Part shown: positions 1 to 64,000 of the stretch, piece after piece
How the letters are laid out: each line of letters opens with the position of its first letter
Numbering within the stretch: position 1 is the stretch's first letter
Origin: Tenacibaculum mesophilum
GTDB lineage: Bacteria > Bacteroidota > Bacteroidia > Flavobacteriales > Flavobacteriaceae
DNA: 64,000 bases
Assembly: GCF_003867075.1 (NCBI RefSeq)
Contig: NZ_CP032544.1
Span: forward strand, 2,598,001 to 2,662,000
Direction: 5' to 3'
Made by a program: the position numbers and the translations under genes
Notes under the pieces: generated by a model
What the model was told of the DNA's origin: nothing
The model's database searches: none
The model's input: the letters and a program-made list of their open reading frames with translations, nothing else

Positions 1-706
1 TTAGTATAGCTGCTAAAAACCACTTCTGTTTATGTAGTGTATAAATACTCCAAACCAGAAAGAATAACATAACAGGTTCAAAATGTAAGTTTCCAGTAAG
101 TTCAATTATAATAAATGGGTTTAAAACATATAGAAAAATGTTTTTAACGGGTAATTGTAATCTTTCTAAAAGCTTTTTACCAAAGTATAAAATACCAACA
201 TCAGCCAAGATAATAAGTGTTCGCATTACAATAACGCTCCCAATAATGCTGTTTTTAGCAAACAAGGCGGCTATTAAAAAGCAAAGTTGATTAACTGGAG
301 GATAGTTGGTGTAATGACTACCATTTAAGGCTCCCATTCCTTCATACAAATCCTTAGCTTGGTTAATAGGGTAGTTATGCTGCTCAATAAACGTTTGAGG
401 TAATGATAAATAAGGATTTATTCCTTCTAAAATCATACGTCCATCCCAAATAAAACGATAGAAATCTTGAGATAGATTAGGAATAGCAAAAAAGAAAACC
501 AATCGAAATAAGACCGAAATTCCAGCTAAATGAGCAAACGATAATTCTTTATCTCGTAAAAGAGCAAAATAACAAGTAAATAGGCTAATCCAGAGAAAAA
601 GTAACTTGTTAAATTCGGTACGTTCAATTGTATAAGCAAATAAAAAATAAAGAACAACACTAACAAAGGTTAGTATAATTGAGCTATATTTTTTAAAAAA
701 AGACAT
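1..706 (-). CDS. GT-C type mannosyltransferase-like membrane protein (3' end missing)
   Basis: The gene starts with ATG at 706 and is still open at the window edge, so about 235 N-terminal residues are seen. The protein is strongly hydrophobic with several membrane helices. Near residue 80 it has the sequence QDFYRFIWDGR, followed by GINPY and, later, NYPPVNQ. These are the luminal loop motifs of polyprenol-phosphate-sugar dependent GT-C enzymes (GT87 and carotenoid mannosyltransferase types). Its start codon is directly next to the stop of the upstream gene, so it is the last visible gene of a minus-strand operon. Donor and acceptor cannot be told from sequence; the two GT2 genes upstream could supply a lipid-linked sugar. 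Confidence 0.75.
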   Translation of the reverse strand, partial: MSFFKKYSSIILTFVSVVLYFLFAYTIERTEFNKLLFLWISLFTCYFALLRDKELSFAHLAGISVLFRLVFFFAIPNLSQDFYRFIWDGRMILEGINPYLSLPQTFIEQHNYPINQAKDLYEGMGALNGSHYTNYPPVNQLCFLIAALFAKNSIIGSVIVMRTLIILADVGILYFGKKLLERLQLPVKNIFLYVLNPFIIIELTGNLHFEPVMLFFLVWSIYTLHKQKWFLAAIL

Positions 707-2197
707 TTAAGCTTTTGAGAAAATCGATTTAAAAAAGACATATCCAAAACCAACAAATAACATTAAATGAAAAGGGAACAAACCAAAGTCTCCACCCTGA
801 TCACCAACAGTAAAAGCACTATACATACCAAAAGCAAAGTATAAAGCTAATAAACCTTCTATGATTACATGTAAAGAGGGTCTTTTACGAATATATTTAT
901 TGTTTTTCCAACTATCTTTTAACGACTTAATATTGAATTTAGGGGTTCTTACAAATTCACTTTTTTTACCTAAATGACCTTCTAAAACAGCAATTGTATT
1001 GTGTAAAGAGAAGCCCATGGCAATAGAGAAAAAAGCGAAAAAGGCGCCAATATATTTGATAAAATTCCAGAAACCTCCTCCGTAAGTCCTTTTATACATA
1101 AACCAGTAGCAGATAAAGAAAATAAAGGTGCTTACAATAAAAAAGCTCATGACTATAAAGTAAATTTTCAAATGCGCATATTCATTTTTAATATACAACA
1201 TAGGTATACTTAAAACAGCAACTAAAAAGATACAAGTAAACATAGAGCTATTTAGTAAGTGTAGCGTTCCATGAAGTTTTGTTTTAAAAGGAATAGTAGA
1301 ACTTGTAATAATCCTCTTTAACATTTTCTGAAAATTCTCTGCCCCACCTTTGTTCCATCTAAACTGTTGAGAACGAGCAGCACTAATAACTACAGGTAAT
1401 TCAGCAGGAGTAACAACATTTTCTAAATATTTGAATTTCCAATTCTTTAATTGTGCACGGTAGCTTAAATCTAAGTCTTCTGTTAAAGTATCTCCCTCCC
1501 AGTTTCCAGCATCGTAAATACACTCTTTACGCCAAATACCTGCAGTACCATTAAAATTAATAAAATGTCCTTGGCTATTTCTACCTACTTGTTCTAAAGT
1601 AAAATGAGCATCTAAAGCAAACGCTTGAATTTTTGTTAAGGTTGAATAATTTCTATTAATATGTCCCCAACGAGTTTGAACTACGCCTATTTCAGGATCT
1701 TTAAAATACGGAACGGTTTCCAGTAACCAATTTTCCTTAGGTAAGAAATCGGCATCAAAAATAGCAATAAATTCACCTTTGGCCGTTTTAAGTCCTTCCT
1801 TTAGGGCGCCAGCCTTAAATCCTTGACGGTTTTCACGTCTAATATGTTGAATGTCTAAACCTGTTTTTTGAAGCTCTTTAATTTGTTTAGCTGTGCTCTC
1901 AATTGATTCATCGGTAGAATCATCTAATACTTGAATTTCTAACTTTTTGCGTGGATATTCTAATTGAGCAATGTTGTGTAATAAACGCTCCATTACATAT
2001 AGCTCATTATATACAGGTAGCTGTATTGTTACATACGGAACTTTGTTAATGTCAGATAAATCTAATTTGGGTGCGCTTTCCTTTTTTTTCTGAGCTTTCA
2101 AATAGTTGATAAGCAGGTTTAACTGAGCTATAGCGTATAACAATATAAGTACTAATGATATAGTGTATAGTGTAATTATTATGTATTCTAAGACCAT
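707..2197 (-). CDS. Cellulose synthase-like processive GT2 glycosyltransferase
   Basis: This 496-residue inner-membrane protein has one N-terminal helix, a cytosolic GT-A domain and about four C-terminal helices. The processive GT2 signature is complete: DD at 92-93, DAD at 148-150, TED at 239-241 and QQFRW at 277-281. These residues bind UDP-sugar and metal, supply the catalytic base and hold the acceptor. It probably elongates or transfers a sugar onto a lipid or polysaccharide acceptor. Its start overlaps the upstream stop by one base (TAATG), which implies translational coupling. No PilZ domain or bcs partner gene is visible, so cellulose itself is unlikely. Confidence 0.85.
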   Translation of the reverse strand: MVLEYIIITLYTISLVLILLYAIAQLNLLINYLKAQKKKESAPKLDLSDINKVPYVTIQLPVYNELYVMERLLHNIAQLEYPRKKLEIQVLDDSTDESIESTAKQIKELQKTGLDIQHIRRENRQGFKAGALKEGLKTAKGEFIAIFDADFLPKENWLLETVPYFKDPEIGVVQTRWGHINRNYSTLTKIQAFALDAHFTLEQVGRNSQGHFINFNGTAGIWRKECIYDAGNWEGDTLTEDLDLSYRAQLKNWKFKYLENVVTPAELPVVISAARSQQFRWNKGGAENFQKMLKRIITSSTIPFKTKLHGTLHLLNSSMFTCIFLVAVLSIPMLYIKNEYAHLKIYFIVMSFFIVSTFIFFICYWFMYKRTYGGGFWNFIKYIGAFFAFFSIAMGFSLHNTIAVLEGHLGKKSEFVRTPKFNIKSLKDSWKNNKYIRKRPSLHVIIEGLLALYFAFGMYSAFTVGDQGGDFGLFPFHLMLFVGFGYVFFKSIFSKA

Positions 2198-2889
2198 TAT
2201 TTAAAGCTATATTTAAAGATCCAACCTAAAATTTTTATGCCGGCTAATATACTACCTTTTACAGTTCCTGAAACCTTTGAAACGCCAATTCTATTTCTAT
2301 ATTTCATAGGAATTTCTGTATAAGTTAATTTTTGTTTCAAAGCCTTTAATTGCATTTCTACTGTCCAACCATACGTTTTGTCTTCCATGTTTAAAGCTAG
2401 TAGTTTATCATATTTTATTGCTCTGAAAGGACCTAAATCAGTGAATTTTGCACCAAAAAACAACTTCATTAAAGTAGTTGCTAGCCAATTACCAAAAACT
2501 TGTTGAGGAGTCATAGAGCCCTTTTCACGTAGTCGTTGTACACGAGCACCAATTACAAAATCAATGTTATCATTCATTATTGGAGCAACAAGCTCAGTAA
2601 GTTGTTCAGGATAATCAGAATAATCTCCGTCTAAAAAAACAACGATATCTGGCTTTTCGTTTTTAATAGAAATATATTCCATCCCTTTCAAACAAGCATA
2701 TCCGTAACCTTTTCTATTTTCAGAAAGTACTGTTGCTCCTGCGTTTTTAGCAATGGTTTCAGTATTATCTGTTGAATTGTTACTAATAACAATTACCTCG
2801 TCTACTATGGAAGGAATGTCATTGATTACATGGGCAATGGAATCTTGTTCGTTATATGCGGGGATGATAACTTTTATAAGTGGATTCAT
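2197..2889 (-). CDS. DPM1-like GT2 glycosyltransferase
   Basis: This 230-residue protein is a soluble GT-A family 2 transferase. It has the N-terminal PAYNE motif, the acidic DGD at 87-89 that binds metal and nucleotide sugar, and a GxRxQ-like stretch after it. The family moves mannose or glucose from a nucleotide sugar to a polyprenyl phosphate or similar acceptor. There is no C-terminal transmembrane pair. The next gene overlaps its stop by one base, and the GT-C gene two places downstream would be the natural user of a polyprenyl-phosphate sugar. Donor identity is not determined. Confidence 0.82.
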   Translation of the reverse strand: MNPLIKVIIPAYNEQDSIAHVINDIPSIVDEVIVISNNSTDNTETIAKNAGATVLSENRKGYGYACLKGMEYISIKNEKPDIVVFLDGDYSDYPEQLTELVAPIMNDNIDFVIGARVQRLREKGSMTPQQVFGNWLATTLMKLFFGAKFTDLGPFRAIKYDKLLALNMEDKTYGWTVEMQLKALKQKLTYTEIPMKYRNRIGVSKVSGTVKGSILAGIKILGWIFKYSFK

Positions 2890-2892
2890 TAA

Positions 2893-3369
2893 TTATTTTA
2901 AGTCGTTGAGATTGTTTTCTTTTGCAAAAGAAGACAAATTATTCCATTCTTTTAGCTTTAGTCCTTCTTTAAACTTTATAGCTTTTGTTACCTTATGTTT
3001 TTTGTATAATAAACAGTAACCGTTTTTTTTATTGTTTTTGATTTGACATTTTTGATAAATACCTCCTTTATTATTGTAAAAGACCCACCATTTGTTTGGT
3101 AATCCATTAATAAAATGTCCTTCCTTTTTTTTAAAAGAGTTTTCATAATAAAAATGCCAATACTTAACAGGAAGGTTATTTTTAAAACTTCCTTCTTTTT
3201 TAATGTTTCCATTTTTGTAATAAAAAATCCAATAATCGGTTTTTTTATTATTTTCAAGCCAGCCTTCTTCTTTTAGTGTTCCTTCTTCATAAAATGATTT
3301 ATGATATGTTTTTTGCCCAACTAAAGAGAAAGTAATAAAAAAGCATAGTATGAAAACATTATTTTTCAT
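2893..3369 (-). CDS. MORN-type repeat protein with signal peptide
   Basis: The 158-residue protein begins with a signal peptide (hydrophobic residues 5-18). It then carries repeated units of the form GxWxxNxKxxxWxFYYxNGxIKKEGxF, about five copies between residues 25 and 125. This is the MORN_2 or YwqK-like repeat. In databases such proteins are often named YwqK family antitoxin, but nothing here suggests a toxin partner. It is probably periplasmic or on the cell surface. The start lies 11 bases inside the upstream polyferredoxin gene, so the two are co-translated. Function is unknown. Confidence 0.7.
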   Translation of the reverse strand: MKNNVFILCFFITFSLVGQKTYHKSFYEEGTLKEEGWLENNKKTDYWIFYYKNGNIKKEGSFKNNLPVKYWHFYYENSFKKKEGHFINGLPNKWWVFYNNKGGIYQKCQIKNNKKNGYCLLYKKHKVTKAIKFKEGLKLKEWNNLSSFAKENNLNDLK

Positions 3370-4981
3370 TTACCAATTTCATTAAATCAACATCGTTACC
3401 TAATAAAACCTCTGTTGGGTTGATACGTCCTTTTTCCGGACCATTTTCCAACTTCAATACTCCTCTAGGGCATACTGCCGAACAAATACCACAACCAACA
3501 CAACTTGCACGCACTATATTTTCTCCTTTTTGGGCATATGCACGTACATCAATACCTTGTTCACAATACGTAGAACAATTTCCACAAGAAATACATTGTC
3601 CGCCATTGGTAGTAATTCTAAATCGAGATTTAAAACGTTGTACAATTCCTAAATAAGCGGCTAACGGACAACCGAAACGACACCAAACACGGTTTCCAAA
3701 AATTGGATAAAACCCGGTACCAATAACTCCTGCAAACCAAGCTCCTATTAAAAAGCTGTAGGTGTCTTTTATCCATTGAGAGTTGATTCCAAGGAAAGAT
3801 TGTGCACCAGTAAAGTAACAGTATAACGTTACAACGGTCATTATTAACGAGAACACCAAAACACTATGTATTAACCAGCGCTCTAGTTTCCATGCATTCA
3901 TACTTTTGTTAGAATGCTGACGGTATGGATCACCTAAAGTTTCAGCTAAACCACCACAACCACAAACCCAAGAGCAATACCATCTTTTTCCGAAGAAATA
4001 TACCATTACAGGAACAATGATAAGCGTAAGTACAATACCCCAAACTAAAATAAATAAACCAATAGCTCCGCTATTTCTCAAGCTATCTAAATTCCATTCA
4101 AAAAAGAAATCATAGTCTAACGGAAAAGCATTTTTAAAATCATACCCAGGCATATTTAAACTGGTCATGATTTCTGGAATAAGGAAGGCAAATACAATCT
4201 GAAAAAATAAAACAGAAGTTGTTCTTATAACTTGGTATTTGTTGTGTCTATACTTTATATACATTCTTACTCCCATTGTAAGCATAATCACACAGTATAA
4301 AAAACCGTATACAAACCACTGGCTTGCCTCACCGCCGTTTAAAAATTTACTGATAGGGTCTAATATAAAAGTCCAGTTAACCACATAATCAGGAAAAAAA
4401 TAAAGCAACAAGTAAAAAACAACTAAGTAAATTAAAACTAACCAAGCTATCCATCCTCGATTTGTACTAGCTTCTAAATAAATACCATTATTCTTTATTC
4501 CTTTTGGACCAAGTAAAATAAAATTAGGAAGTATAAATAACAGTGCTCCCAAAATACCTAAACCAAAAGTGAGTAACCATAGCAAACTTGAGTTGTTTCT
4601 AACAAAACCATTTCCAGCTTTTTTAGCTAACTCATAACTTAAGGTATGGGGTTTCCCATAAATTAAATATTGGTATTGTTCACCTTTTTTATCCCAATTT
4701 TTTTCAGCGTCGTATTTAGCAATTAGAGTATTATAATGATTGTTAGATGCTTCATAAGCATTTCTAACCCGACTAGAAAATTCAAAAATATTAAAGCTTT
4801 CATCGGTAACAATAGCTTTACTGAGTTCCTCTTTTATGATTTCACTTTTATATCCTTTTTCAGTAATAAATGAATCTAGTTCTGATTGATTTAAATTAAA
4901 AGAACCCGTAAAAATTACTCCTGAAAAAATGATTAACCCTATTAAGAATAGAAGTAGACCTGTTTGTTTTATTATTTTCAT
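3359..4981 (-). CDS. Membrane-bound 4Fe-4S polyferredoxin, NapH/NosR/CcoG-like
   Basis: This 540-residue protein has an N-terminal membrane anchor, a periplasmic stretch (about 25-130) and a bundle of further helices. It carries the Cys motifs typical of the NapH/NosR group: C336, C340 and C342, then C434 and C438. Two classical 4Fe-4S clusters follow, at C463/C466/C469/C473 and C494/C497/C500/C504. Such proteins carry electrons across or along the inner membrane. The FAD oxidoreductase gene ends one base upstream, so it is the likely electron partner. CcoG (cytochrome oxidase copper delivery) is the main alternative, but no cco genes are nearby. Confidence 0.82.
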   Translation of the reverse strand: MKIIKQTGLLLFLIGLIIFSGVIFTGSFNLNQSELDSFITEKGYKSEIIKEELSKAIVTDESFNIFEFSSRVRNAYEASNNHYNTLIAKYDAEKNWDKKGEQYQYLIYGKPHTLSYELAKKAGNGFVRNNSSLLWLLTFGLGILGALLFILPNFILLGPKGIKNNGIYLEASTNRGWIAWLVLIYLVVFYLLLYFFPDYVVNWTFILDPISKFLNGGEASQWFVYGFLYCVIMLTMGVRMYIKYRHNKYQVIRTTSVLFFQIVFAFLIPEIMTSLNMPGYDFKNAFPLDYDFFFEWNLDSLRNSGAIGLFILVWGIVLTLIIVPVMVYFFGKRWYCSWVCGCGGLAETLGDPYRQHSNKSMNAWKLERWLIHSVLVFSLIMTVVTLYCYFTGAQSFLGINSQWIKDTYSFLIGAWFAGVIGTGFYPIFGNRVWCRFGCPLAAYLGIVQRFKSRFRITTNGGQCISCGNCSTYCEQGIDVRAYAQKGENIVRASCVGCGICSAVCPRGVLKLENGPEKGRINPTEVLLGNDVDLMKLVNEK

Positions 4982-4982
4982 C

Positions 4983-6326
4983 CTAAACTCTGCTGAAAAT
5001 TCGCTTCCAGCTTTTCTTTTTTAATTGAATATTGGTGTTGTTTTCTTTGTTGAATTTTGCTACAATTTCTGATTCGTGAAGTTTATAGAATTCTGGGTCG
5101 AAGTTTGCATCTGCTAAATGTTCTAAAGTATAAGTTACAGACTGCTTTTTATTCAAAATTTTGTCAAAAAACTCATGACGCATTCGTATCCCTAATGTAT
5201 TTATACCAAGGAATTCTTGCGTGTTTTTATCATAGTTAATTCGAATACATTTTTTACCACTTTCGTGCTCCCAGTAAAAATGAGCTTCATTTTCTTTAGG
5301 TTGCGGCCATACCCAACCATAAGTTTGGTATTCAATATCAATAAATTTTGCTGAGTTAAACCAGTGCCCTGGTTTGTATTGAATTCGATTGCCACAAATA
5401 GTTTGTGCAACAGTTTCTCCCATCATTCTACCAGTGTACCAAACAGCTTCAATAGGACGACGTAAACCAATTGCTTCATGTTGTTCTGCACAATCTCCAA
5501 TTGCATACACATCTTTGATATTGGTTTCTAAAAAACGATTGACTTTAACTCCTCTACCAAGTTCAATTTTCGAATCTTTTAAAAAGTCAATATTAGGAGA
5601 AACACCAGCAGTCAAACCAACAACATTACAAGGTATTTCTTCACCAGTTTCTTCAATAATTACAGATGTAACTTGCCCGTTTTTATCTGACCTTATCTCC
5701 TTCAAGTTCACACCTAAGCGTAAATCGATATGATTTTCTATAATTTCACGATTTATCATGGCAGATTCTCCCTTGGGTAACACTTTGTCCCAAAAACTAT
5801 TTTCACGAACTAAAAAGGTAACAGGGATATTTCTGCTATGAAGCATTTCGGCAAGTTCAATTCCAATTAAACCTCCACCAACAATAACAGCTCTTTTACA
5901 TATTTTGTTGTTTGGAGCATATTGTTCAAGAGCCTCTAAATCTTGTTTATGATACATTCCCGTAACACCTTTTAAGTCTTGTCCAGGCCAACCAAACTTG
6001 TTAGGTTTAGAGCCAGTGGCTATAATTAACTTATCGTAAGACAGTTTTTCTCCAGTGCTAAAGGCTATTTCTTTTTCTGATGAATGTACTTTTGAAACAA
6101 ACCCTTTTTTGAGATTGATTCTGTTTTTTTTCCAAAACCAAGATTCGTAAGGTTGTGTATGTTCAAATTTCATGTGTCCCATGTACACATACATTAAAGC
6201 TGTTCTTGAAAAGAACTCATCAGTTTCAGAAGAAATAAGGGTAATTTTTTTGTCTGATAATTTTCTGATATGCCTTGCGGCTGTAACTCCAGAAATTCCA
6301 TTACCAATAATAACAACGTGCTCCAT
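4983..6326 (-). CDS. NAD(P)/FAD-dependent oxidoreductase
   Basis: The 447-residue protein has the two-dinucleotide fold of the NirB/rubredoxin-reductase type. An FAD-binding GNGISG is at 8-13, an ATG segment at about 103-105, an NAD(P)-binding GGGLIG at 150-155, and the second FAD motif YAIGDCAE near 277. It should move electrons from NAD(P)H to a protein acceptor. The adjacent polyferredoxin, whose start codon follows after a one-base gap, is the obvious candidate. It is the first gene of the minus-strand operon running to the window edge. Substrate and direction of electron flow are inferred only from context. Confidence 0.85.
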   Translation of the reverse strand: MEHVVIIGNGISGVTAARHIRKLSDKKITLISSETDEFFSRTALMYVYMGHMKFEHTQPYESWFWKKNRINLKKGFVSKVHSSEKEIAFSTGEKLSYDKLIIATGSKPNKFGWPGQDLKGVTGMYHKQDLEALEQYAPNNKICKRAVIVGGGLIGIELAEMLHSRNIPVTFLVRENSFWDKVLPKGESAMINREIIENHIDLRLGVNLKEIRSDKNGQVTSVIIEETGEEIPCNVVGLTAGVSPNIDFLKDSKIELGRGVKVNRFLETNIKDVYAIGDCAEQHEAIGLRRPIEAVWYTGRMMGETVAQTICGNRIQYKPGHWFNSAKFIDIEYQTYGWVWPQPKENEAHFYWEHESGKKCIRINYDKNTQEFLGINTLGIRMRHEFFDKILNKKQSVTYTLEHLADANFDPEFYKLHESEIVAKFNKENNTNIQLKKKSWKRIFSRV

Positions 6327-6466
6327 AAATGTTGATTTGCTGTTTAGGTCGTTGCTAAAGTTAAGAACTTAATAAAGGAATTGAATTTAGAATGATTTTA
6401 AATAAAAGAGCTTTGTAAGAGAAGTTTTTTTTAAGCGACTTAAGATCTATATAAAAAATTAACCTT

Positions 6467-7336
6467 ATGAAACGACAATTAGCAAGCCTTACAGTTTTAC
6501 TGTTTTTTGTAGTGCAACTTTCAAATGCTCAAGATGATAAAGCAGAAAAATCAAATATTCAAACATATACACCATCTAAGCTTTTAAATAATGGTCAGTG
6601 GGATATTAAATGGTTTAATAACCTATATACTGAAACAAAATTTGCAGATGCAGATGGTAACACCAAATCGAAAGCAAGAGAGAATTACTTTACTTCAACG
6701 TTGGAAGCTTTCACTGGAATTTCTAAAAATAACCGTATTAACGTAGGAGCAATTGTAGAGTTTCGTTCCAACACAATAGGAGGGCGTCAAGCATTATCAG
6801 TATTTAGTTTAGAAGATAACCCAAATTCTGAAAGAAAAGGAATTACATCAATTGCACCAGCTATTAAGTTTCAACCATTAAAAAATGTAGGAAACTTTTC
6901 CGTTCAATCAGCAATACATATTCCTTTGGTGAGTAATGAAACAGAAAATGGTGTCTTTTTAGATCAAACAGCATTGACTTTTCAGAATCGATTTTTTTAC
7001 GATTATACTTTTTCTAGTGGAAAATGGCAGTTATTTACAGAGTTAAATACGGAGTACAATTTTGGTGATGAGGATAGCTTTGCGAACAATACTTTTTTGT
7101 TAACTCCTGGTGTTTTCTTTAGTTATTTTCCCAACGAAAAGTCTACCGTATTAGTGTTTTCTCAACATTCACAAAGATTTGGAGATTTTACACAAGATTA
7201 TACAGCTTTAGGTTTGGGAGGAAAATATCAATTAACCAGTGTTTTAAACTTGGAGGTTTTGTACAGTAACTTTGTTAGAGGAAACAACAATGGGCTAGGA
7301 CAAAGTTTTAATGTAGGATTAAGGGCATTATTTTAA
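6467..7336 (+). CDS. Outer-membrane beta-barrel protein
   Basis: The 289-residue protein has a signal peptide ending near residue 21 (SNAQ). The mature part is rich in alternating aromatic and polar strands and ends in a terminal phenylalanine (LRALF), as outer-membrane barrels do. The family is not one I can name with certainty; similar proteins are annotated as transporters or hypothetical. It lies 21 bases before a GH113-like lipoprotein gene and begins a three-gene plus-strand operon. It is divergent from the FAD-oxidoreductase operon. Confidence 0.65.
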   Translation: MKRQLASLTVLLFFVVQLSNAQDDKAEKSNIQTYTPSKLLNNGQWDIKWFNNLYTETKFADADGNTKSKARENYFTSTLEAFTGISKNNRINVGAIVEFRSNTIGGRQALSVFSLEDNPNSERKGITSIAPAIKFQPLKNVGNFSVQSAIHIPLVSNETENGVFLDQTALTFQNRFFYDYTFSSGKWQLFTELNTEYNFGDEDSFANNTFLLTPGVFFSYFPNEKSTVLVFSQHSQRFGDFTQDYTALGLGGKYQLTSVLNLEVLYSNFVRGNNNGLGQSFNVGLRALF

Positions 7337-7357
7337 AAATAGTAAATTAGAGGAGTA

Positions 7358-8368
7358 ATGAAAACTCTAAAACTCCTTTTTATAATAAGTTGTGTTTTTT
7401 TGGTAAGCTCTTGTACGAGCCAATCAAAAAAGATAAACGGTGTTAGTTTTGTTGCTTCTTCAAAGAAGATAACAAGTAAACATATTAATGATGTAAAAAA
7501 GGTATCAGCAAATTATGTAACGTTGATGCCTTTTGCTTTTGTTAAAAGCTTGTCTTCTCCAAATGTAATTTATGACTCCAAAAAGCAATGGTTTGGAGAG
7601 ACAAAAGAAGGTGTAAAACAATATGCCAAAGAGTTTCAACAAAGTAAAATAAAGATTATGTTGAAACCACAAATTTGGGTTTGGAATGGGGTGTATACAG
7701 GAACTATAAAAATGAAATCTGAAGATGAATGGAGAGAGTTAGAACAATCGTATGAAGATTTTATCCTCGTTTTTGCCAAAGTAGCAGAAGAAATTAATGC
7801 AGAAATTTTTTGTATTGGAACAGAATTGGAGCAGTTTGTAATAAACAGACCAGAATACTGGAAAAAACTCATTAAAAAAATTAGAAAGGTATACTCTGGA
7901 AAATTGACCTATGCAGCAAATTGGGACGAATTTAAGCGAGTAGACTTTTGGGAGGATTTAGACTTTATAGGAATTGATGCTTATTTTCCGTTAAGTGATC
8001 AAAAATCCCCAACTCTTAAAGATTTTGAAAAAGGTTGGCAACCTCACAAAAATGAAATTATTCAGGTTCAAAGTAAGTTTAATAAGCCTGTTTTATTTAC
8101 CGAGTATGGGTACAGAAGTGTAAATTTTACTGGAAAAGAGCCATGGAAATCAGATAGAATAGAAGGAGATATCAATTTAGAAAACCAACAAAAAGCATTA
8201 CAAGCTTTGTATAATCAATTTTGGAAAGAAGATTGGTTTGCTGGTGGTTTTGTTTGGAAATGGTTTCATAATCATAAAGAAGTTGGAGGGGAAGATAACA
8301 ATAGGTTTACACCTCAAAACAAACCAGCAGAATTGACTATAAAAAAGATGTATGAAAATAGTAAATGA
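7358..8368 (+). CDS. GH113-like TIM-barrel glycoside hydrolase lipoprotein
   Basis: The 336-residue protein has a lipoprotein signal with Cys19 (SSCTS). The rest resembles the GH113 beta-mannanase-like TIM barrel. Candidate acid/base residues are E156 and E158 in GTELEQF, and the candidate nucleophile is E249 in FTEYGY. Strand motifs such as MLKPQIWVW (101-109) and DFIGIDAYFPL also fit. It is likely anchored in the outer membrane and may cut mannose-containing or related glycans. The next gene overlaps its 3' end by 17 bases. Substrate is an inference from the family; many Bacteroidota members of this group are uncharacterised. Confidence 0.75.
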   Translation: MKTLKLLFIISCVFLVSSCTSQSKKINGVSFVASSKKITSKHINDVKKVSANYVTLMPFAFVKSLSSPNVIYDSKKQWFGETKEGVKQYAKEFQQSKIKIMLKPQIWVWNGVYTGTIKMKSEDEWRELEQSYEDFILVFAKVAEEINAEIFCIGTELEQFVINRPEYWKKLIKKIRKVYSGKLTYAANWDEFKRVDFWEDLDFIGIDAYFPLSDQKSPTLKDFEKGWQPHKNEIIQVQSKFNKPVLFTEYGYRSVNFTGKEPWKSDRIEGDINLENQQKALQALYNQFWKEDWFAGGFVWKWFHNHKEVGGEDNNRFTPQNKPAELTIKKMYENSK

Positions 8369-9650
8369 AAAATATAAAAATAAGTATCTATTTTTCTTGA
8401 AGACAATAATTCTTGCAACATTTTGGTTGTCTGTAAACTGTTATTCACAAGAAAAAAGTATAGAAAAAATTACTTTTTCAGGAGCTAAAAAAACGAAAGC
8501 ACATGTTTTAAAGAAAATACTGAAATCAAAAGAAAATAAAGTGCTTGATTCAATGGTATTAAAAGAAGATATGATTCGTTTGAAGCGCTTACCAGCAATT
8601 TCTAATGCGTATTTTAAAGCATCATGTTCTGAGGGTAAATGTAATGTTGTTGTAACTGTAGAAGAGAACTTTACAATAATTCCAGAAGTTAATTTTCACA
8701 AAACGATCAATCAAAAATTAGCCTACAGAATAGGAGTGGGTGAGTATAACTTTTTGGGAAGGAACATGACCTTAGGTGCGTTTTACCAATACAATGGTTT
8801 TGATTCTTATGGAATTAACTTTAGGGCTCCTACGTTATTTTCAGCAAAATGGGGAGTGTCATTAAGTCATCAAAACTGGACGAGTGAAGAACCACTTTAT
8901 TTTGGTAGTGAATCAGCCAATTATAAGTATCAGAATATCTCTTATGAAGCTTTGGCTTTATACCAACACAATTTTAAAAATCAGTTTCAATTTGGAATTA
9001 ATTTTTTTGAGGAAAAGTATAATTATTTAAGAGGAAGTACTTCATCGGATGTTCCTACTGAGTTAAATGTAGATAAAAAGCTACTGAAGCTAATTTATGT
9101 TTTTGATAATCTAGATTATAATTATCAATACATTAACGGAATAAAAAATGAGTTTCATGGACAATATGTAACTTCTGAAAATGAATATCAGAATGATTTT
9201 TTAATTTTTTGGAATGACTTTTTTTACTTTAAAAGAATAGGTGAAAAAGGAAATTGGGCAAACAGATTGCGTTTTGGTTTGTCATCTAATGATGATACTC
9301 CATTTGCTCCATTTGCTTTAGATAATAATTTGAATTTACGAGGAGTTGGTATTTTAGTTGATCGAGGTACTGGAAGTATTGTTTGGAATACCGAATATAG
9401 GCATACGCTGTATGAAAAAAAATGGTTTGTTATTCAAAGTAATGTGTTTGTAGACGCTGGAACATGGCGTAATCCAGGAGGAAGTTTTGATGATTTTATC
9501 AATAGTGATAATATGAAAGTTTATTCAGGTATAGGTTTACGTTTCATTAATAAAAAAATATTCAATGCAATTTTTAGAATTGATTATGGGCATGGGCTTA
9601 CAAAGAATGGATCAAAAGGATTTGTGTTTGGTATAGGTCAATATTTTTAA
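8352..9650 (+). CDS. BamA/TamA-like Omp85 outer-membrane protein with one POTRA domain
   Basis: The 432-residue protein has a signal peptide (about residues 1-33), one POTRA-like domain (about 36-105) and a C-terminal 16-strand-type barrel. The barrel contains the DNNLNLRG-type loop region and ends in GIGQYF. Omp85 proteins insert or export proteins or lipids at the outer membrane. With a single POTRA domain it is far shorter than BamA, so an accessory or dedicated translocator is more likely. It overlaps the GH113-like gene by 17 bases and may help place that enzyme or an associated molecule. Confidence 0.75.
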   Translation: MKIVNEKYKNKYLFFLKTIILATFWLSVNCYSQEKSIEKITFSGAKKTKAHVLKKILKSKENKVLDSMVLKEDMIRLKRLPAISNAYFKASCSEGKCNVVVTVEENFTIIPEVNFHKTINQKLAYRIGVGEYNFLGRNMTLGAFYQYNGFDSYGINFRAPTLFSAKWGVSLSHQNWTSEEPLYFGSESANYKYQNISYEALALYQHNFKNQFQFGINFFEEKYNYLRGSTSSDVPTELNVDKKLLKLIYVFDNLDYNYQYINGIKNEFHGQYVTSENEYQNDFLIFWNDFFYFKRIGEKGNWANRLRFGLSSNDDTPFAPFALDNNLNLRGVGILVDRGTGSIVWNTEYRHTLYEKKWFVIQSNVFVDAGTWRNPGGSFDDFINSDNMKVYSGIGLRFINKKIFNAIFRIDYGHGLTKNGSKGFVFGIGQYF

Positions 9651-9700
9651 TCACAGATAGCCTAGAGTTTAATCTAGAATGAGTTGTTTATTTGCATAAA

Positions 9701-9736
9701 AAAAAACGAGGTTGTGAAATACAAACCTCGCTTTTT
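9701..9736. terminator. Bidirectional intrinsic terminator
   Basis: A 7-bp stem (CGAGGTT at 9707-9713 with AACCTCG at 9724-9730) is flanked by an A-run on the left and a T-run on the right. It serves the Omp85 gene (plus) and the S46 peptidase gene (minus), which converge here. Confidence 0.8.
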
Positions 9737-9762
9737 AAGCTATTCTTATGTAGAAAAACGTT

Positions 9763-11856
9763 TTATTTTTTCTTTGGGTGTACTAACTTCATTTCTTCAA
9801 TTAAGTGTTTTGCTCCTGCATATTTATCTACAATAAATAATACATAGCGAACATCAACCATAATATTTCTACAAATTTCAGGATCGTAATTCATATCACT
9901 CATCGTTCCTTCCCATACACGGTCGAAGTTTAATCCAATTAAGTTTCCGTGTGCATCAATAGCAGGACTACCAGAGTTACCACCTGTGGTATGATTGGTT
10001 CCTAAGAAACAAACAGGAACTTTTCCGTTTTTATCAGTGTATTGTCCAAAATCTTTAGCGTCGTATAAATCGCGTAACTTTTGAGGTACATCAAATTCAT
10101 AATCACCAGGAACGTATTTTTCAATAACACCATCTAAATAACTTACAGGATTGTAGTATACAGCATCTCTAGGAGAGTATCCACGAACTTGACCGTAAGT
10201 AACACGTAAAGTGCTGTTAGCATCAGGAAAATAGCGTGTATTTGGTAATGCTTCCATTAATGCTTTCATGTATGTTTTTTGTAACGCTGTAATTGGCTGG
10301 TTTTTCTGTTGAAACTCAGGATTTATTTTTGTGTAAAACTCTTCAATCATAGGCTTAGCATATTGGTAAGCAGCATCTTTGTTTAAGTTTTTTACCACCT
10401 TTTTAGCGTCTCCTTCTAATAATTGTAAAGCTTTATTTAAATCAGTAAAATTTGTTTTGTCATAAATAGAAGCATCTACATTAGTAGGATTGTATAAAGG
10501 CATTACATTTTTAAACACTCCTTTATCAACATTTACATCAAAGTTTTTATGAATTCCTTTAATTCGATTTACCAAAGAAGTTCTAGCTTCTTCAAACTTT
10601 TTAGGTTTATTTAAAGCTACTTGTTCTAACTGATACGCTCTAAAAGTCATTTGCATCAACTCGTTGGTAACTAAGAAAACTTCAATAAAGTTTCTTCTTT
10701 TAATATTAATATCAGCAAAGTCTATATATAATTTTTCAAACTCAGGAAGAATATTTCCGTAGGTTTTTTCTAATCCTTTTTCTTTTAATGCTTTTTTGAA
10801 AGTAGCTTCAAAAGCTTGACGCTCTGCGATAGCATTACTCTTTTTAATTCCTAGATTTTCACCAATCCATTTTTTCCAAGCATTTGCAATACGTGCTTGT
10901 TTTGAAGCATATTTAATACGAACAGCATCACTAGCTTTCATTTGTGCATCAATTTCTTTTAATGCAGCTTCACGAATAGCAATGTTACTCGGATTAAACT
11001 CTTGTGTAATATGTTTAATAGCAACAGCGGGTAAATATTCATTAGTACGACCTGGGAAACCAAAAACCATAGTAAAATCACCTTCTTCAATTCCATCTAA
11101 AGAAACTGGTAAAAAGTGCTTTGGTTTGTAAGGAACGTTGTCTTTGCTGTATTTAGCAGGACGATTGTTTTTATCAGCATAAATTCTGAATAATGAAAAA
11201 TCTCCTGTATGACGAGGGAAAACCCAGTTATCGGTATCACTACCAAATTTTCCAATACTACTTGGTGGTGCACCTACTAAACGAACGTCTTCAAATTTTT
11301 CTGTAACAAATAAGAAATATTGATTGCCTTTGTAAAATGGCTTTATTTTAACACCTTGCCATGTTTCTTTTTGTACTGTTTTTTGAATTTCGTTGATGTT
11401 TTTATCAATAGTCGATTGTTTTTCACGTTCAGTCATAGTATCAGTAACCCCATTCAATGCTTTGGTAGTTACATCATCAATACGAACAATAAATTCAACA
11501 TATAGCCCTTTATTAGGTAATTCTTCTTTTTTATTCATCGCCCAAAAACCATCTTTTAGGTAATCATTTTCTAAAGATGAGTGAGATTGAATTTGTCCAA
11601 AACCACAGTGGTGATTGGTTAAAATTAATCCTTCAGGAGAAATCACTTCGCTAGTACAACCTCCGTTAAAATGCCCAATAGCATCTTTTAAACTTGAGTT
11701 ATTTACATCATAAATGTCTTTAGCGGTAAGTTTACTTCCTAAAGAGGTCATTTCTTGTTCATTCATTCCTTCTAAAAGAGAAGGAATCCACATACCTCCT
11801 TGCTGTGCAGTAACTTGAACGACAATAAATAAGAATAGAATTTTTATATACTTCAT
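9763..11856 (-). CDS. dpp11: S46 family dipeptidyl-peptidase, DPP11 type
   Basis: The 697-residue protein has a signal peptide (1-17) and the S46 double barrel with a helical insert. The catalytic triad is visible: H83 in NHHC, D219 in TGDFS and S628 in GNSGSP. Eighteen residues after the serine is R646 (FDR). In characterised enzymes this position is Arg in DPP11, which cleaves after Asp or Glu, and Gly in DPP7, which prefers hydrophobic P1. The enzyme should therefore release acidic dipeptides in the periplasm for peptide-based growth. It is slightly shorter than the Porphyromonas enzyme (about 720). It stands alone between two operons. Confidence 0.88.
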   Translation of the reverse strand: MKYIKILFLFIVVQVTAQQGGMWIPSLLEGMNEQEMTSLGSKLTAKDIYDVNNSSLKDAIGHFNGGCTSEVISPEGLILTNHHCGFGQIQSHSSLENDYLKDGFWAMNKKEELPNKGLYVEFIVRIDDVTTKALNGVTDTMTEREKQSTIDKNINEIQKTVQKETWQGVKIKPFYKGNQYFLFVTEKFEDVRLVGAPPSSIGKFGSDTDNWVFPRHTGDFSLFRIYADKNNRPAKYSKDNVPYKPKHFLPVSLDGIEEGDFTMVFGFPGRTNEYLPAVAIKHITQEFNPSNIAIREAALKEIDAQMKASDAVRIKYASKQARIANAWKKWIGENLGIKKSNAIAERQAFEATFKKALKEKGLEKTYGNILPEFEKLYIDFADINIKRRNFIEVFLVTNELMQMTFRAYQLEQVALNKPKKFEEARTSLVNRIKGIHKNFDVNVDKGVFKNVMPLYNPTNVDASIYDKTNFTDLNKALQLLEGDAKKVVKNLNKDAAYQYAKPMIEEFYTKINPEFQQKNQPITALQKTYMKALMEALPNTRYFPDANSTLRVTYGQVRGYSPRDAVYYNPVSYLDGVIEKYVPGDYEFDVPQKLRDLYDAKDFGQYTDKNGKVPVCFLGTNHTTGGNSGSPAIDAHGNLIGLNFDRVWEGTMSDMNYDPEICRNIMVDVRYVLFIVDKYAGAKHLIEEMKLVHPKKK

Positions 11857-11946
11857 CTGTTTATTTTTAAAAAGCTAAAGATACAAATTGGTAGCAAAAC
11901 AGCTAATTGAAAGTATTAAGTAATAGGTTAAAAAAGACTTAAAATG

Positions 11947-12852
11947 TTATTTTTTTCCTATTGGATATATTTCTTGGTGAATAAAGTCTTTAGGGAATTT
12001 TTCATCCCCTTCAAAACCTAATTCAATATCACGCCCATTGTAAGGAATGTAGTCAGTTTTAAAAATGTAATCCCATATGCTTAGCGTAATTCCAAAGTTT
12101 ACTCCCATTTTTCTGTCTTCAGGAAGTTCTTTTGCATGATGCCAAATATGCATTTTTGGATTGTTCAGAATATATTTTAACCAACCGTAATCCCAGTTAA
12201 TATTGGCATGATTAAGATGACCAATAGTAATGTTGAAAAAATGAACAATAGCAACGTCTTGTGCTGTAAATCCGCCCATAATAGCAAGCGGAATATACTT
12301 CATAGAGTTATATACTACGGGTTCCATCCAATGGTAACGTAAGTGGGCAGCAAACCCCATTTGTTTTACGGAATGGTGCACTTTATGAAAGTTCCATAAA
12401 AATTCATATCGATGTAATAATGTATGAGTGAACCACTGTACAAAATCAATACTAATAAAAAATACTAAGAGTCTCGCCCAATAAGGAAATGTGTTGATGT
12501 CGAATAATTGAAAATTAGCAACCGATAATCCAACCAAACCTAAAATATCATTAAAAAACTGCTCTGCTGTATTTGATAAGGCAATAAGAACGATGAGGTT
12601 TAGTAAAAAGAAATTGAAAAACATGTAAAAAGTATCCAGCCAAAAATCTTTACGAAATAAAGGTTGGTTTTTGCGCCAAGGAAAGATAATTTCTAATCCC
12701 CAAACAATAAGAGAAATTATAATTAAACCATAAAAATAATTTTCCCATTGAATTTCAAACAAAACAGATTGTTTTAAGTAGTTCCAATAACCAGTGTAGG
12801 AGTTTTTTACGATTTCTAGGTATCTTTCCATAGGAGCTATAAATTTCAGCAA
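11947..12852 (-). CDS. Fatty acid hydroxylase / sterol desaturase family membrane protein
   Basis: The 301-residue integral membrane protein has the diiron histidine boxes of the family: HTLLH (143-147), HKVHH (156-160), HLNH (212-215) and HIWHH (235-239). These proteins use O2 to hydroxylate or desaturate a lipid, carotenoid or ether-lipid substrate. It begins 14 bases after the stop of the metallophosphatase-like gene, so it is the last gene of the SusCD-containing operon. Its substrate is unknown. No sterol or carotenoid pathway genes are beside it. Confidence 0.82.
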   Translation of the reverse strand: MLKFIAPMERYLEIVKNSYTGYWNYLKQSVLFEIQWENYFYGLIIISLIVWGLEIIFPWRKNQPLFRKDFWLDTFYMFFNFFLLNLIVLIALSNTAEQFFNDILGLVGLSVANFQLFDINTFPYWARLLVFFISIDFVQWFTHTLLHRYEFLWNFHKVHHSVKQMGFAAHLRYHWMEPVVYNSMKYIPLAIMGGFTAQDVAIVHFFNITIGHLNHANINWDYGWLKYILNNPKMHIWHHAKELPEDRKMGVNFGITLSIWDYIFKTDYIPYNGRDIELGFEGDEKFPKDFIHQEIYPIGKK

Positions 12853-12865
12853 TAAAAATAATGAA

Positions 12866-13702
12866 TTAATGATTTATAATTTTAAATAAATCTCGTCCTT
12901 TCCATAGTCGTTCTTCTTGGGGCAAAATTTCCATATTGTCCCAAAAACCTGTAAGTAATGTTTGTGCATAAGCAGGAGGTAGCTGTTGTTCAGTCATTAA
13001 TGTATTTGCTTTTTTATAATTATAAGAAAGAGTATGAAAAGAGTATGAAAAACCATTAGTGTCATTTAAAATGGCATACCAAACATGTGGTTTTGCATTG
13101 TTAGCAGGCATGCCAATAACTCCTGGATTTAACCAAAGAAGCGAGTCTTTTTCATCTGTAAAAGGAAGTCCGGAATGTCCAGCAACAATTACATCGCAAT
13201 TAGTTTCATTGAATGATGAAATTTTATTTTTCCATGGAGTAGATTTAAAAATAAATTCAGAAATATAATGGTATGAACCATGTACCATGAAAATCTTTTT
13301 ATTTGCATAAGTAAAAGAGATATAATTGGGTAGGGTTTGCATCCAATTAATTGAAGCTTCCGAAAGTTGGTTTTGAGCAAAAGGATACCACGCTTTTGAA
13401 AAAACATCACAACGAGAACCTTCTGTAAAATCACAACCACAATTAACCTCTCTATTTCGTAACTGTTGTTCTACATTTCCAATAATACTATGTGCTCCCC
13501 AGTTTATAAAGGCTTGTACTGTTTCTTCTGGTTGTGCACAATAGCCAACAATATCACCTGTGCAAAAACAGTTTTCAGGTGCTATATTTTCCTTTTCAGC
13601 GACTTTAATTAAAGCTTCTAAAGCTTGTAGATTACTGTAAACACCCCCAAACAAAAGTACTTTTCCTTTAACGGTATTTATGTATGTTGTTTTTGTATCC
13701 AT
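12866..13702 (-). CDS. Metallophosphatase-fold protein with altered metal site
   Basis: I place the start at the ATG at 13702 (MDTKT), which gives 278 residues and overlaps the symporter gene by 25 bases. The fold follows the YfcE-like phosphoesterases, with GDIVGY at 49-54, GN at 75-76, VHGS at 140-143, GH at 175-176 and NPGVIGMPAN near the end. The usual first motif DxH is GVY here (G20, Y22), GNH is GNV, and GHxH is GHSG (G178). D50, N76, H141 and H176 remain. A Cys cluster (C88, C90, C98) is present. I think this pattern occurs in a wider conserved subfamily, so it may bind another metal or be non-catalytic. Confidence 0.75.
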   Translation of the reverse strand: MDTKTTYINTVKGKVLLFGGVYSNLQALEALIKVAEKENIAPENCFCTGDIVGYCAQPEETVQAFINWGAHSIIGNVEQQLRNREVNCGCDFTEGSRCDVFSKAWYPFAQNQLSEASINWMQTLPNYISFTYANKKIFMVHGSYHYISEFIFKSTPWKNKISSFNETNCDVIVAGHSGLPFTDEKDSLLWLNPGVIGMPANNAKPHVWYAILNDTNGFSYSFHTLSYNYKKANTLMTEQQLPPAYAQTLLTGFWDNMEILPQEERLWKGRDLFKIINH

Positions 13703-15027
13703 AACGGAATTAAATAAAGAGTAAAACAAAGAATACTTCCCCAAACATTGCTCCAAAGTAAATTGGCATACTTGCCAGAAGTAAAAATTAACAAAGAAGG
13801 AAAGGCATCAAAAACTAATAAAAATCCAATGATAATACCAGTGCCTACAGATAAGTAGTAACTAATTTTAGGAGGTTTTAACTTCCATAATATAAAAACT
13901 GGAGCTAGTCCAATAACCATAGTACCGCTAATAGTGGTTGCTGATAAAATTGAAGCGTTTAAGAACACAGGAAGAGTTCCTATAATAGCAATGAGTAGCA
14001 TTATTATTCTACCAAATGAAACAGAGGGGTTAATGTTTAAATCAATAGCAAAAAGCTTAGCTGTTGATGAAAATGTAGAATCTAAGGTAGATGCAGCTGA
14101 GGTAATCATAATAAAATTAACAACTAATAACATTCCAACGCCTAAGGTTTTACTAAAAGCAACAGCTGCTTGACCGTTAAGGCCATTGATTTTTCCAAAG
14201 ATACCTACAAAACTAAATAAAACAATACATAAAAACCCAATAACAGTAGCCCAAAGAAAGCTTTTTAGGGTTGTTTTCGGATTACTTATAAAACCACGAT
14301 CGGTTAACACTGGGTCGTGAAAAGGATAGCTAAACGATTGTAAAAAAGCAGCGATAGCTAAGTTTCCTCCTAAAGCCATCGTCCACTCACCAGAATTTGA
14401 AACGGTTTCGTAATTTATACCTTTAGTAGAATAAATATTCCAAAGAATAATAGCCAAAAGTACAGAGAAAAATAACATTTGAATTGCATCAGTAAAAATA
14501 CTACTACTCAAACCTCCTTTTAAAGCGTAAGTCAAGGTTAAAAGTGTAAAAACCACAATAGAAGTGTAGTATGAAGAGCTACCTACAGCTCCAAAATAAG
14601 AACCAATAACCATGGTGTTTGACCAAACTTCGTTAAATAGTCTAATGAGAATTAAAATTGAAAATACAAGAATAGCGGTATTACCAAATCGAATACCTAA
14701 AAAGTCATGAATGCTTTTAAAACCTCCTTTGGTACGTAGTTGATATATAATTATTCCAGCAACGGCAAACGAAAGGTAATACAGTGCATATGCAACCCCT
14801 CCTACAAGTCCAAATTGTAAGCCTAAATTAGCGGCATTGGTAATACTTTTAGCAAAAATCCAAGAGATGACTAAGCTACCTGTGAGTAATAATGTATTAG
14901 GTGCTTTTTTATTGTGTGTAGCTTTAAAGAAAGTTTGATTGGTTTGGGCAAAAGGTGCTAATATTAAAAATACTAAGCTGGTACTAAGTAGCAAACCCCA
15001 TTGCCAAATGTATATTATTTCTTTCAT
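13678..15027 (-). CDS. Sodium:solute symporter (SSF family)
   Basis: The 449-residue inner-membrane protein has about 13 predicted helices and the SSF core. Signs are the Gly-rich GGVAYALYYLSFAVAG helix, GGLSSSIFTDAIQ (the classic G-S-x-x-TD-x-Q sodium region) and an ITSAASTLDSTFSS segment near residue 310. It should import a small organic solute with Na+. It follows the SusCD pair by 38 bases and overlaps the metallophosphatase-like gene, so it probably carries into the cytoplasm whatever SusCD brings into the periplasm. The substrate cannot be named. Confidence 0.82.
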   Translation of the reverse strand: MKEIIYIWQWGLLLSTSLVFLILAPFAQTNQTFFKATHNKKAPNTLLLTGSLVISWIFAKSITNAANLGLQFGLVGGVAYALYYLSFAVAGIIIYQLRTKGGFKSIHDFLGIRFGNTAILVFSILILIRLFNEVWSNTMVIGSYFGAVGSSSYYTSIVVFTLLTLTYALKGGLSSSIFTDAIQMLFFSVLLAIILWNIYSTKGINYETVSNSGEWTMALGGNLAIAAFLQSFSYPFHDPVLTDRGFISNPKTTLKSFLWATVIGFLCIVLFSFVGIFGKINGLNGQAAVAFSKTLGVGMLLVVNFIMITSAASTLDSTFSSTAKLFAIDLNINPSVSFGRIIMLLIAIIGTLPVFLNASILSATTISGTMVIGLAPVFILWKLKPPKISYYLSVGTGIIIGFLLVFDAFPSLLIFTSGKYANLLWSNVWGSILCFTLYLIPLWIQKQHT

Positions 15028-15065
15028 TGGTTGTACATGTTCTGAGAAAATTTTAATTTCTTACT

Positions 15066-16490
15066 TTAGTTATTCCACCAAACACCAAAATTAATACTAT
15101 TACCATTAGTAGCTTGAGCAGCTAATTCGTAATTTATCTTATTTAAAGAGGCTTCTTCTGCAGGATAGGGCATTCTTACAGGAATTAAATTGTTATTTAA
15201 ACTTGCTGAAATAGGGTTCAGATTAGGAAACCCAGTTCTACGATATTCTATCCACCCTTCATAGCCGTTAATAATATTAGCAATCCATTTTTGTGTAATA
15301 ATTTGCTCAAGGGCTTTTGTGTCGTCAAAACTAGCAGTTGTTGTAAGGTAATCATTAGGTATGTTGGTGTTCCAATAACTAAAGGCTTGTTTGGTAGCTA
15401 ATTCGTATAGTGATTTGGCATCGTGGGTAATAAGACCTTTATGAGCTGCTTCTGCTAATAAAAAATTAGTTTCCCAAGCGGTCATATAATTGGCTTGCAA
15501 ATTTCCGGAATGTTCTCTAAAAATAAAACCAGCTAATGAATAATCTCCCAATGAAATAGTGGTTTTTGAAGCGTCTATTCCGTTAATTAACCCGTTATAA
15601 TTACTGGGAATATTACTAGAAGGCCTAAAAAAAGTTTGAATTCTAGGATCATTTAGCTCTTTTAAAATTTCTTCAATAGTTTTAGACATTACAAAGTTGT
15701 TAAAATCTCCTACTCGTAAACGTGCCATTCTAAAGTTATTAGGCTCTCCATCTGTAAAATTAAAAACAGCATTTTGAGCATTGTTGGCAATGTAGTTGCC
15801 ATCGGTTACAATTTCTTGAAGTTCTTTTCTTGTATCTTGTTTTGATGAAATACGGATGAGTGCTTTTATTCGTAATGAGTTGGCAAATAAAATCCAGCTA
15901 TCTAGATTTCCGTTGTATAAAACATCGCCAGTTAGCGGTAAACTACCCGTGTAATTTTCAATTGCTATTATTCCCTTTTTTAAACTATCTAAAATACCTC
16001 CATCTGCTAAGTAAATAGCTTCTTGTGTGTCGTATTTGGGAGTAACAGTTTTGTTATCTCCATTAAAAGCATCACTATAGGGAACATCTCCAAAAAGATC
16101 TGTCAAAGCCATAGCCATATATGCCTTAAAAATTAAAGCAGGGCCTTCATACACTTTAAATGTTGGATTATTTTTGGCTTTGTTTAGGATAATTTCATTG
16201 TCCCTTAAATTAGTGTAAAATACAGGCCATGGATTCCCTCCTAATTGTGGTGATTTTAAAGCATGACGATCAAATAAATTAAAATCTAAAGCAGTAAGTT
16301 GTTGACTTAATAAATTACCTGCAACAAAACCTTCATACGACATTGCCTCTCCATAATTGTAAATAACTTTACGAAATAATAAATTGGGTTCTACATCAAC
16401 AGGAAAGTTAGGGTTTGTATTTATTTTTTCAAAATCACTAGTACAACTTGTTATAAGTGCTAATAGGAAGAGAGATATGTAATTTTTCAT
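15066..16490 (-). CDS. SusD/RagB-family substrate-binding lipoprotein
   Basis: The 474-residue protein has a lipoprotein signal with Cys16 (LITSC), then FEKINTNPN, a common opening of the SusD-like_2 subfamily. It ends with conserved features of that group: a WEGW-like segment (GYEGWIEYRRTGFP), a RMPYP stretch and a Trp-rich C-terminus. SusD proteins form a lid over their SusC partner on the cell surface and bind the nutrient. SusC lies 11 bases upstream. The subfamily is often linked to peptides or unknown nutrients rather than glycans. Confidence 0.88.
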   Translation of the reverse strand: MKNYISLFLLALITSCTSDFEKINTNPNFPVDVEPNLLFRKVIYNYGEAMSYEGFVAGNLLSQQLTALDFNLFDRHALKSPQLGGNPWPVFYTNLRDNEIILNKAKNNPTFKVYEGPALIFKAYMAMALTDLFGDVPYSDAFNGDNKTVTPKYDTQEAIYLADGGILDSLKKGIIAIENYTGSLPLTGDVLYNGNLDSWILFANSLRIKALIRISSKQDTRKELQEIVTDGNYIANNAQNAVFNFTDGEPNNFRMARLRVGDFNNFVMSKTIEEILKELNDPRIQTFFRPSSNIPSNYNGLINGIDASKTTISLGDYSLAGFIFREHSGNLQANYMTAWETNFLLAEAAHKGLITHDAKSLYELATKQAFSYWNTNIPNDYLTTTASFDDTKALEQIITQKWIANIINGYEGWIEYRRTGFPNLNPISASLNNNLIPVRMPYPAEEASLNKINYELAAQATNGNSINFGVWWNN

Positions 16491-16501
16491 GATATTGTTT
16501 T

Positions 16502-19500
16502 TTAAAAGGTTACACCTAGTTTAAATCCGAAGCTTTTGGTGGTAGCATACGACATATCTTCTACACCACTAACAATTCTATTTCCCTGTACTGCTAGTTG
16601 CTCTGGATCAAAATGAGGAATGTTACTAATTGCAAATACATTTTTACCTATAAAAGAAAGAGTTACATCAGCTCCATTTTTAACGAAACCAAAGGCATTG
16701 TTTTTTAAATTGAAGGTATAACTGAAGGCAAATTGTCGTAACTTTAAATAAGAGGCGTCATAGACATTGTTTTCTTCATGATTTCTGTCGTAAAATTGTC
16801 TGTAATAACTTTCGGGAGTTATTGCAGTTGTATTTGGGGTGTATATTGGGTTTTCTGGAGTACCAGTATTTACAACCCCTTGTGCAATAATACCCGATGT
16901 TGGTCGGTAAGTTGTTTCTTTTAACTGACCAGCAACTCCTGCTAAAGCTAAGGTTCTTGAAACTAATTCTCCCCCTTGTCGCCAATCAAAAAGGAAGTTT
17001 AAATTCCAGTTTTTGTACGAAAAACTATTGTTGAGTCCCATTGTAAAGTCAGGATTGTAATTTCCTAGTTTTTTAAGTGTAGGGTCTGCAATAAAATTTC
17101 CTTCTGATGTTAAGACAAAATCACCTTTTTCATTTTTTAAGTAACCAGTTCCGTAAAAATCACCGATGCGTCCGCCTTCTTCTACTTGAAACCAAACTGT
17201 TTGATCTGGATTGTTGTATACTCTTGAATACGCCAATGTAATTCGTCCACTGTTTTGAGGTAACGATTCAATGGTGGCAACATTTTTACTAAAGTTCACA
17301 GTAGTATTCCATTTGAAGTTATTGGTTTTAAAAGGAGTGGCATTTATAACAAGCTCTACCCCTTCAGAACGTACTTTTCCGCCATTAACTACTTGTTGTT
17401 TAAAACCTGATGAAATAGGAATTGGAAGTGATAAAATTTGATCTTTGGTAAGTGCGTTGTAATAAGTAATATCAAAAGTTAAGCGATCATTAAAAAAACG
17501 AAGATCAGCCCCTATTTCAAAAGAAGTTGTTTTTTCTGGGCGTAAGTTAGGATTGGCAATAAAATCTTGACTTGTAAATGCGGGTTGTGCATGTACATTT
17601 GTTGTGGGGATAAAGGTTCTTGAAGTTTGATATGGATTGGTGTCGTTACCAACCTGAGCAATGCTTGCACGAACTTTTGCAAATGAAACCGTTGTAGGAA
17701 GGGGAAATAATTTACTTAAAATGACGCTGGTAGAAACCGAAGGGTAAAAGAAAGAAGTATTAGTGGTGGTAATTGGAGTAGCAAGCGCGCTAGACCAATC
17801 ATTTCTACCTGTAATGTCTAAAAAGAAAATATTTTTATATCCTAATTTTATTAAGCCATATAAACTGTTGATTCTTTTTTCTGATAAAAAATTAAAAGTT
17901 TCAATGGGAGAAGCAGCGTTGTTAAAGCTAAAAATACCGGGTTGTGCTAATTGTGTAGTTTGTGTTTGTTGTGTACTAGCTTTTTGATCAAGACGATTTC
18001 CTCCTAAGGAAATGTCAAGAGTAATATTATTAACTTTAGGGGTATAATTAATTAAAAAATCGGTGTTAATTTCTCTATAGGTTACTTTGTGTTCAGCATA
18101 TGCACCATTCCTAAACCGATTGGAACTAAAGTTTCTTAAAAAACGCCTGTTTTCACTAGAGTAATCCATTCTTGTTCTTAGTGTTAGGTTTAGGTTGTTG
18201 GTAATTTGTTGTTTTGCTGAAATATTACCAAAAACACGGTCTCTGTTAAATTCATTTCTATTTTCGTGTAATATGAAATATGGGTTGTCAAAAAAAGTAT
18301 AGTTGAACGAATATTGTTGTTTACCCTCCAATCCTGGCTGCCAATAATTTTTTAAACTGTTAATGTTTAACGATCGAGGCCCCCAAGCTACTAATGAATA
18401 ATTCACGTTTTCAGATCCGTATCCATTAGAAGGTCTGTTATCACTATTGCTATTTACATAATTAACATGCGAAGTAATGGTAGTGTTTTTTGAAGGGATG
18501 AATTGCAAATTAGTAGCAATTGTTTTACGATGTAAATTAACACCTGGTATAATTGATTCACTGTTAACATCGGTCAATGACAAACGATAATTCCCTTTGT
18601 TAAATCCCGATGCTATGGCAATGTTATTAATCGCTGTAATACCTGTTTTATAAAAATTTATTAAGTTGTTAGGGTGTGCTATAAATGGAGTGGGGGTGAT
18701 AGGAAGTCCATTGTACAAAGCAGTATCACCTCCTCTAACGGTAGTGCCATCGGGTAGAGATACTGGACTGTCAAATTGAGGAATTAAAGTACCTTGGTTT
18801 AATCTTGGTCCCCAACTGTAGGAAATATTGTCGTTAGTTCCTCCACCTAACCCATTAACAAATTCAAAACGTCCAGAATTTCCTTGTCCGTATTCGTTTT
18901 GAAACTGAGGAAGTTGGAAAGCTGTGTCAATAAATAAAGAAGAATTAACACTCATTTTAAAAGCATTGCTTCCTTTTTTTGTGTTGATGATAATAACTCC
19001 ATTAGAAGCTCTAGTACCATATAAAGCAGCAGCACTAGCTCCTTTTAATACAGAAACAGAGGCAATATCATCGGTGTTAACTTCCATAGCACCGTTACCA
19101 AAATCAGCTTCTTGAAAACCTGCAGCTGCCTCATTAGTATTATTAAAAATAGTATTATTGTTTATGGGGGTACCGTCTACAATAAAAAGTGGATTGTTAT
19201 TGGTGAAAGATTGTTCGCCTCGTATAACGATTTTTGAAGATGAGCCAACGCCAGTAGCCCCACCACTGGTAATGTTAACACCCGCTAATTTTCCTGATAA
19301 ATTATCTAAAAAATTTACCGATTTAACTTCTGAAATATCTTTCTGTTGGATGCTTTGAATAGCATATCCTAGCTCTTTAGACTCTCTTTTTTTATTTAAA
19401 GCAGTAATAATTATTTCGTCTAACCCTGTATTTTCTTCTTGCAAATAAATAGATATACTCTTTTGATTCCCAACTTTAATTTCTGCTGTTTTATAGCCTA

Positions 19501-19717
19501 TAGAAGAAAAAATTAGTATATCGTTTTTGCTCTTTATTTTTAAAGAGTAATTGCCACTATTATCTGTAACCGTTCCTTTCGTGGTGTTTTTGATAGTTAC
19601 GTTAACAAAAGGAATGGGAGTTCCATTTTTTTTTGAGGTTACTTTTCCTCTAATTGTATATTGAGCATTCGCAAAGGTGGTTAGGCATAATAACAACCCC
19701 AGTAAGATTTGTTTCAT
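16502..19717 (-). CDS. SusC/RagA-family TonB-linked outer-membrane transporter
   Basis: The 1071-residue protein has a signal peptide (1-18) and a carboxypeptidase-regulatory-like domain (about 20-95). A TonB box region and plug domain (about 115-240, with SGGATGVGSSSKIVIRG and FIVDGTPI) and a 22-strand barrel ending FGFKLGVTF follow. With the SusD partner it takes up a nutrient through the outer membrane using TonB energy. It follows the DUF2064 gene after 100 bases that hold an imperfect -7 box (TACTCTTTG, 19753-19761), so it may have its own promoter. No glycoside hydrolase is next to it, so this is not a standard polysaccharide locus. Confidence 0.92.
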   Translation of the reverse strand: MKQILLGLLLCLTTFANAQYTIRGKVTSKKNGTPIPFVNVTIKNTTKGTVTDNSGNYSLKIKSKNDILIFSSIGYKTAEIKVGNQKSISIYLQEENTGLDEIIITALNKKRESKELGYAIQSIQQKDISEVKSVNFLDNLSGKLAGVNITSGGATGVGSSSKIVIRGEQSFTNNNPLFIVDGTPINNNTIFNNTNEAAAGFQEADFGNGAMEVNTDDIASVSVLKGASAAALYGTRASNGVIIINTKKGSNAFKMSVNSSLFIDTAFQLPQFQNEYGQGNSGRFEFVNGLGGGTNDNISYSWGPRLNQGTLIPQFDSPVSLPDGTTVRGGDTALYNGLPITPTPFIAHPNNLINFYKTGITAINNIAIASGFNKGNYRLSLTDVNSESIIPGVNLHRKTIATNLQFIPSKNTTITSHVNYVNSNSDNRPSNGYGSENVNYSLVAWGPRSLNINSLKNYWQPGLEGKQQYSFNYTFFDNPYFILHENRNEFNRDRVFGNISAKQQITNNLNLTLRTRMDYSSENRRFLRNFSSNRFRNGAYAEHKVTYREINTDFLINYTPKVNNITLDISLGGNRLDQKASTQQTQTTQLAQPGIFSFNNAASPIETFNFLSEKRINSLYGLIKLGYKNIFFLDITGRNDWSSALATPITTTNTSFFYPSVSTSVILSKLFPLPTTVSFAKVRASIAQVGNDTNPYQTSRTFIPTTNVHAQPAFTSQDFIANPNLRPEKTTSFEIGADLRFFNDRLTFDITYYNALTKDQILSLPIPISSGFKQQVVNGGKVRSEGVELVINATPFKTNNFKWNTTVNFSKNVATIESLPQNSGRITLAYSRVYNNPDQTVWFQVEEGGRIGDFYGTGYLKNEKGDFVLTSEGNFIADPTLKKLGNYNPDFTMGLNNSFSYKNWNLNFLFDWRQGGELVSRTLALAGVAGQLKETTYRPTSGIIAQGVVNTGTPENPIYTPNTTAITPESYYRQFYDRNHEENNVYDASYLKLRQFAFSYTFNLKNNAFGFVKNGADVTLSFIGKNVFAISNIPHFDPEQLAVQGNRIVSGVEDMSYATTKSFGFKLGVTF

Positions 19718-19817
19718 GTATTTTATAAATTTTGTTTCATATTGAGAATCATCAAAGAGTAAATAAAAAGCGAAGCATTTTACTACTAAATGAATGATTG
19801 TTATGATATTGTTGTAC

Positions 19818-20519
19818 TTAAGAAAAAATGGAAGTTCTTTGTGAAGTTGTAGGAGAACCTTTGTTGTAAAGTACTGAGGTGTATTGATATCTGTATGTGT
19901 ATGAGGTGTTGTAAAAACTTTTTCTCAATAAGAGAAATATCTTATTAATTAGATATTTTAGGAAACTGTTCGTTGAATAACGATTTAAAAAATAGATTAA
20001 ATCGTTTTCTGAATCAATATCTTTTAAGTATGCGAGTTGTGATACAGAATGTTCGTTTTTTTCAAGTATTTTTTTTAGCGTACTAAATAAATCGGGAGTT
20101 TTCCAAGGAAGTGTTGCAAAACTTTTCTTGTTAAAATGTTTTTGATTAATGGCGAGTAAATAAATGCCTCCATCTGTTGAAGGACCTAAAACAGGAAGGT
20201 CGTTTTGAAGATGGTCAATAGCCTTTTGTAGGTGGGAAGCGTTTAAATTTGGACTGTCATTTCCTACAACAATTATGTTATGAAACCCTTTGGCAAAAGT
20301 GTTTTCTATAGCGTTCGTAAAACGCTGACCAAAAGTAGCTCCTATTTGGTGAGTTTCATTACAAATACATATTTGAGCGTTTGTTTTTGAAGCTTCAAAA
20401 ACAATCTTTTTATTTAAATAGTCAAATAACTGTTCCCCTTTTTCTAAAAACTTATTTTCAGCCTCTCTTTTAGAAGAGTTTGCAAAAATAAGAATAGCTA
20501 TATTGGGTTGTTTTGACAT
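19818..20519 (-). CDS. DUF2064 / TIGR04282-type nucleotidyl- or glycosyltransferase-like protein
   Basis: The 233-residue protein has the MobA/CofC-like GT-A fold of DUF2064. GNDSP is at 86-90, GPSTDGG at 112-118, PWKTPDLF at about 139-145 and DIDSENDL later. In other genomes members lie near radical-SAM arsenosugar genes and are named arsenosugar glycosyltransferases, but no ArsM or ArsS gene is present here. The last 45 or so residues (Tyr, Ser and Thr rich) look unlike the family and may be a spurious extension after loss of an earlier stop. It is the most upstream gene of the minus-strand SusCD block. Function is uncertain. Confidence 0.7.
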   Translation of the reverse strand: MSKQPNIAILIFANSSKREAENKFLEKGEQLFDYLNKKIVFEASKTNAQICICNETHQIGATFGQRFTNAIENTFAKGFHNIIVVGNDSPNLNASHLQKAIDHLQNDLPVLGPSTDGGIYLLAINQKHFNKKSFATLPWKTPDLFSTLKKILEKNEHSVSQLAYLKDIDSENDLIYFLNRYSTNSFLKYLINKIFLLLRKSFYNTSYTYRYQYTSVLYNKGSPTTSQRTSIFS

Positions 20520-20582
20520 TTATGGACTTTCCATTAATTAGAATAAAATGGAAAAGTCGAAAGAAATATATTTGCATTACAA

Positions 20583-20613
20583 AAAAAAGCCGCTAATTTA
20601 ATTAGCGGCTTTT
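20583..20613 (-). terminator. Intrinsic terminator downstream of hemD
   Basis: An 11-bp stem (AAAGCCGCTAA pairing with TTAGCGGCTTT) is followed on the minus strand by a run of T. It ends the DUF4271-hemD transcript and separates it from the DUF2064-SusCD block on the same strand. Confidence 0.85.
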
Positions 20614-20630
20614 TAAAGCAAGTAGGCTAT

Positions 20631-21377
20631 TTATTTTTTATTAGCTTCTTTAATATATTTTTCTAAAGCCATAGTCATTGAAGGTGTTTCTGGTGTCGGA
20701 GCAGCAATATCTACACGTAAACCTCTATCTTCAACAGCTTTAATAGTAGTGTTTCCAAAAACAGCTATTCGAGTATTGTTTTGTTTGAAATCAGGAAAGT
20801 TTTCAAATAAACTATCAATCCCTGATGGACTAAAGAATACCAAAATATCATAAAAAACATTTTCTAAATCAGATAAGTCACTGACTACAGTTCTATATAA
20901 GTCCGCACGTTTCCAGTTAACTCCCAATTTATCTAATTCTTCAGGAATTAAAGATTTTAATTTATCAGAAGAAGGAAGTAAAAACTTCTCGTCTTTATGT
21001 TTCTTGATTAATTTAGTTAATTCAGGAAATGTTCTATTACCAACATAAATTTTACGTTTACGGTACACAACGTATTTCTGTAAATAATAGGCTACAGCTT
21101 CAGATTGACAGAAGTACTTCATATCATCAGGGACAGTAAAACGCATTTCTTCAGCGATTCTAAAAAAATGATCAACAGCATTTCTACTGGTAAGTATAAT
21201 GGCTGTGTAATTGTTTAAATCAACTTTTTGAGCTCTTACTTCCTTTACAGGTATTCCCTCGACATGAATAAACGATCGAAAGTCAACCTTAACCTTTTGC
21301 TTTTCTGCCAAGTCAAAATATGGCGATGTTTCTGTTTTTGGTTTTGGTTGAGAGACTAAAATAGTTTTAACTTTCAT
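20631..21377 (-). CDS. hemD: Uroporphyrinogen-III synthase
   Basis: The 248-residue protein has the two-lobed HemD pattern. Residues about 1-45 and 160-240 form the first lobe (ILTSRNAVDHFF, VFFSPSGIDSLFENF, IAVFGNTTIKAVEDRGLRVDIAA, TPSMTMALEKYI) and the middle forms the second. It closes hydroxymethylbilane to uroporphyrinogen III in heme synthesis. As usual for this family sequence identity is low and catalytic residues are not fixed. The upstream DUF4271 gene, 14 bases away, is its usual neighbour in Flavobacteriia. Confidence 0.85.
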   Translation of the reverse strand: MKVKTILVSQPKPKTETSPYFDLAEKQKVKVDFRSFIHVEGIPVKEVRAQKVDLNNYTAIILTSRNAVDHFFRIAEEMRFTVPDDMKYFCQSEAVAYYLQKYVVYRKRKIYVGNRTFPELTKLIKKHKDEKFLLPSSDKLKSLIPEELDKLGVNWKRADLYRTVVSDLSDLENVFYDILVFFSPSGIDSLFENFPDFKQNNTRIAVFGNTTIKAVEDRGLRVDIAAPTPETPSMTMALEKYIKEANKK

Positions 21378-21391
21378 AAACTTTCTCTTTA

Positions 21392-22030
21392 TTACGTAGT
21401 TGTTGTTTTATAAAGAATTAATAGCGGTGCTATTTCAAGGGTGCAAAAGTACAAAATAAAATAAAACAACTTACTAATTACAAGTTTTTTATTATTTGTT
21501 AAAATTAAAAAGACCCTAAAAACAAGCAAGATACAGAAAGAATAAATTAAGAAAAGTTTATTTGTAAAAGTGTATTGATACAGTATGATAATGGGAAATA
21601 ACCAAATGCTAAGAACATATAAATAACCCGATTTTGTATATAAAAAATAGTTTACGGTTTTAGATAAACCAAGAATATTTGCCAATGCATAATCTAAAAA
21701 AAAACGAACAGAAAAATATACAGAAACAAACAAGAAGAGTCCTAAAAAAGCTAGAAAACTATGAGAATATATTTCTGATACTAAAGTGAAAAATAAAAAT
21801 AAAGAAATAACAATTATAGAAAAAGAAAACAGTAACAATTTAAAAGGTGTGAAAAAAGAAACACCTTCTTCCATTCTTTTATGAAAAAAACCAGGAGTTA
21901 CAAAAGCAATAGTATATCCATATAACTTAGTAGGTTTTAGTAGCTTCATCATAGCCAATAATACAATAGCTAGTATGATAACTAAAGTAACCCAATTATC
22001 ATTATATATAACTCTTTCTATTGCTTTCAA
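21392..22030 (-). CDS. DUF4271 membrane protein
   Basis: This is a 212-residue integral membrane protein with about six helices. It contains a polar GFFHKRMEEG loop at about residues 47-56 and a conserved FSVRFFLDYALANILGL stretch. It is a family restricted to Bacteroidota and known mainly for its constant place before hemD, as here (14-base gap). No activity has been assigned that I know of. Its start shares a short divergent promoter region with the plus-strand GT2 gene. Confidence 0.75.
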   Translation of the reverse strand: MKAIERVIYNDNWVTLVIILAIVLLAMMKLLKPTKLYGYTIAFVTPGFFHKRMEEGVSFFTPFKLLLFSFSIIVISLFLFFTLVSEIYSHSFLAFLGLFLFVSVYFSVRFFLDYALANILGLSKTVNYFLYTKSGYLYVLSIWLFPIIILYQYTFTNKLFLIYSFCILLVFRVFLILTNNKKLVISKLFYFILYFCTLEIAPLLILYKTTTT

Positions 22031-22056
22031 TTGTTTTTATACTTTTTTAATTAACA

Positions 22057-22064
22057 CAAAATTA
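22057..22064 (-). promoter_or_regulatory. -7 box (TAATTTTG) for DUF4271-hemD
   Basis: This exact match to the Bacteroidota TAnnTTTG -7 box lies 27 bases before the DUF4271 start, back to back with the divergent box at 22079. No clear -33 TTG is seen. Confidence 0.45.
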
Positions 22065-22078
22065 GTAATAAATAAATG

Positions 22079-22086
22079 TATCTTTG
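22079..22086 (+). promoter_or_regulatory. -7 box (TATCTTTG) that decides the downstream start
   Basis: A TAnnTTTG box lies immediately after the ATG at 22076, so that upstream ATG would sit before the transcript start. The real start of the GT2 gene is therefore the ATG at 22109. Confidence 0.6.
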
Positions 22087-22108
22087 CCCAGATTTATATG
22101 AAAATTAC

Positions 22109-22831
22109 ATGAAGTCAGACGCTTTAATCATAATTCCTACGTATAATGAAAAAGAAAACATTGAAGCTATTATTCGAGCAGCCTTTAGTCAAGAAAAGGT
22201 GTTTCATGTGTTGGTTGTAGATGATAGTTCCCCTGATGGAACTGCAATAATTGTAGAAAAGTTACAAAAAGAATTTCCTAATCAGCTTTTTATTGAAAAA
22301 AGAAAAGGGAAAAGTGGATTGGGAACTGCGTATATTCATGGTTTTAAATGGGCAATTTCCAAAAAATACAATTATATTATAGAAATGGATGCTGATTTTT
22401 CACATAATCCAAAAGATCTTATCAAATTATACAATGAATGTGTTAATAATGGAGCAGATGTAGCTATTGGTTCAAGATATTCAGTAGGGGTAAATGTTGT
22501 TAATTGGCCAATGAGCAGAGTGTTATTGTCTTATTTTGCATCAAAATACGTACGGTTAATAACCAGAATGCCTATTCATGATACGACAGCTGGTTTTGTA
22601 TGCTATAAAAGAAAAGTTTTAGAGACAATTAAGTTAGATAAAGTTAAATTTGTAGGATATGCTTTTCAAATTGAAATGAAATACAAGGCATGGAAGCACA
22701 AATTCAATATCAAAGAAGTCTCAGTTATTTTTACTGATAGAGTTTTAGGAAAGTCGAAACTAAGTAAAGGAATTATTAAAGAAGCTGTCTTTGGTGTGAT
22801 AAAAATGAGAATTAACGGATTACCGAAATAG
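22109..22831 (+). CDS. Polyprenol monophosphomannose synthase (GT2)
   Basis: From the ATG at 22109 the protein has 240 residues and begins MKSDALIIIPTYNE. It has DD at 38-39 and DADFSHNP starting at 94, with the DAD binding metal and GDP-mannose. GSRY and the ADRVLGKSK-like C-terminal segment of Dpm1/Ppm1 enzymes follow. It should transfer mannose to polyprenyl phosphate at the inner membrane face. It lacks the C-terminal membrane helices of GtrB types. It is the first gene of the plus-strand operon with GNAT, pyrC and DUF4296, an arrangement common in Flavobacteriia. Confidence 0.85.
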   Translation: MKSDALIIIPTYNEKENIEAIIRAAFSQEKVFHVLVVDDSSPDGTAIIVEKLQKEFPNQLFIEKRKGKSGLGTAYIHGFKWAISKKYNYIIEMDADFSHNPKDLIKLYNECVNNGADVAIGSRYSVGVNVVNWPMSRVLLSYFASKYVRLITRMPIHDTTAGFVCYKRKVLETIKLDKVKFVGYAFQIEMKYKAWKHKFNIKEVSVIFTDRVLGKSKLSKGIIKEAVFGVIKMRINGLPK

Positions 22832-22835
22832 GAGA

Positions 22836-23297
22836 ATGACCACAATTACGACAAGAGAAGCAAAGAAAGAAGATTTAGAAATCTTGTTAGGGTTTGAACA
22901 GGGTGTAATAGAAGCTGAAAGACCTTTTGATTCATCATTGAAAGAAGGAAAAATTAGTTACTATAATCTGGAAGAAATGATTTTTGCTGACAATGTATAT
23001 TTAATTGTAGCAGTATCTGGTGATGAAATTGTGGGTTCAGGTTATCTCAGAATAGAAAAATCTAGAAGTTATCGTAAAAATGAACATAATGGATATATTG
23101 GTTTTATATATGTAAAACCTAATTTTAGAGGTAAAAAAATAAGTGCTTTAATTTTGAATTCGTTAAAAAATTGGGCAAAAAGCAAAGAAATACGAGAGTT
23201 AAGACTTGATGTTTACAACGACAATTTATCAGCAATAAAGGCGTACGAACGCTTTGGTTTTAACAAAAGTTTGATTAACATGAAAATGGAAATTTAG
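22836..23297 (+). CDS. GNAT family N-acetyltransferase
   Basis: This 153-residue single-domain GNAT protein has the acetyl-CoA pyrophosphate-binding loop at about 99-105 (RGKKISA, from RGxGxx/A) and the terminal NLSAIKAYERFGF motif. The acceptor is unknown. It starts four bases after the GT2 gene and ends six bases before pyrC, so it is co-transcribed. Nothing in the sequence points to a particular substrate. Confidence 0.8.
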   Translation: MTTITTREAKKEDLEILLGFEQGVIEAERPFDSSLKEGKISYYNLEEMIFADNVYLIVAVSGDEIVGSGYLRIEKSRSYRKNEHNGYIGFIYVKPNFRGKKISALILNSLKNWAKSKEIRELRLDVYNDNLSAIKAYERFGFNKSLINMKMEI

Positions 23298-23303
23298 TAG
23301 AAA

Positions 23304-24644
23304 ATGAAACAATCATATTTAATTAAAAACGCACAAATCGTTAACGAAAACAAGGTTTTTAAAGGCGATGTTTTAATAGAAGGAGAATTTATTAAGGAAA
23401 TAGGAGAAAACATAATTCCTACAGGTGATGTATTAATGGTAGATGCAGAAGGAAAGTTTTTAATTCCTGGTATGATTGACGATCAAGTACATTTTCGTGA
23501 GCCAGGTTTAACACACAAAGCAAATATAGCTACAGAAAGTAAGGCTGCAATTGCAGGAGGAATTACTTCTTTTATTGAAATGCCAAATACAGTACCTCAA
23601 GCAACAACTCAAGAATTATTAGCTGATAAGTTTGAAATTGCAAGTAAAACATCGTATGCTAACTATTCATTTATGTTTGGTGGAACTAATGACAACTTAG
23701 AAGAATTGTTAAAAACGAATCCAAAAGACGTTGCGGGAATTAAACTATTCTTAGGCTCTTCAACAGGAAACATGTTAGTTGATAATGAAGAAGTATTAGA
23801 AAAAATATTTTCATCAACTAAGATGTTAATTTCTGTGCATTGTGAAGATGAAGCAACCATTAGGAAAAATACAGAAGAGTACAAAGCAAAATATGGTGAT
23901 GATATTCCTGTAAAATACCATCCGTTAATTCGTAGTGAAGAAGCTTGTTATTTATCATCTTCAAAAGCAATTGAATTAGCAAAGAAAACAGGAGCACGTT
24001 TACATATTTTCCACTTATCTACAGAAAAAGAAACGCACTTATTTCGAAATGATATTCCGTTAGAGGAAAAACAAATTACGGCAGAGGTTTGTGTACATCA
24101 CTTATGGTTTACCGATGCAGATTATGATAAAAAAGGAACACACATTAAGTGGAATCCTGCTGTGAAAACACAAAAAGATAAAGATGGATTATGGAAGGCG
24201 TTGTTAGATGATAGGATTGATATCATTGCAACCGACCATGCACCGCATACCTTAGAAGAAAAGGATAATATGTATACAAAGGCACCTAGTGGAGGTCCAT
24301 TAGTACAGCATGCAGTTCCAGCTATTCTAGAAAAGGTGAAAGAAGGAGTACTGTCAATAGAAAAAGCAGTAGAAAAGATGAGCCACAATCCAGCGAAAAT
24401 CTTCAAAGTTGAAAAAAGAGGATTTATAAAAGAAGGTTTCTATGCTGACTTGGTTTTAGTTGATGCAGATAAGAAATGGACGGTAGATAAAGAGAATGTG
24501 TTATTTAAATGCGGATGGTCTCCGTTTGAAGGTGTTGAGTTTTCAAATCAAATAACACACACTTTTGTAAATGGTAACTTAATGTATAACGAGGGAATTT
24601 TTAACGAAGAAATTAAAGGGAAACGATTATTATTTAACAGATAA
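23304..24644 (+). CDS. pyrC: Dihydroorotase
   Basis: The 446-residue amidohydrolase-fold enzyme converts N-carbamoylaspartate to dihydroorotate in pyrimidine synthesis. Visible motifs are DDQVHFREPG (59-68), EMPNT (92-96), AGIKLFLGSSTGN (about 144-156), SVHCEDE (177-183), HIFHLST and the terminal ATDHAPH. The usual metal-binding HxH of strand one is QVH here (Q61, H63), which I believe is normal for Bacteroidota members. The adjoining DUF4296 gene starts on the very next base. Confidence 0.9.
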   Translation: MKQSYLIKNAQIVNENKVFKGDVLIEGEFIKEIGENIIPTGDVLMVDAEGKFLIPGMIDDQVHFREPGLTHKANIATESKAAIAGGITSFIEMPNTVPQATTQELLADKFEIASKTSYANYSFMFGGTNDNLEELLKTNPKDVAGIKLFLGSSTGNMLVDNEEVLEKIFSSTKMLISVHCEDEATIRKNTEEYKAKYGDDIPVKYHPLIRSEEACYLSSSKAIELAKKTGARLHIFHLSTEKETHLFRNDIPLEEKQITAEVCVHHLWFTDADYDKKGTHIKWNPAVKTQKDKDGLWKALLDDRIDIIATDHAPHTLEEKDNMYTKAPSGGPLVQHAVPAILEKVKEGVLSIEKAVEKMSHNPAKIFKVEKRGFIKEGFYADLVLVDADKKWTVDKENVLFKCGWSPFEGVEFSNQITHTFVNGNLMYNEGIFNEEIKGKRLLFNR

Positions 24645-25136
24645 ATGAAGTCTTTTTTTTACATATGTATTGGTTTTTTTTTGGTGTCGTGTACAAGTAA
24701 TACGATATACAAAAAGCCTGATAATTTAATTCCGAAAGATTCTATGATTTCGTTACTAACCGATATGTATATTGCTTCTTCTGCCAAAAATCAAAAAAAT
24801 AAGTTTTTAAAGAGAGAAAAAAACTATATGTTTTTGGTATACGAAAAGTATAGAATTGACAGTACTCGCTTTGATGCTAGTAATACATATTACACTTCTA
24901 TGGTTGATGAGTATACTGAAATTTTAAATAAAGTAAAAAAGAACATTGATTCATTAGACGTTTTATATAGAAAAAAGCAAGAGGTTCAAGATTCAATAAA
25001 AGGAATTAAAAAGGAAGGAAAATTAAAAAGAGATACAATTTTAGATAAAGAACTATTATTGAATGATCTTCCTAAAGAATTAATAAAAAGAGAAGATAGA
25101 GAGTTTGAAAAAAAGGACTTAAAGAAAATTAAGTAA
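24645..25136 (+). CDS. DUF4296 lipoprotein
   Basis: The 163-residue protein has a lipoprotein signal (residues 1-16, FFLVSC with Cys16), then a helical, strongly charged body. It contains the DUF4296 pattern LIPKDSMISLLTDMYI and YxxYRIDSTRFDASNTYY. The C-terminus is a lysine-rich coiled stretch. Its ATG follows the pyrC stop without a gap. The family is confined to Bacteroidota, and its function is unknown. It ends one base before the convergent epimerase gene, and no hairpin terminator is seen between them. Confidence 0.78.
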   Translation: MKSFFYICIGFFLVSCTSNTIYKKPDNLIPKDSMISLLTDMYIASSAKNQKNKFLKREKNYMFLVYEKYRIDSTRFDASNTYYTSMVDEYTEILNKVKKNIDSLDVLYRKKQEVQDSIKGIKKEGKLKRDTILDKELLLNDLPKELIKREDREFEKKDLKKIK

Positions 25137-25137
25137 C

Positions 25138-26139
25138 TTACCTTTTAAACTCTTTAGAAACTCTAGTAATTACATCATTCACTGATTCAAAATCAAAATT
25201 AAGTTGTTCTATAATTTTTTTAGCAGTATAGAACGATTTGTTGTGAGCAGATTTTGCAGAGTTCTTAGTTAGTAAAGGCTCCTTACCAGTAAGCTTTGTT
25301 AAAAACCAGTCAATTTTCCAAAATATTGAGGTAACAAACTGTCCTACTTTTTTTGAAGGTCTTTTTTTATTTAGATTATCAGCAATACTAAATAAAACAT
25401 CTTTAAACGATTTGTTTTCTGAAACAAGAATAAAACGTTCATTTTTTATGTTAGAATTCATTAGATCTATCATAGCCTTCACCACATCATTTACTCCAAC
25501 AAAGCCAGTAACACCTTCAGTGTAAAAGTTAAATCCATTACTTATTTGAGTAAACATTTTACCAGAGCCTTCATTCCAAAAACCTCCTCCTAAAATTACA
25601 CCAGGATTCACAATTACTACACTTAAATCTTCTTGGCTACCTCTCCAAACTTCCATTTCAGCACCATACTTGGTAATTGCATATCCATGATTTTCATCAC
25701 TATCAAGCCATTCGTTTTCTTCGTTAATCGGTTTTCCATTAATAGCGTTACCAACCGCAGCGATGGAACTTACAAAACAGAATTTATCTACGTTAGCATC
25801 AATAGCAAAGTTGATTAAGTTGGCAGTTCCTTCAATGTTTACCTGACGCATTTTTCTATAATCTTTTGGGTTAAAAGAAACCAATGCAGCACAATGATAA
25901 ACCTGTGTGATGTTATCAAATACAGGTTCTAGGGAAGGAATATCAGTAATGTCAGCTTGTATCCACTCAATTTTAGAAAAATACTGTTGCACATTATCTG
26001 TATAAAAAGAAAAGATTTTCTTAACATATTCACGCTTTTCTTCAGTTCTAAAAATAGCTCGAATCTTGTCGTTTTTTTGGCTTAAGTGATATAATAAATG
26101 TGAGCCTACTAAACCTGTTCCTCCTGTAACTAAAATCAT
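25138..26139 (-). CDS. NAD-dependent epimerase/dehydratase (extended SDR)
   Basis: The 333-residue protein starts MILVTGGTGLVGSHL, an N-terminal GxxGxxG dinucleotide loop (residues 6-12). It has the SDR acid residue in QVYHCAALVSF and the catalytic pair YAITKYGAE (Tyr-x-x-x-Lys) with a preceding FVSSIAAVG serine. It resembles dihydroflavonol-4-reductase-like SDRs that act on small carbonyl or sugar compounds. The substrate is not predictable. It is divergent from tyrS with 62 bases between the starts. Confidence 0.83.
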   Translation of the reverse strand: MILVTGGTGLVGSHLLYHLSQKNDKIRAIFRTEEKREYVKKIFSFYTDNVQQYFSKIEWIQADITDIPSLEPVFDNITQVYHCAALVSFNPKDYRKMRQVNIEGTANLINFAIDANVDKFCFVSSIAAVGNAINGKPINEENEWLDSDENHGYAITKYGAEMEVWRGSQEDLSVVIVNPGVILGGGFWNEGSGKMFTQISNGFNFYTEGVTGFVGVNDVVKAMIDLMNSNIKNERFILVSENKSFKDVLFSIADNLNKKRPSKKVGQFVTSIFWKIDWFLTKLTGKEPLLTKNSAKSAHNKSFYTAKKIIEQLNFDFESVNDVITRVSKEFKR

Positions 26140-26172
26140 AAAGCGAATTTAGTTTATTTTGGTTGATAAACT

Positions 26173-26180
26173 TATCTTTG
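26173..26180 (+). promoter_or_regulatory. -7 box (TATCTTTG) for tyrS
   Basis: This exact TAnnTTTG match lies 21 bases before the tyrS ATG. A TTTTGG stretch is present but only 11 bases upstream, too near to be a normal -33 element. Confidence 0.5.
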
Positions 26181-26201
26181 CTTCTTTAAAAATAGAATAA
26201 A

Positions 26202-27506
26202 ATGACCAAGAATTTAGTAGAAGAATTACAATGGCGTGGAATGATTCACGACATTATGCCAGGAACCGAAGAACAACTTCAAAAAGAAATGACGTCGGTT
26301 TATATTGGCTTTGATCCAACTGCAGATTCGTTACACATTGGTAGTTTAGTTCCAATTATTTTACTAGTTCACATTGAAAAAGCAGGGCATCAGCCAGTAG
26401 CTTTAGTAGGAGGTGCAACAGGTATGATCGGTGATCCAACAGGAAAATCAGATGAGCGTAATTTATTAAATGAAGAGGCTTTAGCTAAAAACGTAGCAGG
26501 TTTAAAAAGAACATTAGGTCGCTTTTTAGACTTTGATAACGGAACTAAAAATTCTCCTTTATTAGTAAACAATTACGATTGGATGAAGGACTTTTCATTT
26601 ATCGAATTTGTACGTGATGTTGGTAAGAGAATCACTGTGAACTACATGATGGCAAAAGATTCTGTAAAAAAACGTATTACAGGAGAAGCGGGTAACGGGA
26701 TGAGTTTTACAGAGTTTACGTATCAATTAATTCAAGGGTATGATTTCTATCACTTATATAAAACCTTAAACTGTAAATTACAAATGGGAGGTTCTGACCA
26801 ATGGGGTAATATTACCACAGGTACTGAACTAGTCCGTAGAATGACACCAGGAGAGGATGCAAAAGCATTTGCAGCTACTTGCCCATTAATAACAAAAGCT
26901 GACGGTTCTAAATTTGGAAAGTCTGAAGGAGGAAATGTTTGGTTAGATGCAGATAAAACGTCAGTTTACAAGTTTTACCAATTTTGGCTAAATACTTCGG
27001 ATGAAGATGCTGAAAAGTATATTAAAATATTTACGTTTTTAGATAAAGAAACTATTGATGCTTTAATTACTGAACATAAAGAAGCACCACACCAAAGAGC
27101 ATTACAAAAGAAGTTAGCTGAAGAAGTAACAATTTTCGTACATTCTAAAGAAGAGTTAGATAAAGCGATTGCTGCTTCAAATATTTTATTTGGAAAGTCA
27201 ACAGCTGACGACTTAAAGAATTTAGATGAACAAACCTTTTTAGATGTGTTTGATGGTGTACCGCAAGCTGAGGTAACATCGGAAGACATAGCTGAAGGCT
27301 TAGATATGATTGCAGCCTTAGCCGCTAAAACTGGATTCTTAAAATCAAACGGTGATGCAAGAAGAGCTTTAAAAGAGAATTCAATATCAGTAAATAAAGA
27401 AAAAGTAAGTGAAGACTTTGTTATCACTTCAAAAGACCTTATTGCTGATAAATACGTGTTATTACAAAGAGGTAAGAAAAATTACTTTTTATTAAAGGTA
27501 GCATAA
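26202..27506 (+). CDS. tyrS: Tyrosyl-tRNA synthetase
   Basis: This is a 434-residue class I synthetase. The HIGH motif appears as HIGSL at about 46-50 (after DPTADSL), and the KMSKS motif as KFGKSEGG near residue 230. The tyrosine-binding QGYDFYHL and GGSDQWGN segments are present, with an S4 RNA-binding domain at the C-terminus ([14 protein letters not shown]). It charges tRNA-Tyr in the cytoplasm. Length and order match the bacterial TyrRS family. A strong hairpin terminator follows. Confidence 0.95.
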
Positions 27507-27530
27507 AGAAAATCGTAGGCAAAAACTAAA

Positions 27531-27565
27531 AAAGCCCTTAAAAGAAATTTCTTTTAAGGGCTTTT
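27531..27565 (+). terminator. Intrinsic terminator after tyrS
   Basis: A long perfect stem (about 15 bp, AAAGCCCTTAAAAGA with its complement) is followed by TTTTGTTT. It also has A-runs on the other side, so it may stop the minus-strand Cys-rich gene as well. Confidence 0.88.
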
Positions 27566-27605
27566 GTTTATAATATATAAACAAACGTGAGAAAATAGTT
27601 GTTAA

Positions 27606-27803
27606 TTACGAAACTGCTTTTAAATCAAATGTTAAAGGGCACCTTTTACAATTAACACCTTTCTTTTGATATTTGTTACAGCATTTACTTTTAGGCTTAA
27701 TACAATTACTTGTACATGCGGAGCTGCAAAAAGTAACTTTTTCTAGTCTCTTAATAGAAGTTTTAGAGGTAACTTTCTTGGTTTCAGTATAAAAAACAAT
27801 CAT
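27606..27803 (-). CDS. Small cysteine-rich protein, divergent from the copper cluster
   Basis: This is a 65-residue basic protein with seven cysteines (C26, C30, C34, C41, C42, C52, C55) in the order CxxxCxxxC, CC, CxxC, followed by Pro. No signal peptide or membrane helix is visible. Coding is supported by a promoter 22 bases upstream (TATCTTTG, minus strand, 27825-27832) with a TTG 16 bases further up. The Cys spacing suggests metal binding, perhaps as a metallothionein-like or metal-sensing protein. It faces away from the MbnP/MbnH genes, whose promoter begins about 80 bases to the right. It is not a family I can name. Confidence 0.6.
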   Translation of the reverse strand: MIVFYTETKKVTSKTSIKRLEKVTFCSSACTSNCIKPKSKCCNKYQKKGVNCKRCPLTFDLKAVS

Positions 27804-27824
27804 TATTCTTCAATAAAATCTTTG

Positions 27825-27832
27825 CAAAGATA
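27825..27832 (-). promoter_or_regulatory. -7 box (TATCTTTG) for the Cys-rich protein
   Basis: An exact TAnnTTTG box on the minus strand, with a TTG element 16 bases upstream of it. Confidence 0.55.
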
Positions 27833-27885
27833 AGTTTTTTATTTAGAACAAATTAAAATAAAACAAAAAACATGTATTTTTATTA

Positions 27886-27916
27886 TTGATTATAAGTAGG
27901 GATAATCGTATCTTTG
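27886..27916 (+). promoter_or_regulatory. Promoter of the copper cluster (TTG, 20-base spacer, TATCTTTG)
   Basis: The -33 TTG is at 27886-27888 and the -7 TATCTTTG at 27909-27916, with a 20-base spacer that fits the flavobacterial consensus. It drives the small Cys membrane protein and probably mbnP. Confidence 0.65.
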
Positions 27917-27937
27917 CGTGAGAAAAAAGTCCTTTTT

Positions 27938-28306
27938 TTGATAAAAAAACTAAGCATATATTTTTTTGTTGCACTCTACATGATAGCCATGTTGCGCCCA
28001 ATAGCTCCTTTTGTTGAGTATGCAATAAATTATGATTATATATCAAAAGTTTTATGTATTAATAAAGATAAGCCAGAATTAAACTGTAACGGTAAGTGTC
28101 AGTTAATGATGGAGCTTGAAAAACAACAAGACGACGACTTTAAATCGCTACGAATCTCGATGGAAGAATATCCTATTGGGTTTGTTTCTATTCTTAATAT
28201 AAATTTAGAAGAAAAACAGTTTGTAAAAGAGAAAGGAACATTTTCTTATAAAAAAAACTATCACTACTTATTTAATAAAGAAGTATTTCATCCTCCTATT
28301 ATTTAA
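27938..28306 (+). CDS. Small membrane-anchored protein with conserved cysteines
   Basis: I choose the TTG start at 27938 (122 residues). The possible TTG at 27914 lies inside the -7 box, and the first ATG (27980) would remove most of the membrane helix. The protein has one N-terminal helix, then NYDYISKVLCINKDKPELNC and GKCQLM, giving cysteines in a C-x10-C-x3-C pattern. It ends FHPPII. The pattern may bind copper or be redox active in the periplasm. It is the first gene after the promoter, upstream of the MbnP-like gene. I know no named family with an assigned function. Confidence 0.65.
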   Translation: MIKKLSIYFFVALYMIAMLRPIAPFVEYAINYDYISKVLCINKDKPELNCNGKCQLMMELEKQQDDDFKSLRISMEEYPIGFVSILNINLEEKQFVKEKGTFSYKKNYHYLFNKEVFHPPII

Positions 28307-28469
28307 TCTTCATAATTGGCTAAAATTACTACTAATTGGTTACAAATAAGGTAATCAAAAGAGTAGACTATTGTAAAATAAAAACAAGATTAAAACACAA
28401 TTTACAGGCAAAAACTTTAATGATGCTCAGCATTGTTAAAGAAGTACTGTAGTATATAAAAATTAAAAG

Positions 28470-29264
28470 ATGAAAAAAATATTAGCTATCATAGCTTTTG
28501 CTATGGTGTTCACTTCATGTAGTGACGATGAAATAATTAATGATAAATTAGAAGGAAAAAACGAAGTAGTAATAGAATTCGATAACGGTTTTGCTGAAGA
28601 CAAGCTTTTATTAGGGACTTCAACATACACGAACGGAAATGGAGAAGTATTAACTGTAAATTCTTTCGATTATATCGTAAGTAACTTTGTGCTTGTAACA
28701 GAAGAAGGAGAAGAATTTGTATACCCTAAAGAAGAAAGTTACTTTATAATTAGTGAAGGAGGAGGAGACAAACCTAAGAAAATTCAAATATCACTTAAAG
28801 ACGTACCAGCAGGAAAGTATACAAAAGTTAAATTCGGAATTGGTGTAGATCAAGAACGATTTAAAGAAGGACAAGCTGTTCAGCAAGATTTCTGGACTTT
28901 AGCAGAAAAATACAATTTAACTTGGAGTTGGCAAGCGGGTTATAAGTTTGTGGTTTTAGAAGGAAATTACAAAGAAAACACTACTAGTGATGAAAAACAA
29001 TATATGCTTCATATTGCAAGTAGAGGAACAACAGTAGATTTATATAAGGAAGTAGAATTACCTATGGATGCTGCTATTGTGAGTAAAGAACAATCACCAC
29101 AATTGCATATTAAAGTAGATGCCAATACAATGTTAGATGGTAAATCTAAAATTAAACTTTCAGAAGGTGCAACTATTATGGGGGGAGATAAAGCAGCTAC
29201 CATAGCAGAAAACTATACTGAGATGTTCATGGTTCACCATGTACATCATACAAACCATCATTAA
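28470..29264 (+). CDS. mbnP: MbnP-like copper-binding lipoprotein
   Basis: The 264-residue protein has a lipoprotein signal with Cys17. The MbnP family core is clear: an N-terminal beta-sandwich, the LKDVPAGKYTKVKFGIGVD segment (109-127) and the signature FWTLAEKYNLTWSWQAGYKF (141-160) with W142, W152 and W154. In Methylosinus MbnP a Trp is oxidised to kynurenine by the diheme partner MbnH, and related MopE/CorA proteins use kynurenine to bind Cu(I). The tail is His-rich (H256, H257, H259, H260, H263, H264). An mbnH-like gene follows. A role in periplasmic or surface copper handling is inferred. Confidence 0.82.
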   Translation: MKKILAIIAFAMVFTSCSDDEIINDKLEGKNEVVIEFDNGFAEDKLLLGTSTYTNGNGEVLTVNSFDYIVSNFVLVTEEGEEFVYPKEESYFIISEGGGDKPKKIQISLKDVPAGKYTKVKFGIGVDQERFKEGQAVQQDFWTLAEKYNLTWSWQAGYKFVVLEGNYKENTTSDEKQYMLHIASRGTTVDLYKEVELPMDAAIVSKEQSPQLHIKVDANTMLDGKSKIKLSEGATIMGGDKAATIAENYTEMFMVHHVHHTNHH

Positions 29265-29280
29265 TTAACACATCTAATCA

Positions 29281-29317
29281 AAAAGAATAGGGTGAAAGTT
29301 CACTCTATTCTTTTAAG
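29281..29317 (+). terminator. Strong hairpin between mbnP and mbnH
   Basis: A 15-bp stem (AAAAGAATAG, a G-T wobble, then GTGA, pairing across a 4-base loop) ends in TTTT. It could stop or attenuate transcripts after mbnP, so that less mbnH is made, or it may protect the mRNA 3' end. Confidence 0.8.
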
Positions 29318-29362
29318 TGTAATAGGCTAATTGAAAAAAATTAGCTATTAATACCGTATGTA

Positions 29363-30394
29363 ATGAAAAAAATAATGATTGTCTTGCTAGTATGTTCTTT
29401 TTTTAGTTGTAAGCAGGAAGATGTGTATACTAATGTTGAATTAGCTTTTGAACAACCGAGCAACTTTCCTGAACCTCATTATAATTTAAGCTCAAACCCA
29501 ATTACAGAAAAGGGATTTGAGTTAGGGAAAAAGCTTTTTTATGAAGGAAAACTATCGTCAGACGGAGTAGTTTCTTGTGCTTTTTGTCATCAGCAAAAGT
29601 TTGCGTTTACACACCATGGACATCAATTAAGTCACGGTGTAGAAGATAGAGTAGGGACTAGAAATACGCCTCCAATTCAAAATATGGCTTTCCAAAAACA
29701 GTTTTCATGGGATGGAGCTGCTTTTCACTTAGATATATTTCCAATAATACCAATTACCAATCCCGTTGAAATGGACGAAACAGTAACCAATATTTTGGAA
29801 AAACTACAACAAGATGCAGCTTACCGAAAATTGTTTAGTCAAGCTTTTGAAGATGGAGAAATCAATGCTGACAACACGTTTAAGGCGATGTCTCAATTTA
29901 TGTTAATGATGGTTTCAGCCAATTCAAAGTACGATAAATATATTCGAGTGGAAAAAGGAGGAGAGTTTTCTGAGCAAGAAAGAAAGGGACTAGAGCTTTT
30001 TAAATCAAAATGTGCTTCTTGTCATACATCTGACTTGTTTACAGATGATGCTTTTAGAAATAATGGTTTACCAATAAACCCAGAAATTAACGATTTAGGA
30101 AGAATGACGGTTACCTTATTAGAAGAAGATAAATACAAGTTTAAAGTGCCTAGTCTAAGAAATATTGAACTTACTGCTCCGTATATGCATGACGGTCGAT
30201 TTGGGTCTTTAAAATCGGTATTGAATTTTTATGCAACAGGAGTTCAAGAAACCCAAAACCTAGATCCAATTCTTAAAAATGAGAATGGAACAATCGGAAT
30301 AGCATTAAACGAGCAAGAAAAAGAAAACATTATAGCCTTTTTAAAAACATTAACAGATGAAGAATTTATCACAGATAAAAGATTTGCCGAATAA
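29363..30394 (+). CDS. mbnH: MbnH-like diheme enzyme / cytochrome c peroxidase family lipoprotein
   Basis: The 343-residue protein has a lipoprotein signal with Cys16 and two c-type heme sites: CAFCH at 72-76 and CASCH at 217-221. A later PYMHDGRFGSL segment (273-282) holds the likely Met275 ligand. This is the bacterial diheme peroxidase/MauG superfamily. Because it follows an MbnP gene, the likely job is oxidising a Trp of MbnP to kynurenine, as MbnH does, rather than detoxifying peroxide. It would work in the periplasm. Its 3' end overlaps the next gene by 38 bases. Confidence 0.82.
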   Translation: MKKIMIVLLVCSFFSCKQEDVYTNVELAFEQPSNFPEPHYNLSSNPITEKGFELGKKLFYEGKLSSDGVVSCAFCHQQKFAFTHHGHQLSHGVEDRVGTRNTPPIQNMAFQKQFSWDGAAFHLDIFPIIPITNPVEMDETVTNILEKLQQDAAYRKLFSQAFEDGEINADNTFKAMSQFMLMMVSANSKYDKYIRVEKGGEFSEQERKGLELFKSKCASCHTSDLFTDDAFRNNGLPINPEINDLGRMTVTLLEEDKYKFKVPSLRNIELTAPYMHDGRFGSLKSVLNFYATGVQETQNLDPILKNENGTIGIALNEQEKENIIAFLKTLTDEEFITDKRFAE

Positions 30395-31343
30395 AGTACT
30401 ACTCATATTAGTATTATTAATTTCAGGACAAATACAAGCGGACACATTCCCTAAGCGATATGAGCTATTTTTAGACTGCGATGCTTGTGGTTGTAGTAAC
30501 AGCGGAGGTAGTTTAGGAATGGGAGGAATAATAGATAATAATTTTGTTGGTGTACGTTATTTACACCAAAAATACCAATCAAAAGATGGGATTTTTAACA
30601 ACTCTCCAATTATAAATGAGTATTTTAATACAGTACAAGTTTGGTCTCGAATTCCAATTATTAAAGAGTATTTAGAAGCCCAAATTTTTGTTCCTTTTCA
30701 TTTTCATTCAAGAGACTATGTTGATAAAACAACAGCTATTGAAGGTTTAGGAGATATATCTTTTTTAATTAATTATACCGTTTTAAATAAAAATACAGGA
30801 AGTTATAAAGAAGAAAAAGATAAGGTTATATCTTCTAATCATTTATTAAAAGTTGGTGGAGGGTTAAAGTTACCAACAGGAACTTACAACGAAGCAATTA
30901 ATAATTCAATAAACCCTAGTTTTCAATTAGGAACAGGAAGTGTTGATGTAATAACGAACCTTCAGTACGTATTTAAGAGAAATAATTTTGGAGTTACAAA
31001 TTATCTTAATTATTACATAAAAACTACAAATAAAGAAGAATATCGATTTGGAAATCAATTTAATTTCAATAGTACTTTCTTTTATGCTTTTAAAGATAGT
31101 AAGCAAAATAGTTTTGTGCCTTCAATAGGAGTTTCAGGAGAATTCTATGAAAGTAATAAAATGATTGGATTAAAAGTTAAAAATACTGAAGGTCATGCAT
31201 TGTTTTCTAGCTTAGGTGCCGAGTATAATGCAAAAAAATTAACAGTAGGAGCCTTAGCAATGTATCCAATACAGCAAAATTTAGCACAAGGAACTATAGA
31301 AGTAGAATATAGAACATCTATTTACTTGAATTACAATTTTTAA
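30357..31343 (+). CDS. Outer-membrane protein with N-terminal CxxCxC motif
   Basis: The 328-residue protein has a signal peptide (about 1-28). Just after it comes CDACGCSNSGGSLGMG, with C41, C44, C46 and M55. The rest is beta-strand rich (GLGDISFLINY, LLKVGGGLKLPTGTY, VEYRTSIYLNYNF) and ends in aromatic Phe, as outer-membrane barrels do. The start lies within the mbnH gene, so the two are translationally coupled. The soft sulfur ligands near the mature N-terminus fit Cu(I) binding and passage across the outer membrane, which is inference from context. Confidence 0.7.
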   Translation: MKNLSQIKDLPNKVLLILVLLISGQIQADTFPKRYELFLDCDACGCSNSGGSLGMGGIIDNNFVGVRYLHQKYQSKDGIFNNSPIINEYFNTVQVWSRIPIIKEYLEAQIFVPFHFHSRDYVDKTTAIEGLGDISFLINYTVLNKNTGSYKEEKDKVISSNHLLKVGGGLKLPTGTYNEAINNSINPSFQLGTGSVDVITNLQYVFKRNNFGVTNYLNYYIKTTNKEEYRFGNQFNFNSTFFYAFKDSKQNSFVPSIGVSGEFYESNKMIGLKVKNTEGHALFSSLGAEYNAKKLTVGALAMYPIQQNLAQGTIEVEYRTSIYLNYNF

Positions 31344-31420
31344 GAAAATTATTCTTTGCTTGTTTAGAGTCAAAAAATAGGATTGTTTTAAAAAAAGAGT
31401 GAATTTTACGTAAGGATTCT

Positions 31421-31428
31421 TAAATTTG
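31421..31428 (+). promoter_or_regulatory. -7 box (TAAATTTG) for the DUF2911 gene
   Basis: An exact TAnnTTTG match 37 bases before the start; no TTG element at the usual distance. Confidence 0.4.
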
Positions 31429-31465
31429 ATGACAAAACCCTCAATTAATAATTAAAAATAAGAAC

Positions 31466-32008
31466 ATGAAAAAATCAATTTTATCAATTATCGTGCTCGC
31501 TGTAGCTTTAGTTTTTTCAAACGAAGTAACAGCTCAAAAATTTGCGAATTTAGATAAAAGTCCAATGGATGCAGCTGCTTTTCCTAGTAGTTATAGAATT
31601 TCAGATAAAAAAGTAAAAGTTGTTTATAGCCGTCCACAATTAAAAGGAAGATCGTTAGCAAAACTAGCTCCTATGGGAAAAGTATGGAGAACAGGAGCGA
31701 ATGAAGCAGCTGAAATTACATTTTATAAAGATATAACTTTTGGAGGTAAAAAAGTAAAAGCAGGAACCTATACCTTATTTACAATTCCAGGGGAAAAAGA
31801 ATGGACTCTTATTTTAAATACAGCTAAAAATGTTTGGGGGTCTTACTTTTATAACGAAAGTGAAGATGTAGCTAGAGTTACTGCTCCTACTTCTAAGTCG
31901 GACGAAACAATTGAAGCTTTTTCAATTGTTTTTGAAGGAGAAGATGATACATTTAACATGTACATTGGTTGGGACAACATTATTGTTACTGTTCCTATAA
32001 AAGGATAA
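31466..32008 (+). CDS. DUF2911 secreted protein
   Basis: The 180-residue protein has a signal peptide ending near residue 23 (VTAQ) and the DUF2911 domain over most of its length. Typical segments are VYSRPQLKGR, GKVWRTGANEAAEITF, GGKKVKAGTYTLFTIPGEKEWTLILN and YIGWDNIIVTVPI. The family is common in Bacteroidota, periplasmic or surface exposed, and has no assigned activity. It stands as a single gene with its own promoter and terminator. Confidence 0.85.
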   Translation: MKKSILSIIVLAVALVFSNEVTAQKFANLDKSPMDAAAFPSSYRISDKKVKVVYSRPQLKGRSLAKLAPMGKVWRTGANEAAEITFYKDITFGGKKVKAGTYTLFTIPGEKEWTLILNTAKNVWGSYFYNESEDVARVTAPTSKSDETIEAFSIVFEGEDDTFNMYIGWDNIIVTVPIKG

Positions 32009-32031
32009 GCAAAAGAAATTTCAGAAATAAG

Positions 32032-32063
32032 AAAAGCATAACTAATTTGGTTATGCTTTTTTT
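32032..32063 (+). terminator. Intrinsic terminator after the DUF2911 gene
   Basis: A 10-bp stem (AAAGCATAAC with GTTATGCTTT) and a seven-base loop are followed by a T-run. The converging minus-strand gene ends 23 bases beyond it. Confidence 0.82.
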
Positions 32064-32085
32064 GTTTAAAATAATCTAAGAAATA

Positions 32086-33084
32086 TTATTGCTCTAGTTT
32101 GTATTTTAGCTCAATATCTGGATGCATTTGGTAAGTGTAAACAATTGAATTAAATAGGAAAGGATGTTCAATTCCCATTTCAAGAGGAATTGTTAAAGAA
32201 GACTCGTTTCTTGTTAGCCAGATATTATCATAAATATGCACCAATGTGTCTAATAGTAAGTAATTGTACTGTTCTATATTTAATGATTTTACAGCTACTT
32301 TTTTATCGGGTAGTTGAGTAGAAATAATATCAGATTTGTTTAATGAAATAACCTCTCTAACATTTATAATGGTGTCAATTTCTTCAGTTATATGTTTAGA
32401 ATCTGTAATTGAATTAACCGATAAGCTCATTTTTATCAAAACATTTTCTGGAATTACAGCAATATCTTCTGATAGTTGAGGTAGTAGATTAAATAAAATA
32501 GGAACATAACACTCTCTGTACAACAAAGCATCCAATGTTTCACTAAAGAGTATATGAAACTTTTCAGGTTCAGGTATTTTAAAAGTAACAGCGTCTGCAG
32601 TATAATAGTTCGTTACATAATTGGTAAGTTCTAATTTTTGAATAAGGATTTTCGCATATTTTAAAGACTTATCATTAATTTCTAGTAAAGAAAACTGTAT
32701 TTCTTCAGGACTAAAAAGCGGAGCAATTAGAGTAACAAACGGAGCATAAGGTCCACAACCAGCATAAAAAATATGAATTGTTTCATTAGGATGGTCTTGT
32801 TGTTTTTCTTTAATCGCCATCACCATAGCTTTTAAAAACTTCACAGTTCGTTTATAATCTAACAAACACTGTGCAGCATGGTTTAATCCTAAAGCCTTTC
32901 CTTTTGAAGTTGTTATAGCTGCTAAGTGCTCTATATGATTTTCAAATCCAGTGAGCTGAGTTAATTCTTTAAAGTAAGTATGTATTTCGTTTATTAAATT
33001 TTCAATTTCAGATTGTTCAATAGAGTCTTTAAGTAAAGTAGATACTTTTTCTTTAATATCTAAAGCCGTTATATTTTCGTTCAT
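32086..33084 (-). CDS. SAM-dependent methyltransferase-like protein
   Basis: The 332-residue cytoplasmic protein has a helical N-terminal part (1-90). A Rossmann methyltransferase-like core follows, with IHIFYAGCGPYAPFVTL (about 104-120) as motif I and LLEINDKSLKYAKIL as the post-I acidic strand. FHILFSETLDALLYRE is the acidic segment after strand 4 and recalls the double-E region of PRMT-type enzymes. The substrate is unknown. It is divergent from the Cys-rich thaumatin-like gene, with 205 bases between. I cannot place it in a characterised family. Confidence 0.6.
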   Translation of the reverse strand: MNENITALDIKEKVSTLLKDSIEQSEIENLINEIHTYFKELTQLTGFENHIEHLAAITTSKGKALGLNHAAQCLLDYKRTVKFLKAMVMAIKEKQQDHPNETIHIFYAGCGPYAPFVTLIAPLFSPEEIQFSLLEINDKSLKYAKILIQKLELTNYVTNYYTADAVTFKIPEPEKFHILFSETLDALLYRECYVPILFNLLPQLSEDIAVIPENVLIKMSLSVNSITDSKHITEEIDTIINVREVISLNKSDIISTQLPDKKVAVKSLNIEQYNYLLLDTLVHIYDNIWLTRNESSLTIPLEMGIEHPFLFNSIVYTYQMHPDIELKYKLEQ

Positions 33085-33289
33085 AGTAGGTTAGTTGTTA
33101 AGTTTCCTAAATTATAAAAATATAGCCAAGTAAGGCTAGCTACACCAAGCTTTTTTGAAACTTAAATTAAATCGCTCATTACTCAAAAACAATCAGTAAA
33201 GACATTTTAAAATGTTTATAAACATACAATTAATATCTTCCAGAAAGTATTTTACCAATACGTTTACAATTAACTTTAAACTTTAAAAA

Positions 33290-33940
33290 ATGTCTACAAA
33301 TTACACAACGCTATCCGTTACAAATCAAACCTCAAAACCAGTAGAGGTTTACGTAACTTTTGCAGCATCAAATGCTGCTAATAAATGCTGTCCATCTCCT
33401 GTTGGAGTGTCAGATTTTAGTTTTTTAACCAAAGTGAATAAACTCATGGGAAAATTTCAATTAGGAGCTAAGGATACTAAAGAGTTTGATCCGAAAGGAG
33501 AATGTTTTAGTGGAAATATTTGTTTTTATATAGAACCACAGTGTCCTGTAAAAGGAGCAGACTTTAACCACGGAGCACAAGGAACGAGTATTGCAGAGTT
33601 TACATTAAACCCAAATACCTCATGTGCTGAAGCTTTTGATATAAGCTGTGTTAATGGAATAAATAGCTTTATTGCCATGGAGGTAGACAAGGATGGGGGG
33701 TGGAATTACGGACCAAATAAAACACCTATTAGTAGAATTTATAATAAAAAGTTACAGAAAAATTCAGGTAATCCAGGAGTGTTTCCTGTAAACTGCACCG
33801 ATTGTATTCAATTAAAAGGCGATAAACCATGCCCTACATTACCTTATGGACCACCTCAAAAAGAAAGGATATGTAACATTCAGCGATCGGAACGTGGGGG
33901 AACATTAAAAGTAATTTTAACAGATACATCATTAGGATAA
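33290..33940 (+). CDS. Cysteine-rich thaumatin-like protein without a signal peptide
   Basis: The 216-residue protein has 11 cysteines. It contains a segment (about 108-135) reading AEAFDISCVNGINSFIAMEVD, which resembles the D-x-S-x-V-D-G-F-N core strand of thaumatin-like proteins. It is preceded by the GTSIAEFTLN strand and followed by VNCTDC and PTLPYGPPQ. The start at 33290 gives no export signal, which is odd for a disulfide-rich fold; another secretion route or a cytoplasmic metal site is possible. The family assignment is moderate. It stands alone between the methyltransferase-like gene and leuS. Confidence 0.55.
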   Translation: MSTNYTTLSVTNQTSKPVEVYVTFAASNAANKCCPSPVGVSDFSFLTKVNKLMGKFQLGAKDTKEFDPKGECFSGNICFYIEPQCPVKGADFNHGAQGTSIAEFTLNPNTSCAEAFDISCVNGINSFIAMEVDKDGGWNYGPNKTPISRIYNKKLQKNSGNPGVFPVNCTDCIQLKGDKPCPTLPYGPPQKERICNIQRSERGGTLKVILTDTSLG

Positions 33941-33970
33941 TATAATAAACTCTCTCTTATTTCAATTTTA

Positions 33971-34006
33971 AACCTTGCAAAGCTTATAAGGCTTGTGAGG
34001 TTTTTT
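33971..34006 (+). terminator. Probable terminator after the Cys-rich gene
   Basis: An imperfect hairpin (AACCT with AGGTT and an inner CAA-A-GC with GC-TTG) is followed by TTTTTT. Confidence 0.5.
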
Positions 34007-34070
34007 GTATTTATTTAAGTTTTCATGCTGTATTAAAAGAACTAAACTTTTTACTTATCAACAATAACTG

Positions 34071-34078
34071 TAAATTTG
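34071..34078 (+). promoter_or_regulatory. -7 box (TAAATTTG) for leuS
   Basis: An exact TAnnTTTG match lies 25 bases before the leuS start. Confidence 0.45.
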
Positions 34079-34103
34079 CATCCTTTAAAACAAGCGATTA
34101 CAA

Positions 34104-37085
34104 ATGCAATACAATCACCAAGAGATAGAAAAAAAGTGGCAAAAGTACTGGGCAAATCAAGGTACATTTAAAGCTGAAAATAATTCTGATAAACCAAAAT
34201 ATTATGTGTTAGATATGTTTCCTTATCCATCAGGAGCAGGATTACACGTTGGGCATCCGTTAGGATATATCGCATCTGATATTTATGCACGTTACAAGCG
34301 TCATAAAGGGTTTAATGTATTGCATCCACAAGGATATGACTCTTTCGGGTTGCCAGCTGAACAATATGCGATTCAAACAGGACAACATCCAGCAATTACT
34401 ACCGAAACGAATATCAAAACCTATCGTCGTCAGTTAGACAATATCGGATTTTCATTTGATTGGTCTCGCGAAGTTCGTACTTCAAACCCTGAGTATTACA
34501 AATGGACACAGTGGATTTTTATCCAGTTGTTCAACTCTTGGTATAATAAAGACACAGATAAAGCAGAAGGTATTGCAACCTTAGTAGCTAAATTTGAAGC
34601 AGAAGGAAACGCGAACGTAAATGCTGTTTCTGATGAAGATATTGCTGTTTTTTCTGCAGAAGAATGGAAAAACTTCTCAGATACAAAACAGCAAGAAATA
34701 TTATTACAATACCGTTTAACATTCTTATCAGATACCGAAGTAAACTGGTGTCCAGCTTTAGGAACGGTATTAGCAAACGATGAAATTGTAAACGGAGTTT
34801 CAGAACGTGGTGGGCACCCAGTAGTGCGTAAAAAAATGACCCAATGGTCTATGCGAATTTCTGCGTATGCACAACGTTTGTTAGACGGATTACAAAATAT
34901 CGATTGGCCACAACCTTTAAAAGACTCTCAAACCAACTGGATTGGTCGTTCGCAAGGAGCGATGGTTGCTTTTGATGTGGATGGTCACGATGCTAAAATA
35001 GATGTATTTACAACACGTCCTGATACTATTTTCGGAGTGTCTTTTATGACCTTAGCTCCAGAGCACGATTTAGTAGCGAAAATTACCACTGCAGAACAAA
35101 AAGAGGCTGTAGAAGCTTACGTAGAAGCTACAGCAAAACGTTCTGAGCGTGATCGTATGGCAGATGTAAAAACTATTTCAGGAGTGTTTACTGGTGCGTA
35201 TGCGTTGCACCCGTTTACAGGAAAACAAGTGCCAATTTGGATTGGTGATTATGTATTAGCAAGCTACGGAACAGGAGCTGTTATGGCGGTACCATGTGGT
35301 GACCAACGTGATTATGATTTTGCAAAACACTTCGGGTTAGAGATTCCGAATATTTTTGCAGATGTTGATATTTCTGAAAAGGCAAACGATGCTAAAGACG
35401 GAATTAAATTAGCAAACTCTGATTTCTTAGATGGTTTAAATTATAAGAAAGGAATGAAAACTGTAATCTACGAATTAGAAAAACGTGGATTTGGTTACGG
35501 AAAAATAAACTATCGTTTACGCGATGCAGTATTCAGTCGTCAACGTTATTGGGGAGAACCATTCCCAGTATACTATAAAGACGGAATGCCGCAAATGATT
35601 GAAGCAAAGCATTTACCAATCGTATTACCGGAAGTAGAGAAATATTTACCTACTGAAGACGGAAAGCCACCGTTAGGAAATGCTGAAGTTTGGGCGTGGA
35701 ATAGTATTGAGAATAGAGTAGTGAGTAATGAGTTAATAGATAATGAAACTGTATTTCCTTTGGAGTTAAACACAATGCCAGGGTGGGCAGGAAGTTCTTG
35801 GTATTTTAACCGTTATATGGACTCGAATAATGAAGGAGAATTTGTAAGTAAAGAAGCGGTTGACTATTGGAAACAAATAGATTTATATATTGGAGGTTCT
35901 GAACATGCTACTGGGCATTTATTATATGCACGTTTTTGGCAAAAATTCTTATTTGATAGAGGATTGTTACCTGTGGATGAATTTGCTAAAAAACTAATTA
36001 ACCAAGGTATGATTTTAGGAACTTCTGCTTTTGCAGATATTCTTTCAATAAATATAAAACAGGTTGGAGCTCATGATAAGACACATTTTTTAAAAACAGC
36101 TGTTTTTCAGTTCGTGATAACAAACGAATTAAAAGACTCTATTTTGCAAAGTAATTTTGACTCAGAATTATTGTATGACGTTTTAGAAAAGGTAGAGGGT
36201 TTCAAACGAGATGTTTTAAATGATGAGAATATAGATATAGATTTTGAGTTACTATCACATCATAGTATTAGACCAACTCATATTGATGTTTCAATTGTTG
36301 ATAGTTCTGATTTAGTTTCAAAAGTTAATTTACAAAAGTGGTTAGGTGAAAATGTTAGCTGCGAGTTGATTGAGGATGAATATAAAGTATATCGCGAGGT
36401 GGAAAAAATGTCGAAATCGAAATACAATGTGGTAAATCCAGATTTGATTTGTGAAGAATACGGTGCGGATAGTTTACGTTTATTTGAAATGTTCTTAGGG
36501 CCGTTAGAGCAAACCAAACCCTGGAAAACATCTGGTATTTCAGGAGTGTATTCTTTCCTAAAGAAATTATGGAAATTATTTACTGATGAAAACGGTATCA
36601 ACGTTTCTGATGCAGAACCAACTAAAGACGAGTTAAAAACCTTACATAAAACCATTAAAAAAGTAGAAGAAGATATTGAGAACTTCTCGTTCAATACGTC
36701 AGTTTCTACCTTTATGATTGCGGTAAACGAGTTGACTGCTCAAAAGTGTAATAAGAGACAAATTTTAGAACCTTTATTAGTGCTAATTTCTCCGTATGCT
36801 CCGCATATTGCAGAAGAATTATGGAGTCAGTTAGGGCACAATGAGTCTATTGCAACTGTAACTTTTCCGAAATTTGAAGAAAAACATTTAGTTGAAAGCT
36901 CAAAGAACTATCCAGTTTCTTTCAATGGAAAAATGCGTTTTACTTTAGAATTACCGTTAGACATGAGCAAAGATGAAATTGAGAAAACAGTCATGGCACA
37001 TGAAAAAACACAACAACAATTACAAGGAAGAGAGCCTAAAAAAGTAATTATTGTTCCAGGAAAAATTATAAACATTGTAGGGTAA
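34104..37085 (+). CDS. leuS: Leucyl-tRNA synthetase with an enlarged insertion
   Basis: The 993-residue class I synthetase has HVGH at 48-51 and KMSKS near 767-771. The CP1 editing domain contains TTRPDTIFG and YGTGAVMAVPCGDQRDYDF (threonine-rich loop and conserved Asp). It charges tRNA-Leu. It is longer than I expect for this group: between GTSAF (about 640) and THIDVS (about 723), just ahead of KMSKS, some 80 residues stand where other Bacteroidota enzymes have roughly 20-25. The extra part is Asp, Leu and Lys rich. It does not break the frame, so the enzyme should be active. Confidence 0.95.
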   Translation: MQYNHQEIEKKWQKYWANQGTFKAENNSDKPKYYVLDMFPYPSGAGLHVGHPLGYIASDIYARYKRHKGFNVLHPQGYDSFGLPAEQYAIQTGQHPAITTETNIKTYRRQLDNIGFSFDWSREVRTSNPEYYKWTQWIFIQLFNSWYNKDTDKAEGIATLVAKFEAEGNANVNAVSDEDIAVFSAEEWKNFSDTKQQEILLQYRLTFLSDTEVNWCPALGTVLANDEIVNGVSERGGHPVVRKKMTQWSMRISAYAQRLLDGLQNIDWPQPLKDSQTNWIGRSQGAMVAFDVDGHDAKIDVFTTRPDTIFGVSFMTLAPEHDLVAKITTAEQKEAVEAYVEATAKRSERDRMADVKTISGVFTGAYALHPFTGKQVPIWIGDYVLASYGTGAVMAVPCGDQRDYDFAKHFGLEIPNIFADVDISEKANDAKDGIKLANSDFLDGLNYKKGMKTVIYELEKRGFGYGKINYRLRDAVFSRQRYWGEPFPVYYKDGMPQMIEAKHLPIVLPEVEKYLPTEDGKPPLGNAEVWAWNSIENRVVSNELIDNETVFPLELNTMPGWAGSSWYFNRYMDSNNEGEFVSKEAVDYWKQIDLYIGGSEHATGHLLYARFWQKFLFDRGLLPVDEFAKKLINQGMILGTSAFADILSINIKQVGAHDKTHFLKTAVFQFVITNELKDSILQSNFDSELLYDVLEKVEGFKRDVLNDENIDIDFELLSHHSIRPTHIDVSIVDSSDLVSKVNLQKWLGENVSCELIEDEYKVYREVEKMSKSKYNVVNPDLICEEYGADSLRLFEMFLGPLEQTKPWKTSGISGVYSFLKKLWKLFTDENGINVSDAEPTKDELKTLHKTIKKVEEDIENFSFNTSVSTFMIAVNELTAQKCNKRQILEPLLVLISPYAPHIAEELWSQLGHNESIATVTFPKFEEKHLVESSKNYPVSFNGKMRFTLELPLDMSKDEIEKTVMAHEKTQQQLQGREPKKVIIVPGKIINIVG

Positions 37086-37108
37086 GTTAACCTTAAATAA
37101 ATATAGAA

Positions 37109-37146
37109 AGCCCACAAGCAATTAATTTGTTTGTGGGTTTTTATTT
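37109..37146 (+). terminator. Intrinsic terminator after leuS
   Basis: A stem of about 12 bp (CCCACAAGCAA with TTTGTTTGTGGG, including a G-T pair) is followed by a T-rich run. Confidence 0.82.
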
Positions 37147-37192
37147 TTAAGCTAAATTCGCAACCTATAAAAACAAATTAAAATTTAAACAA

Positions 37193-37645
37193 ATGAAAAA
37201 GATTTTTAAAATTAGCTATGCGGTTTTGATGTGTCTTACTTTAGTAATGAGTAGTTGTTCTGATAGCGATAATGATCCAGAAGGAATCGCAAACACAAAA
37301 TTATCAGGAAAAGTATTAGGAACAAGTTTTACGGCCAAAGGAGGTAAAGCATTTATGTCTGGAAATAATGAACTTTCAGTAAATGTAACCAATATTCAAG
37401 CAGATTGCACTTCTGATGTTCTCAACTACGAATTAAAAATTACAACTTATGTGAAAGCAGAGTTAGGAACTTATAATAATGTGAATGTAGTTTTTAATAA
37501 GAAAGGAGCGAATCCTTTAAATTACCTTCAAGGAGCTGTTGAGGTTGTAAGGTTAACAAGTAATGAAGTTACCTTAAAAATAAAAGCAAATTCAAGTTCA
37601 GATAATTCAATAGAAGGCTTTTTTACGGTTCCTTTTTGTGAGTAA
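37193..37645 (+). CDS. Small lipoprotein, first copy of a tandem pair
   Basis: The 150-residue protein has a lipoprotein signal with Cys22 (MSSCSDSDND). The mature part carries KVLGTSFTAKGGKAFMSG and LGTYNNVNVVFNKKG, and ends with a Cys near the C-terminus (FCE). A second, clearly related gene follows 82 bases downstream. It is probably exposed on the periplasmic or outer face. No known domain is recognised and function is unknown. Confidence 0.72.
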   Translation: MKKIFKISYAVLMCLTLVMSSCSDSDNDPEGIANTKLSGKVLGTSFTAKGGKAFMSGNNELSVNVTNIQADCTSDVLNYELKITTYVKAELGTYNNVNVVFNKKGANPLNYLQGAVEVVRLTSNEVTLKIKANSSSDNSIEGFFTVPFCE

Positions 37646-37727
37646 CAATAACAATAAACTATTTATTTAGTGCTTTTTTATTTTAGGTTATATTAGCGCT
37701 TATTAAAAAATAATAAATATTCAATAA

Positions 37728-38195
37728 ATGAAAAATTTTTTCAAAATTAGTTATGTAACTTTAGTATGTTTAACATTGGTAATGACTGGTTGTTCAGATG
37801 ATGATAATACGGACAACATAGGTACTCCAATACCCAGTACTATTTTAAAAGGAAAGGTATATGGAAAAGATTTTACTGCTAAAGGAGGGAAGTCATTTGC
37901 ATCAGGAAAAGATGGAGAAGTTTCAATTAATATTACAAACGAAGAGGTAGGTTGTGATTCAGATATTTTTGATTATAAGTTAGAAGTTTCTTTATTAGTA
38001 GAAGGTAAAGTAGGAACGTATAATGATGTAAATGTTGTTTTCAAAGATGGAGAAGGAAACTTAGTTAATGTTTTGGGATCAAATGTTGAAGTTGTAAGTA
38101 TTTCAGATTCTAAAATTAATTTAAAAATAGAAGCTAAATCAATCGATAAACAAAATAAAGTATCTGGTTCATTTGAAGTAGAATACTGCAAATAG
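37728..38195 (+). CDS. Small lipoprotein, second copy of a tandem pair
   Basis: The 155-residue protein shares with its upstream neighbour the signal (Cys22, MTGCSDDDN), the block KVYGKDFTAKGGKSFASG, the block VGTYNDVNVVF and a terminal Cys (YCK). The pair clearly arose by duplication and has diverged, mainly in the linker and in the middle of the protein. Two cysteines in the mature part (one in VGCDSD, one at the end) may form a disulfide. Function is unknown. Confidence 0.72.
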   Translation: MKNFFKISYVTLVCLTLVMTGCSDDDNTDNIGTPIPSTILKGKVYGKDFTAKGGKSFASGKDGEVSINITNEEVGCDSDIFDYKLEVSLLVEGKVGTYNDVNVVFKDGEGNLVNVLGSNVEVVSISDSKINLKIEAKSIDKQNKVSGSFEVEYCK

Positions 38196-38215
38196 AGTTT
38201 TTAAAATATAATTTA

Positions 38216-38250
38216 GAAAGACTTTTACATTTATGTAAAGGTCTTTTTTT
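38216..38250 (+). terminator. Intrinsic terminator after the lipoprotein pair
   Basis: A stem of about 12 bp (AAAGACTTTTACAT with ATGTAAAGGTCTTT) is followed by a seven-base T-run. Confidence 0.85.
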
Positions 38251-38301
38251 ATACGACAAAACCAAAAACTTTTCTCAAATTTGCTTTCCAAAAAATAAAA
38301 C

Positions 38302-39258
38302 ATGAAAAAAGTATCTCTCACCAGCTCTTGGGTTTTTGCAATAATTCCAATCGGAATTTTCTTTTTTGTAGTATTTCCTCAGTTACAAAACATGTATGAA
38401 TCATTTCATAAGAGAGAAATTGAAGTACAACAAAGTGCACGAAAACTGGACTCATTACAACAACTTACTAAACCTACAAGAGAAGATTTAAACAATATAA
38501 AACGTCTAGAAATTACAGTTCCAATTCATCAGTTGAGTATAGATAAACAACGGTACACCTATTATAAAACAGGCGGAATGCTGGCAGTATTAGCTTTTAT
38601 GTTTATTGGTATGTTTGGTTCTAGTTACTGGGCAAAAAGAAAGAAAAACTCGTCAAATAATAAACAAATAGAATTTTCTTTTGAAGATTTTACAACAGAT
38701 ACTATAGGGCAATACATTTCTTGGGATCCAGTTAAAGGGTCAGGGAGTAATTTTTTAAGCGAACGTTTACGAAAAACGAGTTCTGGATATAAAATTACTT
38801 CGAGTACTTATATGAAATTTATGGCTTGGAGTTTCTTTTTGATGGGATTAAATTATGTGGCTTGGTCTTATATAGAGTTTTTTGAGTTTTCAAAAGAGCC
38901 ATTAACCTTTATGCAAGGAGGAAAAATGTTTTTCATCTCAGGAGGTCCCTTTGTATTAATAGGAGTTTTTTTATTGTTTTCTTTTGGAGCTAAAGCTTTT
39001 TTAAACTCACAAAAAAGAAAGGTATTAGTAGATGGTGAAATTATATCTTTTCAGCAAGTATATGCTTTACAAGTTTTATCAAAATTTATTCAAGGAAACA
39101 AGTCTGGAGGTTACCATTGTTACGAGGTGAATTTAGTTACTCAAAGTGGAGAACGTTATAACTTGTTAAATCATGGAGATAAAGAATACTTGTTGAGCGA
39201 TATGGTAAAAATAAGTAGATTTTTAAAAGTGCCTGTTTGGAATAATGGTGTCATTTAA
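38302..39258 (+). CDS. Hypothetical membrane protein
   Basis: The 318-residue protein has an N-terminal helix (about 10-30), a coiled stretch facing the periplasm (about 35-75) and a second helix (about 92-112). It then has a cytosolic domain with EFSFEDFTTDTIGQYISWDPVKGSG, two more helices (about 172-192 and 212-232) and a C-terminal domain. The repeated GxxLxxGxxxF-type pattern near the helices is not a motif I know. It stands behind its own terminator-separated start. No function can be assigned. Confidence 0.6.
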   Translation: MKKVSLTSSWVFAIIPIGIFFFVVFPQLQNMYESFHKREIEVQQSARKLDSLQQLTKPTREDLNNIKRLEITVPIHQLSIDKQRYTYYKTGGMLAVLAFMFIGMFGSSYWAKRKKNSSNNKQIEFSFEDFTTDTIGQYISWDPVKGSGSNFLSERLRKTSSGYKITSSTYMKFMAWSFFLMGLNYVAWSYIEFFEFSKEPLTFMQGGKMFFISGGPFVLIGVFLLFSFGAKAFLNSQKRKVLVDGEIISFQQVYALQVLSKFIQGNKSGGYHCYEVNLVTQSGERYNLLNHGDKEYLLSDMVKISRFLKVPVWNNGVI

Positions 39259-39356
39259 AATAATTTATAGAGTAATTAACAAACTTTTACTAATTTACAC
39301 GAATACAAATCGTAAAAAACACTATTATTTTATCCTGTAAAAAAAAATCATCCAAT

Positions 39357-40511
39357 ATACGCTACTTTTCTTCAGTAAGGGAGATACCTGAAAATGTTTG
39401 GAAAGAGCTTGACTGTGTAGATAATTTATACCTTCAGCCAGCGTATTTAGAAGCTTTAGAAAAGAACAATCAACAAATACAGTTTTCTTATATTTTATTA
39501 TTTGATGAAAACAAAGAATCAATAGCCTTTGCTACTATTCAATTGGTAGATTTTTATTTAGAAAGTGTTCAAAATAATTTACAATCGGTTGTAGAATGGA
39601 TACGATGTATAGGGAGGAAACTACATTTGTTGTCTCCTCAAAAACCATTTAAAATACTTACATGCGGTAATACTTTTGTAAGTGGAGAGCACGGAATATT
39701 TATTAAACCAAATAAAGATAAAAAGCGAATTGTAAAACAGCTAGCTAAAGCTATTGTAGCCTTTGAAAAAGACATTTCAAAAGAAACAATTGATGCTTTT
39801 ATGTTGAAAGATTTTGTAAACGAATCGCTTTTTATTACCGATGCATTACATAGTGTAGGATATAATTCGTTTAATGTAGATCCAAATATGATGTTAACGT
39901 TAGATGATAATTGGAATACTTTTGATGATTATTTAGCAGCATTAAAAACAAAGTATAGAGTAAAAGCAAAAAAAGCGTTACAGAAGAGTAAAGACTTACG
40001 AACGGAAGAAGTAAGTATTGACGTTTTGAAACAATTATTGCCAAGTGTGACGTCATTGTATAAAAATGTATCAAACAAGGCAAGCTTTAATTTAGGGTAT
40101 TTTAATATAGAAACGTATATATCTTTAAAAGAAAATTTAAAAGATAACTATGTTATTAAAGTATATTGGTTAGGAACCAAGTTAGTTGGGTTTTTGTCAG
40201 GAATAAAAAATAAAAACTCATTAGATGCCCATTTTGTAGGAATTGATTATACCGTAAATAAAACCTATGCTATTTACCAACGAATGCTATATGATTATAT
40301 ATTATTGGGTATAGACTATAATATAAAAACGATAAATTTTGGAAGAACAGCTAGCGAAATAAAAAGTTCAGTAGGAGCAACACCACAGGACTTAACAATT
40401 TATTTACGACATAGAAAAAGCATTCCAAATCGTATTTTAAGCTTATTTTTGAACAGAATTCAACCAACAGAATTTAGGTTAATAAAGCCTTTTAAAACAA
40501 AACAAGTATAA
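39357..40511 (+). CDS. GNAT/FemAB-like acyltransferase with no usual start codon
   Basis: The frame is open from 39294. From about 39357 it reads like the N-terminus of a protein (RYFSSVREIPENVW, then NLYLQPAYLEALEKNN), yet no ATG, GTG or TTG occurs in this frame before a TTG at 39543. Starting at 39543 would remove about 60 plausible residues. The start given here (ATA at 39357) is a guess. The C-terminal half has the acyltransferase pattern (AHFVGIDY, IYQRMLYDYILLGID, FGRTASEIKSSVGA) seen in FemAB-like or DUF482-like GNAT proteins. An A9 run lies just upstream at 39339-39347. Confidence 0.6.
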   Translation: MRYFSSVREIPENVWKELDCVDNLYLQPAYLEALEKNNQQIQFSYILLFDENKESIAFATIQLVDFYLESVQNNLQSVVEWIRCIGRKLHLLSPQKPFKILTCGNTFVSGEHGIFIKPNKDKKRIVKQLAKAIVAFEKDISKETIDAFMLKDFVNESLFITDALHSVGYNSFNVDPNMMLTLDDNWNTFDDYLAALKTKYRVKAKKALQKSKDLRTEEVSIDVLKQLLPSVTSLYKNVSNKASFNLGYFNIETYISLKENLKDNYVIKVYWLGTKLVGFLSGIKNKNSLDAHFVGIDYTVNKTYAIYQRMLYDYILLGIDYNIKTINFGRTASEIKSSVGATPQDLTIYLRHRKSIPNRILSLFLNRIQPTEFRLIKPFKTKQV

Positions 40512-40540
40512 AGAATTAACCCTTTTTACTGTATTAACAA

Positions 40541-41413
40541 ATGAAAAACACACAAGAATTATTAAATATACTTACCCTTGACGATTTAGGTGAAGGGAAT
40601 TTTAATGGAGTAAGTAGAGATATAGGAAGTCCAAATGTTTTTGGAGGCCAAGTATTAGCACAAGCACTAAATGCAGCGTATAGAACGACACCTAAAGAAC
40701 GTATATTACATTCGCTACACTCGTATTTTTTAGAGGCAGGAAATTTAGAGTTGCCTATAACTTACAACGTGCAAACTATTCGTGATGGAGGTAGTTTCTC
40801 TACACGTAGAGTTACAGCACATCAAAAAGATAAAACGATTTTTATACTGTCTTGTTCTTTTCATAAAGAAGAAGAAGGATATGAGCATCAAATGCCTATA
40901 AAAAAAGACTTAAAACAACCTGAAGAGTTGTTGAGTTGGACAGATATGTTAGATCAATTTGGAGCTTTTTTACCAAAGAAAATGAAAGATTTTTTAAGTA
41001 TTGAGCGACCTATTGATTTTAAACCAGTGCAGATCGTAAATCCGTTAGACCGAAAAGATTTACCTCCAGTAGTAGATGTTTGGTTTAAATTAAAAGGAGA
41101 AGCTTCTGAATTATCGTTAGGAATTAAACAACAAATATTAACGTATATATCAGACTATAATATTTTAACGGCTTGTTTAAACCCAAATGCAAGTGTAGCT
41201 AATTTCGGAAACACACAAATGGCAAGTTTAGATCATTCGATGTGGTTTTACCGCGATTTTGATTTTAACGATTGGATGTTGTTCTCGGTAGAAAGCCCAA
41301 ACACTAATGGTGCAAGAGGTTTTGCTTGTGGAAATATTTATACAAGGGAAGGTAAACTGATTGCTTCGGTAGCACAAGAAGGTTTAATGCGCCCCATGAA
41401 GAAGAAGGAATAA
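40541..41413 (+). CDS. tesB: Acyl-CoA thioesterase II
   Basis: This 290-residue double-hotdog enzyme hydrolyses acyl-CoA to free fatty acid and CoA in the cytoplasm. The first hotdog contains NVFGGQVLAQAL and SLHSYFLEAG. The second has YISDYNILTACL (the catalytic Asp region) and ASLDHSMWFYRDFDFNDWML, and it ends with ARGFACGNIYTREGKLIASVAQEGLMR, which carries the conserved Gln. Length and motif order fit TesB. It follows the GNAT-like gene after 29 bases and may be co-transcribed. Confidence 0.9.
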   Translation: MKNTQELLNILTLDDLGEGNFNGVSRDIGSPNVFGGQVLAQALNAAYRTTPKERILHSLHSYFLEAGNLELPITYNVQTIRDGGSFSTRRVTAHQKDKTIFILSCSFHKEEEGYEHQMPIKKDLKQPEELLSWTDMLDQFGAFLPKKMKDFLSIERPIDFKPVQIVNPLDRKDLPPVVDVWFKLKGEASELSLGIKQQILTYISDYNILTACLNPNASVANFGNTQMASLDHSMWFYRDFDFNDWMLFSVESPNTNGARGFACGNIYTREGKLIASVAQEGLMRPMKKKE

Positions 41414-41439
41414 TTATAGTTTATAAAAATAGAGAAATA

Positions 41440-41469
41440 AAAAAGCCGAGGTAATCCCTCGGCTTTTGT
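41440..41469. terminator. Bidirectional terminator between tesB and the PiT gene
   Basis: A GC-rich 7-bp stem (GCCGAGG with CCTCGGC) extended by A/T pairs, with an A-run on the left and a T-run on the right, lies between convergent genes. Confidence 0.88.
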
Positions 41470-41473
41470 TTGA

Positions 41474-43735
41474 TTAAGCTTCTATTTCTGCTGATTTTGT
41501 ACTAATATGAAACTCTTCGTAGGTTTCTAGTAAACTCATTAATCCAGAAACTAAATCTTGTGTCTCTATTAAAATACTAAAGTATAATGTAGTATTTTTT
41601 GGACTTGTTTCGTCTGTTCTAATACGATCTACTTGTTTTTCAATAGATTTAGATACATCCTTTAATAATTCTTTCTTTTCATTAATAATATGCTCTAAAT
41701 TATCAAAGCTTCTATTTTCAAAAGTATCTCCAATATCAGTTAATAACTTAGAAAGTGTATTATCAATACTCTTAAGATCTTTAATTTGCCCTTTTTTAAG
41801 GTGTTTGTGATTGTTGTTAACGTGCTTATAAGTAGCTCTAGATATATAACTAATAGACTGAGCAACGTCTTGCAAATACCCTAAAATTAAAATATAAAAC
41901 CTACTTGCTTGTACGGAAGTATCGTCTAACGACTTAATAAAATAGAAAACTCCGTCTTTTAAGTTATCGATTTCATCGTTTAACTTAGTAACGTGCTTAT
42001 CAGTTTTACGTAATTTTATTAAATCGTGAGTAGCAAGATCTTTTACAACGCTTGAGTATAATTTGTTAATACGATGAGCAACACCAGCAATATGATCTGA
42101 GCTTTCTTCAATCACTCCGTTAATAGTGATTAATTCTGCTCTTTCCATATGTACTTGTTTCTTTTCTTCTTTAGATTTCTTTCTGTGTTGTAATGTGTTT
42201 CTTGCAATTAAAAGAGCAACCACCAATAACAATACAGGAATCATTACCATATCCCAGCTAATTAAATAAGCTACTAAAGCAGCAGTTAAGAAAGCTGTAA
42301 TGGCTGTTAAGAACCATCCTCCAATAACATTAATTACACCAGCAACTCTATAAACGGCACTTTCACGCCCCCAAGCTCTATCAGCTAAAGAAGTACCCAT
42401 TGCTACCATAAACGTAACATAAGTAGTTGATAAAGGTAACTTCATAGAGGTTGCAATAGAAATTAAAATACCAGCAACAATTAAGTTTACAGATGCTCTT
42501 ACTAAATCGAAAGCAGGCATTTCATACGTTTTGTCTTTAGGTAACTCAATTACAGGTTTTTGAAACTTAGAATCTATAAAGTTTAAAGTTTTCTTAGGTA
42601 CAATAAAACTAACAACCGCATTAATTCCCATAGCACTTCGTACTACAATTCTTGATAATGGATTTGGTTGAAACTTTTCATGCCCATCTCCTTGACGTGA
42701 TAAGTCAATCCCAGTTTTAATAACATTTCTCGCTTTACTAGAAGTCCACAAAGTAACCACCATAATAGCTCCAGCTAACAATAATAACCATACGTTAGAA
42801 GGTACTTTTTTAGCTAAAATCCCCATAGAAAAAGCATCAGGAGCAACACCAGATACTTCCCAAGCTTGGTATGAGTTCCAAGCAGCAATTGGTACACCAA
42901 TAAAGTTTACTAAATCGTTACCAGAGAAAGCCATAGCTAAAGAGAAAGTACCAATACCAATAATTAATTTTAAAATATTAACTTTTAAAAACTGTATTAA
43001 TATATGAGATACTACACTCCAAAAAATAAAGCTTCCAGTAATAATGAGCAATGTATTTCCTTCAATTAAATGTTTAACATCACTATAAAAAGGTGTTCCT
43101 TTCATCCCTTTTATAATTATGAAATAAGTAATTGCAGTAATAGCAAAACCACCAAATAAAGAGTTGATATAGGTAGGTCTTTTCTCAAAGTTAAATGAAT
43201 AAATTAAACGAGAAAAAAACTGTACTATAGCACCAACAGAAAATGCTACTACAACAGAGAGTAGTATACCATTTATAATTTGAACTGCTTTTTTATGATT
43301 TATATAATTCCATATATCAGAAATTGAGTGTGAATCATTAGCAGATATTTTAATTAACGAAATGCAAACTGCGGCTCCTAATAATTCAAATACAATAGAA
43401 ACAGTAGTTGATGTAGGCATACCCAATGAATTAAAGATATCTAATAGTAAAATATCAGTAATCATAACTGCCATAAAAATAAACATGATGTCTTGAAACA
43501 TAAACATGTTAGGATTAAATATCCCCTTACGCGCAACTTCCATCATTCCGCTTGAAGTAACTGCTCCAAAAAATACTCCAACACTCGCAATTATCATAAT
43601 ATTTCTTACTTTAATTGCTTTAGAACCGATTGCTGAATTTAAAAAGTTTACAGCATCGTTACTAACTCCAACAACCAAGTCTACAATAGCTAAAACAGCC
43701 AAAGCGACTAGCATCAAAATATATGGATCTCCCAT
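41474..43735 (-). CDS. pit: PiT-family inorganic phosphate transporter fused to a PhoU-like domain
   Basis: The 753-residue protein has about 12 membrane helices. They carry the PiT signature twice: GVSNDAVNFLNSAIGSKA (from about 23) and AFSGNDLVNFIGVP (about 269). The last 230 residues are a soluble helical domain of the PhoU/DUF47 type (from about 520). It imports phosphate with H+ or Na+. Many PiT systems use a separate DUF47 protein; here it is fused. A -7 box (TAAATTTG, 43760-43767) and a Pho-box-like repeat (43787-43804) lie upstream, after the porin gene. Confidence 0.9.
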   Translation of the reverse strand: MGDPYILMLVALAVLAIVDLVVGVSNDAVNFLNSAIGSKAIKVRNIMIIASVGVFFGAVTSSGMMEVARKGIFNPNMFMFQDIMFIFMAVMITDILLLDIFNSLGMPTSTTVSIVFELLGAAVCISLIKISANDSHSISDIWNYINHKKAVQIINGILLSVVVAFSVGAIVQFFSRLIYSFNFEKRPTYINSLFGGFAITAITYFIIIKGMKGTPFYSDVKHLIEGNTLLIITGSFIFWSVVSHILIQFLKVNILKLIIGIGTFSLAMAFSGNDLVNFIGVPIAAWNSYQAWEVSGVAPDAFSMGILAKKVPSNVWLLLLAGAIMVVTLWTSSKARNVIKTGIDLSRQGDGHEKFQPNPLSRIVVRSAMGINAVVSFIVPKKTLNFIDSKFQKPVIELPKDKTYEMPAFDLVRASVNLIVAGILISIATSMKLPLSTTYVTFMVAMGTSLADRAWGRESAVYRVAGVINVIGGWFLTAITAFLTAALVAYLISWDMVMIPVLLLVVALLIARNTLQHRKKSKEEKKQVHMERAELITINGVIEESSDHIAGVAHRINKLYSSVVKDLATHDLIKLRKTDKHVTKLNDEIDNLKDGVFYFIKSLDDTSVQASRFYILILGYLQDVAQSISYISRATYKHVNNNHKHLKKGQIKDLKSIDNTLSKLLTDIGDTFENRSFDNLEHIINEKKELLKDVSKSIEKQVDRIRTDETSPKNTTLYFSILIETQDLVSGLMSLLETYEEFHISTKSAEIEA

Positions 43736-43759
43736 TTTTTAGTTTTTAATTAAGTTTTG

Positions 43760-43767
43760 CAAATTTA
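43760..43767 (-). promoter_or_regulatory. -7 box (TAAATTTG) for the PiT gene
   Basis: An exact TAnnTTTG match on the minus strand, 25 bases before the PiT start. It suggests that PiT can be transcribed apart from the porin. Confidence 0.5.
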
Positions 43768-43786
43768 GTTACACAAGAATGCTCTC

Positions 43787-43804
43787 ATGTTATGTTTATG
43801 TTAT
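43787..43804 (-). promoter_or_regulatory. Pho-box-like operator (heptamer repeat) before PiT
   Basis: Read on the minus strand: ATAACAT, four bases, ATAACAT. This is a perfect direct repeat with an 11-bp period, ending 19 bases upstream of the -7 box. The layout is that of PhoB sites. Confidence 0.5.
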
Positions 43805-43807
43805 CAT

Positions 43808-45010
43808 TTAAAGGTGTATGTCTACCTGTAATCTATACATTAATTGATTAGTAGCTGTCGCTATATCTAAGTAACTAATGTCGGTTTGTACTTTTAATTT
43901 ATGACCAACAATATACTTTGATAATCCTATTGTATATTGATTTTCAGTTCCTTTTCCTGTGATTTTTTTATCTAAAGAAATATTAGTAAAACGACCAGAT
44001 ATTTCCCAGTTTTTAGAAAACAAATATCCTGATTGAAGGTTTAAACCACTTCCTACTTGTACAATTTCTCCAGTAAGTGTGCCGTCTGAATTTTTTGCAA
44101 CAGGATCTTTTGCATCTCTGAATGAATATTCTCCCATAAAAGAGAATCCCTTGTATTTAAACATAGCATCCATAAAAAAGGTTGATATGTTTGTTTGATA
44201 GTATCCTTCATCATTAACCATATAAGTACCTTGGTTACTTCTAGTTTTTACGGCATTGTTATTAAAGTCGTAACTCATACCAATAGCAAGTTTAGGTGTT
44301 TGTTCTCTTTTTAAGTCACCACCTACATAATCTCCTTTACCTTCAAACTTTCCAAAAGGTAAAAGTTCTAGATGAGCGGTATATTGATGTCCACCTAAGT
44401 TTCCTACAGTAACATTTCTTCCTTCACCTTGAGAAAAGGCTAGTGCTTCTTTTACAATAAACTTGTCAGATAAATTAAAATGGTGTTTTAATTGTACTCC
44501 CATATCTCTATCAATATTAAAACGGCTGTTTAATAGAGAGCGATCTACTAATTGCATATCACCTGAAGAAATAATACGCTCACGGTTGCCAGGTAGTTTG
44601 GTTTGCCCAAACCATAATTCAAAATTTTGAAAGAAATTCCACTTTATAACAGCATCTAATATATATCTTGGTGCATTTCCTGTGTGTACAGAAGCGCCAC
44701 TAATATCTCTATTAGATAACCCAAGCTCCATTTTATATTTTAATTTAGGGGAAAAAGCAAATCCTTTAAATTTTAAACGAGCTCTTCTTACTAACATTGA
44801 AGATGTTGGGTTATATAAACCATCTTTGTTAGAATCCCATTCGGCAGTTGCTAAGAATTGCATTCTGGCACTCATTTTCATAGACCAAGTACTATCTTTC
44901 CCTATGATATTAAATAAGCCATTACCAAATTTTGAGTCTTTTCCTTGTTGTGCATATATATGCGTCAACATAAATATACTTACAGCTGTAAGTATTTTTT
45001 TGTAATACAT
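43808..45010 (-). CDS. Phosphate-selective porin O/P family outer-membrane protein
   Basis: The 400-residue protein has a signal peptide (about 1-20, THIYAQ) and the OprO/OprP-type barrel. Typical features are SARMQFLATAEWD, SMLVRRARLKFKGFAFSPKLKYKMELG and LWFGQTKLPGNRERIISSGDMQLVDRS. The family includes the Pseudomonas phosphate and polyphosphate porins. A PiT phosphate transporter gene lies 72 bases downstream on the same strand, which supports a role in phosphate entry. The leader directly before the ATG contains one arm of a 20-bp inverted repeat and is complementary to a predicted small RNA. Confidence 0.85.
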   Translation of the reverse strand: MYYKKILTAVSIFMLTHIYAQQGKDSKFGNGLFNIIGKDSTWSMKMSARMQFLATAEWDSNKDGLYNPTSSMLVRRARLKFKGFAFSPKLKYKMELGLSNRDISGASVHTGNAPRYILDAVIKWNFFQNFELWFGQTKLPGNRERIISSGDMQLVDRSLLNSRFNIDRDMGVQLKHHFNLSDKFIVKEALAFSQGEGRNVTVGNLGGHQYTAHLELLPFGKFEGKGDYVGGDLKREQTPKLAIGMSYDFNNNAVKTRSNQGTYMVNDEGYYQTNISTFFMDAMFKYKGFSFMGEYSFRDAKDPVAKNSDGTLTGEIVQVGSGLNLQSGYLFSKNWEISGRFTNISLDKKITGKGTENQYTIGLSKYIVGHKLKVQTDISYLDIATATNQLMYRLQVDIHL

Positions 45011-45039
45011 TAAGGATAATTTATTAGTTTTTGTCGAGA

Positions 45040-45073
45040 CAAATTACTAACCCTAATGTTAACTTAAAGTTAA
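45040..45073 (-). promoter_or_regulatory. Porin promoter region with Pho-box-like repeat
   Basis: Read on the minus strand: TTAACTT (45073-45067), four bases, TTAACAT (45062-45056), four bases, a weaker GTTAGTA, then a near-consensus -7 (TAATTTG, 45046-45040). Heptamers recur every 11 bp. The transcript would start at about 45034, inside the left inverted-repeat arm. Confidence 0.5.
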
Positions 45074-45082
45074 GCAAATATT

Positions 45083-45110
45083 AAAAAAACTGCCTTGTTT
45101 TCAAGGCAGT
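45083..45110 (-). terminator. Minus-strand intrinsic terminator upstream of the porin gene
   Basis: A 9-bp perfect stem with an AAAA loop is followed on the minus strand by a T-run; the other side is not T-rich. It ends the predicted small RNA or readthrough from the metallophosphoesterase gene, and insulates the porin promoter. Confidence 0.82.
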
Positions 45111-45181
45111 ATATGGTAAGTCAAATAAATAGTCGACAAAAACTAATAAATTTATATTGACCATACACCTCAAGTTAGAGG
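45083..45181 (-). ncRNA. Predicted small RNA, antisense to the porin leader
   Basis: A minus-strand -7 box (TACTTTTG, 45187-45194) is followed by a 5' hairpin (ACCTC with GAGGT, 45167-45182). A stem closes by TATGGT with ACCATA (45160-45165 and 45112-45117). A strong terminator completes it (ACTGCCTTG, AAAA, CAAGGCAGT at 45089-45110, then six T). The loop of the middle stem contains the 20-base arm 45133-45152, a perfect complement of the porin leader. Size would be about 99 nt. Function is inferred: it could block ribosome access to the porin mRNA. Confidence 0.45.
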
Positions 45182-45186
45182 TAATT

Positions 45187-45194
45187 CAAAAGTA
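45187..45194 (-). promoter_or_regulatory. -7 box (TACTTTTG) for the predicted small RNA
   Basis: An exact TAnnTTTG match on the minus strand with no protein gene directly behind it. The first structure downstream is the small-RNA fold. No clear -33 TTG is seen. Confidence 0.4.
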
Positions 45195-45258
45195 TTTCTC
45201 TTTTTTAATGTAAATATTAAGTGTAATTTAATAAATTGTTATATGATGTAACACCTGA

Positions 45259-45276
45259 AGTTAAGAAAGAGTTAAG
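45259..45276 (-). promoter_or_regulatory. Pho-box-like heptamer repeat
   Basis: Read on the minus strand: CTTAACT, four bases, CTTAACT. This is a perfect direct repeat with an 11-bp period, just after the metallophosphoesterase stop and about 65 bases upstream of the small-RNA -7 box. Confidence 0.4.
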
Positions 45277-45279
45277 GTT

Positions 45280-46164
45280 TTAAATGTAGTTAGTTATTTT
45301 TTTAGGTCCTTCAAGAACTGTTCTTGTTATCTGCATGGTACCATCTTTATTAGTAATTACATGCCATTTAATAAGAGTTATTTCATTGTTTTCAATTTCT
45401 AAACCAGTAATGCATCTTGGGTGTACACAACTACCATCGTTAAAATGTGGAAGCTCGTTTTCTGATGGAAATCGAGGACGGTGTGTGTGTCCTGTAACAA
45501 TCATTTGGTTATTATTGTTTTTAATCCATTTTTCCAAACGTTTCTCTACCTTTATGAGCTCTTTAAAGTTTTGAGCGGGACTTGTAGGGTCTTTAATTCC
45601 ATGTATTTGTAGTGGTCGCCATAGTAAACGAACTAAAAACCTACTTAATTTCCAAAAAGTATAGTTAAACCAATCTGCTTGATGACCGTGAAGTAAAAAA
45701 ATAGATTTCCCATTTTCTTGTATCAATTTAATTGCTTCTGAAAAGGAAGCATTGGGCATTAATTCTTTCTTTTTTCCGTCAATGGTATCGTAATAAGAGT
45801 TAAAGTTTTTAGCAACGTTTTTAGGTTTTCTGTAATTCATATCATGATTCCCCCAAATAAAATGTAGTTTGTTTTGTTGATGAAACTTTTGAAGTAATAA
45901 GTAGATGTTTTTATTTGCATTGAAAATATTTGCAAATTTATTTTCCCAAAGCTCATCACCATCTCCTAATTCTATATAAGTAAATTCTTTTTGTAAATAT
46001 TGAGATAATGCATAGTGATATATTTTTCGATTGTGAGCAAAATCATCAGCAAAACTGTTATCACCTCTATGGCAATCAGAAAATAAAATGTATTTAGAAT
46101 CCTTGTTTAAAGGTAGTTCTTTTGCTTTCTTAAAAGCTTTGGTTATCCTATGTTTTGAAAACAT
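45280..46164 (-). CDS. Metallophosphoesterase (LpxH-like fold)
   Basis: I take the ATG at 46164 (MFSKHRITKAFKKAKEL, 294 residues), because the 18 residues from the upstream ATG at 46218 look non-homologous. The metal motifs are complete: SDCHRGD, GDGDELW, WGNHDMNY, HGHQADWF and TGHTHRPRF (GHTH). The family includes UDP-2,3-diacylglucosamine hydrolase and other phosphoesterases. An insertion after HGHQ (FWKLSRFLVRLLWRP) suggests a membrane-touching surface. Its place next to phosphate genes may point to release of phosphate, but lipid A or another substrate is equally possible. Confidence 0.8.
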   Translation of the reverse strand: MFSKHRITKAFKKAKELPLNKDSKYILFSDCHRGDNSFADDFAHNRKIYHYALSQYLQKEFTYIELGDGDELWENKFANIFNANKNIYLLLQKFHQQNKLHFIWGNHDMNYRKPKNVAKNFNSYYDTIDGKKKELMPNASFSEAIKLIQENGKSIFLLHGHQADWFNYTFWKLSRFLVRLLWRPLQIHGIKDPTSPAQNFKELIKVEKRLEKWIKNNNNQMIVTGHTHRPRFPSENELPHFNDGSCVHPRCITGLEIENNEITLIKWHVITNKDGTMQITRTVLEGPKKITNYI

Positions 46165-46358
46165 TTGTAGCAAAAATTTGTGTGTATATAAAGATGCAAA
46201 AAAAGGAATATACTGCAAAACTGGTTGAGCGATAGAATGAATAAATTTTAGAATTAAGTTTATAACTAAAAGATAATTAAAAAAACAATTATTACTCTAT
46301 AATGTTAATTTTTAATAACTTACGTAAAATTTTAAATTAATATTAATACCCTTCAAAA

Positions 46359-48440
46359 ATGAAAAAAAAGTATTTTCTACTTTCGCTACTATTGCTGTGC
46401 CTTAGTTTTTCTACTATTTACAGCCAAAAAAAGATGTTTTATGGTACCATTGAAACTAAAGACGCCTTAAAACTGCAAGAAGTTGCTCCTTCTGATATTA
46501 AAATTATTTCCTCTGCTAATGCCTTCAGTGCTGTTAAGTTAAGTGATTATGCGGCAGAAAAGTTACACCATATGATTTTAACTCATGGTCCTGGGTTTAT
46601 TTATGAGTCTTCTGAAAAAGATGCTTTACAAACAATTCAGAAGCTACAAAGTAAAAAATCGCATTATAAAAGAGCTTCTTACACTATTAGTGAAGACCAA
46701 CTTGTAAATCAAAGTTTGGGTTTGGTGAATAATACAAATATTGCGAATCAAATAGTAGAGCTTGAAAACTATGGTACTAGATATCATACTACACAAAAGG
46801 CAAAAGATGCTGTTCTGGATTTAAAACAGAAATGGGAAACCATGGCTAGTGGCAGGTCTGATGTTAGTGTGAGAATAGTTAATCACAATAGTACCACAAT
46901 GCCTTCGGTTGTTATGACTATTCAAGGAAGTGATCTTCCTAATGAATATGTAATTATAGGTGGGCATATTGATTCTGTTAGCCCAGAAAGAGAAACGAAT
47001 GCGCCTGGTGCTGATGATAATGCTTCTGGTATTGCTACGATTACTGAAATGGCAAGAGTACTTTTTGAAATGAATTTTGAACCAAAAAGAACTATAGAGT
47101 TTATGGCATTTGCTGCTGAAGAAGTTGGCTTAAGAGGTTCAAAAGAAATTGCTCAGGATTATAAAAATAGAAATGTTAATGTGTTGTCGTATGTGCAGTT
47201 TGATATGACGAATTACAAAGGGTCACCAAAGGATGTTTATATTTCTGATGATAGTTATAATAGCAGTACCCTTAATGCTTTTTTAGCTAGCCTTATGGAT
47301 CATTACAATGCTTCAGGAAGTCATCAATTTACTTACGATTATACACGATGTAATTATGGTTGTTCAGATCATTATAGTTGGGCACAACAAGGGTATGATG
47401 CAGCTTTTCCTTTTGAAGCTTCATTTAATGGTTCGAGTCCATATATTCATACAGTGAACGATACGTCTGACCGATTTCCAACTGCAAATGCTACGCATGC
47501 GGCAAAATTTGCGAAACTTGGTTTGGAGTATTTAATTGAAGTAGCTAAAAGTAAAGGAAGCGTTAGTGTACCAACGTATTGTGAATCAAAAGGAAATAAT
47601 GTAAATGATGAATATATTCAGAATGTAACACTTGGGTCAATTAATAATAATTCAGGAGCTACAAATGGATATCAAGATTTTACTAGTATTTCTACTGATT
47701 TAGAACAAGGGAGTTCCAACACAATTACCGTTACTCCAAAATGGACAGGTACAGTTTATAAAGAAGGATATACTGTTTGGATTGATTATAATCAGGATTC
47801 TGATTTTGAAGATAACGGAGAGCAAGTGTGGGTTAAAAGTGCTTCTACTGATAATTCAGTTAATGGAAGCTTTACTGTACCTACTACTGCAAAATTAGGT
47901 GTCACAAGAATGAGAGTGTCTATGCGATACAATAATACTCCTGCTTCTTGTGGTTCATTTGATTATGGTGAGGTTGAAGATTATACTATAAATATTGTAG
48001 AAGGAGATGGAGGTACTAATACTAATATTTGTGATGGTGTGCCTCAATATGATTCTTCCCAAAACTATCAGGTTGGTGATAAGGTTGTTTATTTTAATGT
48101 TTTGTATGAGAGAACTTCAAATGGATGGAATAATATAGGAAATTGTGGTAGTGCTAAAACCGATAATTTAAATGTAAGGCAAGTTTTAGTAAATGATAAA
48201 GATGTAATTGTCTTTTCACCTAACCCTATCGAAGGAAATTCTATAGTTTTACAAGTAAATAATGAGTTGTGGAAAAATAGAGAAGTTGCTATTTATAATG
48301 CTAACGGAAGGTTGCTTACAAAAGTAAAAATGAGTTCTAGAAATAGTAATATAGATGTTTCAAAACTATCAGCAGGAATTTATTTTGTGTCTTTAGACGA
48401 TACAAGGAAAAGGTATACTAGACAATTGGTTAAAAAGTAG
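46359..48440 (+). CDS. Secreted M28 zinc aminopeptidase with GEVED, binding and T9SS sorting domains
   Basis: The 693-residue protein has a signal peptide (1-22), a prodomain-like part and an M28 catalytic domain (about 130-400). Zinc and catalytic residues are H203 in GGHIDS, D219/D220 in GADDNASG, E254/E255 in AAEEVG, D282 in FDMTN and a His in PYIHTVND. A GEVED domain follows (about 410-550, ending GEVEDYTINI), then a small CBM5/12-like module (YDSSQNYQVGDKVVYFN...W). The C-terminal sorting tail (about 620-693, FSPNP to YTRQLVKK) sends it out by type IX secretion. It probably releases amino acids outside the cell. Confidence 0.9.
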   Translation: MKKKYFLLSLLLLCLSFSTIYSQKKMFYGTIETKDALKLQEVAPSDIKIISSANAFSAVKLSDYAAEKLHHMILTHGPGFIYESSEKDALQTIQKLQSKKSHYKRASYTISEDQLVNQSLGLVNNTNIANQIVELENYGTRYHTTQKAKDAVLDLKQKWETMASGRSDVSVRIVNHNSTTMPSVVMTIQGSDLPNEYVIIGGHIDSVSPERETNAPGADDNASGIATITEMARVLFEMNFEPKRTIEFMAFAAEEVGLRGSKEIAQDYKNRNVNVLSYVQFDMTNYKGSPKDVYISDDSYNSSTLNAFLASLMDHYNASGSHQFTYDYTRCNYGCSDHYSWAQQGYDAAFPFEASFNGSSPYIHTVNDTSDRFPTANATHAAKFAKLGLEYLIEVAKSKGSVSVPTYCESKGNNVNDEYIQNVTLGSINNNSGATNGYQDFTSISTDLEQGSSNTITVTPKWTGTVYKEGYTVWIDYNQDSDFEDNGEQVWVKSASTDNSVNGSFTVPTTAKLGVTRMRVSMRYNNTPASCGSFDYGEVEDYTINIVEGDGGTNTNICDGVPQYDSSQNYQVGDKVVYFNVLYERTSNGWNNIGNCGSAKTDNLNVRQVLVNDKDVIVFSPNPIEGNSIVLQVNNELWKNREVAIYNANGRLLTKVKMSSRNSNIDVSKLSAGIYFVSLDDTRKRYTRQLVKK

Positions 48441-48455
48441 GAGTTATAAGGAATG

Positions 48456-48487
48456 AAAAAACCCAAGGTTTAAACCTTGGGTTTTTT
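48456..48487. terminator. Bidirectional terminator after the M28 peptidase gene
   Basis: A perfect palindromic stem (AAAACCCAAGGTTTAAACCTTGGGTTTT) flanked by A- and T-runs lies between convergent genes. Confidence 0.88.
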
Positions 48488-48502
48488 ATATCAAAAAAGG
48501 GA

Positions 48503-50470
48503 TTATCTCACTCCAGGTGTAAAAGCACCAGGGGCATCTTGAGGTGCATTTGTAGTACCTGCATCTCCTGTGTCATTCCAAATATCCCATTCTGCAAATG
48601 TATATGTTGGGTTTCCTTGTGTTACTGAAGCTTTGCGGTAAGCTCTACCATCTTCAAATTCGTGATTTGTACCAGATCCATCTTCCCCAATAACTCCAAA
48701 GATATCGATTACAGTTCCGCTTGGATCTACTAGCTCTAATTGGTCGTCTCCGTTAGAATCTGCTGCAGCAGAAGTAGACTCCATGTCAGCAGTAACACCA
48801 TATATACTTGAGAGTTCTGCAGCATTTTTGGCAATTACAAAAGTACTAGTTCCAGCTATGGTTTTACCAGATAAGTCAATTGAAGATGTTGATGAAGTAG
48901 CATCATTTGTATATCTTCTAATTGTCCAACCTGTTAAGTCTATTGGATCTGTTCCAGAATTATATAACTCTATAAATCTAGCATTAGCATTATTGTTAGG
49001 GTCTGCTAATTCTGAAAAGAAAATAGCATTAGTAGTAGTACCTCCACATGTAACATAGTCTTCTGTAAAATTAATATCAGCTTCGTTTCTTAAATAGATT
49101 TGAGGAGTACCTTCATAAACAGTCATAATACCTGTTATAGCTCCTTTTTTATCATTTACATTATTGTTAGCAAAAGTTGCCTCTTTTCTAACATAAGTGG
49201 TTAAAGGAGTACCATCACATTCAGCAATTAACTCATTGTTACCGTCATAAATTTTGGTATTGTCTTTGAATTGTACTCCATCAATTTGTACTAATTTACT
49301 TTCGTAATCACCAGTTAAAGCTTGAGCAAAAGTGATAGTCTCAGGGGTTGGTAAAGTGCCTGCTGTAGATTTAATAATACTAGAAGGAGAAATGTTTAAT
49401 TGTAATAAATCGTTATATTCACTTAGTTTAGTTCCTCCAACAGCGATTTCTACTTCGTCTCCTAAGTTTAAGTTATGATCTCCACTAAAACGTAAAGCAA
49501 TACCAGCAGTAGCATCTTGAGCAAATGCACTTAAGGGATGTAAGTTACCAGAAGCTAAATCAGAAGTAATAACTACTTTTATTTTTAAGTTTTTTGTAAT
49601 TGTTGCTTCTCCACTACCTTTATAAAAGGCTTTAACTTCATTTAGAGTAGCGTCAATAGGAGGTGCGTTACAACCATATTCATCGGTAAAGTTAATATCA
49701 TTAGTGTTTCTAAGAACTAATTGATAGTTACCAGCAAATTCATCTAAAATAGCAGTAATGCTACCTTTGTTATCAGGGATATAGTATTCTTTGAAGCTAA
49801 CAAATTTACTTGTTGAAATATCAATTTTTTCAAAAGTTTCACAAGAAGTCATGGTTCTTGTAATATAACTATTGTCTTCAGGGTAAGCATACTGTAATCC
49901 TTTTGTTTCAGATTGAAGGTTTTCAATTTTAACTAAGGTATTGATTTGATTTTCAGTTAACTCACCAATTGTTAAAGTAGTTGGTATAATATCAACGATT
50001 TCAGAAGATCTATCTATTTTACTTATATAATCGTTAGCACTTATTCTATCAGTACGATTACCAGTACCTTTGATACCTATTTCAAAAGCTGAATATGGTT
50101 TGCTTAAGGCTAAACCTTTTAGTTTTACATATATTTTTCTTCCTATATTATATCTAGCACCTAAGTTAGCATCATCAATTTTAATTACAACTCCTACTGT
50201 GGGATTTTCAGGCTTGTCTTGAATAACTAATTCTTTATAGAAATTTCCTTCTCTGTCGTCAGAAACAACATAACCAAAGATAGTGGTGTCGTCATTAAAT
50301 TCAACTATATTACCGTTATATTGTGCTATAACTTCGTCTAAAGACTTTAAGTTTTCGTACTGTTTGTCTGGTCCAATAGTTGGTAATTCAAAATCGTTAT
50401 TGTCAACACATGAAGCAGAAATTGCAATATAAAGTATTGCAAAAATCTTGTATAAATTTATTTTTTTCAT
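48503..50470 (-). CDS. DUF5689 / OB-fold and lamin-tail domain lipoprotein
   Basis: The 655-residue protein has a lipoprotein signal (about Cys21, ISASC). Two similar OB-fold-like DUF5689 halves follow (about 35-260 and 270-470). Both contain a GYVVSDDREGNFYKELVIQD or ITSDLASGNLHPLSAFAQD type strand and end with LRNTNDINFTDEYGC or LRNEADINFTEDYVTC. A lamin-tail domain closes the protein (about 475-640, FFSELADPNNNANARFIELYN, LTGWTIRRY). The same domains accompany the nuclease module in extracellular nucleases such as ExeM. The receptor gene lies 14 bases upstream. Likely a surface binding partner of that receptor. Confidence 0.8.
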   Translation of the reverse strand: MKKINLYKIFAILYIAISASCVDNNDFELPTIGPDKQYENLKSLDEVIAQYNGNIVEFNDDTTIFGYVVSDDREGNFYKELVIQDKPENPTVGVVIKIDDANLGARYNIGRKIYVKLKGLALSKPYSAFEIGIKGTGNRTDRISANDYISKIDRSSEIVDIIPTTLTIGELTENQINTLVKIENLQSETKGLQYAYPEDNSYITRTMTSCETFEKIDISTSKFVSFKEYYIPDNKGSITAILDEFAGNYQLVLRNTNDINFTDEYGCNAPPIDATLNEVKAFYKGSGEATITKNLKIKVVITSDLASGNLHPLSAFAQDATAGIALRFSGDHNLNLGDEVEIAVGGTKLSEYNDLLQLNISPSSIIKSTAGTLPTPETITFAQALTGDYESKLVQIDGVQFKDNTKIYDGNNELIAECDGTPLTTYVRKEATFANNNVNDKKGAITGIMTVYEGTPQIYLRNEADINFTEDYVTCGGTTTNAIFFSELADPNNNANARFIELYNSGTDPIDLTGWTIRRYTNDATSSTSSIDLSGKTIAGTSTFVIAKNAAELSSIYGVTADMESTSAAADSNGDDQLELVDPSGTVIDIFGVIGEDGSGTNHEFEDGRAYRKASVTQGNPTYTFAEWDIWNDTGDAGTTNAPQDAPGAFTPGVR

Positions 50471-50484
50471 TTTAAGTGTTTTTT

Positions 50485-53244
50485 TTAGAATCTATAATTT
50501 AAGTTTAAGAAATAAGTAGTACCTCTACCGTACCAGTATTTATTTCCAAAGGTTGGTGTTCCGTTAGCATTATCGTCTCGTAATTGGTGATAATTTGCAT
50601 TTCTTCCTTGCTCGAAACCACCTGTTTTATATTCTTCGTTGAATAAGTTACTAACACTAGCAAATAAGCCAATGTATTTACCATCGCCTACTTTCCATGA
50701 TTTCCCTCCGATAACGTTTACAACCATATAATCATCAAATTGCTCTTGAGTTAATAATTGTCTAGCTAACACTGGGTCGTAATCTGCAAAAGCAGCTCCG
50801 TCTGCATCACTTATAAAATTAGCAGTTCTTCTAATAGGAGAAACATCTACATAAGCTTCATCCATATAGTTTGCAGTAACGCTAACAAACCAATAATCTG
50901 GGTCTCTATATTCAAAACCAAAAGAATAAGCCTTATGAGGTCCAGCAGCAAGTTTATAACCTTTAAGAGAAGCAAGCCCCATATCTCTTTTACCATCAAC
51001 GAAACCTTCTGTATTAGCGTTTTCGGTAGTAATTACAAGATTTGGGTTATTATTATAGGTGTACTGACCAATATTAGCTGCACCCTTTAATTTAATTGTA
51101 GGAGTAACTTGCGCTTCAATCCCAAACTCAACACCAAAATGTCTTTTATCTATACCAGTTAAGATTTCTTGAATAAATGCCGAAGTATCTCCTCCAATAC
51201 CATCAGCAAAGAAGAATGAAATTTCAGTAGCATCTTTAATATCTGTATAGTAACCTGTAACTCTTGAAGTAATTAAAGGGCTTCTAAAAACATAGCTAAC
51301 ATCTCCAGATAATATTTTTTCACTATTTAATTCAGCAACATCAGCAACTGTAACATTGTTAGCTCTTGAGTTGGCAAAAGAGTTACGCAGAGAAGGTGCT
51401 TTTGTAATATAACCTCCGTTTACATCAATTAAGTGACGACCAGAAATTTTATAGGTTAATCCTCCTTTAGCTCCGTAGTTAAAGAAATCTAACTTATCTG
51501 ATTTTCCGTAAGAGTTAGTTGGAAAGTATCCGTTTTGGAATAAACCTTCTCTTTGGTGTGTAGTATTGTTCGCTTGTCCTGCTACATAAAAATCAACTTT
51601 GTTGTATTTGAACTGTAACTGAGCAAAACCACCATATACTTCAGAATTGAAGATATAGTTGTATTTAAAGCGGTCTCCTAATCCAATTGTTCTATTAGGA
51701 GTTAAAAGATTGCTTTGTTGTTGGTTAAAATTATCACCAAAAGTATTTACATCTAAATAACCTACAGCTCCAAGCATGTCTATTGGAGAAGCAAAGTTTT
51801 CAGACTTTAACTTTCTATATTCACCACTAGCAGTTAGTGTAATATTTTCATTTAACTCTGAAGATAAAATCATATTAGCTGTTAATTGCTGATCATCGTT
51901 TCTATCTTCATATAAAATTACACGAGCATTTTCTGGACTTCCTTGATTTCCAAAGTATAACTCATCCCAATCAATTTGTCCATCATTTTGGAAACCAGTT
52001 AATGATTTGTATGCATTTTCATAATCTGGTCCATTAGGATCTGATAAATACCAGCTTGGTAACTTTCTGTAATACGTAGGGTCAGGATTGTTAGCACCGT
52101 TATAATCTAAACGACTGTTACCTATTTCTCCAAACTGAAAACCAATATTAGTGTTTAATGTAGTGTTTTCAGAAAGGTTCCAATAGTGGTTCAACATAAC
52201 AATTGGTTCGTATAATCTCTTAACTCTTGAGTTTCTGTTTTTGTCTCCTTGTTTTCCCCAATATGAGTTATAACGAATTCCTTTAATATCAAAAACCTCT
52301 TGAGTATTTGGTGAAGATTTTCCTCTTTCGTTCTCTGCAGCAATCACAGTTAAGTTTAAGCTATGAGCATCGTTAATTTGCTTTTCAAGTGACAAAAAGA
52401 TGGAGTTGGCATCGTAAAAAGTACCATCAATATATCCTTCGTTACCAGCTCTTCTACTACCAGAAACAGTTATTGCCCATCCATTAGCTAATAAACCAGA
52501 AGAATATGTTGCCATTAGACGGTGGTTGTAACTTCTATTAGAAGAAGCATAAGAAATACGTCCACCTTCACTATATTCAGAAGCTCTTGTGTTAATATTT
52601 GTAGAACCTAAAACACCACCAAAAGCATAGTTTGAAGGAGTTAGTCCATTACTAAACTCTTGGTTACGCAATACATCGTTTAAACCTCCCCAGTTACTCC
52701 ATTGAGGTCTTCCGTTGTATAGTTTGTTCATTTCAATTCCATTAATCAAAACTTTACCATTTTCAGAATCTAAACCACGTACTCTGTAAAAAGAGCCACT
52801 CCATTCAAAAGCGGCAGTACGTAAATATACATCTCTAGAGGCTTGTAGTAAACCAGAAATGTTATCAGCAGCACTAGTGTCATCATTTAACTCATCATCT
52901 GTAATAGTGATGGTGCTTAAATCTTGATCTTCAGATAAATCTTCATACATAAAGATTGTGCCTAAATTTACTGTTTTTCCAGATAGTTCAACTGGAAAAT
53001 TTTGGGTTTCATACCCGTTTAATGATACCGTTACAATTTGTCTTCCGTTTGGTAAACCATTTAGTGTAAAAGCCCCGCTGGCGTCTGTAGTACTCGAGAC
53101 GCTTACTTCTTTTATACTTACAGAAACACCTTGCATAGGATTTTCAGAATCGCCGTTTATTACAATCCCCTTTACAATGTTCTGTGCATTCAAGCCAAAT
53201 AAACCTGAAAAAAGTAATAACATTGTTATCGTAAAATTTTTCAT
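50485..53244 (-). CDS. TonB-dependent receptor with carboxypeptidase-regulatory-like domain
   Basis: The 919-residue protein has a signal peptide (about 1-20), a carboxypeptidase-regulatory-like domain (about 22-100) and an acidic linker (EDLSEDQDLSTITITDDELNDD). Its plug domain includes YRVRGLDSENGKVLINGIEMN and GGVLGSTNINTRAS, and its barrel ends FLNLNYRF. It imports a scarce nutrient across the outer membrane. It is transcribed from a TAGTTTTG box (53313-53320) with a Pho-box-like repeat upstream, and is followed by the OB/lamin-tail lipoprotein. Nucleic-acid fragments or organic phosphate are guesses from context. Confidence 0.88.
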   Translation of the reverse strand: MKNFTITMLLLFSGLFGLNAQNIVKGIVINGDSENPMQGVSVSIKEVSVSSTTDASGAFTLNGLPNGRQIVTVSLNGYETQNFPVELSGKTVNLGTIFMYEDLSEDQDLSTITITDDELNDDTSAADNISGLLQASRDVYLRTAAFEWSGSFYRVRGLDSENGKVLINGIEMNKLYNGRPQWSNWGGLNDVLRNQEFSNGLTPSNYAFGGVLGSTNINTRASEYSEGGRISYASSNRSYNHRLMATYSSGLLANGWAITVSGSRRAGNEGYIDGTFYDANSIFLSLEKQINDAHSLNLTVIAAENERGKSSPNTQEVFDIKGIRYNSYWGKQGDKNRNSRVKRLYEPIVMLNHYWNLSENTTLNTNIGFQFGEIGNSRLDYNGANNPDPTYYRKLPSWYLSDPNGPDYENAYKSLTGFQNDGQIDWDELYFGNQGSPENARVILYEDRNDDQQLTANMILSSELNENITLTASGEYRKLKSENFASPIDMLGAVGYLDVNTFGDNFNQQQSNLLTPNRTIGLGDRFKYNYIFNSEVYGGFAQLQFKYNKVDFYVAGQANNTTHQREGLFQNGYFPTNSYGKSDKLDFFNYGAKGGLTYKISGRHLIDVNGGYITKAPSLRNSFANSRANNVTVADVAELNSEKILSGDVSYVFRSPLITSRVTGYYTDIKDATEISFFFADGIGGDTSAFIQEILTGIDKRHFGVEFGIEAQVTPTIKLKGAANIGQYTYNNNPNLVITTENANTEGFVDGKRDMGLASLKGYKLAAGPHKAYSFGFEYRDPDYWFVSVTANYMDEAYVDVSPIRRTANFISDADGAAFADYDPVLARQLLTQEQFDDYMVVNVIGGKSWKVGDGKYIGLFASVSNLFNEEYKTGGFEQGRNANYHQLRDDNANGTPTFGNKYWYGRGTTYFLNLNYRF

Positions 53245-53312
53245 AAATGATTGTTTGTAAAATATTTAAATACATTTGTTTCCCATAGCTAAAAAATAAA
53301 GCGAAAGGGAGG

Positions 53313-53352
53313 CAAAACTACGAAAATTCTAATTGTGTTAATATTAAGTTAA
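53313..53352 (-). promoter_or_regulatory. Receptor promoter: TAGTTTTG with Pho-box-like repeat
   Basis: On the minus strand, TTAACTT (53352-53346), four bases and TTAACAC (53341-53335) lie 14 bases upstream of an exact -7 box TAGTTTTG (53320-53313). The repeat takes the place of a -33 element, as in activator-dependent Pho promoters. Confidence 0.55.
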
Positions 53353-53406
53353 AGTTACTAAAAATGGTTTTATGTAAATTATAGATTTTGGCTTGAAAAT
53401 TGTTTT

Positions 53407-53414
53407 TACTTTTG
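53407..53414 (+). promoter_or_regulatory. -7 box (TACTTTTG) for the EEP nuclease gene
   Basis: An exact TAnnTTTG match 19 bases before the start, with TTTTG 16 bases upstream. Confidence 0.5.
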
Positions 53415-53432
53415 TTGCGTAAAATTTATTAA

Positions 53433-54485
53433 ATGAGAAATATAGCTTTATTTTTAGTCTTAACTCTTGTTGTTTTTTCTTCATATGCGCAACAAGGAGC
53501 AAAAAAATATAAAATAAGAACTGTTGGTTTTTATAATTTAGAAAACCTTTTTGATACCGAAAATGATCCTGAAAAGAATGATGAAGCAAGTCCCATCATG
53601 GAAATGAAAGGAGATAAAGAAGAGGTATATATAGATAAAATAGATAAACTTGGAGAAGTTATCTCACAGTTAGGAGCTGAAAAGACAAAAACGAGTCCAG
53701 TAATTTTAGGCGTTGCTGAGGTTGAAAACAAGAAAGTTTTAGAAGATTTAGTAGCATCGGAAAGGTTAAAAAAGAAGCGTTATAGTATTATTCATTTTGA
53801 CTCTCCTGATAAAAGAGGGATTGATGTTGGGTTGTTGTATCAACCACGTTATTTTAAGCCAATTCATTTTGAGGTTTTTAATCCTAATATTTACAGTCAA
53901 AACAGAAAGGTATATACACGCGATATTTTATTAGTATCGGGTTATTTAGATGACGAGTTAATACATGTTATTGTAAATCACTGGCCATCTCGAAGAGGAG
54001 GGGAAGCGAAGAGTAGACCATTGCGTGAAAAAGCCGCTTATAAAGTGAAACAAATTATAGAAAAAATTAAGCTGAACGACCCAAATCCAAAAGTGTTAAT
54101 TATGGGTGATTTTAACGATGATCCTATCAACTCTAGCTTTAAAACTGTTTTACAAACAAAGAGTAAAAAGAAAAATGTAAAAGAAGGAGATATTTATAAC
54201 CCTTATGAAGATATGTTCCGTCGTGGATTTAATACATTAGGGTATAGAGATAATATTAATTTATTTGATCAAATTATGTTTACTTCTCCACTATTAGATA
54301 AGGGAGAAAAAGATTTTTTAACCTATAAAATGTTTAAATCAGGAATCTTTAATAAACGTTTTTTAACACAAAAAAGTGGTCGTTATAAAGGGTATCCTTT
54401 CAGAAGTTTCTCTTATGGAAAGTATACAGGAGGATATAGTGATCACTATCCGGTATATATGTACTTAATTAAAGAAGATAAATAA
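53433..54485 (+). CDS. Secreted endonuclease/exonuclease/phosphatase family protein
   Basis: The 350-residue protein has a signal peptide (1-20) and a complete EEP domain. The metal and catalytic residues fall in FYNLENLFDT (33-42), GVAEVEN (E96), VNHWPSRRGG (181-190, H183), MGDFNDDP (D226, N228) and the final SDHYP (D337, H338). It should hydrolyse phosphodiesters, probably extracellular DNA or a related compound, in the periplasm or outside. It is divergent from the TonB receptor gene, with the Pho-box-like repeat between them. It has no OB or lamin-tail domain itself; these are on the separate lipoprotein. Confidence 0.85.
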   Translation: MRNIALFLVLTLVVFSSYAQQGAKKYKIRTVGFYNLENLFDTENDPEKNDEASPIMEMKGDKEEVYIDKIDKLGEVISQLGAEKTKTSPVILGVAEVENKKVLEDLVASERLKKKRYSIIHFDSPDKRGIDVGLLYQPRYFKPIHFEVFNPNIYSQNRKVYTRDILLVSGYLDDELIHVIVNHWPSRRGGEAKSRPLREKAAYKVKQIIEKIKLNDPNPKVLIMGDFNDDPINSSFKTVLQTKSKKKNVKEGDIYNPYEDMFRRGFNTLGYRDNINLFDQIMFTSPLLDKGEKDFLTYKMFKSGIFNKRFLTQKSGRYKGYPFRSFSYGKYTGGYSDHYPVYMYLIKEDK

Positions 54486-54489
54486 TTAT

Positions 54490-54522
54490 AGAAGGCTTGC
54501 TAATTTTGCAAGCCTTCTTAAT
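54490..54522. terminator. Bidirectional terminator after the EEP nuclease gene
   Basis: An 11-bp stem (AGAAGGCTTGC with GCAAGCCTTCT) overlaps the stop codon of the converging minus-strand gene. Confidence 0.85.
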
Positions 54523-54862
54523 TTCTACATAGCTCATTTAGATAATTATTCATTCTTAGTTGAAATAGTGTGCCTTTTAAAAGGTCGTCTATCTGCCACA
54601 GTTCGACTGAAGAAACTGCCATGCTAACTTTATTAGAAGGTGTTTGTAGTAGAATGGATCTACAGTCTTTACCTTTACTACAAGTAGCGCAGTTTTTTTG
54701 AAGTTTTGAATCAGTAACTTTTTCTAAAAATAATTCAATTTCTTCTTCAGTTAAATGAAACCCTGTATCTCTAAATATTAATTGAACTAGCTTAGAGTTG
54801 TTATCTTTCCAGTGAAATGAAATACCTATGTTGTTGTCGTATATTTTAGTAATTCCGTCCAT
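54518..54862 (-). CDS. Conserved small protein (possibly DUF6686)
   Basis: The 114-residue soluble protein has an N-terminal strand region (GISFHWKDNNSKLVQLIFRDTGFHLTEEE) and a central Cys cluster NCATCSKGKDC. The C-terminal part (VELWQIDDLLKGTLFQLRMNNYL) is helical. I think it matches a Bacteroidota-only family called DUF6686, but this is from memory. The C-x2-C-x5-C cluster may bind a metal. It lies 66 bases beyond the recJ stop, on the same strand... that is, recJ is transcribed from upstream of it only if its start (54862) follows the recJ end (54929). Confidence 0.6.
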   Translation of the reverse strand: MDGITKIYDNNIGISFHWKDNNSKLVQLIFRDTGFHLTEEEIELFLEKVTDSKLQKNCATCSKGKDCRSILLQTPSNKVSMAVSSVELWQIDDLLKGTLFQLRMNNYLNELCRN

Positions 54863-54928
54863 AACTATATTTTATTACCGTAACAAATATATAAGATTAT
54901 TTGGAATTATTCTAAATAAAAGTAGAAG

Positions 54929-56614
54929 CTATTTTAAGTCTTTTAAAATCAATTGTATAGTTGTGTGTCCGTTCCATGTGTTTTCATCTAAAGTATATAC
55001 AATGTCAAAATCGTTTTGAGCGATGGCTATTTTATTTCCTAGACCAAAACCTATGGCATTATATGTTTTTTGGTCTGAACCATAAATAAGGTTTAATTTT
55101 AAATGACTTTTGTCTGCGCCAACTTGTTTACCATATCCATTATCTCTTACTGCTGAAGTAGTAAAAATTGGTTTCATGTTTAGCGGACCAAAAGGTGCCA
55201 TTTGTTGGACTATACGGAAAAACTTAGGTGTAATTTCTGATAGGTCAAGCTCAGCATCAATAGTGATTTCTGGAGTTAACAAGTCTTTATCAATAGTGGC
55301 TTTCACTACTTCTTCAAACTTGTTTTTAAAATTTTCATATTGTTCGGGTAAGAGCGTTAAACCCGCTGCATATTTATGTCCACCAAATTGTTCAATAAAT
55401 TCTGAGCATTCTTCTAAAGCATTATATACATCAAATCCTTTTACAGAGCGAGCTGAGGCAGCTAATTTTTCACCACTTTTAGTAAAAACCAAGGTAGGTC
55501 TGTAGTAAGTTTCAGTTAAACGAGAAGCTACAATACCAATGACTCCTTTGTGCCAATTTTCATCAAAAACTACTGTGGTGTATTCCTCTTGCTCGTTGTT
55601 ATTTTCAATTTGAAGTAAGGCTTCTTGTGTAATTGCTTTGTCCAGTTCTTTTCTGTCAGAATTGAACTTTTCAATTGCAGAAGCAAATTCAACTGCTGAA
55701 TCAAAATCCATTTCGGTTAACAATTCAACAGCGTAGTTTCCGTGTTTCATTCTCCCAGCAGCATTTATCCGCGGAGCGATTATGAAAACAACATCGGTAA
55801 TAGTGAGTTCTTTTTTTTGTAACTGATGAATAATAGCCTTAATACCATTTCTGGGTTGTGAATTGATGACTTGTAATCCGTGATACGCTAATACTCTATT
55901 TTCGCCAGTCATCGGAACAATATCAGCTGCAATTGCAGTAGCTACTAAATCTAAATATGGAATTAAATCGTCAATTGTTTGATTTCTTTTTGAAGCTAAT
56001 GCTTGAATTAATTTAAAACCAACACCACAGCCACACAGTTCATCATATGGATAGTTACAATCTATTTGCTTAGGATTTAAAACAGCAACTGCTTTAGGAA
56101 TTTCATTTCCAGGTTTGTGGTGGTCACAAATAATAAAATCAATATTTTTTTCAGTAGCATAGGCAACTTTATCAATAGCTTTAATTCCGCAGTCTAAAGC
56201 TACGATAAGTGAAAAACCATTATCTTCAGCGAAATCAATTCCTTGAAAAGAAACACCATATCCTTCTTCATATCGATCAGGAATATAGGTTGCAATATTA
56301 GGATGAATTGTTTTTAGGTAAGAAGATAGCAAAGAAACAGCGGTAGTTCCGTCAACATCGTAATCGCCAAAAACTAAAATATTTTCGTTATTAGTAATAG
56401 CAGTTTCTATACGCTGTACAGCAACTTCCATATCTTTCATTAAAAAAGGATCATGTAAATCACTCAATGAAGGACGAAAAAAATGTTTTGCTTCATCAAA
56501 GGTTTCAATACCACGTTGTACTAAAATTTTAGCCAAGGTTGTGTCGATAGATAGTTCTTTGGCTAATTGTTTTACTTTAATAGTGTCTGGTTGCGGTTTT
56601 AATGTCCAGCGCAT
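54929..56614 (-). CDS. recJ: Single-stranded-DNA-specific exonuclease RecJ
   Basis: The 561-residue protein has the DHH phosphoesterase motifs: DYDVDG at 84-89, DCGI at 141-144 and DHHKPG at 164-169. INAAGR lies further along, and a DHHA1 domain contains the GGHKYAAG motif. An OB-fold follows at the C-terminus. It degrades single-stranded DNA 5' to 3' in recombination and repair. Length is normal for the family. Its start lies 21 bases after the OsmC gene stop, so the two may be co-transcribed. Confidence 0.95.
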   Translation of the reverse strand: MRWTLKPQPDTIKVKQLAKELSIDTTLAKILVQRGIETFDEAKHFFRPSLSDLHDPFLMKDMEVAVQRIETAITNNENILVFGDYDVDGTTAVSLLSSYLKTIHPNIATYIPDRYEEGYGVSFQGIDFAEDNGFSLIVALDCGIKAIDKVAYATEKNIDFIICDHHKPGNEIPKAVAVLNPKQIDCNYPYDELCGCGVGFKLIQALASKRNQTIDDLIPYLDLVATAIAADIVPMTGENRVLAYHGLQVINSQPRNGIKAIIHQLQKKELTITDVVFIIAPRINAAGRMKHGNYAVELLTEMDFDSAVEFASAIEKFNSDRKELDKAITQEALLQIENNNEQEEYTTVVFDENWHKGVIGIVASRLTETYYRPTLVFTKSGEKLAASARSVKGFDVYNALEECSEFIEQFGGHKYAAGLTLLPEQYENFKNKFEEVVKATIDKDLLTPEITIDAELDLSEITPKFFRIVQQMAPFGPLNMKPIFTTSAVRDNGYGKQVGADKSHLKLNLIYGSDQKTYNAIGFGLGNKIAIAQNDFDIVYTLDENTWNGHTTIQLILKDLK

Positions 56615-56635
56615 AGCAATTTTATCGAAAATAGA

Positions 56636-57061
56636 TTAGTTATTATGTAAATGAATAGCGGTAGTTACATCAGCAAATTTTCTAAACATTTCCATAACAC
56701 CACAGTATTTCTCTATCGATAAATCTACTGCTTTGTTAATTTTTTTCTCGTCTAAATCACTTCCGTAAAAATGATAATCCACTAAAACTTTATGATAATA
56801 TTTTGGGTGTTCTTCAGTTAATTCACCAGTAACAACAATTTTAAAATCATCAATTTTTACACGCATTTTTTCTAGCATAGGTACGATATCTAAACCAGAA
56901 CAGCCTGCTAACGATGAAAGCATCATAGCTTTAGGTCGTAATCCAGAATTATTGCCACCATGCTCTTCAGAAGTATCAATAACTATTGAGTGTCCACTAG
57001 GGTTGTCACTTTCAAATTGCATGTTTTCTTTCCAAACGGTTGTAACTGTGTTTGTTGCCAT
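56636..57061 (-). CDS. OsmC family peroxiredoxin-like protein
   Basis: The 141-residue protein has the OsmC fold with both reactive cysteines: C54 in LAGCSG and C120 in EKYCGV. It carries the RPKAMMLSSLAGCSG region typical of the YhfA or OsmC-like branch. It probably reduces organic hydroperoxides in the cytoplasm. It lies directly upstream of recJ. An alternative role in sulfur or persulfide handling is possible for this branch. Confidence 0.87.
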   Translation of the reverse strand: MATNTVTTVWKENMQFESDNPSGHSIVIDTSEEHGGNNSGLRPKAMMLSSLAGCSGLDIVPMLEKMRVKIDDFKIVVTGELTEEHPKYYHKVLVDYHFYGSDLDEKKINKAVDLSIEKYCGVMEMFRKFADVTTAIHLHNN

Positions 57062-57181
57062 ATCTTGATAATTTTTTGTTTATTGCGTAAGTAAGTCTGT
57101 GTGTATTTCGACTTAGTACATTTAAATAGTAACACAAACTTACAGTAAAAAGTTAGTATTAAAAACTTAAAAAATAAATCT

Positions 57182-57772
57182 ATGCCTTTAGTAACTCCTT
57201 TAGATCCGAATCATGATGCGGAAACGAAACAATTATCTGATTTTTATAATGAAACCTTAGGTTTTTGTCCGAATTCAGTGTTAACCATGCAACGACGACC
57301 AGAAATTTCCAAAGCATTTATCAATTTAAACAAAGCAGTAATGGCTAATCACGGTCGCGTAACTTCTGCTTTAAAACGGATGATTGCTTGGGTAAGTAGC
57401 AATGCTACAGGTTGTCGTTATTGTCAAGCACATGCAATTCGTGCTGCTGAGCGTTATGGTGCAGAACAAGAACAATTAGATAATATATGGGAATATAAAA
57501 CACACTCTGCCTTTTATGATGCTGAACGTGCTGCGTTAGATTTTTCATTGGCAGCTTCTATGGTTCCAAATATGGTAGATGAAAAGATAAAAGAAGAATT
57601 GTATAAATATTGGGATGAAGGTGAAATAGTTGAAATGTTAGGTGTGATTTCTCTTTTCGGGTATTTAAATCGTTGGAATGATTCTATGGGAACAAGTATT
57701 GAAGATGGTGCGGTTGAAAGTGGTGAACAGTATTTAGGAAAACATGGTTGGGAGAAAGGAAAGCATGTGTAA
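57182..57772 (+). CDS. Carboxymuconolactone decarboxylase / AhpD-like protein
   Basis: The 196-residue helical protein has the redox motif CRYCQAH (C78, C81, H84) of the AhpD-like part of the CMD family. It begins with a segment seen in peroxidase-related proteins (FYNETLGFCPNSVLTMQRRP). It probably acts as an alkylhydroperoxidase or thiol-disulfide protein. It is divergent from the OsmC gene, which may link both to peroxide stress. Confidence 0.83.
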   Translation: MPLVTPLDPNHDAETKQLSDFYNETLGFCPNSVLTMQRRPEISKAFINLNKAVMANHGRVTSALKRMIAWVSSNATGCRYCQAHAIRAAERYGAEQEQLDNIWEYKTHSAFYDAERAALDFSLAASMVPNMVDEKIKEELYKYWDEGEIVEMLGVISLFGYLNRWNDSMGTSIEDGAVESGEQYLGKHGWEKGKHV

Positions 57773-57792
57773 ATTAGATAGAACTATTAGAA

Positions 57793-57826
57793 AATAGAAA
57801 AGCTCGCAATTGCGAGCTTTTCTATT
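57793..57826. terminator. Bidirectional terminator before mscL
   Basis: A perfect palindrome (AATAGAAAAGCTCGCAA with its complement) lies between the convergent CMD and mscL genes. Confidence 0.85.
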
Positions 57827-57841
57827 TAATATTTAATCGGA

Positions 57842-58249
57842 TTACTTTTTTAGTAAATCTCTAATTTCTGCTAATAGTTCTTCTTGACTAGGTCCCTTTG
57901 GAGCTTCTGGAGCAGGTTCTTCTTTTTTCTTCATAGCATTTACTGCTTTTACCACCATAAACATAACAAAAGCTACAATAATAAAATCAATAACATTGGT
58001 TAAAAACTCACCATACATTATAGCAACTTCGCCTGTTACTTTACCAGCTTCATCAGTTACTCCTTCTTTAATTACATACTTTATGTCCTTAAAATTAGCT
58101 TTAAAAATAAGTCCTATTAAAGGAGAAACAATTCCTCCAGTGAAAGAGGTTACTACTTGTTTGAAAGCAGCACCCATTACAAAACCTACTGCAATGTCTA
58201 CTAAATTTCCTTTCATTGCAAAGTCTTTAAACTCTTTGAGCATTCCCAT
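57842..58249 (-). CDS. mscL: Large-conductance mechanosensitive channel
   Basis: The 135-residue protein has the MscL pattern: an amphipathic N-terminus (MLKEFKDFAMKGN), TM1 (LVDIAVGFVMGAAFKQVVTSF) with its Gly-rich pore face, and a periplasmic loop. TM2 (FLTNVIDFIIVAFVMFMVVKAVN) and a C-terminal helix (EELLAEIRDLLKK) follow. It opens under membrane tension to release solutes on osmotic downshock. It lies after alr and tdk on the same strand, a common order in Flavobacteriia. Confidence 0.95.
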   Translation of the reverse strand: MGMLKEFKDFAMKGNLVDIAVGFVMGAAFKQVVTSFTGGIVSPLIGLIFKANFKDIKYVIKEGVTDEAGKVTGEVAIMYGEFLTNVIDFIIVAFVMFMVVKAVNAMKKKEEPAPEAPKGPSQEELLAEIRDLLKK

Positions 58250-58294
58250 ATTTTTGATTTTTAATAGTTAATTGAACTGAAAAATATAAAAAAA

Positions 58295-59398
58295 TTAGCT
58301 CTTAACCAATCTTTTTATACGTTGAGATAAGGCAGTAAGTATTTCATACGAAATAGTTTCACACTTATGAGCCATATATTCTACGTGTTGTTGATGGTTG
58401 AAAATGATAACCTCGTCACCTTCATTACAATCAATTTTAGTAACATCAACCATTATCATATCCATACAAACATTTCCAATGATAGGAGCTGGTTGATTAT
58501 TAATGAACACAAATCCATTTTTATTTCCTAGTTTTCTTGATATACCATCTGCATGTCCTATAGGAATGGTTGCGCTTCGCGTAGGTTGACTAGCAACAAA
58601 AGCTCTATTGTATCCAACTGTTTCACCTGGTTGAACTATATTGATTTGAGAAATTATAGATTTAAGCGTATGTGTATTTTTAAGTTGAGTAGTTTCTTGT
58701 TCATCATTTCCAAAACCATATAAACCTATGCCTAGGCGAACCATGTCAAATTGAGCTTGTGGATAATTGATAATACCAGATGTATTTAAGATATGTATCA
58801 TAGGTTGGTATCCTAAGTGCTCATAAACTTGTTTTACTATGTAAGCAAAGTTATTTATTTGACCTATGGTGAATTCTTGTTCGTTTAAATCTTCACTAGC
58901 TGCTAAATGAGAAAATATAGATTCAACTTTTACATTGTTTGATTTTTTTAGCTCTGCTACAATAGTTGGAACGTCAGTATGCCAAAAGCCTACTCTATTT
59001 AATCCTGTGTTAAATTTTAAATGAATAGGGTAATTCATTAAAGGCTCTTCATCTGCAAGTTTTAAAAAAGCATCGAAGATTTTAAAATTATATAGATTAG
59101 GCTCTAAGCGATATTTAACAATATCTTTTAAGTTTTGAATTTGAGGGTTTAAAACCAAGATAGGCGTTGTAATTCCAGCCTCACGTAAAGCCATTCCCTC
59201 ATTAGAATAAGCAACAGCAAAATAATCAACATGGTCTTGTACAATTTTAGCAATTTCAGTAGACTCACTTCCGTAACCAAAAGCCTTGACAACAACTAAA
59301 ATTTTTGTAGTAGGTTGTAGCTTCTGTTTAAAATAAGCTAAATTGTGTAGTACAGCTTTAGTATTAATTTCTAATACGGTAACATGATTGTTATTCAT
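58295..59398 (-). CDS. alr: Alanine racemase
   Basis: This 367-residue PLP enzyme makes D-alanine for peptidoglycan. The PLP lysine is K38 in [10 protein letters not shown]. The fold-III barrel continues with [12 protein letters not shown] and [11 protein letters not shown]. The catalytic tyrosine lies in VGYNRAF (about 263), and the C-terminal domain holds [10 protein letters not shown]. Its start overlaps the end of tdk by 8 bases, so expression is coupled. The K-A-F-x-Y-G-S form is normal for Bacteroidota. Confidence 0.95.
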
Positions 59399-60005
59399 TA
59401 GTGCTTTCTTTTTTATTTTGTGTTTCGTGTTCCTTCATGGCTTTGTAATAAGCAGCTCTGCTTAGTGGTTCATACTCTTGAGTTTCGCCCAAAAAAACTA
59501 GATCTTCACTTTGTGCTTTTCTATAACTATAATGGGCTAAGTTTCCTGTGCGAGTACATACGGCATGTACTTTAGTAACATATTCTGCAGTAGCCATTAA
59601 CGCAGGCATTGGTCCAAAAGGTTTACCTTTAAAATCCATGTCCAAACCTGCAACGATAACACGAACTCCTCTATTTGCTAAGTCGTTACAAACAGCTACA
59701 ATTTCATCGTCAAAAAATTGGGCTTCGTCTATTCCAATAACATCAACATCATTGGCTAATAATCTAATATTAGAAGATGCAGGAACAGGTGTTGAACGAA
59801 TACTGTTTTTATTGTGGGAAACTACTTCCTCCTCATCGTATCTTGTGTCAACTGCAGGTTTGAAAATTTCAACACGTTGTTTAGCAAACTGAGCACGTTT
59901 AAGTCTACGAATTAATTCTTCGGTTTTCCCCGAAAACATTGAGCCACAAATTACCTCAATCCAACCAAATTGTTCTGTATGATTTACTGTATTTTCAAGA
60001 AACAT
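59391..60005 (-). CDS. tdk: Thymidine kinase (type II)
   Basis: The 204-residue protein has a Walker A loop GSMFSGKT at 21-28, GIDEAQFF with the catalytic Glu at 94, and the lasso region after C150 (AVCTRTG). Type II kinases normally bind a structural zinc with four cysteines. Here the second Cys position is Thr153, and the C-terminal Cys pair is absent ([10 protein letters not shown]). The enzyme probably folds without zinc. It phosphorylates thymidine for salvage. It heads the tdk-alr-mscL group. Confidence 0.93.
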
Positions 60006-60106
60006 TTTGTAATTTTAAGCTCTAATTATTGATTTTTGTATTACTTTCGAATGAGGAACAAATTTATTAAAATTTAACAGCAAAAATTAATATCAAACGA
60101 CAACTT

Positions 60107-61045
60107 ATGCACAAAAAACTAGCATCAGATTTAACCAGTTTAGCACACAGTATTTTACAGATGAAAAATAGAGAAGATGTGTTTGAGTTAAAGCAAAAGG
60201 CATATGAGGTTTACGAAAAACTTTCGGTTTTAGCGTATGTAGAAGAATACATAAATAATACTCCTAATCCTACAAAAACTAAAGAGGAACTGTTAAAAGA
60301 TGTTTTACTTGCCGAAGAAAAAAAGCAAGCTGAAGCTGTTGAAGAAATTTTACCTAAGATAGAAGAGGTAAGTTTAGAGACAAAGAAAGAAGTTGTAGAT
60401 GATTTGGATGCTGAGGTTGAAAAAAAGAAAGAACCAATTCAAGAAGAGGTAAAAGTAGAGAAGTCTACAGAAGAAAAGATACAAAAGGAGGAACAAGAGT
60501 CTATAGAAAGTAGGGAAGTACATCACTTAGAAGAAGACTTAAAAGAAGGTTTTGAGCAAGAAGCAGATGAAATAGTTGAAAAAGTAATAGAAGGAATTAA
60601 TGAAGAAATAATTACTAATGAAATTATTGAACAGCCTTTTGATGAATTAGAAGAACTGCTACATGGTGATGGAGAAGATTTGAAAAATGATGTGAAAGAT
60701 GTTGGAGATAGGAAAACTCCTACTTTAGAAGATGAGTTGCAAGATACTATATCAGTTGATGTAATTACAGATTTATTTACTAAGGCAGCACCTAAGAAAA
60801 CAATTAATGATCACTTTCTAAATACAATTCAAATTGATTTAAACGATAGAATTGCTTTTGTAAAACACCTTTTTGAAGGAAATCAAAATGATTTTAATAG
60901 GGTTATTTCTCAATTAAATACTTTTAAAACAGAAAAAGAAGCAAAAAAATTTATCAATAAAATGATTAAACCAGATTATGATTGGTCTGATAAAGAAGAA
61001 TATGAAAATAGACTGTTAGAAATTATTGAAAGAAGATTTGCTTAA
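60107..61045 (+). CDS. Conserved acidic protein of unknown function
   Basis: The 312-residue protein has three parts. An N-terminal helical segment (1-65) contains LTSLAHSILQMKNREDVFELKQKAYEVYEKLSVLAYVE. A very acidic, Glu/Lys-rich low-complexity middle (about 70-215) follows. The folded C-terminal part (about 228-312) contains NDHFLNTIQIDLNDRIAFVKHLFEGN and NRVISQLNTFKTEKEAKKFI. No signal peptide is seen. It is widespread in Flavobacteriia in my recollection, but no function is assigned. It is followed by a glycosyltransferase gene after 27 bases. Confidence 0.72.
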   Translation: MHKKLASDLTSLAHSILQMKNREDVFELKQKAYEVYEKLSVLAYVEEYINNTPNPTKTKEELLKDVLLAEEKKQAEAVEEILPKIEEVSLETKKEVVDDLDAEVEKKKEPIQEEVKVEKSTEEKIQKEEQESIESREVHHLEEDLKEGFEQEADEIVEKVIEGINEEIITNEIIEQPFDELEELLHGDGEDLKNDVKDVGDRKTPTLEDELQDTISVDVITDLFTKAAPKKTINDHFLNTIQIDLNDRIAFVKHLFEGNQNDFNRVISQLNTFKTEKEAKKFINKMIKPDYDWSDKEEYENRLLEIIERRFA

Positions 61046-61072
61046 AACATAATTAAGATTAATAACAAAAAT

Positions 61073-61801
61073 ATGGAGCAGAAGTATATTTTTTGCATGA
61101 AGTGGGGTACATTGTACGGAGCAGAATATGTAAACCGATTATATTCGATGGTGAAACGAAATTTAACCTATGATTTTAAAATGGTTTGTTTTACTGATGA
61201 TAAAAAAGGAATTATTGGAGAGATTGACTGTTATGAAATACCTGAAATGAATATTCGTACGGATATTCCAGAAAGAATGTGGAAGAAACTAACAACTTTA
61301 AAAGAAGATCTTTATGGTTTAAAAGGAACGGCTCTTTTTTTAGATTTAGATATAGTTATTGTTGATAATATCGATTGTTTTTTTGAAGTTGATGGAACTT
61401 TTAGAATAATTAAAGATCATAGTTGGAGAAGTTGGAGAATTACAGGAAATTCATCGGTATATAGATTTCAAATTGGGAAACATGGATATGTATTTAATGA
61501 TTTTTTGGAGAAGTTTGAAGAAATAAGAAAAATACATAGGAATGAACAAGAGTATTTAACTCATAGTATTAATGATAGAGGGTATTTAGAATATTGGCCA
61601 AAAGAATGGTGCCCCAGTTTTAAATATGATTGTGTATCTAGATTTCCTTTAGCTTTTTGGAAAACACCAGCTATACCTAAGGGAGCAAAAATTATTATTT
61701 TTCATGGGGAAATTAACCCACATAAAGCAATAAAAGGTGGTAGAGGAAAATGGTATAGATATGTAAAAGCTGCTCCTTGGGTTGAGAAATATTGGAAATA
61801 A
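61073..61801 (+). CDS. GT-A glycosyltransferase-like protein
   Basis: The 242-residue protein has a nucleotide-sugar transferase look. An N-terminal strand (YIFCMKWGTLYGAEYVNRLYSMV) and MVCFTDDKKGI precede a DxD in LFLDLDIVIV (about 97-106). FHGEINPHKA near the end supplies another likely metal or substrate contact. It belongs near GT8-type hypothetical glycosyltransferases. Donor and acceptor are unknown, and no other sugar genes flank it. Confidence 0.68.
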   Translation: MEQKYIFCMKWGTLYGAEYVNRLYSMVKRNLTYDFKMVCFTDDKKGIIGEIDCYEIPEMNIRTDIPERMWKKLTTLKEDLYGLKGTALFLDLDIVIVDNIDCFFEVDGTFRIIKDHSWRSWRITGNSSVYRFQIGKHGYVFNDFLEKFEEIRKIHRNEQEYLTHSINDRGYLEYWPKEWCPSFKYDCVSRFPLAFWKTPAIPKGAKIIIFHGEINPHKAIKGGRGKWYRYVKAAPWVEKYWK

Positions 61802-61805
61802 AAAG

Positions 61806-61834
61806 AAAAGTGCACTTAATAGTGCACTTTTTTA
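61806..61834. terminator. Bidirectional terminator
   Basis: An 11-bp stem (AAAAGTGCACT with AGTGCACTTTT) and a TAAT loop lie between convergent genes. It overlaps the stop codon of the universal stress protein gene. Confidence 0.85.
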
Positions 61835-62659
61835 TACTTTAAATGTTAGCATTGGTCGCATAGCACTTTTAGAGAGGCTTTTAGTAATGCTGCCATTAAA
61901 AATATGAGATAAGCCACTTCTTCCATGCGTAGCTAAAGCAATTATATCTGCGTTAATTTTATTAGCAAAATGAAGAATTCCTTTCTCAACAGAAGAGTCA
62001 TTGTAAATATTAATAGTGTAATTTTCTAAACCATATGTGTCTGTAATTTTTTTAATTCTTTCGTTAGTGTCTTGAGAGTTTTCAAATTTCTGGGGAGTGT
62101 TTATTTTTAGTAAATGTATTGTACAATCAAAATTATTACTAAAATCAAGAAATCGTTCAAAAGCCTTATTTTTTTTAGGTTTAAAGCTAGATGCAAAGAC
62201 GATATCTTTTGGTGTAAAACTGTCGTTATTCTTTTTTGTAACAATGACAGGTATTTCAGAGTTTCGTACAACTTTTTCAGTGTTAGACCCAATTAAGATT
62301 TCTTCAAGGTTTGTATGCCCTTTAGATCCCATAATGATTAAATCTGTACTGTTTTTTTTAGAATAATCTCTAATACCTTCAAATGGACTTTGAAATCTGA
62401 TAGCATGTTTAACATTTTTAATTTTAGGAAAAAAATCCTTTTTGTAATCCAGGAGTCTGTCACGAACCTTTCTAATATATAACATGCTTTCTGGAATACT
62501 AAAGTTAGTTCCAGCCCCCATGTCAACGATTCCTGTAGGAAGTTCAACCATATGAAGTAAGTGTACTTCACTGTTGGCTTTGCTAGCTATTTTAGAAGCT
62601 AGTTTCGAAGCATATTCAGAAGACTTCGAAAAATCAGTAGGTACTAATATTTTTTTCAT
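61832..62659 (-). CDS. Universal stress protein with two UspA domains
   Basis: The 275-residue protein has two tandem UspA domains. The first (1-145) starts MKKILVPTDFSKSSEYA and ends with the ATP-binding loop MGSKGHTNLEEILIGSNTEKVV. The second (about 150-275) ends ATHGRSGLSHIFNGSITKSL. Both loops keep the G-x-x-G-x-G/S residues, so ATP binding is likely. It is a cytoplasmic stress protein of unknown precise role. It is divergent from the rimP operon. Confidence 0.88.
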   Translation of the reverse strand: MKKILVPTDFSKSSEYASKLASKIASKANSEVHLLHMVELPTGIVDMGAGTNFSIPESMLYIRKVRDRLLDYKKDFFPKIKNVKHAIRFQSPFEGIRDYSKKNSTDLIIMGSKGHTNLEEILIGSNTEKVVRNSEIPVIVTKKNNDSFTPKDIVFASSFKPKKNKAFERFLDFSNNFDCTIHLLKINTPQKFENSQDTNERIKKITDTYGLENYTINIYNDSSVEKGILHFANKINADIIALATHGRSGLSHIFNGSITKSLSKSAMRPMLTFKV

Positions 62660-62731
62660 AATAAGAAAGTTTTAAGAGAGATAGTTTCTTAAAGATACAA
62701 AAAACAATGTTATAAAGAAAGAGGGTTGATA

Positions 62732-62763
62732 TTTGTGTGTTAATGAATAACTTACTATATTTG
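62732..62763 (+). promoter_or_regulatory. rimP-nusA promoter (TTTG, 20-base spacer, TATATTTG)
   Basis: Both elements of the flavobacterial consensus are exact: TTTG at 62732-62735 and TATATTTG at 62756-62763. Transcription would begin near 62770, upstream of the leader hairpin. Confidence 0.7.
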
Positions 62764-62789
62764 CACCAAATTTATTAATCAGATAGATG

Positions 62790-62816
62790 AAGGGGACGTT
62801 AGTCCCCTCTTTTTAT
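62790..62816 (+). terminator. Leader terminator / attenuator before rimP
   Basis: A GC-rich stem (AGGGGAC with GTCCCCT, loop GTTA) is followed by CTTTTT, between the promoter and the rimP ATG at 62824. It would release a transcript of about 50 nt unless read through. Confidence 0.65.
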
Positions 62817-62823
62817 ACCTAAG

Positions 62824-63285
62824 ATGAATCAAGAACGAGTTAGAGAATTATTACAAGAAGCCTTAGAAGAAAACAAATCTTTATATTTAATAGATTTACA
62901 ATTCTTGTCGGATAACAAAATAAAGGTAATAGTAGATGGAGATTCAGGTGTGCCACTAAGTGAGTGTATTCGTATTAGTAGGAATATAGAGCATAATTTA
63001 GATAGAGAAGAAGAAGATTTTTCGTTAGAAGTGACAACACCAGATATTGCACATCCAATAGCTGTAAAACGTCAGTATAAAAAGAATATCAACCGAATTC
63101 TAAAAGTTAAAACAGCAACAGAAGAATTTGAAGGAACGTTAACTGAGGTAACAGAAGAGACCATTACCCTATTTTGGAAAGCAAGAGAGCCTAAGCCAAT
63201 AGGTAAAGGAAAGCATACGGTAGAAAAAACAAAAATACTAGCGTATCAGGATATTAAAGAAGCAAAAGTGAAGATCATATTTTAA
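62824..63285 (+). CDS. rimP: Ribosome maturation factor RimP
   Basis: The 153-residue protein has the RimP N-terminal alpha/beta domain (LYLIDLQFLSDNKIKVIVDGDSGVPLSECIRISRNIEHNLDREEEDFSLEVTTP region) and a C-terminal Sm-like domain. The conserved turn SPDIxxP appears as TPDIAHPI. It helps assemble the 30S subunit. nusA follows after 12 bases, the standard order. The leader hairpin just before the start suggests that the operon is attenuated, possibly by its own product NusA. Confidence 0.92.
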   Translation: MNQERVRELLQEALEENKSLYLIDLQFLSDNKIKVIVDGDSGVPLSECIRISRNIEHNLDREEEDFSLEVTTPDIAHPIAVKRQYKKNINRILKVKTATEEFEGTLTEVTEETITLFWKAREPKPIGKGKHTVEKTKILAYQDIKEAKVKIIF

Positions 63286-63297
63286 TTAGAGAATGAA

Positions 63298-64000
63298 ATG
63301 GAAAATATTGCGTTAATAGAATCATTTTCGGAGTTTAAAGATAATAAAAGTATAGACAGAGTAACATTAATGTCTATCTTAGAAGAAGTATTTCGTGCAG
63401 CCTTAAAGCGTAGGTTTGGGTCAGATGAGAATTTTGATATCATTATAAACCCTGATAAAGGAGATTTAGAGATTTGGAGAAATCGAGTGGTGGTGGCAGA
63501 TGGAATGTCTGAAGATGATAATGAGGAAATAGAACTTGCAGAAGCAAGGAAAATTGAACCAGATTTTGAAATTGGAGAAGATGTTTCTGAAGAAGTAAAG
63601 CTAGTAGATTTAGGTAGACGTGCTATTTTAGCATTACGCCAAAACTTAATTTCTAAAATTCACGAGCACGATAGTACAAACGTTTTTAAACAATTTAAAG
63701 ATTTAGAAGGAGAAATTTATAGTGCAGAAGTACACCATATTCGTCATAATGCTGTAATTTTGTTGGATGATGAAGGAAATGAGATTGTTTTACCAAAGAG
63801 TGAACAAATTCGTTCAGACTTCTTTAGAAAAGGAGATGCAGTTAGAGGAGTGATAAAATCTGTAGAGTTAAGAGGTAATAAACCCGCTATTATTTTATCA
63901 AGAACTTCACCAGCGTTCTTAGTGAAATTATTTGAACAAGAAATCCCTGAAGTTTTCGATGGTTTAATTACTATTGAAGGCGTAGCAAGGATTCCTGGAG
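63298..64000 (+). CDS. nusA: Transcription factor NusA (3' end missing)
   Basis: The start is the ATG at 63298; the overlapping ATG at 63293 leads to an early stop. The visible 234 residues begin MENIALIESFSEFKDNKSID. They include the RNA-polymerase-binding N-terminal domain (RAALKRRFG, INPDKGDLEIWR, AILALRQNLISKI) and the S1 domain (GEIYSAEVHHIRHNAVILL, LPKSEQI, LSRTSPAFLVKLFEQEIPE). The KH domains are cut off by the window end. NusA controls pausing and termination. Confidence 0.95.
   Translation, partial: MENIALIESFSEFKDNKSIDRVTLMSILEEVFRAALKRRFGSDENFDIIINPDKGDLEIWRNRVVVADGMSEDDNEEIELAEARKIEPDFEIGEDVSEEVKLVDLGRRAILALRQNLISKIHEHDSTNVFKQFKDLEGEIYSAEVHHIRHNAVILLDDEGNEIVLPKSEQIRSDFFRKGDAVRGVIKSVELRGNKPAIILSRTSPAFLVKLFEQEIPEVFDGLITIEGVARIPG

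Follow-up and report, generated by a model that had tools for sequence, protein, structure and literature searches.

The stretch of DNA analysed here (hereafter the window, 64,000 nucleotides of Tenacibaculum mesophilum) carries on its minus strand, in the order of transcription, a metallophosphoesterase gene (46218-45280), a gap of 269 nt between the end of this gene at 45280 and the porin start at 45010, a porin gene of the Porin_O_P family (43808..45010; PF07396, Pfam E 4.2e-13) and a gene for a PiT-type phosphate transporter (41474..43735; PHO4, PF01384, Pfam E 1.3e-31), which starts 72 nt past the porin gene. The porin is 87% identical over 246 residues to that of a Tenacibaculum locus (L119). 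The gap is devoid of protein genes, as the initial annotation had it: there is no ORF of at least 50 aa between 45010 and 45280. It contains the predicted gene of a small RNA (sRNA) of about 100 nt (45083..45182, minus strand), and sRNA, porin and PiT lie in tandem, all on the minus strand.

The predicted sRNA and its seed

The predicted start of the sRNA is deduced from a -7 promoter-like box and its predicted end from a terminator. The box, TACTTTTG (45187..45194, minus strand), agrees exactly, as had been claimed, with TAnnTTTG, the -7 consensus of Bacteroidota. The window has 49 TAnnTTTG boxes on this strand, and the box is thus weak evidence by itself. No TTG was found 17-23 nt upstream of the box at 45187-45194; a degenerate TTAA-type repeat with 11-bp spacing lies upstream of it (45203..45219, minus strand). 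Three minus-strand elements make up the predicted fold: a 5' hairpin, P1 (ACCUC...GAGGU; 45167..45182), a middle hairpin, P2, which would present the seed (45111..45166), and an intrinsic terminator (45083..45110). The first two had been described from the outset and both are found in the predicted fold of the 100-nt RNA. The terminator, ACTGCCTTG-AAAA-CAAGGCAGT followed by a T run, has a helix of 9 pairs (45110-45089), a 4-nt loop and a T tail, and the fold of the region 45083-45120 has z = -6.3, in line with its earlier description as strong. The whole 100-nt sRNA folds at -30.5 kcal/mol (z = -6.0) and none of 200 shuffles was equally stable. A terminator belonging to the metallophosphoesterase alone was rejected: this gene lies upstream of the sRNA in 15 of 59 loci (L039-L097), where the porin follows the RNA. 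At the gathering threshold, Rfam 15 has no match in the window and none in nine related loci. The best weak match, RsaOG (RF01775), aligns with the 3' part of the sRNA at 22.6 bits, where the gathering score is 50 (E 0.2), and was treated as chance; the matches being sub-threshold only, a known Rfam family was rejected.

The seed (45133..45152, minus strand; conserved core GUUUUUGUC at 45135-45143) is the perfect complement of a target site in the porin leader (45018..45037, minus strand; core GACAAAAAC at 45027-45035), at positions -27 to -8. This 20-nt complementarity, the central claim of the initial annotation, is a perfect inverted repeat and the sole one in the window among those of at least 14 nt with arms 40-250 nt apart. 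The longest such repeat in 100 first-order Markov sequences was 16 nt. The match between seed and leader is beyond chance. The dimer of the sRNA with its own leader gains -18.6 kcal/mol. The seed had been placed in a single-stranded loop. This holds for UUUGUC, which forms an open 6-nt loop, but the rest is predicted to lie partly in a short apical stem (UAGUU/GACUA). Similarly, the RNA had been called antisense to the porin leader: complementary it is, but it is no overlapping antisense, since sRNA and target lie in tandem on the same strand. A cis-encoded antisense RNA, which would occupy the strand opposite its target, was therefore rejected. So were a mobile element with terminal inverted repeats, as the genome has no other full-length copy, and a second copy of the target in the genome, where the 47 matches at E<=10 are nearly all short and the one that we examined (L004) falls within the final codons of a coding sequence.

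Occurrence of the sRNA and conservation of its pairing

Our data are sequence comparisons throughout. We drew the genus, family, order and class samples evenly from larger groups and filtered more strictly where the covariance model was used (genus, order and class). The genomes are related, and counts of sequences are thus not counts of events. Among 26 clear same-genus porin homologs, including the window, 24 have the sRNA and two lack it (L015 and L021). A covariance model, R1, was built from 24 same-genus sRNA sequences, one of them from the window, where the model matches 45082-45186. At E<1e-5 it finds the sRNA in 76 of 146 same-genus genomes, 24 of the 76 being the model's own sequences, in a single copy each at that level. 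A porin lies directly downstream of the sRNA in 75 of these 76 genomes, one of these porins being broken (L096). G080 has the sRNA without an adjoining porin, and elsewhere only a porin fragment of 58 residues. G019 (93% complete) has kept the leader, with one core change, and no sRNA was found in it.

The family sample comprises 199 genomes, nearly one per genus, of which 112 have a porin match at E<=1e-40, 103 of them close (E<1e-130). R1 was searched in the window and in 99 of the 102 other close-porin loci (L299, L358 and L359 were omitted, as were nine distant porins). It matches the sense strand at E<=0.01 in 78 of the 99 other-genus loci (79 of 100 with the window) and has no such match in the remaining 21. 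A combined scan for seed and leader presupposes complementarity, and its results count for spread only: the matches listed come from Winogradskyella, Algibacter, Aequorivita, Arenibacter, Tenacibaculum, Polaribacter, Muriicola, Eudoraea, Xanthomarina and others, with L118, L127 and L132 looking like chance. Among the 80 matches listed, 70 lie beside a porin call and 69 of these 70 have a terminator between seed and leader.

Beyond the family, R1 matches 14 of 296 genomes in the order scan and 4 of 295 in the class scan (own genome included). Eight matches lie outside the family, four of which were examined. The seed was not seen in L417, L418 and L419. In L415, from G603 in another family of the order, an sRNA-like hairpin-terminator at ~1520-1670 has the seed AGTTTTAGTC. 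Its duplex with the leader of the next gene is predicted at -20.6 kcal/mol, and the predicted product of that gene, 257 aa or longer, resembles no Pfam family convincingly. Judging from L415, the sRNA module may extend beyond the porin and the family.

Seed and complementary leader occur together in 74 of 79 loci, and the 9-bp core GACAAAA(A)C / G(U)UUUUGUC is paired in all of these 74 genus loci, in keeping with the complementarity and terminator that the initial annotation expected of relatives. The five loci outside this pairing set are varied: L015 (same genus) has neither sRNA nor complementary leader, L021 (same genus) has a leader with one core change and no sRNA, L034 and L035 (other families) have neither seed nor complementary leader, and L096 (G139) has a broken porin gene, a mismatched sRNA terminator and a decayed leader core. 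The lengths of the core runs agree throughout the 74, with T5/A5 in 71, T4/A4 in three and no discordant case. When leaders were shuffled among genomes, the observed pairing was reached in none of 5000 trials (column 9 of the genus pair table is a filler that raises the observed and the shuffled counts by the same 74). The nearest relatives of the three T4/A4 genomes are T5/A5 (82-88% porin identity) and the T4/A4 genomes are only 69-73% identical to one another, which argues for three separate joint deletions. Joint base swaps within the core, from A-U to U-A, are found in L079 (GTC/GAC) and, in another genus, in L336 (GACTAAAAC/GTTTTAGTC). The three joint deletions and these two swaps are the clearest separate events of compensatory change in the predicted duplex.

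One-sided changes of the core number 17 in sRNA-bearing loci (L021 and L355, which are without sRNA, and L087 are excluded from the count), and 14 of them retain G-U. These are not 14 events, since 11 are the same C to U at core position 9. The other three (L341, L345 and L353, from three genera) have an A6 leader facing a T5 seed and are scored as core mismatches. Outside the core the pairing fades: of the 74 genus loci, 60 are still paired at column 14 and 40 at column 16. Among the 16 double changes in columns 1-14, six are unpaired, none of them in the core. New complementary stretches beyond the core appear in L332, where ACGATTATC pairs with GATAATCGT, and in L333, L327, L322 and L294. 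Duplex length across loci ranges from 9 to more than 20 base pairs. A perfect leader match of at least 12 nt is found in 56 of 103 family loci versus 10 of 2060 shuffled controls (six further family loci in this search are without porin match). Duplex energies could be compared over 82 of 104 loci; in the other 22 no terminator was found or the DNA upstream was too short. The sRNA is absent from a few of the 82. The mean is -20.5 kcal/mol with the own leader versus -17.8 kcal/mol with swapped ones, a value as low being reached in none of 10,000 permutations, and the own leader ranks first of 82 for only 7 sRNAs.

The hairpins of the sRNA also covary. In a MAFFT alignment of 24 sequences, 41 cells are changed on both sides versus 17.8 in shuffles, and the covariation score is 0.213 versus 0.142, with none of 500 shuffles as high in either measure. 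Two other measures are weaker: 12 pairs changed on both sides versus 8.3 (18 of 500 shuffles as high), and 32 further pair types versus 30.4 (159 of 500). In the same alignment, paired cells amount to just 60% in P1, to 78.9% in P2 (helix 2), with five pairs changed on both sides, and to 95.8% in the terminator (helix 5), with two such pairs. The covariance analysis of this gap proposed in the initial annotation thus reveals hairpins that covary and a pairing of seed and leader held by compensatory changes.

Such inverted arms might also arise for reasons foreign to RNA pairing, as sites where a protein binds DNA or as a repeat homogenised by template switching. In L276 a perfect inverted repeat of 32 nt spreads from seed and leader into the adjacent promoter region, a pattern that template switching would give by copying one arm onto the other, and the identity of 11 of the 14 G-U-compatible changes is also in agreement with this idea. 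Yet G-U compatibility, kept in 14 of 17 one-sided core changes, is relevant for RNA only, the seed lies within a partly compensated RNA hairpin 5' of a terminator, and the pairing persists where the arms are about 3 kb apart, as described below. We regard an origin of the arms without a function in RNA pairing as highly improbable.

Separation of the sRNA from its target

In two genera, represented by G246 and G269, the RNA is encoded apart from the transcript of its target. The distance from seed to porin start is 3148 nt in G246 and 3193 nt in G269, and the intervening genes, which by Pfam encode a transporter of the sulfate permease family and a carbonic anhydrase, are on the opposite strand. 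Since the neighbours are the same in both genera, the separation may have been one event. The RNA of G246 is found by R1 (E 0.0054). That of G269 is missed by the model at E<=0.5 and was found with a 13-letter seed pattern. In both, the hairpins 3' of the seed have weak T tails. Each RNA pairs with its own porin leader, at -19.5 kcal/mol in G246 and -22.3 kcal/mol in G269, versus -16.8 and -16.2 kcal/mol with the leader of the window and -17.8 and -19.8 kcal/mol when the leaders are exchanged between the two genera. The pairing has thus been kept by an RNA lying some 3 kb from the porin behind genes of the opposite strand, which argues for action in trans.

In the window, the RNA adjoins the porin and is contiguous with the message that it would control. 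The tandem order on one strand also fits a single porin transcript with a long leader, in which the terminator would be conditional and the 20-nt helix would fold over the start region upon read-through. The 203-nt read-through transcript does fold with the long helix, at -52.8 kcal/mol (z = -6.0). But this contiguity is lost in G246 and G269, where the opposite-strand genes make a single read-through leader a poor explanation for a pairing that was kept, and a promoter-like box stands immediately 5' of the porin leader in 74 genus loci. In the window this is the -7 box TAATTTG (45040..45046, minus strand), identified from the sequence and from the comparison of promoters in the genus loci. 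An attenuator acting in cis is very unlikely in our view.

An RNA acting in trans could have its main targets elsewhere, the porin leader being a sponge that titrates it. In G000 and G022 a 12-nt match, GACAAAAACTAA, precedes a transglycosylase (SLT) gene, and G017 has an identical stretch, which would be in line with this. However, the leader-type pattern of GACAAAAACTAA followed by ATG has 46 matches in 39 genomes, the porin locus included, versus 66 for the reversed control, and further targets were rejected on this count. Moreover, the sRNA decays along with the broken porin gene in L096. We give the sponge hardly any credence.

Two kinds of genes preceded by GACAAAAACTAA deserve mention. 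The site directly 5' of the transglycosylase (SLT domain) gene, at 1501-1523 of L252 (G000:C1:1377381-1377403) and in L230 (G022), is a possible second target. The motif also stands 5' of a gene in G003, G020 and G011 (L231, L232 and L236) which, recognised from its sequence, we take to encode ribosomal protein L13. This latter element is probably unrelated, since G003 and G020 are without a strong R1 match.

Promoters, translation and a possible role for the sRNA

Upstream of the porin -7 box lies a direct repeat, TTAACTTTAAGTTAACAT (45056..45073, minus strand), a candidate PhoB-like site by its 11-bp spacing, since repeats so spaced fit the PhoB type. In 62 of the 74 genus loci the seed is preceded, at a distance of 34-70 nt, by a TTTG; these anchors were chosen by script and some are visibly mis-anchored. 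With TTTG as the anchor, TTAA-n7-TTAA occurs in 24 of 62 sRNA promoters versus 55 of 74 porin promoters, AACATT in 26 of 62 versus 60 of 74, and TTAACA in 5 of 62 versus 73 of 74. The TTAA repeats of the sRNA and porin promoters are in one register, which suggests a common activator; that it is PhoB is a guess. The motif resembling the box is not enriched in the genome, with 11 matches versus 11 for the reversed control, and neither phoB nor pst was found near such sites among the 8 of 12 ORFs (at least 150 aa) scanned with Pfam in one 16-kb region around two sites. Membership in a Pho regulon on the basis of this motif was rejected on these two grounds. In L410 (G000:C1:2668500-2684500), box-like repeats precede a gene of the TonB-receptor type and one for a secreted-looking protein of 650 aa that belongs to no Pfam family, and genes for an iron-dependent repressor and a ZIP transporter adjoin them. 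An OprP gene of Flavobacterium johnsoniae, of the same Pfam family, shows no phosphate induction (PMC8115612), orthology to our porin not being assumed. In Bacteroides fragilis, two genes with the annotation polyphosphate-selective porin O respond to phosphate, one up and one down (PMC3547664).

Translation in F. johnsoniae, of a group without Shine-Dalgarno (SD) sequences, is stimulated by adenines at -12, -13, -3 and -6 (PMC6847099). In our data, position -12 or -13 falls within a run of adenines in 43 of 73 genus leaders and 40 of 78 family leaders, and the commonest genus leader has its A-run at -14 to -10 (35 of 73). The leader of the window has it at -22 to -18, not at -14 to -10, and a block of the ribosome would thus be less direct in this genome. 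Since the seed covers the A-run used in translation initiation, repression is the likely outcome of the pairing.

We consider it probable that the locus encodes a dedicated sRNA that acts in trans and blocks translation of the porin. An independent gene upstream of the porin-PiT pair, on the same strand, would yield an RNA, some 100 nt long and bounded by its own terminator, that displays a U-rich seed in a hairpin loop. Pairing would begin at GACAAA, close to where the porin mRNA is predicted to start, and zip along the short A-rich leader. The A-run, on which Flavobacterium ribosomes rely in place of an SD sequence, would then be hidden and porin translation would drop, and that of PiT, on the same mRNA, may drop too. 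We infer that the RNA is transcribed and silences the porin, perhaps PiT as well, as the initial annotation proposed.

The same RNA and the same pairing could instead activate the porin, by shielding the 5' end of its mRNA from decay, as FasX does when it stabilises the ska mRNA in streptococci. The duplex would indeed form just where the porin mRNA is predicted to begin, in the segment that separates the -7 box from the start codon, and conservation of the pairing is neutral as to the sign of the effect. But the duplex reaches -8 here, comes nearer to the start codon in many relatives and covers the A-run of initiation, which should hinder ribosomes. Stabilisation of the message seems to us unlikely.

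Returning to repression, one activator may drive both promoters, whose boxes share a register, and the sRNA would then be a brake within the porin's own induction. In its fullest form, this would be a family-wide and essentially single-target sRNA in an incoherent feed-forward loop, where a PhoB-like activator would drive both promoters, the A-run would be masked, the phosphate-type porin would be limited and pairing in trans would have been kept after the separation of the two genes. This more elaborate scheme is tentative, and it is made slightly less likely by the sRNA promoters, which have the shared box only in part.

Several known systems resemble the one proposed here. In Enterobacteria, MicF and MicC are trans-encoded sRNAs that repress porins by pairing at the translation start region, and GcvB masks C/A-rich translation enhancers in many targets. 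Like GcvB, our predicted sRNA pairs with an A-rich, enhancer-like stretch upstream of the start codon, whereas it has a single evident target locus. With MicF, MicC and NcS25 of Burkholderia (PMC10117139), it shares the design of a stand-alone short RNA that pairs with a porin message. It differs from them in that its target adjoins on the same strand and in that the pairing spans nearly the whole predicted leader, in a group without SD sequences. Closer in phylogeny are the Rfp sRNAs of Flavobacterium psychrophilum, such as Rfp18, independent transcripts from the same family (PMC9723704). This Flavobacterium transcriptome added 85 new RNAs, and the word 'porin' is absent from the main text (PMC9723704). 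None of the 14 R1 matches in the order scan comes from the 12 scanned genomes of genus g147, which by guess is Flavobacterium. Our literature search, where broader queries were judged on top-ranked results, found no description of this sRNA. What is new is thus the tandem, single-target and SD-less setting of a putative member of an otherwise known type, the trans-encoded sRNA that shuts down a porin.

To our knowledge, the action of sRNAs on messages without SD sequences is little explored in Bacteroidota. If our interpretation is true, the masking of the A-run is the counterpart, in SD-less messages, of the masking of the SD sequence. With one RNA, one obvious target, many genera and natural compensatory mutants, this system would make SD-less translational control readily testable. 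It would also reveal, in these marine bacteria, a post-transcriptional brake on an outer-membrane porin with a possible phosphate role.
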